Part shown: in pieces, positions 1-39,089 of the stretch
How positions within the stretch are numbered: position 1 is the first letter of the stretch
Layout of the letters: the number at the start of each line of letters is the position of its first letter
NCBI GenBank assembly: GCA_902812455.1
Contig: CADDZH010000045.1
Location: forward strand, 1-39,089
Source of the DNA: Chloroflexota bacterium
Lineage (GTDB): Bacteria > Chloroflexota > Ktedonobacteria > Ktedonobacterales > Ktedonobacteraceae
DNA length: 39,089 nucleotides
Direction: 5' to 3'
Notes under the pieces: model-generated
The model's input: the letters and a program-made list of their open reading frames with translations, nothing else
Told to the model about the DNA's origin: nothing
Databases searched by the model: none
Made by a program: the position numbers and the translations under genes

Positions 1-24
1 GCCCAACCCCGCTTGCCCCTACGA
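1..24. repeat. Fragment of interspersed GCCCCTAC-type repeat
   Basis: The first bases resemble the stretch at 34010-34042: both start CCCAACC, continue through a C-rich CCGCTT segment and end in GCCCCTACGA. The same GCCCCTAC core, or its complement GTAGGGGC, recurs in other non-coding spots (about 16193, 16240, 21700 and 23955). It is probably the end of an interspersed repeat cut by the window edge. Confidence 0.35.
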
Positions 25-67
25 TATACGATTCGCATTCGTGCCGGCTGCACGATGGAAGAAATGG

Positions 68-916
68 ATGAGATTAAAGGTGCAGGAGATCTATCGTTTT
101 CTTGATACGGGGGTGCAGGATGCGGCCCTCAACATGGCTATTGATGAGGCAGTGCTCCTGCATCATATGCAGGGCGTGGCGCCGCCTACGCTGCGCGTCT
201 TTTGCTGGTCGCAGCCGTCGATCTCCCTGGGGCGTTTTCAGAGCGTCGAGCGCGAGATAGATAGAGAGCGCTGCCGGGAACTGGGCGTGGCTCTTGTACG
301 ACGCCCCACGGGAGGGCGCGCCGTCTACCATCGAGATGAATTTACCTACAGTATCGTGATCGGCAAGCGCTATGGCGTGCCTGCGGGGGTGGTGGCTGCC
401 TATGCCTATCTTGCGCAGGGCATCCTGGCGGCCATGCATAGCCTGGGCGTGCAGGCGGAGTTAAGCGACGAGCGCGCCAGCAAGCATCCCTCGGCAGCCT
501 GTTTTGCCTCCTCCACACAGGCCGATCTGACCAGCGGTGGCTACAAGCTGGTTGGCAGCGCGCAGGTGTGGAAGGACGACGCGCTGCTGCAACAGGGATC
601 GCTACCCCTGGATGATCGCTCTGCCGAGTTTTTTTCGATGCTGCGCTATCCTTCTGAAGAGGCGCGAGCGCAGGCGCTAGCCCTCTACCAGGAGAAAACG
701 ATGCCGCTGCATGTGTTCGCTCCGCAGGCTACATGGGAGCAGGTGGCGGAGGCGTTCCGCAGCGGTTTTGGCAGCGCCTTGCAGGCCGAATTTGTGCCTG
801 GTGAGTTGAGCCGGTCGGAGTGGGAACTGGCCTATCAACTGGTTGAGGAGAAGTACAGCAAGCTGGAATGGCGCGCAGCATATACCTCGCAGAAGGAGCA
901 TACTTGCAATGCGTAA
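68..916 (+). CDS. Lipoate-protein ligase / octanoyltransferase family protein (LipM-like)
   Basis: Member of the biotin/lipoate A/B protein ligase family, which attaches octanoyl or lipoyl groups to E2 or GcvH proteins. Seen: the acyl-binding motif RRPTGGRAVYH, the Lys of GGYKLVGSAQ (about residue 160) and QQGSLPLD. A Cys in SAACFASS (about residue 145) sits where the catalytic Cys of Bacillus LipM octanoyltransferases lies. That favours an octanoyltransferase over an ATP-dependent LplA ligase, but the two cannot be separated with certainty. The ATG at 68 was chosen because the homologous region begins there; a GTG at 41 in the same frame would add nine residues. Its last eight bases overlap pgsA, so the two genes are probably co-translated. 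A lipoic acid link to phospholipid synthesis is not implied; both are housekeeping functions. Confidence 0.85.
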   Translation: MRLKVQEIYRFLDTGVQDAALNMAIDEAVLLHHMQGVAPPTLRVFCWSQPSISLGRFQSVEREIDRERCRELGVALVRRPTGGRAVYHRDEFTYSIVIGKRYGVPAGVVAAYAYLAQGILAAMHSLGVQAELSDERASKHPSAACFASSTQADLTSGGYKLVGSAQVWKDDALLQQGSLPLDDRSAEFFSMLRYPSEEARAQALALYQEKTMPLHVFAPQATWEQVAEAFRSGFGSALQAEFVPGELSRSEWELAYQLVEEKYSKLEWRAAYTSQKEHTCNA

Positions 917-1514
917 CGTTCCAAATCTGCTGAGTTCAAGTCGCATCGTGGCAACTGTTGTGATATTTGTGCTGGTCTTGCTCGATAGCCCCTGGGCCTT
1001 CCTGGTTGCCACAGCGCTGTTTGTCCTGGCATCGATCACCGACTACCTGGATGGCTACTTCGCCCGCCGCTTCAAGCTGGTCTCTTCCCTGGGTGTCTTC
1101 TTAGACCTCACTGCCGATAAAGTATTTGTTTGTGCCATCTTGATCGCCCTGGTGCAGGTTAGCCTCGTGCCTGCCTGGATCGCCGCGATTATCGTCGCAC
1201 GAGAACTCCTGGTCTCAGGGCTGCGCTCGATAGCTGCGGCAAAGGGCAAAGTTATTCCTGCCGGCATGTGGGGCAAGCAGAAAACGCTCATTACCATGGT
1301 TGCCATGGGCATATTGTTATTCGCCAAAGGCTTGAATGCCCACCTGCTCTCGCTCTTTCCCCCTATGCTCGTCTTTAACAAGCAGGCGCTGAATGCCCCC
1401 GATATCCTGCTCCTTGCTGCCGATGTTCTCCTGATCCTGGCCACCGTGTGGACAATTTTTTCCGGTATCGAATATATGATCGGCGCACTGCCGCTTTTCC
1501 AGAACCAGAAATGA
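909..1514 (+). CDS. pgsA: CDP-alcohol phosphatidyltransferase, PgsA type
   Basis: Integral membrane enzyme of about 201 residues. It probably transfers a phosphatidyl group from CDP-diacylglycerol to glycerol-3-phosphate, the first committed step to phosphatidylglycerol. The complete family signature D-x2-DG-x2-AR-x8-G-x3-D-x3-D is visible near residues 43-68, starting at DYLDGYFAR. Several hydrophobic helices follow (IAAIIVARELLVSGLR and the C-terminal ILLLAADVLLILATVW). The ATG at 909 lies inside the end of the upstream transferase gene (8-base overlap), and MRNVPNLLSSSRI is a typical PgsA start. An upstream in-frame start at 843 would add 22 non-homologous residues and was rejected. The family also includes phosphatidylinositol-phosphate and cardiolipin synthases, so the exact acceptor is inferred. 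Confidence 0.9.
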   Translation: MRNVPNLLSSSRIVATVVIFVLVLLDSPWAFLVATALFVLASITDYLDGYFARRFKLVSSLGVFLDLTADKVFVCAILIALVQVSLVPAWIAAIIVARELLVSGLRSIAAAKGKVIPAGMWGKQKTLITMVAMGILLFAKGLNAHLLSLFPPMLVFNKQALNAPDILLLAADVLLILATVWTIFSGIEYMIGALPLFQNQK

Positions 1515-1517
1515 GAG

Positions 1518-1615
1518 CCTGGCCTCCACAAACCTGGCCTCCACAAGGGAGGCCACTACATTTCATCCATTTCGGCAGGCTGAACATGTAGTGACTCCCC
1601 CTTGTGGGAGTCAGG
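1518..1615. repeat. Palindromic interspersed repeat cluster between convergent genes
   Basis: A truncated copy (1518-1532) and a longer copy (1533-1561) of a CCTGGCCTCCACAAGGGAGG-type repeat are followed by an inverted diverged copy (1585-1615, ending CTTGTGGGAGTCAGG). The unit itself contains GGCCTCC/GGAGGCC arms. The whole block could fold into a long hairpin between the ends of pgsA and plsY and may act as a bidirectional transcript end. Relatives lie at 3685-3748 and 23896-23959. Confidence 0.7.
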
Positions 1616-1629
1616 TATCCAGCTTCTAA

Positions 1630-2316
1630 TCAGGCCTTTACATTCGAAGGCGCTCTCTCGAGCCCCGTTTCTTGTCCCAGCTTGCTCTCTGTTCCTGCCA
1701 GCAAGCGGGCGATATTGTCGTGGTGGAAGAGAATAACCAGCGCAGCGGCAATCACAATAAAGAGCATCTCCGGCAGGCCGATGCGCCCGATGAATGTGGG
1801 ATGAACACGACCGACAAAATAAAAGATAAAGGCGCAGGTCATGCCGGTGAGCGCCCCTACAATCGAACCAAGCGAGACATAACGCGAGAGCGCTATCGTA
1901 ATGGCCGAGGTAAGAAGGCTGATGGCGAAAGCAAGAGGAGAGGCGACAAGTAACGTGCCGCCACTGGTGGAGACTCCGCGCCCACCTTTGAAGCCGATGA
2001 ATACAGGGAAGATATGCCCAAGCAGCGCAGCTAATCCTGCCGCTGTTATTCCCCATCCCATGCCGTGAAAGAACGGGATAAATATTGCCAGCAGCGCAGG
2101 CCCTATCCCCTTTGATAGGTCCAGCACAAAGACTATCGCGGCAGGGATGTTTCCCAGCACCCGCCTGACGTTTGTCGCACCCATTTTGTGGCTGCCATAA
2201 TTACGTATATCAAAATGCCTGCCGCGAAGCAGCATTCCCATCCAGTAGCCAGAAGGAAGAGAGCCCCACAGATAACCAATGATTGTTATAAGTACCAGGC
2301 CAGGAACGAAAGACAT
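1630..2316 (-). CDS. plsY: Acyl-phosphate:glycerol-3-phosphate acyltransferase PlsY
   Basis: Polytopic membrane acyltransferase of about 228 residues. It makes 1-acyl-glycerol-3-phosphate from acyl-phosphate and glycerol-3-phosphate, the first step of phospholipid synthesis. All three PlsY motifs are visible: GSLPSGYWMG near the N-terminus, the loop NYGSHKMGATNVRRVLG, and FKGGRGVSTSGGTLL. Five or so hydrophobic helices match the family. The start at 2316 (MSFVPG) was chosen because an AAGGAG Shine-Dalgarno lies six bases upstream; the ATG at 2331 would include that site in the coding sequence. The gene lies 77 bases downstream of panC on the same strand and may be co-transcribed with it. It converges on pgsA, so two phospholipid genes meet tail to tail. 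Confidence 0.93.
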   Translation of the reverse strand: MSFVPGLVLITIIGYLWGSLPSGYWMGMLLRGRHFDIRNYGSHKMGATNVRRVLGNIPAAIVFVLDLSKGIGPALLAIFIPFFHGMGWGITAAGLAALLGHIFPVFIGFKGGRGVSTSGGTLLVASPLAFAISLLTSAITIALSRYVSLGSIVGALTGMTCAFIFYFVGRVHPTFIGRIGLPEMLFIVIAAALVILFHHDNIARLLAGTESKLGQETGLERAPSNVKA

Positions 2317-2393
2317 ACCTGTCTCCTTCATTCGAGCTTTTTTCCCATCACAGTAATTAATTATAGTCCGATTGAAGGAAAAAACCAGAAACT

Positions 2394-3257
2394 TTATAAC
2401 AGCCAGTGGTCATCGCCCAGCCAGGTGATATGATCAACGAAGCGCTGATTGCCGGCGCGAACGGCGATAATGAGTAAGGTTCCCGGCACGACCTCTTCCA
2501 GAGGGATGAATGTATCTGGCTGGCAAGCCTCCACATATTCTACTGTTATCGCCGGCTTTGTGGCCAGTTGCTCGACTATTGCTTTCTTAATCTCGGCAGC
2601 ACGGCGCTCGCCTTGTTCAATGAGCGCTTTGCCCGCCATCAATGCGGGATAGATAGCTGCTGCCTCCTGCCGTTCTGTCGCCGAGAGGAAATGATTGCGA
2701 CTGCTCCTGACCAGGCCATCGCTTTCGCGCACTGTTGGCAAGATACGCAGGTTGACATCGATATTCAAATCTCGCACGAGCTGGCGAGCAATGGCAACCT
2801 GGTGAATGTCCTTCCAGCCAAAATAGGCGATATCTGGCCGCACAAGCTGCAAGAGTTTCGTGATTACGGTGGCAACACCCCGGATGTACCGGGAATTTAC
2901 CTGCGCCTCAAGACGCTCGGCGAAAGAGCCTGCGAAGGTGATGTAGGTAGAAAAGCCAGGCGGGAAGAGATCCTCAACGCGGGGAATGAAGACAACATCC
3001 ACATTGGCAACGGTCAACAATTGCAGATCGCGCGGAAGGTCACGAGGATAATGTAAAAACTCTTCATCACTGGCAAACTGTAGTGGGCTTGTAAAAATGC
3101 TGGCAACACTGATTTCGCACTCGCGTTTTGCAGCCTCCACCAGTGTCATATGCCCTTCATGGAGGTACCCTCGAGTAGGAACAAATCCCACCGATCCGCC
3201 AGCCAGCCATCCCCGCGCCGTTTCAGTCATCTCATCCAGATTATATATAATTCGCAT
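2394..3257 (-). CDS. panC: Pantoate--beta-alanine ligase (PanC), with active-site substitutions
   Basis: Full-length (287 residues) PanC-family protein; the family condenses pantoate and beta-alanine with ATP to give pantothenate. Conserved features seen: the HxGH nucleotide motif (HEGH, residues 33-36), Gln60, FGWKD with Lys149-Asp150, Gln153 and the SSRN motif at 185-188. Three positions differ from well-studied PanC enzymes: the Met of PTMG is Arg29 (PTRG), the Asn of FVNP is Ser57 (FTSP), and the His of PGHFRGV is Tyr124 (SRYIRGV). These positions line the pantoate/ATP pocket in the Mycobacterium enzyme, so activity or specificity may be altered. No panB or panD is adjacent. The start MRIIYN matches the family N-terminus. 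Confidence 0.85.
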   Translation of the reverse strand: MRIIYNLDEMTETARGWLAGGSVGFVPTRGYLHEGHMTLVEAAKRECEISVASIFTSPLQFASDEEFLHYPRDLPRDLQLLTVANVDVVFIPRVEDLFPPGFSTYITFAGSFAERLEAQVNSRYIRGVATVITKLLQLVRPDIAYFGWKDIHQVAIARQLVRDLNIDVNLRILPTVRESDGLVRSSRNHFLSATERQEAAAIYPALMAGKALIEQGERRAAEIKKAIVEQLATKPAITVEYVEACQPDTFIPLEEVVPGTLLIIAVRAGNQRFVDHITWLGDDHWLL

Positions 3258-3549
3258 AGTGGCCCCCGGCGAAACAAAGGCATTCCTGCACCTTTGTGCT
3301 CCTGCCTGGTTCGTGACACCGGTATGCAGGAGAGCGGTATATCACGTTTTTTCATCATTTTTTTGAACGTATTTATGGTTATTAATGTCGCATTGTAGTT
3401 ACCATAACGTATGGCAACAATACAAGTAACCTGCTCTAATAGTTAGAGATGCATGGAAAATATGCGTTTAAAATGCTACATCCGAATAAAAATTTGGTTC
3501 AATATGTTATACGTATAAAAGACGTGGGGAGACTCAGCCACAATTGCGC
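3258..3549. other. Non-coding stretch upstream of panC and greA
   Basis: This AT-rich stretch lies between the divergent panC (-) and greA (+) transcription units. It contains a CAAAGG/CCTTTG inverted repeat near 3277-3298 and several AT-rich hexamers. No convincing panC promoter could be placed, and no protein-coding signal is visible. Confidence 0.4.
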
Positions 3550-3578
3550 TTGACGTTCTGGGCATTCCAACGTATAAT
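3550..3578 (+). promoter_or_regulatory. Sigma-70-type promoter for greA
   Basis: TTGACG (3550-3555), a 17-base spacer and a perfect TATAAT (3573-3578). Transcription should begin near 3585. That gives an unusually long leader of about 320 bases before the greA start codon, and the leader contains an interspersed repeat. Confidence 0.75.
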
Positions 3579-3684
3579 CAGGTCTGTACGAATTAAGATC
3601 TGGGTATTGCCACGGCCCGCTCTATGATTAACATACCGGGCCACCCCTGTAGTAGTCTGTCAAAGTTCAATTGGTGGGTGAAAG

Positions 3685-3748
3685 CCTGGCCCCCACAAGG
3701 GAGGCCACGACATGGTATCGGTCACATCAAGCTTGACGGACTAGTAGG
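3685..3748 (+). repeat. 64-bp interspersed repeat, copy in the greA leader
   Basis: This copy differs at only three of 64 positions from the copy at 23896-23959. It has a near-palindromic head (GGCC.CC ACAAG GGAGGCC) and contains the 10-base palindrome TCAAGCTTGA. It lies between the greA promoter and start codon, so it would be transcribed as part of the greA leader. Confidence 0.8.
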
Positions 3749-3905
3749 ACTGGCGGCAATTCATAGAGTGATCTTCAGGAATGCCTGTTGCCGCCGGGCG
3801 TTTTGCTCGCTTCCCTGCAAAGTCAGGCCGCTTGAGAGAGGCGGTCGGGAGAACCTTTTACCTTGAAGCGTTCAAGAGAACGTGAAAATAATGGAGGAAT
3901 GTTTA

Positions 3906-4427
3906 ATGAGTATTGGCGGACAAAGTGACGCGAGATCTGAGCGCAGAGTTTATCGCCTGACGCCTGAAGGCTATGCGAAGAAAAAAGAGCGCCTGGATTA
4001 CCTGCGCACAGTGAAACGCAAAGAAGTCGCCGATTATATCCACGAAGCCAAAGAAGCTGGTGATATCACTGAAAGCGGCGCATACGAGGAAGCAAAGCGC
4101 GAACAGGCGCGAGTTGAGGGCGAGATCCTCTCGCTAGAGCGCCTGCTCGAATCTGCCGAGATCATGACTTCCGGTATGCATGACACCAAAAGCGGAGCCA
4201 TGGACGTTCGCGTCGGCACGGAAGTAAAAGTTGAGACCGATAGTGGCGCCACACGCACGTTCAAAATTGTTGAGACCTTCGAGGCCGATCCAAAAGCCGG
4301 CCTGATCTCTGACCAGTCCCCGGTCGGCAAAGCCCTGCTCGGCCACAAGGAGGGCGAGGAGGTCAAGGTTTCCACGCCGGGCGGCGTAACCACCTACACC
4401 ATCCTCTCAGTAAAACCGCTGGTATAA
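3906..4427 (+). CDS. greA: Transcription elongation factor GreA
   Basis: This cytoplasmic protein rescues backtracked RNA polymerase by stimulating cleavage of the nascent RNA 3' end. The 173-residue product has an N-terminal antiparallel coiled coil, with the acidic tip Asp53 and Glu56 in AGDITESGAYEEAK, followed by an FKBP-like C-terminal domain (SPVGKALLGHKEGEEV). The GGAGG at 3893-3897 is eight bases before the ATG at 3906, which fixes the start; an in-frame ATG at 3882 lies upstream of this ribosome binding site. The N-terminal 12-residue extension before the coiled coil is slightly longer than in E. coli GreA. The gene has its own near-consensus promoter and a strong hairpin after the stop, so it is monocistronic. 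Confidence 0.95.
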   Translation: MSIGGQSDARSERRVYRLTPEGYAKKKERLDYLRTVKRKEVADYIHEAKEAGDITESGAYEEAKREQARVEGEILSLERLLESAEIMTSGMHDTKSGAMDVRVGTEVKVETDSGATRTFKIVETFEADPKAGLISDQSPVGKALLGHKEGEEVKVSTPGGVTTYTILSVKPLV

Positions 4428-4429
4428 AC

Positions 4430-4461
4430 TATTCCTGGCGCCTATCTAGGCGCCAGGAATA
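4430..4461. terminator. Bidirectional hairpin between greA and the M29 aminopeptidase gene
   Basis: A perfect 13-bp inverted repeat (TATTCCTGGCGCC / GGCGCCAGGAATA) with a six-base loop sits three bases after the greA stop and four bases before the end of the convergent aminopeptidase gene. There is no clear T-tract on either side, so termination is inferred from the stem and its position. Confidence 0.7.
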
Positions 4462-4465
4462 ACTA

Positions 4466-5569
4466 CTACACAACAAACTCACCATCCTTGCAGAAGAGTT
4501 CACCATCCACGCGAACCTCGCTGCCCCGGCGCAGATCGCACACCATATCCCAGTGCAACGCTGACTGGTTCTGCCCTCCTGCCTCGGGAAAGCCGGCGCC
4601 GAGTGCGAGATGCACAGTGCCACCCATTTTTTCATCGAAGAGGATATTCTTTGTGCAGCGATCCACGTTGCGATTATTGCCGAAGGCGAACTCTCCCAGG
4701 CGTTTCGCCCCCTCATCTATGCCGAGCATCTGCTCCAGGTAGTCCTGGCCTTGCGCTGCTCGAGCCTCAACGACCACACCGTTCTCGAAGCGCAGGCGCA
4801 CGTCTTCGACCGAGCGCCCACCATATGAGGCAGGAAAGCTAAAACGAATGTAGCCATTGGCCGAATCTTCAACCGGGCTGGTGAAAAACTCGCCACCGGG
4901 CATATTGTAATGGCCATCATCGTTAATAAAGTGGCGTCCTTCGATAGAAAGCGTCAGGTCCGTGTCCTGTCCACGCACATGCATAGTACGCTTCCCGCTA
5001 AGCCACTGCACGAAGCGCTCCTGCTGCTGGCTCAGTTGCTGCCAGCGCGCTGCCGGGTCTTCGTCATCGAGGAAGCAGGTGCGGTAGAGGAAATCTTCAA
5101 AGTCGCTCAGGGACATATCCGCGTCCTGGGCGTAAGCATTGGTCGGGAACATGGCAATCGACCAGCGCAGCGATTTTTCAGCGGAGCGCTTCATATATGT
5201 CACTGCAAGATCACGAAAAGCCTGTTGTTGCAAAGCTATCCGTGATGGATCGACGCCGCTCAAGCCCTTTGTGTTCTCATCTGCCATGATTTGTAACTGC
5301 GTTTCGTACTCCTCAATAACCATACGCAGTGCAGGAGGGATGTAGGTCAACTGATCGTCTGACCCCTCTTTGAGGATAATTTCTTGCACTCCTGAGATAT
5401 TGATGAAGGTTTCTGGGTGCGCTCCAGCACGAATGGCTTCTCGTACCACCTCTTTTATAAGCGGCGCGGCGAGTGGACCTGTGTGGATAGCCAACCGATC
5501 CCCCTTCTTGATACCAAGCGAGTAGCGCACCAGCACCTGCGCCATGCGCTGCAAACGAATGTCTGCCAT
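4466..5569 (-). CDS. Aminopeptidase, peptidase family M29 (AmpS/AmpT-like)
   Basis: Cytosolic metallo-aminopeptidase of 367 residues, the usual length of the family. The N-terminal half has the M29 pattern LVRYSLGIKKGDRLAIHTGPLAAPLI. The metal-site residues of the C-terminal half are visible: Glu in MPGGEFFTSP, Glu in LGEFAFGNN, His in GGTVHLALG and His/Asp in SALHWDMVCDL. AAGGAG lies upstream of the ATG. The start follows the MFS gene stop by 21 bases on the same strand, so transporter and peptidase are probably co-transcribed with the regulator at 7023-7868. That context raises the possibility that a peptide is exported or handled, but the M29 family is general-purpose and no substrate can be named. 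Confidence 0.9.
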   Translation of the reverse strand: MADIRLQRMAQVLVRYSLGIKKGDRLAIHTGPLAAPLIKEVVREAIRAGAHPETFINISGVQEIILKEGSDDQLTYIPPALRMVIEEYETQLQIMADENTKGLSGVDPSRIALQQQAFRDLAVTYMKRSAEKSLRWSIAMFPTNAYAQDADMSLSDFEDFLYRTCFLDDEDPAARWQQLSQQQERFVQWLSGKRTMHVRGQDTDLTLSIEGRHFINDDGHYNMPGGEFFTSPVEDSANGYIRFSFPASYGGRSVEDVRLRFENGVVVEARAAQGQDYLEQMLGIDEGAKRLGEFAFGNNRNVDRCTKNILFDEKMGGTVHLALGAGFPEAGGQNQSALHWDMVCDLRRGSEVRVDGELFCKDGEFVV

Positions 5570-5590
5570 GAAAAACTTCTCCTTTTCTTT

Positions 5591-6916
5591 TCATGTAATC
5601 GTATTAGTGTTCCCCTTTGCCGGAGCCGGTATCCCGAACCAGCCAAAAAGGCCCGCTAGAGCTATCAGTACCCCTCCGATAGCGAAGATGATGTTGACCG
5701 GCACAAATTGCCCAAAGTATCCGGCAAGGCCAATCGAAACAAGGCTGCTGGCATACATGGCCGTCTCGATTACCGCTTGCACGCGCCCCATCAACCCCCG
5801 GGGCGTCGAGTTCAGCAGCAGCGGGCCAAAGCCTATATCGATACCGCCCTGCGGCATACCAATAAGAAAGTTGATCACCAGCGCGGCCACAAACCAGCTT
5901 TGCAAGGAATAGATGATGATACCCACCCCAAGCAGGAAGACGCAGCCCGTGAGGATATATTTCGGCAGCACCTTGCGGGCCATGATACCAATGCCAATGG
6001 CGCCGATCAGTGCGCCCAGCCCTCCTGCTGCTCCCAGTGGGCCGTAGAGGGCAGCGCTCGTATGCAAGTTATGCGTCACGAAGATGATGTCTAAGGCATT
6101 GAGCGCACCGGCTCCCAGCATGGCAATCAGCGCCAGGATCGTCACAATCAGCAGCACCCGCGTTTTGACCACGAAAGCGAAGCCCGCTGCCAGCTCGCGT
6201 ACCACAGGTCCAACCGTTCCTGCAGGCTGTTCGGCCTTTGCGAACAGGTAAGGATGCAGCTTTTCTCGGGGCGCCCGTATGAAACTCACACACAGGGCAG
6301 AGACCAGGAACGAAGCTGCGTTGATTGAGCAGGCGATGAGCGGCCCCACGGCAAAGTAGAGTGGCGAGGCAATGGCCGGGCCAATAACGAACGAGAGGGC
6401 AAAGGTTGCCTGGCCAACGGCTGCTGCCTGCGGCTGCTGCTCAGGGGCAACAATGACCTGCAATATCCCTGAACGGGCAGGCATAAAGAAACGCGCAAAG
6501 GTTGCCAGCAAGAAGACGCTCATATAAATGGTTGGAAGGCGCAAGAAAGCAGGCACGATGAAGGGCAGCAGCGCAATAAGGGCCCGCGACAGGTCGGATA
6601 CGATCATGGTCTGGCGGCGATTCCAGCGATCGACGAACACGCCCGCAACCGGGCCAAGCAGGAAGATGGGCGTATATTGCGCGATCAGCACGCCACTGAT
6701 GGCAGCGGCAGAATGTGTGAGCGCGAAAACCCAGACCAGCAGGGTCGTGGTATAGACAAAATCCCCTATATTGGAAATAGCTTGCCCACTGGCAAGGAAT
6801 GCAAAATTGCGGTTGATGAGCAGGCCACGACCAGGCACGATTTCCTCCTTCGCGTCAGGTTCATGCCGCGGCGCTTCCTCTGGTGTGAGAGGCGATGTGG
6901 GAGTTTTCGCCGGCAT
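5591..6916 (-). CDS. MFS transporter (macrolide/drug-efflux-like)
   Basis: Membrane transporter of 441 residues with about twelve hydrophobic helices. The first helix pair follows the pattern NRNFAFLASGQAISNIGDFV. The MFS A-motif-like loop GVFVDRWNRRQTMIVSDLSR is visible near residue 100, as in the MFS_3 / MefA-like exporters. The first 28 residues are hydrophilic and Pro/Glu-rich. An excellent ribosome site (AAGGAGGG) precedes the ATG. It lies downstream of a HTH regulator and upstream of an M29 aminopeptidase on the same strand, a layout common for regulator-exporter modules. The substrate is unknown. Confidence 0.88.
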   Translation of the reverse strand: MPAKTPTSPLTPEEAPRHEPDAKEEIVPGRGLLINRNFAFLASGQAISNIGDFVYTTTLLVWVFALTHSAAAISGVLIAQYTPIFLLGPVAGVFVDRWNRRQTMIVSDLSRALIALLPFIVPAFLRLPTIYMSVFLLATFARFFMPARSGILQVIVAPEQQPQAAAVGQATFALSFVIGPAIASPLYFAVGPLIACSINAASFLVSALCVSFIRAPREKLHPYLFAKAEQPAGTVGPVVRELAAGFAFVVKTRVLLIVTILALIAMLGAGALNALDIIFVTHNLHTSAALYGPLGAAGGLGALIGAIGIGIMARKVLPKYILTGCVFLLGVGIIIYSLQSWFVAALVINFLIGMPQGGIDIGFGPLLLNSTPRGLMGRVQAVIETAMYASSLVSIGLAGYFGQFVPVNIIFAIGGVLIALAGLFGWFGIPAPAKGNTNTIT

Positions 6917-7022
6917 AATGCCCTCCTTTACTGTGCCTTGCCCCTAATGAATTTTGCCAACCGAGACAGGGAATGAGTGGACCGCCGAGCAAGACAGGCA
7001 CAAGGCACTGCCCCTCCAGGAA

Positions 7023-7868
7023 TTACCCCGTGCGGGTGTCAAAGTTCATCAGGCTACCGCTGCTCTTCTTGAGCAAAACCTCGCGTACCTCTGGGGGGGC
7101 CTCGAGCTTCCCCACCAGGTTAAACTGCCCAATAGCCTGGTCTGCCAGCTCCGGGCTGATATCATCATCAAAATGACACACTCCTGTCACATTGATATCC
7201 AGCCGTCTTCCTTCCGCTACAGCCTTTTCCAGGTCTTGACGGCTATAGCTGACCGATCCAACTACCCAGGCATTCTTTGTCGCTATAGCGCCTCGCGGCT
7301 GCGGCATATCCTGCGGTGATGGTTGGGGATAGCCAACTATAAACAAGGCTGTCGATTGCTCCCCTTCAATGCCACGCCGGTTTTCATAAGGCTTGAGCAT
7401 ATCAATAAGTTGCTTAGCAAGCGCCTTATGCTCCTCCTCTGTCACATACAGGCGCACAGAACCCAAAATTAGAAAGGACTTCTCAGCTTTTTTTTCTTCC
7501 AGAGCAGTACGAAACGCGCGCTGGAAATCTTCCTTCATCTGATCGAGCCATGCGCTGGTAGCCGCCAGGGATTCATTCGAGGGCGCCGACATGAATAAAT
7601 CGTTGGAGACTGAGATATCCCTGGCAATGGGCTGGTAGTACTTTTCAAGAATGCCACCTTTCTCGCGCGTCTCAACCAGTTGCAACAGGCCAACTTTCTC
7701 CAGCTCCCGCACATGGTAGTGAACCTTTGCTGGCGCTATGCCCAGGGCTTCTCCCAACTGTGTGACCGTCATGGGATGCTCCTGCAACATGTCGATGATA
7801 CGCAGGCGTAGCACATCAGCTATCGCTCGCAACTGCTCCAGGTTGTTGATTTCGTACCGTTCTAGCAT
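7023..7868 (-). CDS. ArsR-type winged-helix transcriptional regulator
   Basis: The N-terminal 80 residues form an ArsR/HTH_20-like winged helix: LEQLRAIADVLRLRIIDMLQ, then the recognition-helix region TVTQLGEALGIAPAKVHYHV and a wing with LVETREKGGILEKYYQP. The remaining 200 residues are an uncharacterised ligand or dimerisation region, much longer than in classic metal-sensing ArsR. No CxC metal motif is present. The start at 7868 (MLERYE) was preferred because GAAGGA lies just upstream; an ATG at 7931 in the same frame would add 21 residues and use up the divergent promoter interval. It probably controls the downstream MFS and peptidase genes and perhaps the divergent kinase gene. Confidence 0.85.
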   Translation of the reverse strand: MLERYEINNLEQLRAIADVLRLRIIDMLQEHPMTVTQLGEALGIAPAKVHYHVRELEKVGLLQLVETREKGGILEKYYQPIARDISVSNDLFMSAPSNESLAATSAWLDQMKEDFQRAFRTALEEKKAEKSFLILGSVRLYVTEEEHKALAKQLIDMLKPYENRRGIEGEQSTALFIVGYPQPSPQDMPQPRGAIATKNAWVVGSVSYSRQDLEKAVAEGRRLDINVTGVCHFDDDISPELADQAIGQFNLVGKLEAPPEVREVLLKKSSGSLMNFDTRTG

Positions 7869-8011
7869 CAAATATCCTTCATCGATAAAATTTTTTTGAA
7901 CATATAAGAAGAATAAATCATTCAATTTCATTTGTCAAGGTGCTTTCAAATCCCCCTGCTTTCCGTGTAATATATGTATGCCACATTGATTACTTTGGAG
8001 AGGAGAACTAT

Positions 8012-9070
8012 GTGCTAACAGAGCCTGAACTCGATCCCATTGACATCTCGCGTACTGGCGGTACTTCTAGAAATATGGATAATGACCGGGTACAGCGTGT
8101 GCTCTGTGAGACCATCCCCGAATTGAAAGAGAAGCGCTGGCACCTGCTCTCCTGCCAGGTGATCGAAGCGCGGCAGCACCGGCAAAAGCAACTTGTCTTC
8201 TGCCACATCTCTTACCGGGATGAAAAAGGGAAATGTGCGAAGGATGTAGAGCTTGTCGTAAAGTTCTACGGAGATCATGGAAGGGATAGCGGTTATGAGG
8301 CGTTGCAACAATTGCGGCAGGCCGGTTTCCAGCAGCCGTCCAGGTATCGCGTGCCGCGCCCTTATGGATACGCGCCCGGAGCCGGGATATTGATACAGGA
8401 GAGGGTAAAGGGAAGAAGCTGGCTCAAGCTCCTGCTTGATTCGCAGCAGAGCCAGCAACGAGCTGCCGCTCAAGCTGCAAGCTGGCTGGTGCGCCTTCAA
8501 CAAAGCTCTCTCCATATCCCTCTCATGGAGAATGAATCTATGAGCCGTGCCAGCGTTGCGACACTGAGGCGCCAGGCACAGGAGCTTGCGACAGCTTTCC
8601 CTTCTATCGCCGGGCGGCTAGAGAGCCTCAGCGAACAACTGCTGGCCAGTAGACTTTCGGAGCAGCTTCCACTCGTTGCTTCGCATGGCGACTATCACCC
8701 AGGCAATGTCTTTCTTGCTGGCACTACCATAACAGTCATTGACTTTGACGCCTTCGGGCTGCGTGATGCCGCCTTTGATGCTGGCTACTGCATTGCTCAG
8801 TTATTGAGCATGTCGTATTTCCACACGGGATATCTCGCCCCTGGCGTGCAGGCCGCGGCTCTCTTCTGGCGTACTTATGAGAAGCAGGGCGGTCAGGCAG
8901 CATGGCCAGCGGTCGCAGCGCGAGTCGCATCGACGCTGCTGCAGGTATTGCACTATACCCTCTATGCGATGGGGTCTGGGCGCCGTGATATACTCCCCTG
9001 GTGGCTGGATCTGATCGAACAGTGGCTCGCTAGCCAGGGACCGGCAACGCTTGAAAGTTTCAATCATTAA
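8012..9070 (+). CDS. Aminoglycoside phosphotransferase (APH) family kinase-like protein
   Basis: Protein-kinase-fold small-molecule phosphotransferase of about 352 residues. The catalytic loop HGDYHPGNVF and the metal-binding IDFDAFGLRDAAFDAGY match the APH/choline kinase family. Upstream, VELVVKFYGD carries the ATP-binding Lys and GILIQERVKG resembles the hinge. A GTG at 8012 is preferred as start because GGAGAGGAG lies six bases before it; a GTG at 7940 in the same frame has no such site. The substrate is unknown; the family includes antibiotic kinases and metabolic kinases. It is divergent from the ArsR-type regulator and not clearly in an operon with the GH57 gene 180 bases downstream, because a palindromic repeat element lies between them. 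Confidence 0.82.
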   Translation: MLTEPELDPIDISRTGGTSRNMDNDRVQRVLCETIPELKEKRWHLLSCQVIEARQHRQKQLVFCHISYRDEKGKCAKDVELVVKFYGDHGRDSGYEALQQLRQAGFQQPSRYRVPRPYGYAPGAGILIQERVKGRSWLKLLLDSQQSQQRAAAQAASWLVRLQQSSLHIPLMENESMSRASVATLRRQAQELATAFPSIAGRLESLSEQLLASRLSEQLPLVASHGDYHPGNVFLAGTTITVIDFDAFGLRDAAFDAGYCIAQLLSMSYFHTGYLAPGVQAAALFWRTYEKQGGQAAWPAVAARVASTLLQVLHYTLYAMGSGRRDILPWWLDLIEQWLASQGPATLESFNH

Positions 9071-9246
9071 AAGCAAGGTTCAAAAATGGACGAAAGACCT
9101 TGACAGTGTACATAGTCGCATCATGTTATCCTGAGCGAAGCGAAGGATCTCGCTTGATGTGCATCGGATGTTTCGCTTCGCTCAACATGACATTACCGGA
9201 CTTTGCTGGTAACTGAGGAATTGTCACGTTCATTTGAACCTTGCTT
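9071..9246. repeat. 176-bp palindromic element with 14-bp terminal inverted repeats
   Basis: The ends are exact inverted repeats: AAGCAAGGTTCAAA at 9071-9084 and its complement at 9233-9246. Inside, two facing copies of the CCTGAGCGAAGCGAAGGATC-type repeat (about 9125-9151 and 9168-9192) form an inner inverted pair. No coding potential is seen. The structure resembles a MITE or a double REP/BIME. Related single copies lie at about 33870-33923 and 36819-36873. Confidence 0.75.
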
Positions 9247-9251
9247 AAAGG

Positions 9252-11204
9252 ATGCATTGTGTGAACAAGCAATTAAGACAGCATGGGGTCCCTTTTGCCC
9301 TGGTTCAGCATGCCAACCAGTACCTCATCACGAACGGCTATGATAACCGTCAGGGCATTCATGAGATCGTCGAGGGCTATACCCGCATACTGCTGGCGCA
9401 TGAGAGGTATGGCATCCCACTGAACCTGCATCTCAGCGGCACATTGATAGAAGCCATCGCCTGGCACTGCCCCTGGTTTCTTGAGCTTGTGCGAACGCTG
9501 CGGTCAAAAGGCATAGTATCCCTTATCGGGGGTACGTATGCAGAAAACATAATGACCTTGTTCCAGCCATCCTTTAATCTCCGGCAATTGAACGAGCATC
9601 TCTGGTTGTATCGCCGGCACCTGCACTGCCAGCCGGATAGCATCAAAATATGCTGGGTACCAGAAAGGGTATGGAATAGTGAGCTGCTGGCTGAAACGCT
9701 GGCCAGCCCCATGCTGGCAAATGGCGGCTATCGCTACGTCCTGCTGGATGACCGGCTGCTCTACCCAACTTATGGAGTCTACACTGGCAGTCCGCGTGCC
9801 CTCTTCGATGCAAGCAGGCCCTATCATCCTTATCCTTCAGAGGCAACATCATCTTGCACAGAAAGCAGCCGGGCCTACTCTATAGCCGGTGCGGGCGGCC
9901 TGGCAATGATCCCTATATCCTCGAACCTGCGCTACTGGATACCTCCAGCCTGCGATGCGCACTGGCAATGCCTGGATTCATATATTACCCACCTGGCACA
10001 TGAGAAAAGCAGAGATACCCTGTTGATCTATGCAGATGACCTCGAAAAGAGCGCGGGCGCCGGGGGATGGGATGCTTACAATCCTGAGCGTTATGAGGCT
10101 TTCCTGCGCTGGGTTGCATCGCGAAATGATCTCCTGCCCATCCATCTGGCAGGCTGGCTTGAGCACCATCCTCCTAAGGAGGAGCGCATGATTGAGCAGG
10201 GAAGCTTTTTCGAGATCGCTCAGGGCTTGCAGGCAGGTGAAGATTACCGGGTATGGTGGGAAGATAGCGCCTGGTTACCATACCGGCGTATACTGGAAGA
10301 TGTCCAGGAAAGCTTGCTGAAGGCCGGGTGCAAGGGAGCGGATGAACAACTCCTGGCCCTGGCATGGAAGCACGTGATGGCATCCACCTATGAGACTGCA
10401 TGGCATGATTCTGCAGGTGGAAGGATCAAGCCGGCTGGATGGGCAAAAGCCGCTGCCAGTCATGCACGCGCTGCTTATGTCATGCTTGCGGCTGCTCGCT
10501 GGTTCGCCCAATCTGAGCGGCCCGCCTCGGTCGAACTGGTAGATATCGATGAGGATGGCGAGGAAGAGGTCATCCTGCGTAATGCCAGCCTGTATGCCGT
10601 GATCGCGCCGCGTCATGGAGCGCGGCTCATCTACCTGTTTACGCTTACGGCAGCAGGAGGAGCACTGGTAATTGGCAATCCCACGGATGATTGGAACTAC
10701 CAGCAAGAGTTGAATGCCTATATGCGGCAGCCCCCCAACCATGCGGGAGCGCTGGCAGATACAGGATACGAAGATGATGCTTACGCTATTATTGCCTTGC
10801 AGGATGGTAAGGGTGTGAGCATGAGAAACATCCAGGCAGGCAGCCGTTTATATGGAGCGGAGAAGAGCATATCCCTGCTTGCGCAAGGCGACCGCCTGGC
10901 GATTCGTTACTGCTTGCCCCCTTCCCTGACCAGCCTCGATACAATCATATGCTTCTCGCCCGATTATTACCGGCTCCTGCGCGAGGGCCATACTTCCGTA
11001 AGCGCGATACGTGGGGGTACGCGACGCGGCTTTTGCAACGGGGAAATTTGTGCCTGGGTCGATGTGCGCAGTCATGACGAAAGCTGCTGGGTGCCTTCTA
11101 GGCCTACGTGTGTAGGACATGGCTTAAGTGTACAGTTGCGTTTTTATACCTCACAAATGGATTTCGTTATTGGCTGTGGGTGGGATAAATTGGGCCCCTA
11201 CTAG
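9252..11204 (+). CDS. Glycoside hydrolase family 57, 4-alpha-glucanotransferase-like
   Basis: A 650-residue protein with a GH57 (beta/alpha)7 catalytic domain in the first 350 residues and a C-terminal beta-rich region like the DUF1925/DUF1926 part of Thermococcus 4-alpha-glucanotransferase. The nucleophile region WVPERVWNSEL (Glu138) and the acid region YADDLEKSAG (Asp262/263, Glu265) are intact. The first GH57 motif, usually HNHQP, reads HANQY here. It probably acts on alpha-1,4-glucans in the cytoplasm, since no signal peptide is seen; storage glycogen is a possible substrate. The start is uncertain: ATG 9252 and GTG 9261 are both possible, with TAAAGG just upstream. Its stop overlaps that of the convergent PRC/MgtE_N gene by four bases, leaving no room for a terminator. 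Confidence 0.83.
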   Translation: MHCVNKQLRQHGVPFALVQHANQYLITNGYDNRQGIHEIVEGYTRILLAHERYGIPLNLHLSGTLIEAIAWHCPWFLELVRTLRSKGIVSLIGGTYAENIMTLFQPSFNLRQLNEHLWLYRRHLHCQPDSIKICWVPERVWNSELLAETLASPMLANGGYRYVLLDDRLLYPTYGVYTGSPRALFDASRPYHPYPSEATSSCTESSRAYSIAGAGGLAMIPISSNLRYWIPPACDAHWQCLDSYITHLAHEKSRDTLLIYADDLEKSAGAGGWDAYNPERYEAFLRWVASRNDLLPIHLAGWLEHHPPKEERMIEQGSFFEIAQGLQAGEDYRVWWEDSAWLPYRRILEDVQESLLKAGCKGADEQLLALAWKHVMASTYETAWHDSAGGRIKPAGWAKAAASHARAAYVMLAAARWFAQSERPASVELVDIDEDGEEEVILRNASLYAVIAPRHGARLIYLFTLTAAGGALVIGNPTDDWNYQQELNAYMRQPPNHAGALADTGYEDDAYAIIALQDGKGVSMRNIQAGSRLYGAEKSISLLAQGDRLAIRYCLPPSLTSLDTIICFSPDYYRLLREGHTSVSAIRGGTRRGFCNGEICAWVDVRSHDESCWVPSRPTCVGHGLSVQLRFYTSQMDFVIGCGWDKLGPY

Positions 11205-12499
11205 TACATGCGGGTGGGCTTGCGCCGCTTTTCGGGGGGCAAGAGCACATCCAGCGCATCGTCAACGGTCACGATGCCTTCAAGAATGCCGGCTTCATTT
11301 ACGACGGGGACGGCCAGCAAATTATACTTTGCCATAACCTGAGCCACAGTATGGGGATCGGTATCCGGCTGCACGGTCACCAGGTCTGTCTCCATGATAT
11401 CGCGCAGGCGTTGTGTGGGAGAGGCAGCGAGCAGATCCCAGATGGAGACCACACCGAGTAGCTTGCATTCGTCCTGGGTTTCGTCCGGCACGCAGTAGAC
11501 ATAGGCAGGGCGTATATCCTGCTCCTGCATAATGGAGCGCACCGCCTCTAGCGCTTCACCTGCGCTCCTATCCTGGTTGAGGGCGACGTAATCGGTTGTC
11601 ATGAGACCGCCGGCAGAACTCTCTTCATATCCCAATAACTCCTGTACATCTTCTGACTCTTCCGGGGTCATCAACCTCAGGAGTTCCTCGGCCCGCTCCT
11701 CTGGCAAGCGCGCAAGTAAATCGGCGGCCTCATCTGGCCCCATCGCTTCCAGGATATCAGCAGCCCGGGCAGGCTCGATGTTTTCCAGAATGCGGCGCTG
11801 CCGGTCCGTGTCCACCTCTTCCATTGCGTCGGCCGCGGTTTCGTTATCTAGCTCCTCGATCAGCCGCGCTCCCTCTTCGGGGGTCAATTGATGCACAATC
11901 TCAGCAATATCGGCGGGGTGAAGCTCTGCCAGGTGCCCGCTGGGCGTGCGTGGTTCTGAAGGGGCCACTTCTACCGGCTCACCCCTCTCCTCCTCGTGCT
12001 CCGGCACCTCGATCAGTTCGATGTTTGCCCAGGGGATCAAACGAGCCGGCGCACGCCTGGCGCTTACGCCCAGCAGCCATGCAGGGGCCAGGCGGCGCAC
12101 CAGTCCAAACGTACTATTATCCACTCCCAGGATTTGCCAGTCGTCACCCAGGCCAACATCATTCACTCGCACAGTCTTTTTGCGCACAATATCAATGACC
12201 TGCCTGTCGAGCACCTGGTGCGCCAGGCTGACCTCTTCTGTTGCTACAGGCTCTTCCACTTGTAGGGGAAGTTGTGCGAGGGAAACACGCAAGCGCAGGA
12301 CAGCCCCTTGCCACTCGATGGCTTCGAGAGGCGCCCGACAGGGTTGCTCTGCCTCTCCCTCGATCAACAATGCGCTGGGATAGGCAGGCCTGGAACTCCC
12401 CACCTGCGCTAATGGCACGAGCACATCAATGATTTTCCCGGTACGGTTGCCCTGCGCATCCTCCACAGGGGTAGTGAGTATTTGACTCAGGTATAGCAT
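11201..12499 (-). CDS. Soluble PRC-barrel / MgtE N-domain / CBS-pair protein
   Basis: A 432-residue protein. Order: two PRC-barrel-like regions (residues 1-85 and about 95-165, with DRQVIDIVRKKTVRVNDV), an acidic MgtE N-terminal superhelix (about 195-300, repeated ADILEAMGPDEAADLLARLP units) and a CBS pair (about 305-425, ending VTVDDALDVLL). No membrane helices follow, so it cannot itself transport Mg2+ as MgtE does; in MgtE these two parts form the cytosolic Mg2+ sensor. Stand-alone PRC-MgtE_N-CBS proteins exist elsewhere, sometimes beside NRAMP transporters, but none is nearby. It begins three bases after the pyrG stop on the same strand, so it is almost certainly co-transcribed with CTP synthase. 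Confidence 0.85.
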   Translation of the reverse strand: MLYLSQILTTPVEDAQGNRTGKIIDVLVPLAQVGSSRPAYPSALLIEGEAEQPCRAPLEAIEWQGAVLRLRVSLAQLPLQVEEPVATEEVSLAHQVLDRQVIDIVRKKTVRVNDVGLGDDWQILGVDNSTFGLVRRLAPAWLLGVSARRAPARLIPWANIELIEVPEHEEERGEPVEVAPSEPRTPSGHLAELHPADIAEIVHQLTPEEGARLIEELDNETAADAMEEVDTDRQRRILENIEPARAADILEAMGPDEAADLLARLPEERAEELLRLMTPEESEDVQELLGYEESSAGGLMTTDYVALNQDRSAGEALEAVRSIMQEQDIRPAYVYCVPDETQDECKLLGVVSIWDLLAASPTQRLRDIMETDLVTVQPDTDPHTVAQVMAKYNLLAVPVVNEAGILEGIVTVDDALDVLLPPEKRRKPTRMY

Positions 12500-12502
12500 A
12501 GA

Positions 12503-14203
12503 TTACAGTTCTTTACGAGCCTCTGGTTGAGCAAAGGCAACATGATTCCCTTTTCCTGCTTCAGGCTCAAAGGCCAGCTCCTCTTCCAGCTTTCTCTCTC
12601 TGGCCAACCGCACAGCCGTTCCAATGAAATCGCGGAACAGCGGGTGCGGGCGATTCGGCCTGCTCTTGAATTCAGGATGGAATTGTGAAGCCACGAACCA
12701 GGGATGATCCGCCAGCTCGATAATCTCAACCAGGCTATTATCGGCAGAGCGCCCACTGATCATCATACCATGCGCTTCCATACGCTTGCGATATTCATTG
12801 TTGAACTCATAGCGATGGCGATGGCGCTCGAACACAATGGGTTCGCCATAGGCCTCGTAAGCTCTGGTACCAGGAGTAAGGCAGCATACCCAGCTTCCCA
12901 GGCGCATGGTCCCGCCCTTATCGGCAACCTGGCGCTGGGTCGCCATGAGATCGATGACCGGATAGGGGGTCTGCGGGTCAAACTCGGTGCTGTTGGCCTC
13001 GACAAGCCCCAGCACATTGCGGGCAAACTCGATCACAGCCACCTGCAATCCCAGGCAAAGCCCCAGGTAGGGCTTCTTCATACGGCGAGCGAAGCTGGCC
13101 GCCTTGATCTTCCCTTCGATACCCCGGTGGCCAAAGCCGCCCGGAACGACGATGCCGTCCACATCTTCCAACGCTTCCGTATAGCGCTCGCCCATGCTTT
13201 CAAGGGCTTCGGAATTAATCCATTTGATGCGTACATCCATATCATGATACCAGCCCGCATGGCGCAATGCTTCCGCTACAGAGAGATACGCATCATGCAG
13301 TTCGACATACTTGCCGACCAGGCCAATGGTCACTTCAGGGCGCGGTCGCTTGATCTTTGCTACCAGGTTCTGCCATTCCTGCATCTCGGGCTCGTGCCCG
13401 GCAAGCCTCAGCTCCTGCACGAGGTATTCGCCCAGCCCGGCCTCTTCGAGCACAAGGGGCACCTCGTAGATGGTCTCGGCAGTCAGCAAGGGAATAACGG
13501 CTCGCGCCTCAATATTGCAGAAGAGGGCGATCTTTTCGCGTAGTTCTTCGCTTACCGGGTAGTCGGAGCGGCAGAGGATCACGTCCGGTTGGATACCGAC
13601 GCGCAAAAGTTCCTTCACGCTGTGCTGGGTGGGCTTGGTTTTCAGTTCTTTCGTAGCCCCTATATACGGCAAAAGCGTGACGTGCAGGTAGAGGACATTC
13701 GAGCGCCCTACATCTTTGCGCATCTGGCGAATCGCTTCCAGGTATGGCTCGCCCTCGATATCGCCAACGGTGCCGCCAACTTCCACAATGACCACGTCTG
13801 CATCGGAGCGCCGGGCCACGGCATGGATGCGCTCTTTGATCTCGTTGGTAATGTGAGGGACGACCTGGATTGTGCCTCCCAGATACTCGCCCCGGCGCTC
13901 TTTTCCGATCACGGCGGCGTAGACCTGCCCGGTCGTCACGTTGTTTGCCTGGTACGCGGGTTCATCTGTGAAGCGCTCGTAATGGCCAAGATCGAGGTCG
14001 GTTTCCGCGCCATCCTCGGTCACGAATACCTCGCCATGCTGGTACGGTGACATGGTGCCCGGATCAACATTGATATAGGGGTCGAGTTTCATAATGGAGA
14101 CCGAGATTCCCCGGTTCTTGAGAAGCCGCCCAAGCGAGGCGACGCTGATGCCTTTACCCACCGAAGATGCTACACCGCCGGTAACAAAGATAAATTTTGA
14201 CAT
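12503..14203 (-). CDS. pyrG: CTP synthase
   Basis: Makes CTP from UTP, ATP and glutamine. The 566-residue product has an N-terminal amidoligase domain (start [20 protein letters not shown]-loop-like; [28 protein letters not shown]) and a C-terminal class I glutamine amidotransferase domain with nucleophile GLCLGLQ and the His-Glu of [11 protein letters not shown]. About 25 charged residues extend beyond the amidotransferase domain. AAGGAGGGG lies seven bases before the ATG, and a TATAAT -10 box (complement at 14240-14245) is just upstream, embedded in the T-tract of the preceding terminator. The PRC/MgtE_N/CBS gene follows after three bases. Confidence 0.97.
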
Positions 14204-14243
14204 ATTGCCCCTCCTTACCCGGAGCTGAGTTTGACTACCATTA

Positions 14244-14291
14244 TAAAAAACCGGGGTGAGTGAGTTCCTTAACCGATACTCTAACCCCGGT
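14244..14291 (-). terminator. Rho-independent terminator of the beta-lactamase-fold gene
   Basis: Read on the minus strand, the perfect 8-bp stem ACCGGGGT...ACCCCGGT (14284-14291 and 14250-14257) is followed by six T residues. The stem overlaps the stop codon of the upstream metallo-hydrolase gene. The same T-tract forms part of a TATAAT that may serve as the pyrG -10 box. Confidence 0.8.
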
Positions 14292-14928
14292 GCGATAAAA
14301 CCACCACCTGCGTTTCCGCAGGTAAGTTACTGTGTGTGATAGTAAGTTTGGGCTGCGGATTGATCGCCTCAATCCCCATCTCACGACAGAATTTGTCGAG
14401 AGGATCGAGCGCATCGCGTTTCCCCTCCAAGACAGATGTGCGATAATGCATGGGAATGACGATGCGCGGCTCTACCTGGCTGACCACCTCGGCGGCCTCT
14501 GTCGCATTGATGGTGTGATGCCCGCCAATCGGGATCAACAGGATATCGGCGTCCGCAACCTCCTCTAATTGCTCTTCCTGGAGTATATGCCCCAGGTCTC
14601 CTAAATGACAGATAATCAGATCATCCATATGAATGACATAAATGGTATTCCGTCCTCGCTCCTGGCCGCGCTTGTTATCGTGATACGAGGCCACGCCAGT
14701 AATCAGCACATCGCTAATCTCATACTCACCGGGGCCGCGCACAACACGCGGGTTGCCTTTCACGCCCTGCACATAGTTATGCCCGGCATGGTTATGACTG
14801 ATGGTGACGATGGGGGCATTGACCTTGCCCAGCGAGTAGCCTAGCTGAGGAGAGAACGGATCGGTAATTAAGGTTACATTCTTGCCACGCAACTGAAAGC
14901 AGGAGTGGCCAAGCCAAGAAATTTCCAT
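14281..14928 (-). CDS. Metallo-beta-lactamase-fold protein, UPF0173-like, with altered metal motif
   Basis: A 215-residue MBL-fold protein of the small L-ascorbate-6-phosphate-lactonase-like (UPF0173) group: [13 protein letters not shown] start, [15 protein letters not shown] and VIPMHY are all recognisable. The signature HxHxDH reads H45-N-H47-A-G49-H50, so the second-metal Asp is Gly; the usual Asp after the first His is also missing. The other His/Asp ligands (His in HLGDLGH, Asp before it, His in MHY) remain. It may bind a single metal or have a changed activity. ATG 14928 was chosen over TTG 14949 because homology begins there. A strong terminator follows, so it is transcribed alone. Confidence 0.82.
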
Positions 14929-15061
14929 GTTTTCGCTTTGCTCAATCAATAGTTCGGGCGGGGACCGCTTTCTCTGTCCTCGCCCGAATATAATTGTACC
15001 ACATAGATATGTGTTCTACAAGGGAATTGAAGGGAAATAACCAATTTGGGTTTACGACTCT

Positions 15062-15949
15062 TCACTGCAGTTCCTGCACCTGGATTTTCCACGAACCTTC
15101 GCTGTCAATCTCCAGGTAGATATTACCGGCTTGATGTTCTTCGGTGCTATCCGAGGTATTTCCAGCCTTGCAAATGGTATTCACTGCCACATCCAGCGGG
15201 TTGTTATTAGAATCATAGACATACACCTGGATATTATACTGACCTCCATAGAACGATGAGGGATCGCACGACCAGAGAATCTTCCAGTCGTTTCCCACCT
15301 GGAAAATCTGCGTCTTCTTGATGCCATTGCCTGTGAAGGTCTGTACCGTTGTCCATTGCGGCGCTTGCGTGGGGGTCGGGCTTGGAGTTGGAGTTGGAGG
15401 CTTTGTTGCTGCAGCGGCTGGCTGTGTTGCATTGCTACTTTGTGGGGTAGAGGCAGTCGTGCTCGAAGTATTCTGAGCTGTGCCGCTAGAGCTACCCTTA
15501 CTTATTACTCCGATTAAAAGGCCGATCATCAGGATGATTGCAAGGCTCACAAGCCACAGCGGTAATGAAACCTTTTTGCTAAAGAAGCCTGGCTTCCGTT
15601 CAGGCGGTTTCATCCAGCCTGCTGGAAATTGTGGTGGCGATGATTGCTCAGGCAAGCGCATTGATGGCAGCGATTGCTGCGAAGCTGGCCCTGGAGAGGC
15701 TTGCCATTGAAGCTGTTGTGAAGGAGGCTGTTGAACTGGCTGCCAGGAGAGCTGCTGCGATGGTAGTTGCGAGTGTTGCGGTTGTTGCCATGAGGGTTGC
15801 TGCGAAGGCTGTTGTTGAGGCGGGTAGTTTGGAGTTGGTGACATACCAGGCTGTGGCTGCCCATATTGTGTAGATAGCGGCTGATTCCATTGGGATTGTC
15901 CATATGGTTGTTGCCCTGGAGCTGGCTGCCATTGCTGCTGGTTGTTCAT
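15062..15949 (-). CDS. Pro/Gln-rich single-pass membrane protein of unknown function
   Basis: A 295-residue protein in four parts: a low-complexity Gln/Pro/Ser/Trp cytoplasmic tail (residues 1-125, with many QPSWQQP-like units), one membrane helix (about 128-149, LWLVSLAIILMIGLLIG), a Thr/Ser/Pro linker (155-205) and a C-terminal globular region (205-295) with two Cys (LWSCDPS, NTICKAG) that could form a disulfide outside. The composition predicts N-in/C-out topology. AAAGGATGATC before the ATG supports the start. The layout is common in Ktedonobacteria and other Chloroflexota envelope proteins; no family name can be given. The Gln-rich part also produces long spurious frames on both strands. 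Confidence 0.7.
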   Translation of the reverse strand: MNNQQQWQPAPGQQPYGQSQWNQPLSTQYGQPQPGMSPTPNYPPQQQPSQQPSWQQPQHSQLPSQQLSWQPVQQPPSQQLQWQASPGPASQQSLPSMRLPEQSSPPQFPAGWMKPPERKPGFFSKKVSLPLWLVSLAIILMIGLLIGVISKGSSSGTAQNTSSTTASTPQSSNATQPAAAATKPPTPTPSPTPTQAPQWTTVQTFTGNGIKKTQIFQVGNDWKILWSCDPSSFYGGQYNIQVYVYDSNNNPLDVAVNTICKAGNTSDSTEEHQAGNIYLEIDSEGSWKIQVQELQ

Positions 15950-16323
15950 GGTGGATCATCCTTTCGATAATAACAACATATGCAGGATAAAAAGTGATGC
16001 AATTCCTTTTTTATTATCTATGGATTCTAAAAGCTGATAAATAGCAAAGAGGTTACGATCAGGTTAAGATGCAGTTATGATCTGAGCAATATGTGCTGGT
16101 TTCTGCTTAAAACTCGATGCGTCCCCCGCAAATTGGGGTCTCCATCTTTTAGGGTGATTGTTGAGGAAGAGCCGATCAATCGGCGCTGGCCACGATAAAT
16201 CGGCCCCTACACTTCACCCGGAAGGATAGAGATCCACAAACTGTAGGGGCTTGCCATGCCTTGCCTGCTCTCTTATAATTGAGGAGGCTTTACGACGATG
16301 CAATAATATTAAGGAATTATGTG
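15950..16323. other. Intergenic region with repeat remnants
   Basis: No gene is visible here. Around 16180-16250 there are repeat pieces of the GATAAATCGGCCCCTAC type and the palindrome GCCGATCAATCGGC; related sequence occurs at 23955-23999. AAGGA just before 16324 is the likely ribosome site for the CoxG-like gene. Confidence 0.5.
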
Positions 16324-17037
16324 ATGGATATCGAAGGAACATATACACTGCAAGCGTCGCCTGAGGACGTCTGGCAGGCTTTGATGGACCCGCAGGTGCT
16401 GCGGCGGGCCATTCCAGGCGTGGAGCAACTGGAACTGCTGGATGAGCATGCCTACGACATCGTGCTGCACATCAAGCATGCGCCGCTCGTGGGTTTATAC
16501 CATGGCCAGATCAGGATCACGAGCACGCAGTACCCATCCTCCTACAGCTTCTCTGTTGAAGGCAGTGGGCGACAAAGCAAGATTAGCGGCCAGGGGACTA
16601 TTCATTTGCATAGCCATGGCAGCAATACGATCATTGCCTATCATGGCACCCTCAATCTTGGCAAACCGGGGACACTGCTACCTCCTCCAGTGATACGAGG
16701 AACAGCGAAGCTGCTGCTCCAGCAGTTCTTTACCGCGCTCTCCGAGTACTTGCGCACTCTCTATCCTGCCTCAATGGAAGAATCCATCAACGAAGTGGAC
16801 ATGGATACGAGTATGGAGACCCTGGAAATCACAGAAGAGCCGCAGGCTCCTGTCGTGGCTTCAGCCTTTTCAGCTTTTCTGTACAAGCTTGTACGCACAC
16901 TCAGGCTGGGCAGAGGTGATCCGCTAGCAGAAGCGCAATGGGTGCGCAGGATGAGGCGCATAGGTATTGTTGTGACATTATTGTTCCTGGTCTGGATTGG
17001 CACTCGCTTGCCCTGGAGACCGGGCGGGCACGGGTGA
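16324..17037 (+). CDS. CoxG-like SRPBCC protein with C-terminal membrane anchor
   Basis: Residues 1-145 form a START/SRPBCC domain of the carbon monoxide dehydrogenase subunit G (CoxG) family: MDIEGTYTLQASPEDVWQAL, then DPQVLRRAIPGVEQLELLDE and KISGQGTIHLHSHGSNTIIAYHG. A linker rich in Glu/Met follows, then one hydrophobic helix near the C-terminus (IGIVVTLLFLVWIGTRL). In Afipia carboxidovorans CoxG tethers CO dehydrogenase to the membrane; here no cox genes are nearby, so the role may be lipid or quinone handling. The start at 16324 has AAGGA upstream and matches the family; a GTG/ATG-type start at 16279 would add 15 unrelated residues. Confidence 0.8.
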   Translation: MDIEGTYTLQASPEDVWQALMDPQVLRRAIPGVEQLELLDEHAYDIVLHIKHAPLVGLYHGQIRITSTQYPSSYSFSVEGSGRQSKISGQGTIHLHSHGSNTIIAYHGTLNLGKPGTLLPPPVIRGTAKLLLQQFFTALSEYLRTLYPASMEESINEVDMDTSMETLEITEEPQAPVVASAFSAFLYKLVRTLRLGRGDPLAEAQWVRRMRRIGIVVTLLFLVWIGTRLPWRPGGHG

Positions 17038-17277
17038 AGCGATTGAGAGGCAAATCGCCACCGCAACCAGGACAGGGGTGGCCACGACGTGGCGGAAGCC
17101 CTGTCCCTACCCTGGACGGCAGCACGGGCCGAAAAACCAGGACAGGGGCGATGGCAGGGGTAAAGGGGGCGATGGCAGGGAGAGGGGCGATGGCAGGGGC
17201 AAGCCCTGCCACTACTATACCACGGCTGCGCAGGCCGATTATATGATAGGAGTGATCCTCGCGGCAGCCCTGCCAGG
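17038..17277 (+). repeat. G-rich tandem and dispersed repeat block
   Basis: The non-coding interval between two convergent genes is dominated by G-runs. A GGGGCGATGGCAGGG-like unit occurs three times between about 17146 and 17200, preceded by two ACCAGGACAGGGG units and followed by a partly inverted GCCCTGCCACTAC. The plus strand has more than four runs of three to five G within 60 bases, so a G-quadruplex is possible. No gene is seen. Confidence 0.65.
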
Positions 17278-18510
17278 CTATTCTGGATTATCCATCATGG
17301 TGCGCAGGCGGGCTTTCCAGTCGTCTTCTTCTGTGGGAGGACTGGTCTCTCCAACCGTCCAGCTACGGGCACCCTCTACAAGCTTTGCAGGCAGGCGGCG
17401 CGGGCGAGGCGATTTGCCTTCCAGGTTGTTCAGGGCAATCTGAGCCGCTTTGCGTACATCATAGACCGGGTCTTGCAGCAACGGCTCGATCAGGGTTTTC
17501 GCCTCCTTTACACCGAGCCGGCCTAACGCCCTGGCGCTTGCTGCTCGCTCGTCTGCTGCCAAAGCATGCAGGAGTGGCTCAATGTCAGGCGCAAGGCCCA
17601 CAAGTGAGAGGTCGGCGATGAGGCGCAATAAACGGCTGATGCGCATGGGATGCTTTAGGCTGGCCAGAGCGGCGCGGCAATCGGCCTCCACTTGAGCGTT
17701 ATCGCGAATGATCCCCTGCGCTTTTGCCTGCGAGACAACCATCTCAGCCGGGCCGGTTGCTGTCCCGCGCAGGAATGGCTCGATCCAGGCAGCGACAGGC
17801 TCGATTTGTTGATCGAAATTCTCATGCAGCTTCAATGCCCAGGAATAGTGCTGATCGAGCCAGTGGTAAAGGGCAAGGGTCATTTCTGCATCGCGGGCAG
17901 CGTAGGCGATCATAGCGGTGGGAAGCGGGCGGCGCAGCCAATCTGTGCGCTGGAGGCTTTTGTCCAGGCGAACATTGAAAGCGCGGCGCAACATAGCCGC
18001 CAGCGAGGATTCTTGCTGGCCAAAGATAGAGCGCGAGGCTGCTTCCAGATCATAGTAATGAGCTATACTAAGCCCGCGTTCCGCCATAACGCGCAGATCG
18101 GCGCTGGCTCCGTATAGTAAAATGCTGTACTCCGGATTGGCAACCACCTCTGCAAGAGGCGACAGATTGCTCAATCGCAAGGTATCAGCGACAAAGCATT
18201 GGTGCTCGATAGCGAGCTGCATGAGCGCAAGGATCGGCGAAGACTGGGAATCGCCCTGCGTGCGTATGCGAGGCTGCGTAAATTCGGTATCAATAGCGAT
18301 GAGTTTGGCTTGCTTCAACTGGTTAACGGCCTGGCGCAACTGCTCAGGGCGATCAACCCAGATGCGTAAGCCCCTTTGGGGAGGTGATCCTGGCGGCGGT
18401 GTGACGCCAAGATAGCCGGGTGGAATAGATTCTGTGTGCTGTAACTCTGTTTTGCCCAGTTTCCCGGGCCTGTCGCCTGTCAAAGTGCTTTGTCTCGCTT
18501 TGCTTTCCAT
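17278..18510 (-). CDS. RNase D-type 3'-5' exonuclease with HEAT repeats
   Basis: Residues about 48-215 form a DEDDy exonuclease domain: Asp74 and Glu76 in AIDTEFTQ, Asp138 in YGASADLRV, Tyr203 and Asp207 in YAARDAEM. Unlike E. coli RNase D there is no obvious paired HRDC module. Instead the C-terminal part (about 300-385) has HEAT-like helical pairs (EPLLHALAADERAASARALG, then EPLLQDPVYDVRKAAQIALN). It probably trims structured RNA in the cytoplasm, with the HEAT part serving for binding. ATG 18510 was chosen; ATG 18525 is also possible. An extended -10 promoter lies 40 bases upstream, ruling out the far upstream start at 18624. Confidence 0.82.
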   Translation of the reverse strand: MESKARQSTLTGDRPGKLGKTELQHTESIPPGYLGVTPPPGSPPQRGLRIWVDRPEQLRQAVNQLKQAKLIAIDTEFTQPRIRTQGDSQSSPILALMQLAIEHQCFVADTLRLSNLSPLAEVVANPEYSILLYGASADLRVMAERGLSIAHYYDLEAASRSIFGQQESSLAAMLRRAFNVRLDKSLQRTDWLRRPLPTAMIAYAARDAEMTLALYHWLDQHYSWALKLHENFDQQIEPVAAWIEPFLRGTATGPAEMVVSQAKAQGIIRDNAQVEADCRAALASLKHPMRISRLLRLIADLSLVGLAPDIEPLLHALAADERAASARALGRLGVKEAKTLIEPLLQDPVYDVRKAAQIALNNLEGKSPRPRRLPAKLVEGARSWTVGETSPPTEEDDWKARLRTMMDNPE

Positions 18511-18552
18511 ATGATACACAACCATGAACTGGCTAGCGGGCTGTGTAAATAT

Positions 18553-18561
18553 ACTATAGCA
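18553..18561 (-). promoter_or_regulatory. Extended -10 promoter for the RNase D-like gene
   Basis: On the minus strand TGCTATAGT combines a TGn extension with the -10 hexamer TATAGT. No good -35 is seen at 17-18 bases. Transcription would start near 18546, which favours translation from 18525 or 18510. Confidence 0.5.
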
Positions 18562-18704
18562 GATTTTCTGGCGGGCGTATAGTAGGATGAGCAGATGAAC
18601 ATCTAGACTTGTACCTGCCTGCATTGCTATGCTAAACTGAGGCCAGCAGAGAATTCAAACGAGCAATTAATTGCAATATAAACAGGAAAGATAGGGATAC
18701 TGCC

Positions 18705-20177
18705 ATGACGACAAATGCGAATACGGGTGGGAATACGCCGGTTGCCGTTGCCTATGGAGATGGCATCGGGCCGGAGATCATGGATGCCACTCTGCGCATC
18801 ATCGAAGCAGCGGGAGCGCGCATCGAGATCGAACCGATTGAAGTGGGCGAGAAAGTCTACCTGAGAGGTATCAGCGCGGGAGTCGAACCGAGCGCGTGGG
18901 AGACGCTGCGGCGCACCAGGGTCTTTCTCAAGGCCCCGATTACAACTCCGCAAGGTGGCGGTTACAAGAGTCTCAACGTGACCACGCGCACGACGTTTGG
19001 TCTTTATGCTAACGTCCGCCCCTGCGTGGCCTATTACCCTTTTATCAGGACCAAGCATCCAAATATGGATGTCGTGATCATTCGCGAAAACGAAGAAGAC
19101 CTGTATACCGGCATCGAGTACCGCGAGACGCACGATATGATGGAAAGCCTCAAGCTGATCAGCCGCTCGGGCAGTGAGAAGATCATTCGTTACGCCTTTG
19201 AGTACGCCAGGAGCCACAACCGCAAGAAGGTCACCTGCTTCATGAAGGACAACATCATGAAGCTCACGGATGGGCTGTTCCACCGCGTCTTTAACGAGAT
19301 CGCCACCGAATATCCCGACATCGGAAATGAGAGCTGGATTGTCGATATCGGCGCGGCCAAACTTGCCGACACACCGGAAGCCTTTGACGTGATCGTGCTG
19401 CCCAATCTCTATGGCGATATCCTTTCGGATGTGGCGGCGCAGATTGCAGGTTCGGTGGGGCTGGCCGGCTCTGCCAATATTGGCGAGCACTTCGCCATGT
19501 TCGAGGCGATTCACGGCTCTGCCCCACGCCGGGCGGGACAGAATCTCGCCAATCCTTCTGGCCTGCTGCTGGCCGCAGTGATGATGCTCGTCCACATCAA
19601 CCAGCCTGATGTTGCGACGCTGGTACATAATGCCTGGCTGCGCACTATCGAGGAAGGCATCCACACCTATGACATCTACATGGAAGGCGTGAGCAAGCAG
19701 AAAGTAGGGACAAAAGAGTTTGCGGATGCCGTGATCGCGCGTCTTGGCCAGAAACCGGAAGTGCTCAAGGCAGCGAACTACATTGGTGCTCCAACGCACA
19801 TTACCAGCGAGCATGTAACCATTACAACCAGGCCGGAAAAGAAAGACCTGGTGGGCGTTGATGTCTACCTGGACTGGACAGAAGGCACTCCCGATCAGCT
19901 TGGGGAGGCACTCCAACGGGTCAATGGCGATGGCCTTGAACTCATGATGATTACGAATCGCGGAGCGAAAGTGTGGCCTCACGGTATGCCCGATACCTCC
20001 TGCACCGATCACTGGCGCTGTCGCTTCCTGTCATCAACCCAGGGGCAGGTAATCTCGCACGAACAGGTTATCGCCTTACTACAGCGTGTCGCGGCTGCCG
20101 GCTTCGACTTCATCAAGACCGAAAATCTCTACACCTTCGACGGCAAAATAGGCTACTCCCTAGCCCAGGGAGAATAG
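18705..20177 (+). CDS. icd: NADP-type isocitrate dehydrogenase, long Thermus-like form
   Basis: A 490-residue member of the isocitrate/isopropylmalate dehydrogenase family. The catalytic core (residues about 10-340) shows GDGIGPEIM, the substrate loop TPQGGGYKSLNVTTRTTFGL, Arg residues of LYANVRP, the Lys/Tyr region REN.EDLYTGIEY, the metal-binding NLYGDILSDVAAQI and EAIHGSAPRRAG. A C-terminal extension of about 130 residues matches the long IDH forms of Thermus thermophilus and Rickettsia rather than IPMDH. It converts isocitrate to 2-oxoglutarate and CO2. AGGAAAGATAGGG lies before the ATG. The next gene, a beta-carbonic anhydrase, begins one base after the stop. A 461-codon open frame on the opposite strand is a shadow. 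Confidence 0.92.
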   Translation: MTTNANTGGNTPVAVAYGDGIGPEIMDATLRIIEAAGARIEIEPIEVGEKVYLRGISAGVEPSAWETLRRTRVFLKAPITTPQGGGYKSLNVTTRTTFGLYANVRPCVAYYPFIRTKHPNMDVVIIRENEEDLYTGIEYRETHDMMESLKLISRSGSEKIIRYAFEYARSHNRKKVTCFMKDNIMKLTDGLFHRVFNEIATEYPDIGNESWIVDIGAAKLADTPEAFDVIVLPNLYGDILSDVAAQIAGSVGLAGSANIGEHFAMFEAIHGSAPRRAGQNLANPSGLLLAAVMMLVHINQPDVATLVHNAWLRTIEEGIHTYDIYMEGVSKQKVGTKEFADAVIARLGQKPEVLKAANYIGAPTHITSEHVTITTRPEKKDLVGVDVYLDWTEGTPDQLGEALQRVNGDGLELMMITNRGAKVWPHGMPDTSCTDHWRCRFLSSTQGQVISHEQVIALLQRVAAAGFDFIKTENLYTFDGKIGYSLAQGE

Positions 20178-20178
20178 T

Positions 20179-20742
20179 ATGGTCATAGACGACATTTTGG
20201 CTCATAACGAGCGTTTCCTGGAGCAAACATCGCTCCCCGTCATCGGGCACGCGCCGCGCAAACACATGGCCGTGATAACATGCATGGATTGCCGCCTGGT
20301 GCAGATGTTTGAGCCGGCGCTGGGCCTGGAGCGCGGAGACGTGCTGGAACTGCGCACCGCCGGCGCCACAATTCCTGAGCATGAGCGCGAACATGCGGCC
20401 AACGACCTCATTCGCTCGCTGGCAGGCGGCATTTACCTGCTCGGAGTGCGCGAAGTTGCCGTGATCGGGCATACCCAATGCGGCCTGGCGCATGTCAATT
20501 CCACCGCATTGATGGCCTCTATGCAGGCCTTAGGGGTAGACCCACAGAAGCTGATCGAGCAAGAGGGCCTGGGCAACATAGAAGGCCTGCTGCGCTGGCT
20601 GGGAGCCTTCAACGATGTCCACGTCAATGTCAAAGAAGTAGTCAACACGATCCGCCATAGCCCTTACCTGCCAAAGATCCCGGTTCATGGCCTGGTGATC
20701 GATATCAACACGGGCAAGTTGGAGATGGTGGAGAGGGGGTAA
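20179..20742 (+). CDS. Beta-class carbonic anhydrase
   Basis: A 187-residue cytosolic zinc enzyme interconverting CO2 and bicarbonate. Zinc ligands are visible: Cys35 with the Asp37-Arg39 dyad in CMDCRL, and His98 with Cys101 in IGHTQCG. The short form without extensions resembles the Mycobacterium Rv1284 type. Its ATG follows the icd stop codon by one base, with GGGAGAA inside the icd end as ribosome site, so translation is coupled to isocitrate dehydrogenase, whose product is CO2. A weak TGGAG/CTCCA hairpin with a T-tract (about 20726-20760) overlaps the stop and may terminate the pair. Confidence 0.92.
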   Translation: MVIDDILAHNERFLEQTSLPVIGHAPRKHMAVITCMDCRLVQMFEPALGLERGDVLELRTAGATIPEHEREHAANDLIRSLAGGIYLLGVREVAVIGHTQCGLAHVNSTALMASMQALGVDPQKLIEQEGLGNIEGLLRWLGAFNDVHVNVKEVVNTIRHSPYLPKIPVHGLVIDINTGKLEMVERG

Positions 20743-21149
20743 ACGGCTCCATCTTTTTTATGTTTATCTGCTCAAATCTCTCTCTTCTGTCATGCTTCCG
20801 TCAGGCAGTGGCCGCCTGGAAGCGCGAACACGGCGGTAGCCGGCCAGGAGAAGGAGACATGGGACAAGAAACACGCACAGCAGGATGAGAGTGATGATGC
20901 TGTGGAAAGCTAAGAAGAAGCCAATCTTTCTCCTCCTTGCAGTTGACATTGGTTCAGGATCACTGCTTTTCTTAATTAATAAGGAAGACGACGGCACCAC
21001 CACTTTTTTTCACATACAGCGTGTTAGCAGCCGCACATGGATCAGAGTGTTGAAAAAGTGCGCCATAAAGCTCATCAGTAAGAGGAAGGGGAATCGGCGT
21101 GTTCGCCGATCATCTGAGACAGACAGCTCGGCTACTGCTGGAGGGGCAG
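20743..21149. other. Gene-poor stretch after the carbonic anhydrase gene
   Basis: After the T-tract at about 20754-20760 there is no well-supported gene, only a possible 61-codon membrane-protein frame on the minus strand (listed separately). Sequence quality is ordinary and no repeat copy was recognised. Confidence 0.4.
20764..20949 (-). CDS. Possible 61-residue membrane protein
   Basis: This frame starts MSTARRRKIGFF and has a single strongly hydrophobic segment (FLAFHSIITLILLCVFLVPC) with basic residues on both sides. No good ribosome site is seen and the family is not recognised. The hydrophobic stretch flanked by Arg is protein-like, but chance cannot be excluded. Confidence 0.3.
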   Translation of the reverse strand: MSTARRRKIGFFLAFHSIITLILLCVFLVPCLLLLAGYRRVRASRRPLPDGSMTEERDLSR

Positions 21150-21401
21150 CTAGTGCGTGAAGAGTCGCGCCACCGTTTTACAGAGTCGAACGATGACATT
21201 GTTTTTGAGACGCTCCCAATGCTCCAAGGACTTGACGAGAAACGGCAAGCCGGTGGTCCTACAGGCACACTTCACGGCGAAAGCGGTGGCATAGACCGGA
21301 TGGCTCGCTGACCCCAGGTGCTCAATACCGACCACGACGATCATTTTTGGTGCCTCGCTGCGAATATGCTCGGCAAGCTGTTCGGCTTCCTGCCAGGTCA
21401 T
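21150..21401 (-). CDS. 83-residue protein of unknown function
   Basis: The sequence begins MTWQEAEQLAEHIRSEAPKM and has an alpha/beta look: a beta-like stretch IVVVGIEHLG, then AVKCACRTTGLPF. No family was recognised. The start is well supported by GAGGGAGGAA seven bases before the ATG, and a TTGCAG-N17-TATAAT promoter lies about 100 bases upstream, inside the remnant of an acetyltransferase gene. It sits at the downstream edge of the arsenic locus on the arsC strand. It does not resemble known ars proteins. Confidence 0.6.
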   Translation of the reverse strand: MTWQEAEQLAEHIRSEAPKMIVVVGIEHLGSASHPVYATAFAVKCACRTTGLPFLVKSLEHWERLKNNVIVRLCKTVARLFTH

Positions 21402-21502
21402 CCGGTCGTTCCTCCCTCAACAGTACCATAAGTCCAACCCTACACGCGTTCCACCAGGGAAAGAGAAGTAAAGCTCTACACGTGTTTGCAAAACTGGAAG
21501 CT

Positions 21503-21531
21503 ATTATACCGTCCTTTCTCTGCCTCTGCAA
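21503..21531 (-). promoter_or_regulatory. Sigma-70-type promoter for the 83-residue protein gene
   Basis: On the minus strand TTGCAG (complement at 21526-21531), a 17-base spacer and TATAAT (complement at 21503-21508). Predicted transcription start is near 21496, giving a leader of about 95 bases. It overlaps or adjoins the broken end of the arsN-like pseudogene. Confidence 0.6.
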
Positions 21532-21540
21532 GGCCCTTCT

Positions 21541-21636
21541 GTCACTTAATCCCTCTTGGGGAAGACCGCTTTTGACAAGTAATGCCAAAATGGCAGGAAG
21601 GTCGTTCTCGTGTGCAGCTTCAATCACGGTAGACAT
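21541..21636 (-). pseudogene. Remnant of an ArsN-type GNAT N-acetyltransferase
   Basis: The 32 codons from 21636 (MSTVIEAAHENDLPAILALL, then VKSGLPQEGLSD) match the start of GNAT acetyltransferases found in ars operons (ArsN2 type). After GLSD the frame continues with unrelated sequence that lacks the acetyl-CoA-binding R/QxxGxG/A motif. The neighbouring 83-residue gene is transcribed from a promoter just beyond the break point, so most of the enzyme has been lost by deletion or replacement. It sits directly downstream of arsC, where an intact arsN would be expected. Confidence 0.6.
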
Positions 21637-21667
21637 AGCTATTTCCTGATAGCACCTGAAGGAAACA

Positions 21668-21722
21668 TTGAGCCAGGTGAAGGGCGATGGCAAGCATCGC
21701 CCCTACTCTCATCATGGCTCAA
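21668..21722. repeat. Nested palindrome between arsC and the arsN remnant
   Basis: An inner hairpin GGGCGATG-GCAAG-CATCGCCC (21682-21702) sits within outer 8-base inverted repeats TTGAGCCA / TGGCTCAA (21668-21675, 21715-21722). The inner part carries the GCCCCTAC tag of the interspersed repeats. It could end the arsC transcript, although no T-tract follows. Confidence 0.65.
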
Positions 21723-21746
21723 CACTTCCGAATGCCGCTGTGAGTA

Positions 21747-22160
21747 TCAGGCTGTGAGCAATTCATGCTCAATTCGTGCCTGTAACTCATCCCGTACACG
21801 CCGGTACACGGCTAATTGCTCGGCTTCACTGCCGGTTGCTTGTGATGGGTCTTCAAGTGACCAATGCCGGCGCTTTACGGTGCCTGGAAAGATTGGGCAG
21901 GCTTCGGCTGCGCTATCACACACGGTAATCACTTCGTCAAACGGCTCATTGAGGTAGCGATCAAGTGTTTTGGATTGTTGCCGTGAAATGTCAATGCCTC
22001 GTTCTGCCATTGCCTTGATTGCTAATGGTCGTACCTGGGTTGCCTCTGTGCCCGCACTAAAGGCCTCAAAGCGGTCGCCACCCAGATGACGGAGCAATCC
22101 CTCAGCCATCTGTGAACGGGCTGAGTTATGGGTACAGATGAATAGAATGCGTCGCTTCAC
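21747..22160 (-). CDS. arsC: Arsenate reductase, thioredoxin-coupled (LMW-PTP fold)
   Basis: A 137-residue cytosolic enzyme reducing arsenate to arsenite. The phosphatase-like loop C9-THNSA-R15-S and the redox pair Cys81 and Cys88 in CDSAAEACPIFPG match Staphylococcus-type ArsC, which cycles a Cys-Cys disulfide with thioredoxin. SLEDPSQATGSE is also typical. The start codon MKRRILFIC is unambiguous by homology. It is divergent from sigZ; a TTGCTC-N17-TATACC promoter on its strand (22202-22230) overlaps the ECF-like promoter for sigZ. No arsR, arsB or acr3 gene is in the window, so efflux must be encoded elsewhere, or detoxification proceeds by methylation through the adjacent arsM. Confidence 0.94.
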   Translation of the reverse strand: MKRRILFICTHNSARSQMAEGLLRHLGGDRFEAFSAGTEATQVRPLAIKAMAERGIDISRQQSKTLDRYLNEPFDEVITVCDSAAEACPIFPGTVKRRHWSLEDPSQATGSEAEQLAVYRRVRDELQARIEHELLTA

Positions 22161-22201
22161 TGCTTTATGCCTTTCTCAATAAGAGAATGAGTCACACTTG
22201 A

Positions 22202-22230
22202 GGTATATCATATTGCGTCCTTTTGAGCAA
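22202..22230 (-). promoter_or_regulatory. Sigma-70-type promoter for arsC
   Basis: On the minus strand TTGCTC (complement at 22225-22230), a 17-base spacer and TATACC (complement at 22202-22207), about 40 bases before the arsC start. It overlaps the ECF-like sigZ promoter on the other strand, so the two polymerase forms would compete. Confidence 0.45.
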
Positions 22231-22240
22231 ATCCCCGTCT
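22215..22240 (+). promoter_or_regulatory. ECF-type promoter upstream of sigZ (candidate SigZ site)
   Basis: GCGTCC (22215-22220), 15 bases, then CGTCT (22236-22240). The same elements with the same spacing occur before arsM (22915-22940), and the intervening TTTTGA.CAA is also shared. A CGTC -10 core is typical of ECF sigma promoters. This suggests autoregulation of sigZ. Confidence 0.6.
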
Positions 22241-22329
22241 CCATATAGAGAATAATCACACAACAGCCGTTTGCGCCAGCAGTGTACAATGAAGTCATGT
22301 CAATGAAGGGGAACAAAGGAGCAATACCG

Positions 22330-22905
22330 ATGGGGATGACGACGGAACAGGTCTGGGAAGCATTTCATCCCAGGCTCAAGCAGTTCATTCTCAAGCGCAT
22401 CCCTGATGAACAGCAGGCGGAAGATGTTCTACAAGAGGTTTTTCTGAAAATTCATACGCGCATCGATACCCTGCGCGATCAGGAGAAGCTGCAAAGCTGG
22501 CTCTACCAGATTGCCCGCAATGCCATCTCCGATTATTATCGAGCGCATAGGGAAACCGTCGAACTTGCAGAAGCGCTCCTTCTGCCGCAGGAGCCAGCCG
22601 TTGAGGATGATGTCGTGAAGGATTTGATCCCTTCTGTCAAAGCGATGATTGAGAGTTTGCCGGATGAATATAGACAGGCGCTGCTTTTAACGGAATATGA
22701 AGGACTGACGCAACGAGAACTTGCAGAGCGTCTTGGCCTCTCCTTGTCTGGGGCAAAATCGCGTGTGCAACGGGCACGCGAGAAACTCAGGCAGATGCTG
22801 CTTGATTGCTGTCATTTTGAGTTTGACCGCTTAGGCAGGGTCATTGATTACCAGCCGAAATGTGACTGTTGTACAAACCAGGAATGCCAGGCTGGCTGTA
22901 TATAA
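22330..22905 (+). CDS. sigZ: ECF RNA polymerase sigma factor SigZ
   Basis: A 191-residue ECF sigma factor. Region 2 (residues about 5-70) contains EDVLQEVFLKIHTRIDTLRD and WLYQIARNAISDYYR. Region 4 (about 115-165) contains LPDEYRQALLLTEYEGLTQRELAERLG and SLSGAKSRVQRAREKLR. The Cys-rich tail (CCHFEFDRLGRVIDYQPKC, then DCC..C) is diagnostic of the SigZ subfamily and may sense metal or thiol reagents such as arsenite. AAGGAG eight bases before ATG 22330 fixes the start. No anti-sigma factor gene is adjacent. It is followed by arsM on the same strand, and identical ECF-like promoters precede both genes. Confidence 0.92.
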   Translation: MGMTTEQVWEAFHPRLKQFILKRIPDEQQAEDVLQEVFLKIHTRIDTLRDQEKLQSWLYQIARNAISDYYRAHRETVELAEALLLPQEPAVEDDVVKDLIPSVKAMIESLPDEYRQALLLTEYEGLTQRELAERLGLSLSGAKSRVQRAREKLRQMLLDCCHFEFDRLGRVIDYQPKCDCCTNQECQAGCI

Positions 22906-22914
22906 CACAGGCTT

Positions 22915-22940
22915 GCGTCCTTTTTGAACAACCCGCGTCT
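22915..22940 (+). promoter_or_regulatory. ECF-type promoter upstream of arsM (candidate SigZ site)
   Basis: GCGTCC (22915-22920), a 15-base spacer and CGTCT (22936-22940), matching the site in front of sigZ in sequence and spacing. It lies about 60 bases before the arsM start codon and right after the sigZ stop, so arsM has its own start site even though it follows sigZ. Confidence 0.6.
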
Positions 22941-22998
22941 ATAAGATGCATTGCTGAATGCAACAAACAGATGAAAAAGCATAGAAAGGATACATGAA

Positions 22999-23880
22999 AT
23001 GAGTACAGTTCCCCAAGATGACGAAAAGCTACGTGAAGAAGTACGCGAGCGCTACGCACGCGCGGCACTAGAAGTATTGCATACAGGTGAAGCCGCTACT
23101 GATGAGTGCTGTGGCACAAGCGCTGGCTGCTGCGGAACAAGCACAAGTAGCTGTTGCGGTACCGGGAGCGGCGATGCCGTCACGAGCGACCTCTATAGCA
23201 GCGCAGAACTGGATAACTTGCCGGTAGCGGCAGCGCTGGCATCGCTCGGCTGTGGCAACCCAACCGCCCTGGCAGAACTCAAACCAGGCGAGAAGGTGCT
23301 TGATCTGGGAAGCGGCGGTGGTATCGATGTCTTGCTCTCAGCGCGGCGTGTGGGGCCAACTGGTTTTGCTTATGGCCTGGATATGACCGATGCCATGCTG
23401 GAACTGGCCGAACGCAACCGCATGGAGGCAGGCCTGGAGAACGTGCGCTTTCTGAAAGGCGTGATAGAAGCAATTCCTCTACCGGCAAACAGCGTTGATG
23501 TCGTCATCTCCAACTGCGTCATCAATCTCTCGGCTGACAAGCGACAGGTCTTGCGCGAAGCATATCGTGTGCTCGTTCCTGGGGGGCGATTTGCCGTCTC
23601 CGATATTGTCTTTCAAGGGCACATTCCTGATGCTCTGCGAGGTGATCTTGAAGCGTGGGCTGGCTGCATTGCCGGCGCATTGGAAGAAGAGGTCTACCGG
23701 CAGTTGCTGCATGAGGCAGGCTTCACTGGTATTGAGGTTGAGGTGACTCGCCGCTATGCCGTTAATGATATTGCGAACAATGGTGCCGATGCAAGCATTG
23801 CTGCACTGTCAGAGGAGGAACGTGCGGATGTGGATGGAAAGTTTGTGAGCGCCTTTATTCGCGCTCGCAAGCCTGAGTAA
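22999..23880 (+). CDS. arsM: Arsenite S-adenosylmethionine methyltransferase
   Basis: A 293-residue SAM-dependent methyltransferase converting arsenite to methylated arsenicals. The SAM site is VLDLGSGGGIDVLLSARRVG (residues 100-119). The three As(III)-binding Cys of ArsM are present as Cys85 (SLGCGNP), Cys173 (SNCVINL) and Cys223 (WAGCIAG). The N-terminal region has three CCGT/CCG pairs (residues 37-38, 44-45, 52-53), which may provide extra arsenic-binding thiols and which vary among homologues. The C-terminus RYAVNDIANNGA is family-typical. It lies downstream of sigZ with its own ECF-like promoter. The start is ATG 22999, preceded by AAAGGA 13 bases upstream. Confidence 0.94.
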   Translation: MSTVPQDDEKLREEVRERYARAALEVLHTGEAATDECCGTSAGCCGTSTSSCCGTGSGDAVTSDLYSSAELDNLPVAAALASLGCGNPTALAELKPGEKVLDLGSGGGIDVLLSARRVGPTGFAYGLDMTDAMLELAERNRMEAGLENVRFLKGVIEAIPLPANSVDVVISNCVINLSADKRQVLREAYRVLVPGGRFAVSDIVFQGHIPDALRGDLEAWAGCIAGALEEEVYRQLLHEAGFTGIEVEVTRRYAVNDIANNGADASIAALSEEERADVDGKFVSAFIRARKPE

Positions 23881-23895
23881 GAACTTATTCGGAAC

Positions 23896-23999
23896 CCTGG
23901 CCTCCACAAGGGAGGCCACTACATGGTATCGGTCACATGAAGCTTGACGGACTAGTAGGGGCCGATTTATCGCGCCCATCGCCGATTTATCGGCCAGCC
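23896..23999 (+). repeat. 64-bp interspersed repeat plus CGATTTATCG repeats
   Basis: 23896-23959 is the second near-identical copy of the 64-bp unit found at 3685-3748 (three differences). It continues directly into GGGGCCGATTTATCG and a second GCCGATTTATCGGC palindrome up to 23999, related to pieces at 16180-16200. It separates the arsenic locus from the AT-rich minus-strand island. Confidence 0.8.
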
Positions 24000-24000
24000 C

Positions 24001-25020
24001 TCATAAGCTTTGACTTAACTCCCTTGCCTTTTGTTCGGCTGGAGCAATGACTTTCTCTTTAAGTGATTGGAGCAGACTCATCTCATCAGTATAATGGTAG
24101 ACGGGAAGAACCCAGGGAAACCTCGTGAAATGTTCAAACATACCATATTCTTGCTGCGAACTGAGTATCAGTGGCTGAACCGGTACTGATGGAAGATTTG
24201 GAACGATCCTCATTAATTCTTGAGGAATGCTTTTCGCATCAGTGATATCAGCTATCACAAACCGCGCCATATGAGCGAGTGTAGATACCGTCTCCGTGAT
24301 ATCACGGCTGGCCAGTTTCTCAAAATCAAATAACACAGGGGTATAGTTACGTGTATGAAGCTCGTCCCTTATAGCATCTAAAACTGCCTTCCGCCCAGGA
24401 GTGAAGCGGCCTAAGATCAACACCACTTTGGAGATGATGGTGTCAATGACTTCGCGGATTTCCTGATTATTCAGTAAGAGAAAGATGAACTGAGCTACCT
24501 TTAAATTATCGACAGTGATGGATGGGCCATAGGGAGTGATAATTAAATTCTCTTGTTGTGCCTCCTGAAGGTTGATATTCCAGACAGAAATTCCGTAGAT
24601 GCGACAATTGGCTAATGTTGCGTTTGTAAAGTCGGTTGCGACTAGTGTAGCAAAGCTAAGGTCACACCCACTAAGTTTAGCATCATGGAGAGTGGTTTGG
24701 ATAAACCTGGTTTCTCTAAGGTTGGTGTTGATGAGGTATGCTCCTTTGAGATAGGCTCCACTAAGGTCGGCTCCGCTCACGTTAGCTCTTCTAATATGCG
24801 CTCCACTGAGGATTGCTCCACCAAGATCAACTCCCATTAGATCGGTTTCATTGAAATATGCCTCAATGAGATTTGCCATCTTAAGGTTGGCACCTCTTAG
24901 CTTGGTGTTGGATAGATCCGCATAACTCAAGTCTGGAAGTATATCTGAATGCTCTTGCCTCCATCGGTTCCAGACCTCTACCCCTTGTTTAAGTATATCG
25001 AGATGTTCCTGGTTTGCCAT
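24001..25020 (-). CDS. Pentapeptide-repeat protein with unrecognised C-terminal alpha/beta domain
   Basis: A 339-residue protein. The first 22 residues (MANQEHLDILKQG..WNRWR) are almost identical to the adjacent upstream protein. Residues about 28-150 are pentapeptide repeats (A(D/N)LSx: SYADLSNTKLRGANLKMANL and so on), forming a right-handed quadrilateral beta-helix. Residues about 185-330 are a separate domain with VVLILGRFTPGRKAVLDAIR, then VLFDFE, and ARFVIADITDAKSIPQEL, which looks like a Rossmann-type alpha/beta fold, possibly TIR-like or nucleoside deoxyribosyltransferase-like; no family name is certain. The start follows the TIR gene stop by six bases, with AGGAGGG upstream, so both form one operon. 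No signal peptide is seen. Confidence 0.85.
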   Translation of the reverse strand: MANQEHLDILKQGVEVWNRWRQEHSDILPDLSYADLSNTKLRGANLKMANLIEAYFNETDLMGVDLGGAILSGAHIRRANVSGADLSGAYLKGAYLINTNLRETRFIQTTLHDAKLSGCDLSFATLVATDFTNATLANCRIYGISVWNINLQEAQQENLIITPYGPSITVDNLKVAQFIFLLLNNQEIREVIDTIISKVVLILGRFTPGRKAVLDAIRDELHTRNYTPVLFDFEKLASRDITETVSTLAHMARFVIADITDAKSIPQELMRIVPNLPSVPVQPLILSSQQEYGMFEHFTRFPWVLPVYHYTDEMSLLQSLKEKVIAPAEQKARELSQSL

Positions 25021-25026
25021 ACTAAG

Positions 25027-26034
25027 TTACCCTCCTGCCTTCAAAGCGCGGAGCAACCGACTGAACGCCTTTTGATAGTCGTCGTGGTTTTTCCAATGTG
25101 TGAAGTCCCCAATATGCCGAGTCCGCCGGATATCATCGGCCCATTCTGCCTCGCACTGCATCACTGCATCGTCCAAACGGATAGGATACAAGACATTTGG
25201 TACTCCTTCTGGCTCTTTATTCAGTGCTTTTTCCACCTCATAGGCTACCCAGTTGCTGGCAATTGAATGCTCTGAGAGCACGAGCAAGAGCTTATCATAG
25301 AGGCGAATAGACTCTTCAATGCGAGGTCGGATTTTATCGCCGATGTTCATATCTTCAGAAGCAAACCAGCAGCGCACACCCTGTTCTTGCAAATCGGCAT
25401 GAAGACGACGAGCAAAGTCCTCGTCTTTGCTGGAATAGCTAATAAAACAACTATGGTAGTCAAATGGTTTCCCTACAAGGGAATGCATAATCTCGATAAA
25501 GTTTTCTGGTACACCAATCCCTCGCAAGAATACTTTAGGAATATTACCATGAGAGCGATAAACAGTGCTCACACTGAGGACAGAGGGACCATGATGCATC
25601 ACTGTTTCAAGTCCTTTGGCCTGACTCAAGTCAGTATTTTCAAAGATAGTGCGAGCTAGCATTGCTCCACTTAGGTTGGTTTCACTCAAATCCGTTCTGT
25701 TAAAATTAGCATCGATAAGAATAGCTTCACTAAGATCAGCTTCAGTGAGGTCTGCTCCATATAGGTTAGCTTCACTAAGATTGGCAAATTGTAGATTGGT
25801 ACCGATGAGATAAGCATCACTAAGATCAGCTTTGTAAAAGCTAGAAAAACGTAAATCAGAAAAGCTAAAATCAACATCATTAAGGTCGGCATCACTAAGA
25901 TCAATATTAAATAGATTATTATGACTGAGATCGGCACTACTGAGAACAGGGCGAATATTTGCCTGCTCTTTTCTCCATCGGTTCCAGGCCCTTTTCCCTT
26001 GTTTAAGAATATCGAGATGTTCCTGGTTTGCCAT
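25027..26034 (-). CDS. Pentapeptide-repeat protein with C-terminal TIR domain
   Basis: A 335-residue protein. N-terminal module MANQEHLDILKQG..WNRWR; pentapeptide repeats about residues 30-140 (SDADLNDVDFSFSDLRFSSF and others); linker; TIR domain about 195-330. The TIR motifs are SCFISYSSKDEDFARRLHAD (box 1), VRCWFASEDMNIGDKI (BB loop) and SNWVAYEVEKAL, where Glu266 is at the position of the NAD-hydrolase catalytic Glu. Bacterial TIR proteins typically cleave NAD+ or make cyclic-ADP-ribose signals in anti-phage defence; that role is inferred here. GGAGGT five bases before the ATG is an ideal ribosome site, and a TATAAT lies 45 bases upstream. The downstream partner shares the N-terminal and repeat modules. 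Confidence 0.92.
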   Translation of the reverse strand: MANQEHLDILKQGKRAWNRWRKEQANIRPVLSSADLSHNNLFNIDLSDADLNDVDFSFSDLRFSSFYKADLSDAYLIGTNLQFANLSEANLYGADLTEADLSEAILIDANFNRTDLSETNLSGAMLARTIFENTDLSQAKGLETVMHHGPSVLSVSTVYRSHGNIPKVFLRGIGVPENFIEIMHSLVGKPFDYHSCFISYSSKDEDFARRLHADLQEQGVRCWFASEDMNIGDKIRPRIEESIRLYDKLLLVLSEHSIASNWVAYEVEKALNKEPEGVPNVLYPIRLDDAVMQCEAEWADDIRRTRHIGDFTHWKNHDDYQKAFSRLLRALKAGG

Positions 26035-26079
26035 AGCTTACCTCCTGTAATGAGGTCCATCCATCAAGTTCAGCTTTTT

Positions 26080-26085
26080 ATTATA
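26080..26085 (-). promoter_or_regulatory. -10 box for the pentapeptide/TIR operon
   Basis: A perfect TATAAT on the minus strand, 45 bases before the TIR-protein start codon. No good -35 lies 16-18 bases upstream, so an activator may be needed, or the box is fortuitous in AT-rich DNA. Confidence 0.4.
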
Positions 26086-26232
26086 TTCTATTTTGAGAAG
26101 AAATGTGGGAAGTGGTAAGACACACAGGTTTTTGCCCCTGCGTGTCGCTGAGACTATGCCGGAGATCGGGGTTTGTGCATTCTGCGACGTGGCAAGACGG
26201 GATAGAAGACAACAAAAAAATAGAAAATAACT

Positions 26233-26269
26233 GTCTAGAAAGTAGTTTCTACTTTCGGACATTTTTTTT
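26233..26269. terminator. Bidirectional terminator between the small membrane protein gene and the TIR operon
   Basis: A perfect 8-bp stem GAAAGTAG-TTT-CTACTTTC (26238-26256), extended by GTC/GAC, has eight T on the plus side (26262-26269). On the minus strand it is followed by a T-rich TTATTTTCTATTTTTTT. It should separate the small membrane protein transcript from the TIR operon. Confidence 0.7.
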
Positions 26270-26410
26270 GTGATGCGGGGAGAAACGCTCTATTAAGGTT
26301 CGTGGGTTCTATAACATTTAAGCCTTTTATTAGTTCTTGTGCTAGAAAGACCTTATGGTATCTATCTCTAAGAAATATGCCCGCTTGCTTCGATGGAACT
26401 GGTCGCCTCA

Positions 26411-26581
26411 CTAGATTTTTTTTGAACCATTAGGCTGTTGAGGAGAGTGAACCTTAGCCTGACGAGCTAGGTAAATTGCCAGAGGAATACTGACGAGCGA
26501 GCAAATGCTGCCAATGCCACCCAAAATAGGGTTGCCCAGCAGTTGCAATATGAACTGTGTTACGTCATACAATTCCTGCAT
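26411..26581 (-). CDS. 56-residue single-pass membrane protein in the HEPN/TIR island
   Basis: An uninterrupted 57-codon frame begins MQELYDVTQFILQLLGNP. One strong hydrophobic segment follows (GGIGSICSLVSIPLAIYLA, about residues 22-40), then a short basic/polar tail ending NGSKKI. AAAGGATGAG lies five bases before the ATG. It lies 130 bases downstream of the DUF5677-like gene on the same strand and is followed by a clear terminator, both supporting a real gene. No family was recognised. By position and size it could be a membrane effector or inhibitor of the island, which is inference. Confidence 0.65.
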   Translation of the reverse strand: MQELYDVTQFILQLLGNPILGGIGSICSLVSIPLAIYLARQAKVHSPQQPNGSKKI

Positions 26582-26710
26582 GGCTACTCATCCTTTGCAA
26601 ACACTATTGCTCGTTACCGTCATTATAATGCTGGATGAAGCATTTTAGCAAGTCAGGACGCAGAAGGCTTTTTTACGGAGTCCGGCTTTTATAGGCACTT
26701 GAGAGGTGTA

Positions 26711-27610
26711 CTATTCATCTTTGGATAAGTGTGCTGTAAATATCGTTTGCCATATTTCATCAATCGCTTGTTTTGTAGCCTCCTGTATATCAGACTCATC
26801 CATGAATATTCTGGCTATGCGTGTAACTGCTGTGGTCGTGGCTATTAAACTGAGCTTCAGATCACTCTCACTTGTTGTACGGTAGAGTTGATCGAATAAG
26901 AAATCGTGTATGTCAGTTGGTGAGAAGTGGTTCTTCCTGTTTCCTTGAATATAGGTTTGTATGAGTATTCCTTGCTCCTGAGCATTTATAACTCCATCAT
27001 TGACCAACGCTTCGATCATGCCTTCGGTATCTAACCCAGCCCATGCTTTTCGTGTCTGCTCGCTCATATCTGGATATCTTCTTCTAAACTCTTCTTCGAT
27101 TTCATGTTCTGTTTCCTCATCTAACTTGCCATGGGACCTTAAAAACTCAGTGAGATCATCCCAGGCCCTTTTTCTGGTTCTGCTACTAGTGTCAAGGAAC
27201 TGCCGCTTTACTCTGTCGTAATCTTTATCGACGGTTATCTTCAACACTTGATCTATCGATGCACCAATTGCTTCAAGAAAATCTATATCGTGCTTGGCTT
27301 CAACTGCTTTATAGTCGAAGAACTTCTGTGTTTGTGACTCTTTCCCTTTGAAGAGCATATATTCAAGGCTGATAAAATCTTCAAGTACTCTTCTGCACAG
27401 GTCCATACAACTATTGCCAAACGCGATCCGCATCTCTGGCTGACTGTATTCGGCTAAATACACCATAGTAAAGAGAGTCAGGTAGTCACGCCTGAAAGTC
27501 CCTTCAACTACTCGTGCGAACTGAGATTTATATGTGTTCGGTCCCGAAGCTACTTGGCGCGTCGCGTTAAGGAGCTTCTTCGCTAATGCTATGATGCTGT
27601 TTAATTTCAT
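26711..27610 (-). CDS. Helical protein resembling DUF5677
   Basis: A 299-residue, all-helical, highly charged protein from ATG 27610 (MKLNSIIALAKKLLN). The segment NSCMDLCRRVLEDFISLEYM, then QKFFDYKAVEAKHDIDFL, resembles DUF5677 proteins (R-x4-E ... +FxDY), a family found near other HEPN-like proteins; this assignment is tentative. No Rx4H motif was found in it. A TTG at 27724 in the same frame overlaps the stop of the upstream HEPN gene and would add 38 residues; it would give translational coupling, but the added part looks non-homologous. TTGCCC-N17-TATACT just before 27610 could give a nearly leaderless transcript. The gene is AT-rich compared with the flanks. Confidence 0.65.
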   Translation of the reverse strand: MKLNSIIALAKKLLNATRQVASGPNTYKSQFARVVEGTFRRDYLTLFTMVYLAEYSQPEMRIAFGNSCMDLCRRVLEDFISLEYMLFKGKESQTQKFFDYKAVEAKHDIDFLEAIGASIDQVLKITVDKDYDRVKRQFLDTSSRTRKRAWDDLTEFLRSHGKLDEETEHEIEEEFRRRYPDMSEQTRKAWAGLDTEGMIEALVNDGVINAQEQGILIQTYIQGNRKNHFSPTDIHDFLFDQLYRTTSESDLKLSLIATTTAVTRIARIFMDESDIQEATKQAIDEIWQTIFTAHLSKDE

Positions 27611-27720
27611 GGTTATCAAGTATAATACTGGTTCTGTCAGGGGGCAAGCGAAGTAGTACTGCAAGGCCGAGACGCACAAATTATCTCGGTCGGCATCTGT
27701 CTTATAGAAGGGGTACAAGC

Positions 27721-28278
27721 TCAATTAGGCTTGGGAGCTTCCGAGGTTTTCAGAAGCTCTATTAAATGGCTTACGACAATCATTGGGCCAGAATAAACTT
27801 CTAGCGTTTCTATCTCTTCGTGGTCTAAGTGGACAAAATCAGGATTGGCTGCCAATTCAACCTCTCGTATCCACCAACTATCTACCTTCGCCAGAATTTC
27901 TTGCATCTTTTCAAGATCGCTAACAGTTATATTGATGTCATCGTCTACTAAAAACTCTGGCAATTGGTGAGCTATTTTATTGCGAAGCTCTCTGAGGCTT
28001 ACTATCGTTTGAATATCTTCAGTTGTGATTGCCTCTACTTTGTGGAGCCATTTGCATGATGCAAGGAAAATGCTCTTATCCAATGAGAGAACTTCACCTG
28101 CATACTGCCTCTGCATTGCTGCGTTCTCGTAACCTGCCGCAACAAAGTAAAACTTTTCAATCTCTTCAATAATCGAGGATTTGAGCAATTCATAGGCTAT
28201 CAAATAAATAGCAGCAGCCATAAGGGCGGACTTTGTGAGTTCAGGAGACAACAGTTTGTTATAGGATTTTTTATCCAT
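27721..28278 (-). CDS. HEPN-motif protein, 185 residues
   Basis: An all-helical protein with N-terminal helices (SALMAAAIYLIAYELLKSSI) and the motif LRELRNKIAHQLPEF, where Arg99-Asn100 and His104 form the RNxxxH signature of HEPN ribonucleases or HEPN-like antitoxin partners. No other domain is seen. It lies between the DUF4145 gene (45 bases upstream) and the DUF5677-like gene, all on one strand, and is probably in one transcript driven from 29042-29070. No strong ribosome site precedes the ATG. RNase activity is inferred from the motif only; many HEPN proteins are inactive scaffolds. Confidence 0.7.
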   Translation of the reverse strand: MDKKSYNKLLSPELTKSALMAAAIYLIAYELLKSSIIEEIEKFYFVAAGYENAAMQRQYAGEVLSLDKSIFLASCKWLHKVEAITTEDIQTIVSLRELRNKIAHQLPEFLVDDDINITVSDLEKMQEILAKVDSWWIREVELAANPDFVHLDHEEIETLEVYSGPMIVVSHLIELLKTSEAPKPN

Positions 28279-28323
28279 AGGTAAAGAATTTGCCTTTCTC
28301 GGTAACGTGGAAGCCAGTACTTG

Positions 28324-28989
28324 CTAACGCTCTAGCCTTGCTCGTAAAGTTTCGATTTTTGCTGGTGCCACGTAGAGATACTCTAGAATGGCTTCGAGAA
28401 AGCCTATGATGATCGGCACATCCTCTTCGGTTATCTCATCATCATCTGCATGAGCGCCCAGGTTGCGAAGCTGCTTTAGTTGGTTAGCCATCTCAGCTAC
28501 GGTTTTTGGCATACGATCTGAGTTAGCAAGGATTTTCAGGCGATCTGCTAATCTTCCAGGTTTGATCTGTTCATAATTGCACACAGCTTCCAGTGTTCTC
28601 CCCGCGGCTACAGCACAGGCATTCGGCTCAATATCTTGTGCCTTGAGTGCGGCTCTGAAAGCTTTCTCAATTGACTCAGGTAGGTTGGTTAACGGCGTCT
28701 TACCCGGGTAAAGTAGTGTCCGTTTTGCAGTAGTGGGAAACCACTCAAATACCATAGTTGTCTTCGAGTTGCTATCAGGCAGCGTTTGCTCAAGTTGATA
28801 GCTCTCTATAACCTCTTCCAAGGTAGGTTTATGACAATTACTGCATTCCCAAATTTGCCATGTTGTAAGGTTTTGTGTCTCTATATCGGTTTCTCCTACC
28901 CTTGCCCCATATTGAGTTCCCTTTCCTTGCTCTTGAAAAACTGCTTGCTTACTGCAATGACCACACAGCATCGCTCTTGTGTCTGACAT
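28324..28989 (-). CDS. DUF4145 protein: zinc ribbon plus HEPN-like domain
   Basis: A 221-residue protein. Four Cys (Cys9, Cys12, Cys49, Cys52 in CGHC and CSNC) form a probable zinc ribbon. The C-terminal DUF4145 domain (about residues 110-205) ends in LKQLRNLGAHADDDEITEED, with Arg175 and His180 of the RNxxxH motif. DUF4145 occurs as a stand-alone protein and fused to restriction enzymes in defence loci. GGGGA nine bases before ATG 28989 fixes the start; the far ATG at 29007 is less likely. A TTGACA-N17-TAGTAT promoter lies just upstream, making this the first gene of the HEPN/DUF5677 transcript. Confidence 0.83.
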   Translation of the reverse strand: MSDTRAMLCGHCSKQAVFQEQGKGTQYGARVGETDIETQNLTTWQIWECSNCHKPTLEEVIESYQLEQTLPDSNSKTTMVFEWFPTTAKRTLLYPGKTPLTNLPESIEKAFRAALKAQDIEPNACAVAAGRTLEAVCNYEQIKPGRLADRLKILANSDRMPKTVAEMANQLKQLRNLGAHADDDEITEEDVPIIIGFLEAILEYLYVAPAKIETLRARLER

Positions 28990-29041
28990 ACCGATATTTC
29001 CCCACAATTATTAACCATCTCATCCTTTTGCTCCAGTGGAT

Positions 29042-29070
29042 ATACTACTCGTCACACAGGAGCCTGTCAA
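29042..29070 (-). promoter_or_regulatory. Sigma-70-type promoter for the DUF4145/HEPN/DUF5677 transcript
   Basis: On the minus strand a perfect TTGACA (complement at 29065-29070), a 17-base spacer and TAGTAT (complement at 29042-29047). Predicted start near 29035, giving a leader of about 45 bases to the DUF4145 start codon. Confidence 0.7.
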
Positions 29071-29162
29071 TGGTCGTAAAAGTGTTTAGAGGTTCGCACA
29101 ATTTATGGTGTCCGGGGTGAAGCGGGATTCTAAAACTTGTTCATACTGAAAGGCCAGATCAG

Positions 29163-30479
29163 TTATTGCTTACCCTTGCTTGCAGTAAGAGAAGCTAAAA
29201 TAATCCTGTTAACCAGTGCCTTGACTTGCTTGATTTCTTGCACCGACGGCTCATCTGCTTTCTTTCCGTGCTCTATTGCATTTCTTATTGTTCTGAATTT
29301 CTCTAACAGGTCATTCTCATGTTTACTTAGCACTATGCCGATATTCTTAAGATGCTGTTTAAATCTCTCCAATAAGGCTCCATCATTGTGCCTTTTGATT
29401 GCACTCCGAACAAAATGACGTTCTTGCTCGTCGGTCAGGTTAGCTATAGCACGAGATAATAAGTCAGCAAGCTGCTCTTTGTTATAGCTTTTCGGCAACT
29501 TGACACCCGTTGACAATAATTCAATGACCTGCCAAAGGCCAAGTGTAACCACATAATAATCTTCACTGTCTCTAAATCTGTTCCATACTAGTAAAGGTAG
29601 CTGGAAGTTCTCACTCGCAGCCATAACAGATGCGATATCTAACTTGATGGTAGGCTTTAGTTTGGTCTGAGTTGGCTTGTATGAAGAAATATCTCTTAAC
29701 CATGCGCTAGGCTGGTTAAGCATTATGAGCAGAATATAGTTTTGACGCTTCAGGTTAATTGTTGCGTCTACCCTTTCCCATTCAATAAAGTTTCCTCCGA
29801 ATTGGGAGTAGCTATACTGTAACAGGCTACTATAGGCAGATAAAAATACATCTGCCTTTTCTATTGCTATGTCTTCAGCTTCGGCAAAATGGGCAGCTTT
29901 GAAACGAAAAGAAGTCCATCCATCTGCGTCAAGAAATCTCTGCCATAATTCGTTTTTCTCATTCTTGGGTAATTTATCCTGCAAACTCTTAACACCCGTA
30001 AGTGAGTGCAGTTGAACGCCATTGACCATTTCATCCTGTTCGATAAGCAAGCCTTTAAAAGGCGCAAAAGCCATCATTTCCTTAATAGAGTTATCTAATC
30101 CTGGTATGATAATATGATCTTGAGGAAAGCCCGCCTGTCGCGCTAAGGAATAGACGACTTCTCGATGATCGACACCTAGCACAGTTAAAGACTTAACGCC
30201 TGTTTCAGTAAGCTCTAGGCCGTTATCAAGCATTATTACCACTTGATCGTTTGGTTCGCTCTTTATCGAAACTATGTTTCCTCGATAAAGAAGGCGTTTC
30301 TGACTGACCGAGTTAATCACTACCTCATCCAGATAATTTATGGCTCCAAGTTGAAGAATATCGTTTTTATCAAAGCGGATCGTGGCAGTAGTTGAAGCAT
30401 TTATTTTGCTAGTAATTGAGCAACCACGACATGATAATGATGCCACACTGCCAAAAATCACTTCTATCTCACCGATCAT
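29163..30479 (-). CDS. 438-residue protein with C-terminal HEPN-like region
   Basis: The N-terminal half (to about 250) is beta-rich, with a Cys pair in SLSCRGCSITSK and long stretches such as RGNIVSIKSEPNDQVVIMLD. The C-terminal part (about 280-438) is helical and ends in EKFRTIRNAIEHGKK, where Arg399 and His404 form the RNxxxH motif. This order (beta-rich sensor, then C-terminal HEPN) recalls ApeA-type abortive-infection proteins, but membership is not established. It lies 170 bases upstream of the DUF4145 gene on the same strand, with its own start preceded by GGAGAAG. Together with the next two genes it makes three HEPN-motif proteins in a row. Confidence 0.75.
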   Translation of the reverse strand: MIGEIEVIFGSVASLSCRGCSITSKINASTTATIRFDKNDILQLGAINYLDEVVINSVSQKRLLYRGNIVSIKSEPNDQVVIMLDNGLELTETGVKSLTVLGVDHREVVYSLARQAGFPQDHIIIPGLDNSIKEMMAFAPFKGLLIEQDEMVNGVQLHSLTGVKSLQDKLPKNEKNELWQRFLDADGWTSFRFKAAHFAEAEDIAIEKADVFLSAYSSLLQYSYSQFGGNFIEWERVDATINLKRQNYILLIMLNQPSAWLRDISSYKPTQTKLKPTIKLDIASVMAASENFQLPLLVWNRFRDSEDYYVVTLGLWQVIELLSTGVKLPKSYNKEQLADLLSRAIANLTDEQERHFVRSAIKRHNDGALLERFKQHLKNIGIVLSKHENDLLEKFRTIRNAIEHGKKADEPSVQEIKQVKALVNRIILASLTASKGKQ

Positions 30480-30646
30480 ATGGTTCTGCTTCTCCTACTT
30501 CCTTTGATATAAAGGCTGACTGTAGCCTAAATTTTCATAAGCCGATGGCAATTTGTATTATCCTCTAGACAACCCTAACTCTGGCTGGTCTGCACCGGAC
30601 TGCTGGTCTCATTGCACCTGTTTGAAGGTACCAAACTCTTCTGTCT

Positions 30647-31288
30647 TTATGGGTTAAAACCACCTGGCAGATCCTCTCCCGCCTGCACAATGACATCAGT
30701 AATCTGGTCCTTATTTTCATTATTCAGAGAGAAGAGGATAGTTATAAGCCCTCTCTGTAACTGGCTGCCATTGTGATCGACAAAAGAGCTAGCTGGGAGT
30801 ACTTTAGCCAACTGACGGCTAAAGTACATTTTAATCAGTATTGCTTCCCCTGCTACTTTCCAGGACTGGCTGAGAACATCTTTCACGTGTACTGCATCTG
30901 TCGGGAGAAATAGAGCAGAGAGTTCAGTAGCGGCGTTATTTGTTAAAACAGGTGTATTTCCTGTTGAGGCATCAAATGGAAAGCTAAACGAGAGCCCATT
31001 GACGAGGTTTTTTGTCGGATCAGTAAGCGACGCACTGCTCAGTGTATCGACATATAAATCCAAATCACCGTATTTTGTGTTCCAGGTATAACTCCCACCA
31101 TTGTCGTTAATAGTCGTACCTCTATTGCCAAACTTTGCATCAAAGGCAGATAAGGGTGAACCTAATATAGCGGGTTGATTGCTAAGGTTTGTTATGGAAG
31201 CAGTAGCTTGTGTGTTACCACACGCAGCAACACAAAGACATAACAGCGTAAATAAGATGAAGACATGCAAATGGCGAAGCACAAGCAT
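30647..31288 (-). CDS. Putative secreted lipoprotein of unknown function
   Basis: A 213-residue protein starting with a basic stretch, a hydrophobic segment and a lipobox (LCVAAC, lipidated Cys at residue 23). The mature part is Asn/Thr/Ser-rich with SPLSAFDAKFGNRGTTINDN and predicted beta strands. No family was recognised. It probably sits on the outer face of the cytoplasmic membrane. It lies at the edge of the AT-rich island on the same strand, 168 bases upstream of the 438-residue gene, but its type differs from the cytosolic HEPN proteins and co-function is not implied. Confidence 0.75.
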   Translation of the reverse strand: MLVLRHLHVFILFTLLCLCVAACGNTQATASITNLSNQPAILGSPLSAFDAKFGNRGTTINDNGGSYTWNTKYGDLDLYVDTLSSASLTDPTKNLVNGLSFSFPFDASTGNTPVLTNNAATELSALFLPTDAVHVKDVLSQSWKVAGEAILIKMYFSRQLAKVLPASSFVDHNGSQLQRGLITILFSLNNENKDQITDVIVQAGEDLPGGFNP

Positions 31289-31692
31289 AACTTGTTTTCC
31301 CTACCCTTTCTACGAATAGCGTATTCACGTCGTGGTTATTTAGCCCCGTTTGTTTAATTTCATCCGTATTGACCGTCATCATACGAGACGCTATTAAGCT
31401 TATAGGGTAACATTGGTGGTACTCTATGAAGGAATTAAGAAGCAGAATAGTTCGTTTGAGGGGTGACAAGAGATCAGTTCATGACAGAGAGCGGCTGCTC
31501 TAATCAGCAGATCAAAATCAGAGATCGGTTCGCTTCGCTGACATAGAAAATGAACGGATCTTGTGAAGCATTTCTGCTTCCCTATTCGCTCTTCTCCCCC
31601 GCCCTCTTCAATCTTGCATTACACCACCGTCTTGATATACTTGGCTACAGTTTCGCACCGCATCCGGTGGATAACGGCTCTTCAATCTTGCA
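31289..31692. other. Non-coding interval between the lipoprotein and GMC genes
   Basis: This interval holds an 11-base inverted repeat (31472-31482 against 31550-31560, one mismatch) around a GGTTCGCTTCGCTGACAT piece of the GCGAAGCGAA repeat family. It also holds the outer copy of a 38-bp direct repeat of the GMC gene end. No gene was recognised. Confidence 0.5.
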
Positions 31693-31715
31693 TTACACCA
31701 CCGTCTTGATATACT
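31604..31715. repeat. 38-bp direct repeat duplicating the 3' end of the GMC gene
   Basis: The stretch at 31604-31641 is identical to 31678-31715, with a period of 74 bases. The second copy includes the last codons (YIKTVV) and stop of the GMC oxidoreductase; the first lies downstream in non-coding DNA. It is a local duplication or slippage scar. Confidence 0.85.
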
Positions 31716-33750
31716 GGCTTGCCCTGTGCGCCAGGCCCATAATCGACAGCATCGGGTTCACGCCGGAGGCAGCAGGGAAGAGGCTGCCATCGCAGACGAA
31801 CAAGCCCTTTACACCATATACTTCACCGTGCTGATTCGTTACTGAGGTCTTAGGGCCGGCTCCCATGCGGCAGGTGCCCATCTGGTGAGCAGTGAACATC
31901 ATGACGCGATTGGGACCCATGCCGTGCCGCTCCAACTGGCGATCAAACTCGTGTAGTTGCCGCTCGCTCACCATACTCCCTTCGGGTTTGTCAAGGCGGG
32001 TGCGTTTGGTATGCAGGGAAAAGACAGAGCTGGCACCGGCAGCGAGATGGATGCGGGCAGCCTGGCGCAGGCCGTGCAGGAGATGCTTGCGATCATAGAC
32101 GGAGACGACATAATCCACGACCGGCTCGCCGTCCGGGCCAACCGTCACGCGGCCTTCACCCTTATCGCGAGTCAACACGATAAACGTAGCAACAGAGGGA
32201 GCCTGCATCACGTGTTCGCGGTACTCGCGTGCGGAATACCAGGGTGTGGCAAGTCCCAGCAGGCCAGGATGGGCAGGTGGCACCTCCAGTTTATAGCCAT
32301 AGTTGCCATCGAGGTAGCCGAACTGGTCAGAGTACGCTGATTGCATCACACCCACCCAGCTATACACTTTCTCAGGGTAGAGACCGGCAATGGTTGTGGT
32401 GGGATGCAGGTGCAGGTGGCGGCCAATATGCGGATTGTCCAGCCCGGAGCGGATGAGCAGCGCGGGTGAATGGAGCGAGCCGGCAGCGACAATCACCGCC
32501 TTCGCACGAACAGTTACCTTGTACGTTTTACCCGTCTCTTTATTAATGGCAGTTGCCTCAACGCCTACCGCTCGCCCGTTCTCAACCAGCACCCTGTCCG
32601 CACTACAATGCACAATTATGCGCGCGCCATGATCGAAGGCATCCTGCAGATATGTCTTCATTGTCGATTGTTTGGCTCCATAGCGGCAGCCAAAGCCGCA
32701 TGTGCCACAGCGCTGCTGGCAGTCGATAGCATTGCGGCGAATGAGGCCGTTATGATAGCCAAGCGCGGTACAGCCATCGACCAGCAACTGATTCTGCCTG
32801 TTATGCTGGCTGTTCTCCGTATTGACGCTGATGCGCTGCTCCACGGCGGCGAAGCTTTCCTGCAGTGATGGATCGGTGAACCAGCCGTTCAGCCCGGATA
32901 CTTGATCCCATTCCTCGAGGATAGGTTCAGGGGTACGGAGCGAAGTCATCCAGTTCACGACGGTACCCCCGCCAAGCGTGCTACCCGCCAGGATGATCAC
33001 ACCCAGGTCTTTCGTGGTGAGCAAAGCGCGTTTCAAATAGAGGTTGGACATTGCCTCAGCTTCCTGGAGGGTAAAGGTGGCCTCGTTGTTATAGCCCTCC
33101 TTCTCCAGCACAATTACGCTTTTGCCCGCCATGGCCAGTTCTCCGGCTACGACACCCCCACCAGCGCCGGAGCCGATCACAACGGCATCGGCTTCCAGCG
33201 TGGTATCTTCAGTGATCGCCAGCGGCTCGATAGGCCGGGGAGCATCCGCAGGAGGCGGAGCAGGAGCCTGGTAATCGAGCACTTCCCAGTTCGGATTGAT
33301 GCCTTGAGGATCGGGAACGGCGTAGAAGAGAAAAGCAGAGAGACGCTTCAAGACCTGGTAACCCTGGCGGAGTTGCCCCATGGGGCTGTTCGCCATTGCC
33401 AGCAAATATTTCTCGCGCTGCTGTGGAGAAAGAGCAACAAATGGCTTGCGGGAGCCAACGAGCAGCAGGCTCAAGGCGGGGCTTGCCATCGATTTCATCA
33501 ACTGGTGAAACTGGGCCTGCGCCTGCTCGTTTTCCAGGGATAGTGTTTCTGCAAGCAGGAGCGCAACGTGCAAATCGCTGGCCTTGCGCTGGAAGTAAGC
33601 CGCTATTGCGTTAGAGCTGCCGGGCGGTGGTTCGAGCGACGGGAAAAAGGTATCGCAGACAACTTCTAAGGTTTGAAATTCTGCGGGCGAGAGCCAGCCA
33701 GCAACAAGGTCTTCGTTAGTATCAATAGATGTAGAGGATGTGAGAGCCAT
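31693..33750 (-). CDS. GMC family oxidoreductase (long-chain alcohol oxidase-like)
   Basis: A 685-residue FAD enzyme. Residues about 15-140 are a helical extension like gluconate 2-dehydrogenase subunit 3. The FAD-binding core begins at AVVIGSGAGGGVVAGELAMA (about 189-208), with LGGGTVVNW (259-267). The C-terminal GMC motif AHQMGTCRMG carries the likely catalytic His, and NPMLSIMGLAHR closes the site. A four-Cys motif C344-x3-C-x2-C-x3-C355 is shared with the fatty-alcohol-oxidase branch of the family. It probably oxidises an alcohol or sterol-like substrate. No signal peptide is seen. GGAGA upstream supports ATG 33750. The stop is followed by a duplication of its own 3' end. Confidence 0.9.
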   Translation of the reverse strand: MALTSSTSIDTNEDLVAGWLSPAEFQTLEVVCDTFFPSLEPPPGSSNAIAAYFQRKASDLHVALLLAETLSLENEQAQAQFHQLMKSMASPALSLLLVGSRKPFVALSPQQREKYLLAMANSPMGQLRQGYQVLKRLSAFLFYAVPDPQGINPNWEVLDYQAPAPPPADAPRPIEPLAITEDTTLEADAVVIGSGAGGGVVAGELAMAGKSVIVLEKEGYNNEATFTLQEAEAMSNLYLKRALLTTKDLGVIILAGSTLGGGTVVNWMTSLRTPEPILEEWDQVSGLNGWFTDPSLQESFAAVEQRISVNTENSQHNRQNQLLVDGCTALGYHNGLIRRNAIDCQQRCGTCGFGCRYGAKQSTMKTYLQDAFDHGARIIVHCSADRVLVENGRAVGVEATAINKETGKTYKVTVRAKAVIVAAGSLHSPALLIRSGLDNPHIGRHLHLHPTTTIAGLYPEKVYSWVGVMQSAYSDQFGYLDGNYGYKLEVPPAHPGLLGLATPWYSAREYREHVMQAPSVATFIVLTRDKGEGRVTVGPDGEPVVDYVVSVYDRKHLLHGLRQAARIHLAAGASSVFSLHTKRTRLDKPEGSMVSERQLHEFDRQLERHGMGPNRVMMFTAHQMGTCRMGAGPKTSVTNQHGEVYGVKGLFVCDGSLFPAASGVNPMLSIMGLAHRASQYIKTVV

Positions 33751-33869
33751 GAAGCGTGTCTCCTTATGGCGATTCGACAGAAGTTTCCTACACTGTGAAA
33801 CCGGGTATCATTGGAAGTATAGCACATCATGAAGGCTACCAATTCAATCGGTAATAATCGAAGCTCGCG

Positions 33870-34042
33870 TGTCATCCTGAGCGAGTGCAGCCCGGCCCTG
33901 AACGGGGTGAAGGGGAAGGATCTATGCCCATATAGGAAGACTGGCGGGCGGGCATAAGGCACATCCAGCCGGAGATGATGGGAAGCAAGCGGGCGACCAT
34001 AAAGGCCCACCCAACCACCCCGCTTCCCCGCTCGCCCCTACG
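33870..34042. repeat. Interspersed repeat cluster upstream of the M16 gene
   Basis: 33870-33923 is a variant of the TGTCATCCTGAGCGA...AAGGATCT repeat with an insertion in the middle (CCCGGCCCTGAACGGGG). 34010-34042 is a CCCAACC...CTCGCCCCTACGA repeat like the very start of the window. The DNA between is rich in GGCGGGCGGGC-type direct repeats. No gene is seen. Confidence 0.65.
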
Positions 34043-34141
34043 AGTACGTAAAGTCCATTCTACTGGCGTGTGATACAATGTTTTTAATCACACGCGCAAG
34101 CAGCAACATCCATTCCTCACCAGAAAGGAACGTTTTCATAC

Positions 34142-35425
34142 ATGAGCGATCAGCAACAGTTGCCGCCCAACTATTTTTACCATCGATTGCCCAATGGAAT
34201 TGAGATGGTTGGCCAGTATATGCCCAGCCTCAGCTCAATTACCTGCGGCTTTCAGCTCGATGCAGCCATCATCCATGAGCCTGAAGGAAAACAGGGCCTG
34301 GCGCACCTGTTTGATTATATGCTCTTCCAGGGAACAGAGGAGAAAGATGCACGCGCCTTGAACGAGGCCTTTGAATCCCTGGGGGTGCGCAAAGGAATGA
34401 GTACGAGCTGGGAAATAGCGCGGCTCATGGCCCAGATGGTGCATACAAATTTTGATGCCACTCTGCCTTTAATGCGGGAAATCCTGCGCACGCCTACCTT
34501 TCCTGAGGAAGACCTGGAGCAGATGCGCAGCATCATCCTGCAAGAGATTCGCCGCCGCGATGACGAGCCGATGAGCCGTATCTTCGACCTGGCTCGCTCT
34601 AACTTCTACCGGGGCACGGCCCTTGCCCGCCTCTCGCTGGGAACATCTGAAAGCGTGCAGGGCCTGCAACGAGAAGACTTGCAAGATTTCTGGCAGGCAC
34701 GCTATGAACCCAATAACGTCCTCTTCTCTATTGCCGGGAAGTTCGACTGGGATCACGTGGTTGAACGATTGCAGGAACTTTTCGGAGACTGGAGCGGGCA
34801 GGCCAAGCCATCACCAGAGCAACGCCCGTCTCCCACAACAACCATTGCCCTGGAACAGGAGGAAGGAAAGCAAGAACACCTCGGCCTGATGTTTCCTTTC
34901 CCGAATTATACCGATCCCGACTACTACGCGGCTATGGTAATCAGCGAGGTGCTGGGAGGCAGCATGGCCTCGCGCCTGTTTATAGAGGTGCGCGAGAAGC
35001 GCGGGCTGGTTTACGGCGTCTCCGCCGGGTTGACAGGGCATAAGAGCATTGGAGCCATGCGTATCTATGCCGGCACAACGCCGGAGCAGGGACGCGAGTG
35101 CTTGCAGGTGATCGTACAGGAGCTGCGCAAGCTGGAGCAGGAAGGTATCACTGACGACGAGCTGGCGCGGGCCAAGGTGCAGTTGAAGAGCGAGCACATC
35201 ATGCGGGGTGAAGGCTCAGGCTCGCGCATGGCAGCCCTTGCTCATTCGTGGTGGTACGAACGGAAACTGCGCACCATCCAGGAGGTCAAAGAAGCTATAG
35301 ATGCCGTCACGCAGGAGCAGGTATTGAACGTGCTGCATCGCTTCTCCCCGCTCAATCCACTGACGGTTGCCGCTATCGGGCCGCTTGACCAGGAAGCCCT
35401 GGTAGGAGATACGCTCCAGCGATGA
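34142..35425 (+). CDS. M16 family peptidase homologue with degenerate zinc motif
   Basis: A 427-residue, two-domain M16 (pitrilysin / processing-peptidase) fold protein. The usual HxxEH zinc motif of GLAHFLEHMLF reads H55-L-F-D58-Y59 here, so the catalytic Glu is Asp and the second His is Tyr. The downstream Glu of IILQEIRRRDDEP (Glu135) is kept. Most M16 proteins with such changes are non-catalytic partners of an active subunit. The C-terminal half (SRLFIEVREKRGLVYGVSAG) keeps the substrate-binding R/Y region. No second M16 gene is adjacent in the window. Its TGA overlaps the ATG of the GlcD-GlcE fusion (ATGA), so the two are translationally coupled. Confidence 0.85.
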   Translation: MSDQQQLPPNYFYHRLPNGIEMVGQYMPSLSSITCGFQLDAAIIHEPEGKQGLAHLFDYMLFQGTEEKDARALNEAFESLGVRKGMSTSWEIARLMAQMVHTNFDATLPLMREILRTPTFPEEDLEQMRSIILQEIRRRDDEPMSRIFDLARSNFYRGTALARLSLGTSESVQGLQREDLQDFWQARYEPNNVLFSIAGKFDWDHVVERLQELFGDWSGQAKPSPEQRPSPTTTIALEQEEGKQEHLGLMFPFPNYTDPDYYAAMVISEVLGGSMASRLFIEVREKRGLVYGVSAGLTGHKSIGAMRIYAGTTPEQGRECLQVIVQELRKLEQEGITDDELARAKVQLKSEHIMRGEGSGSRMAALAHSWWYERKLRTIQEVKEAIDAVTQEQVLNVLHRFSPLNPLTVAAIGPLDQEALVGDTLQR

Positions 35426-38124
35426 AACAAGACGCGCTACAATCTCTGAAGGCTTTGCTGCCTAAAGGGCAGGTATTTACCGATCCAGCCTCGCTTATCA
35501 GCTACGAAGTTGATGCCGGCCTCGATAAGGGAAAGCCGGAAGGCGTTGTATTCCCCCGTTCAGCAGGGGATATCGTGCAGGTAGTGCGCTGGGCCGCGCA
35601 ACACAATGTCCCGCTGGTTGCGCGCGGGGCCGGAACCGGGCTTTCAGGTGGAGCGGTTGCCGATCGCGGCGGCATCATCGTCGAATTCTCGCACATGCAT
35701 GCCATTCTTGATATAGACGAGTATGGCCGCAGCGCTGTCGTCCAGCCTGCCCTGATCAACCTGGTGCTGGATGAACGAGTGAAAGCCAAAGGGCTGTATT
35801 TTCCACCAGACCCGGCCAGCCAGCGAGCTTCAACCATCGGTGGCAATGTGGCTGAGAACTCAGGCGGGCCGCACTGCTTCAAATATGGCGTCACAACGAA
35901 CTACGTGATGGGAATGCATGCTGTGCTGGCTGATGGCCGCCTTGTACGTATCGGCGGGCGCGCCCTCGATTACCCTGCCTATGATCTCGTTGGGCTGATT
36001 ACAGGTAGCGAGGGCACGCTGTGCCTGATGACAGATATCTTCGCCAGGCTCGTGCGCAACCCTCCTGCCGTCAAAACGATGCTGGCCGTGTTCGACTCGG
36101 TTGAGCAGGCGGGTATAGCTGTGTCAGCTATCATTGCCGCCGGTCTGGTTCCCGCGACGCTGGAAATGATGGATCAGAAGATCATAGGGATTATCGAGGA
36201 TTTTGCCCATGCTCATTTGCCGCGCGACGCTGGCGCTATCCTGATTGTCGAGGTAGATGGCTACCCGGCCAGCCTTGATGCGCAGATCGAGGAAATATCT
36301 CGCCTCTTAATAGAACATGGTGGGCGTGGCTTGCGCGTCGCTCAAAGTGAGCAGGAGCGTGCAGCTATCTGGTTTGCTCGTAAGAGCGCAGCGGGAGCTA
36401 TCGCTCGCCTGAGTCCCTCGTACTACACGGTCGATATCACGGTTCCGCGCAGTTGTCTTGCCAGGATGCTGGCCGAGGTCAACCAGATCTGCGAGCGCTA
36501 TGGGCTGCGAACCGGGCATGTATTCCACGCGGGCGATGGCAACCTGCATCCATTGATCCTCGTTCCGCATCCAGAGGATGCAGACCTGCTGGAGCGGGTG
36601 CATCAGGCCGGCAGGGAAATAGTGGCATCGTGTATCCAGAAAAATGGAAGCCTGAGCGGCGAGCATGGCGTCGGCATCGAGAAGCGACAGTACATGACGA
36701 TGATGCATACGGCTGAGGAGCTGGCAGCCATGCTGGACATCAAGCAAGTCTTCGATCCCAACAATGTACTTAATCCTGGAAAAATCTTCCCTTCGCTAGA
36801 GCCACAAGACAATAAACATGTCATTCTGAGCCCATTCGCTTCGCTCAGGGGAAACTCCGCGAAGGATCTAAGCGGCCAATCAAGTCCCAATGAGGGAGTG
36901 CAGGATAGTACGCCCATCTCGCTTCAATCAATATTGCGCGACAACGTCTTCGTGCCCAGCACAGCCGGGGAAGCAGCAACGGGACTGGCGGCTTTGTCTG
37001 CTGCCGGCAAGCGAGTGCATATTCGATCTTCATCGAGTGATGGAGAGCGTGGGCAAGGAGGGCGCAATGTATTGTACCCCTACATCATATGCAGCACGCA
37101 GGCGTTGAAAGGCATAATGACGTATGCGCCGGACGATCTCTATGTGACTATAGGCGCCGGGACGCTGCTCGCGGAGATACAATCCTTCCTGGCAGCCCGG
37201 CAAAAGTGGCTCCCGTTAGCGACTCCCTGGCCTGAAACAACCATTGGTGGCCTCGTGGCAACGAATGTGAATGCGCCAATGCGTATGCGGTACGGTTCGA
37301 TTCGCGACCTGGTGCTGTGTGCTACAGCCGCTCTCGCCGATGGGCGCGTCATTCGCACGGGGCGTCCAGTGATCAAGAACGTGGCCGGATACGACCTGAC
37401 CAAGCCTTTTATTGGCTCGCACGGCACGCTCGGCTTGCTCACTGATATCACCCTCAAGATTGTGGTGCCGCCACGCGCCAGGCGCACACTGCTGATCCCT
37501 ATGGACGACCTGCGGCATGGCTTGATCTGGGCCAGAAAGCTGCTGCCCGTGGCGCTGGTAGCTTCGGCAATTGTCTTATGCAAAAACGGCGACATTCCGG
37601 GCGTACCGGAGGCTCCCTACACGCTGGCCTATACTGCCGAAGGACTGCTCGAGGATGTGGAGGAAGAGTTTGAGCAGGTGCGGTACGCGCTCCAGGAAGC
37701 CGGAGCGCCGGAGCCTGTCGAGGTTGTAGCTCCATCCGGCACGGACATCTGGGCAAAATTGCTGGGAGACACGCAAGGCAAGTTGCTGGTACGTGTGGGC
37801 GTGCCGCCTAAAGATGTGGCGGTGTATGTGAATGATCAGGCTGCGCTGTTGAATGAAAGAGCCTTCCTGGTGGATATAGCGAATGGGATGGTTTATGCTG
37901 TGACGCAGCAGGATGACGTAGAGCTTGCCCGTAACTGGATAGAGCGATTGCGCGAGCCTGCCCTGGCGCTGGAGGGCTACGCGGTCGTGATGGATGTGCC
38001 GGAGGCTTTTGAGGGCGTGATCGATAGATGGGGATACCAGCCGCAGGCGCTGGACATCATGCGTGGCCTGAAGGCGCGCTGGGACCCGCAAGGGATATTG
38101 AATGCGGGCGAGTTTATCGTGTAG
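35422..38124 (+). CDS. GlcD-GlcE fusion: FAD-linked glycolate/D-lactate oxidase
   Basis: A 900-residue protein made of two FAD_binding_4-type halves. Residues 1-460 resemble GlcD / D-lactate dehydrogenase: PLVARGAGTGLSGGAVADRG, STIGGNVAENSGGPHCFKYG, then HVFHAGDGNLHPLI and SGEHGVGIEKRQYM, with a typical C-terminal NPGKIFP. Residues about 500-900 resemble GlcE: TTIGGLVATNVNAP, RTGRPVIKNVAGYDLTKPFI, ending WDPQGILNAGEF. In most bacteria these are separate subunits, usually with GlcF (Fe-S), which is absent here. The linker (about 463-500) is encoded by an interspersed repeat. It probably oxidises glycolate or D-lactate, passing electrons to the chain. Confidence 0.9.
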   Translation: MKQDALQSLKALLPKGQVFTDPASLISYEVDAGLDKGKPEGVVFPRSAGDIVQVVRWAAQHNVPLVARGAGTGLSGGAVADRGGIIVEFSHMHAILDIDEYGRSAVVQPALINLVLDERVKAKGLYFPPDPASQRASTIGGNVAENSGGPHCFKYGVTTNYVMGMHAVLADGRLVRIGGRALDYPAYDLVGLITGSEGTLCLMTDIFARLVRNPPAVKTMLAVFDSVEQAGIAVSAIIAAGLVPATLEMMDQKIIGIIEDFAHAHLPRDAGAILIVEVDGYPASLDAQIEEISRLLIEHGGRGLRVAQSEQERAAIWFARKSAAGAIARLSPSYYTVDITVPRSCLARMLAEVNQICERYGLRTGHVFHAGDGNLHPLILVPHPEDADLLERVHQAGREIVASCIQKNGSLSGEHGVGIEKRQYMTMMHTAEELAAMLDIKQVFDPNNVLNPGKIFPSLEPQDNKHVILSPFASLRGNSAKDLSGQSSPNEGVQDSTPISLQSILRDNVFVPSTAGEAATGLAALSAAGKRVHIRSSSSDGERGQGGRNVLYPYIICSTQALKGIMTYAPDDLYVTIGAGTLLAEIQSFLAARQKWLPLATPWPETTIGGLVATNVNAPMRMRYGSIRDLVLCATAALADGRVIRTGRPVIKNVAGYDLTKPFIGSHGTLGLLTDITLKIVVPPRARRTLLIPMDDLRHGLIWARKLLPVALVASAIVLCKNGDIPGVPEAPYTLAYTAEGLLEDVEEEFEQVRYALQEAGAPEPVEVVAPSGTDIWAKLLGDTQGKLLVRVGVPPKDVAVYVNDQAALLNERAFLVDIANGMVYAVTQQDDVELARNWIERLREPALALEGYAVVMDVPEAFEGVIDRWGYQPQALDIMRGLKARWDPQGILNAGEFIV
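36819..36873 (+). repeat. Interspersed repeat inside the GlcD-GlcE coding sequence
   Basis: The sequence TGTCATTCTGAGC...TTCGCTTCGCTCAGGGG...GCGAAGGATCT is a copy of the repeat family seen at 9113-9192 and 33870-33923. It lies in frame exactly between the GlcD and GlcE parts and encodes the linker residues HVILSPFASLRGNSAKDL. Confidence 0.75.
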
Positions 38125-38142
38125 TGAAGGGAAACCAGTAGG

Positions 38143-38187
38143 CCAGCGGGTGGATCACCGCAAAATGTGGGAACGGCCACCCACTGG
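38143..38187. terminator. Hairpin between the GlcD-GlcE and DUF892 genes
   Basis: CCAGCGGGTGG (38143-38153) and CCACCCACTGG (38177-38187) pair at ten of eleven positions, between two convergent genes. No T-tract is present, so a bidirectional terminator role is inferred from position. Confidence 0.5.
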
Positions 38188-38210
38188 TCTGGCTGTGAAG
38201 GCAGTTGAGG

Positions 38211-38696
38211 CTAACTGGTTATTGCTGGCATTACCTGTTGCACCAGCGCGGGCAGATTCTGCCCTATCCACTGAGCCATGGCCTCATCTTCCTGGCGAAT
38301 TTGCTCGCACACCTGGGCTGTTCGCGTCTCGCCCAGATCCTGGGCAGCACGAATAAGCGCTGTGTAGGAAGCCACTTCGAAGTTCTCGGCAGCATAATCG
38401 GACAGCGCGTTCTTCACCATCTCGTCCTTTGCCGGGCCCGTTGAGAGAGCCTGCATCGAGCCGAAGAGCGAAGCCATGCCCGTTTTGACGGTGGAAGTTT
38501 TGCCACCAAGCGCCTCGACGCAATCCTTCACCATCTGGGCATGTCGCCGGGTCTGCTCTAAGTGCTGCTCAAGCTTTGAACGCACTTGCGGATAGTCTCT
38601 CGCATCCTTGATCTGATGCTCGAGAACCTGAATGAGTGCGTTCTCCATGCCGTGAGCATCGTTCAACCAGTTGATCAATAAATCTTTCCCGGTCAT
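38211..38696 (-). CDS. Ferritin-like DUF892 (YciE/YciF) family protein
   Basis: A 161-residue four-helix protein of the ferritin-like DUF892 family: start MTGKDLLINWLNDAHGMENA, then LEQHLEQTRRHAQMVKDCVE and YAAENFEVASYTALIRAAQ. The Glu/His residues on these helices (EN, ExTRRH, ENFE, EDEAM) fit a di-iron site. Stress-linked YciE/YciF proteins are known in enterobacteria; the exact role is unclear. AAGGAG eight bases before ATG 38696 supports the start. It is monocistronic. Confidence 0.9.
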   Translation of the reverse strand: MTGKDLLINWLNDAHGMENALIQVLEHQIKDARDYPQVRSKLEQHLEQTRRHAQMVKDCVEALGGKTSTVKTGMASLFGSMQALSTGPAKDEMVKNALSDYAAENFEVASYTALIRAAQDLGETRTAQVCEQIRQEDEAMAQWIGQNLPALVQQVMPAITS

Positions 38697-38939
38697 GTTC
38701 TGCTCCTTTCCTTTTCAAGTTCAAGCCCTATATGATCGAAGATCCGCTCTAAACGAGCGTATTGCTCCTCATGTACAAGATTCTGGGAGCAACATAGTTA
38801 TGACGATTCATCGACCCCATTGTGTGACTGAACCATTGTTCGATATAGCAAGGGGCTTAAGGAGTTTATGCTCAGCGTGAAAAGAGTACAAATAGTTGCT
38901 TTTCAGCAAGTTAGGCGAACATACAGCAAGAGTTACCGT
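38697..38939. other. Intergenic region before the partial terminal gene
   Basis: 243 bases without a supported gene or recognised repeat. It should contain the DUF892 gene promoter on the minus strand and the transcript end of the partial gene, but no clear hexamers or hairpin were identified. Confidence 0.4.
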
Positions 38940-39089
38940 TTAGTCGTGTACCGTCTCGCTCTGCCACTGGCAGGTCTCTGGCATGGCCTGCCGCAGGCTC
39001 TCTGCCAGCCCATCGAGATCGGTCACATCGTCACGGTAAACGGCCCAGGCCTTAGGTTTCTCTTGAGGAGTCGAAGGCTTGCGATATAC
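38940..39089 (-). CDS. 3' end of an unknown gene, cut by the window edge
   Basis: An open frame of 49 codons runs from the window edge to a TAA at 38940-38942. It contains KPKAWAVYRDDVTDLDGLAE and ends CQWQSETVHD. Codon use matches the GC-rich neighbours and the frame has no stops, so it is probably the C-terminus of a real protein. Too little is present to name the family. Confidence 0.55.
   Translation of the reverse strand, partial: VYRKPSTPQEKPKAWAVYRDDVTDLDGLAESLRQAMPETCQWQSETVHD

Follow-up and report, generated by a model that had tools for sequence, protein, structure and literature searches.

Adjoining HEPN genes in a probably accessory, defence-like island of a Ktedonobacteria-type bacterium

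RNases of the HEPN type are frequent effectors of immunity, and the trigger of many of them is not known. Where several genes with HEPN motifs lie side by side, do they form one RNA-targeting module, or are they independent genes? The question is raised by a minus-strand cluster in a 39,089-nt stretch of DNA from a soil-type Chloroflexota bacterium (contig CADDZH010000045.1 of GCA_902812455.1; the whole stretch is called the window), whose features are listed in Table 1. The best explanation found here, and a moderately likely one, is that a Ktedonobacteria-type (Chloroflexota) bacterium has collected several independent single-gene HEPN proteins, beside TIR/pentapeptide genes, in an accessory and defence-like island.

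Table 1. Features of the cluster and its surroundings, in window coordinates.
Feature	Position	Strand	Description
g438, 438 aa	29163..30479	minus	~300 N-terminal residues rich in predicted strands; C-terminal ApeA-type HEPN
Residues 1-90 of g438	30210..30479	minus	predicted barrel with a possible likeness to domain 1 of phage tail hubs/VgrG; model of modest confidence
HEPN_Apea domain of g438, residues 314-424	29208..29540	minus	contains RNAIEH (residues 399-404) at 29268-29285
Promoter-like TTGACA-17-TAGTAT	29042..29070	minus	before g227; 10/12 matches
g227	28324..29007	minus	CxxC...CxxC (zinc-ribbon-like) and DUF4145 HEPN; probable ATG start 28989; RNLGAH at 28450-28467
g185, 185 aa	27721..28278	minus	short HEPN-like protein; RNKIAH (residues 99-104) at 27967-27984
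Promoter-like TTGCCC-17-TATACT	27619..27647	minus	just before g337 ATG; 9/12 matches
g337	26711..27610	minus	DUF5677-like, all-helical; 299 aa from ATG 27610; GNRKNH at 26927-26944
Promoter-like TTGCTA-18-TATAAT	26622..26651	minus	before small ORF; 10/12 matches
Small ORF, 56 aa	26411..26581	minus	hydrophobic stretch judged by eye
Pentapeptide-repeat and TIR protein	25027..26034	minus	PF13676 E 9.9e-25, PF00805 E 1.2e-25
Second pentapeptide-repeat protein	24001..25020	minus	N-terminus similar to TIR-pentapeptide protein

The original prediction had read an RNxxxH motif in each of three neighbouring genes, and all three motifs were found, in g438, g227 and g185, which adjoin each other on the same strand. 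The motif of g227 occupies residues 175-180 if ATG 28989 is the start, and residues 181-186 when numbered on the mechanical TTG-started 227-aa ORF. Among 32 window proteins (11,127 aa; the set was the analyst's choice), RNxxxH occurs in four, namely these three and PlsY, compared with an expectation of 0.53 proteins from residue shuffles of each protein; for the three cluster proteins the shuffles gave per-protein chances of 0.0275, 0.0075 and 0.0045. The PlsY motif, RNYGSH, is probably a chance occurrence. Profile matches and conservation of the motifs within their families bear out the claim that the proteins are HEPN or HEPN-like, and the motifs of g438, g227 and g185 lie within recognised or probable HEPN domains.

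The first of these proteins, g438, matches HEPN_Apea (PF18739) with 27.6 bits, above the Pfam cut-off of 24.4. At E<=1 the same family was matched by all 25 aligned members of the g438 family, among them the entry of g438 itself, and its cut-off is missed by several relatives, e.g. P0070, P0071, P0075, P0106 and P0107. RNxx[ED]H is kept in 52 of the 62 database entries of g438, the remaining 10 being shorter and lacking that stretch, and in g438 the conserved Rx4-6H sits at a helix end within an all-alpha bundle (predicted model: pLDDT 69, pTM 0.43). P0102 and P0097, two g438 relatives whose contigs are long (8.9 Mb and 445 kb), end 60-65 residues past WNRFRD, short of the motif, which fits a costly effector undergoing decay. 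P0102 is the relative in Reticulibacter mediterranei. A match of g438 to MauJ was dismissed as noise (16.9 bits against a cut-off of 28). The protein resembles ApeA in its C-terminal ApeA-type HEPN domain with RNxxxH and its long, predicted strand-rich N-terminal region; ApeA-NTD1 (PF18862) is described as ~300 aa and mostly beta strands in PMC3710099. It differs from ApeA in that PF18862 was not among the families found for the 25 aligned g438 members at E<=1.

The neighbouring proteins are of more varied standing. g227 matches DUF4145 (PF13643) well above its cut-off (57.1 bits, E 1.9e-15, cut-off 23.1) with RNxxxH present, and two Ktedonobacteria relatives keep the Cys pairs and NLGAH in the alignment, one of them reading GNLGAH. 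DUF4145 is listed as a HEPN family with zinc-ribbon fusions in PMC3710099; g227 has this same architecture, and nothing unusual was noted. g185 is likely HEPN-like by its sequence, though below the family cut-off: of its 18 aligned members, 13 match HEPN_RiboL-PSP at E<=1, the best of them at 7.2e-5, while the window protein reaches 14.8 bits against a curated cut-off of 28.4. RNxxAH occurs in 19 of its 22 database entries. Its likeness to RiboL-PSP/Csm6-type HEPN proteins lies in the motif region, and it differs from them in being only 185 aa long, with no other domain found.

The fourth gene had been called DUF5677-like, and this holds at the level of the family: all 25 aligned g337 members, the window protein's own entry among them, match PF18928 at E<=1. 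Taken singly, the window protein is sub-threshold at 24.0 bits against 27.1. The mechanical ORF starts at TTG 27724, and the 299-aa database entry is P0001. Upstream of the shorter start, Y-x-[VI]-[TA] recurs in five relatives whose entries extend that far. The g337 model is all-helical (pLDDT 89). GNxxNH is found in 42 of 48 g337 entries and RNxxxH in 0 of 48, and g337 lacks the catalytic Rx4-6H; GNxxNH is perhaps, judging by the residues, a HEPN motif minus its arginine. A CudC match was likewise dismissed as noise (22.8 bits, cut-off 218). The single paper that turned up with a mention of DUF5677 is a Salmonella domain survey. The small ORF was present as predicted, with no family match below E 0.05.

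The AT-rich character ascribed to the cluster is real, but it extends wider than the cluster, over about 24.0-31.6 kb at 41-47% GC, with 54-60% just outside (500-nt windows). The stretch also holds a pair of pentapeptide-repeat genes, whose starts share a 108-nt repeat with 80% identity; one of the pair encodes a TIR domain as well. All 47 Ktedonobacteria genomes searched gave matches to this TIR-pentapeptide gene, and many of the matches listed cover the repeats alone. Its best-scoring listed Ktedonobacteria relative (locus L122) adjoins what I take, by eye, to be type I modification and Schlafen-like genes; the name Card1/Can2-like for a gene in locus L014, the D5-like primase and the names of the genes flanking the cluster in the window are likewise presumed. 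Base composition and the TIR-pentapeptide gene, with its relative beside defence-type genes, support an accessory, defence-like neighbourhood. The flanking GMC gene is 69-74% identical to genes of three Ktedonobacter genomes and one Chloroflexi MAG, which indicates Ktedonobacteria kinship. Its synteny was rejected as an empty-site test: in loci L001-L004 only GMC matched, plus a sigma factor in two. Rfam and tRNA scans found nothing.

Rarity in the genomes searched is consistent with the accessory character of g438, g337 and g185. Each was found in 0 of 47 Ktedonobacteria genomes, in class searches that had no positive-control genome for the query concerned, and among 400 Chloroflexota genomes there were no matches for g438 or g337 and two for g185. 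g227 was found in 4 of the 47, with three matches of 32-43% identity and a weak one of 21%. These g227 and g185 results suggest that the class and phylum searches had some sensitivity. P0102 as query also gave 0 of 47, so Reticulibacter mediterranei is evidently outside the 47 and absence there is weaker than it appears. Searches with PF18739 and PF18862 gave 0 of 47 but also 0 of 14 control genomes, and hence no proof of absence. A genome-contig scan with the g438 alignment yielded 24 stretches that fitted a pattern, none confirmed; plasmid tblastn with g438 gave no match, and a viral-contig scan with the g337 alignment yielded 20 stretches, none confirmed.

One proposal for how g438 might work is that it is a single-gene sensor-effector, in which a tail-hub-like N-terminus would recognise or co-assemble with the hubs of an infecting phage and switch on the HEPN RNase by a logic like that of Tha. 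I consider this unlikely. The first six PDB rows of a Foldseek search with the low-confidence N-terminal model were injection-system hub/VgrG chains, which may point to a tail sensor, as may the three BFVD matches of the g438 model at E<=0.001: two carry the names phage protein D and 43-kDa tail protein, and the third, which has no name, aligns with an rmsd of 2.4 over 92 columns. With VIA, a second aligner, hub rows led for residues 1-90 of the model, but flavin reductases tied with them. Nor did profile comparisons lend sequence support. In hhalign, residues 1-160 scored 13.7 and 13.1 against gpD- and XkdQ-type hub profiles (XkdQ being the name that I take to apply to the phiC2-type hubs compared here), with shuffled-column means of 13.1 and 13.8, and the unrelated g337 and g185 profiles scored 14.9 and 15.0, above g438. 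The best XkdQ alignment, which pairs residues 62-120 of g438 with 66-123 of XkdQ, has a register that looks right and would favour the idea, with a score not above the null. A sequence-level relation to tail hubs was unsupported against P2 gpD, Mu gp44, the phiC2 protein and two four-phage-protein alignments.

The precedent, by analogy, is Tha, a HEPN system carried by S. aureus prophages, in which minor tail proteins activate the HEPN domain (PMC11087260). Like g438, Tha is a single protein with a C-terminal HEPN domain and RNxxxH (R265NSIMH270 in Tha-1). Tha differs in its N-terminal part, which is reported to have no recognisable domain and no confident model (PMC11087260), and in being prophage-borne with an overlapping antisense inhibitor, whereas a viral-contig scan with the g438 alignment (two peptide patterns) yielded 15 stretches, none confirmed, and g438 relatives in phage records were not significant (best E = 4). 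A Tha-like, tail-sensing RNase role suggested by the g438 model is possible but unproven. It is quite unlikely that g438 founds a Ktedonobacteria-type single-gene immune lineage, in which a captured tail-hub-like sensor would be fused to an RNA-cutting ApeA-type HEPN, with g337 as a catalytically dead HEPN-fold neighbour.

The original prediction was instead of one multi-gene RNA-targeting module, in which active HEPN RNases would have HEPN-like proteins (DUF5677, DUF4145) as sensing or restraining partners, like a toxin-antitoxin or Abi operon. A common strand, gaps of 45-173 nt between genes (ATG starts), the adjacency of the three motif proteins and the missing arginine of g337, as a dead partner might show, would suit such an operon, but promoter-like sites lie within the cluster (18 across the region, 14.9 expected, sd 4.1), and homologues were never neighbours elsewhere in all testable cases, a provisional result, as most relatives lie on metagenome contigs beyond the loci fetched. 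The longest contigs of the g438, g337 and g185 matches, compared by length (57, 46 and 20 distinct values from 62, 48 and 22 entries; the comparison did not include g227), had none in common except that of the window. Apart from the window, contigs of at least 10 kb numbered 13 for g438, 4 for g337 and 3 for g185, and two of the lengths nearly coincide, 68383 (g337) and 68393 (g438). Within the fetched 15.6-17 kb, partner genes were absent around two of two g185 relatives and three of four g227 matches, the fourth, weak one being left out. The module was therefore not supported, and I regard it as decidedly unlikely. Duplication of one HEPN gene was also rejected on the two pairs compared: g337 and g185 align nothing notable, and g438 and g185 the motif only. 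Weak cross-matches were seen, for example between g227 and HEPN_Apea (E 0.045) and between DUF4145 and a single relative of g438 (E 0.11). That g438 is an exported toxin, whose VgrG/hub-like domain would load the RNase part onto a contractile injection system, is highly improbable: the top fold matches do include VgrG and hubs of extracellular contractile injection systems, but VIA hub rows are mostly confined to residues 1-90, inspection of the window ORFs by eye revealed no injection-system gene, and the neighbourhood is defence-like instead.

The reading of independent HEPN genes in an accessory island draws on families that were not seen together elsewhere, as far as testable. Each HEPN protein would then act alone as an RNase, held inactive until infection or stress, whereupon activation would lead to RNA cutting and stop the cell; g337 would be the exception, as an RNase-dead relative or an adaptor. 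g438 would be the likeliest active effector, with its ~300-residue strand-rich N-terminal part as the sensor. If that N-terminus is truly tail-hub-like, a trigger would be suggested from structure alone, and tail sensing by HEPN, shown for Tha, could be put to the test in another protein family. The cluster itself illustrates that HEPN genes adjoining in an AT-rich island need not form a module.

The three RNxxxH motifs of the minus-strand cluster, RNAIEH in the 438-residue ApeA-type protein (g438), RNLGAH in the 227-residue DUF4145 protein (g227) and RNKIAH in the 185-residue protein (g185), were all found at the positions named in the original prediction, and its identification of these proteins as HEPN or HEPN-like was confirmed. 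The g227 reading frame was called from a TTG; the residue numbering of the prediction matches an ATG instead. Within a set of 32 window proteins that I selected, RNxxxH occurred in 4, compared with 0.53 expected from shuffles, and 3 of those 4 are encoded by adjacent genes. Coordinates are collected in the table below.

Features of the window and of two related loci
Feature	Sequence	Positions
AT-rich stretch	window	~24.0 to 31.6 kb
Two pentapeptide-repeat genes	window	24001-26034
HEPN cluster (minus strand)	window	26411-30479
Small ORF (56 aa)	window	26411-26581
ATG of g227	window	28989
38-nt direct repeat, first copy	window	31604-31641
38-nt direct repeat, second copy	window	31678-31715
Locus with the DUF4145 relative	L014 (G038:C2:1004000-1020000)	7771-9232
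Locus with the TIR-pentapeptide relative and its neighbours	L122 (G005:C60)	4987-12372

The further claim, that the cluster forms a multi-gene RNA-targeting module, was not supported by those contigs and loci of the relatives that could be fetched. Protein searches gave 48 entries for g337 (the DUF5677-like neighbour with GNxxNH), at least 62 for g438 and 22 for g185, the window's own proteins counted, and the longest contig per entry was compared for these three genes (46, 57 and 20 lengths, respectively). Among the matches listed, no two of the three sets of entries had a longest-contig size in common except the window's own 39089, and the near-coincident lengths across the lists, 68383 and 68393, could be one region assembled twice. 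In genome searches, which were run without a positive control, g438, g337 and g185 were each found in 0/47 Ktedonobacteria genomes, as was the g438 relative from Reticulibacter mediterranei (P0102) when used as the query, and g438 and g337 were each found in none of the 400 sampled Chloroflexota genomes. g185 was present in 2 of these 400; the surrounding genes read as unrelated at both loci, and no other cluster gene matched within the fetched 16.5-17 kb around either relative. g227 matched in 4 of the 47 Ktedonobacteria genomes, one of them weakly, and a cluster partner was not found within the fetched 15.6-16 kb around the three better matches. On the question of whether the cluster is one module, I think that it is not.

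Compared with A3, the g185 relative P0128 is without a stretch of ~17 residues that contains the entire RNxxAH motif, and the DUF4145 relative at L014 carries one in-frame TAG and is divergent at the motif; the protein that follows it is presumably a CARF-nuclease of the Can2/Card1 kind.

Within the cluster, profiles were compared for two pairs: g337 and g185 showed no notable alignment, and g438 and g185 aligned at the motif alone. Promoter-like sites precede g227, g337 and the small ORF, with the region's two best lying upstream of g227 and of the small ORF; their total of 18 in the region was not above the shuffled mean of 14.9 (sd 4.1). Five g337 relatives whose entries extend upstream have Y-x-[VI]-[TA] in common directly ahead of the start, which would be the expected product of a conserved -10 element near the start codon.

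The AT-rich character of the region was borne out, over a stretch broader than the cluster as first delimited. This stretch also carries two pentapeptide-repeat genes, one of them with a TIR domain. Their starts are near-duplicates (108 nt, 80% identical), suggesting a tandem duplication after which the two genes came to have different C-termini, a TIR domain in one and an unassigned domain in the other. At the edge of the stretch, at the 3' end of a GMC oxidoreductase gene, lies a perfect 38-nt direct repeat with its copies 74 nt apart. The TIR-pentapeptide protein had matches in 47/47 Ktedonobacteria genomes, many of the listed ones covering the repeats only, and its best-scoring relative among the matches listed, at L122, shows 55% identity; I take the neighbours of that relative to be a D5-like primase, a Schlafen-like protein and a type I DNA methylase. 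With its HEPN, TIR and pentapeptide proteins, and with such neighbours at L122, the AT-rich island looks like a defence island, and the cluster as such looks like one of the ordinary kind.

Each HEPN gene of the cluster would act alone, its product being a predicted RNase that may be set off by infection or stress and, once triggered, would halt the cell. In P0102 and P0097, both g438 relatives from long contigs (445 kb for P0097), the protein stops short of the HEPN motif and looks as though it has shed its effector half, which fits the occasional loss of a costly effector. The part worth following is g438, for its possible tail-hub-like sensor.
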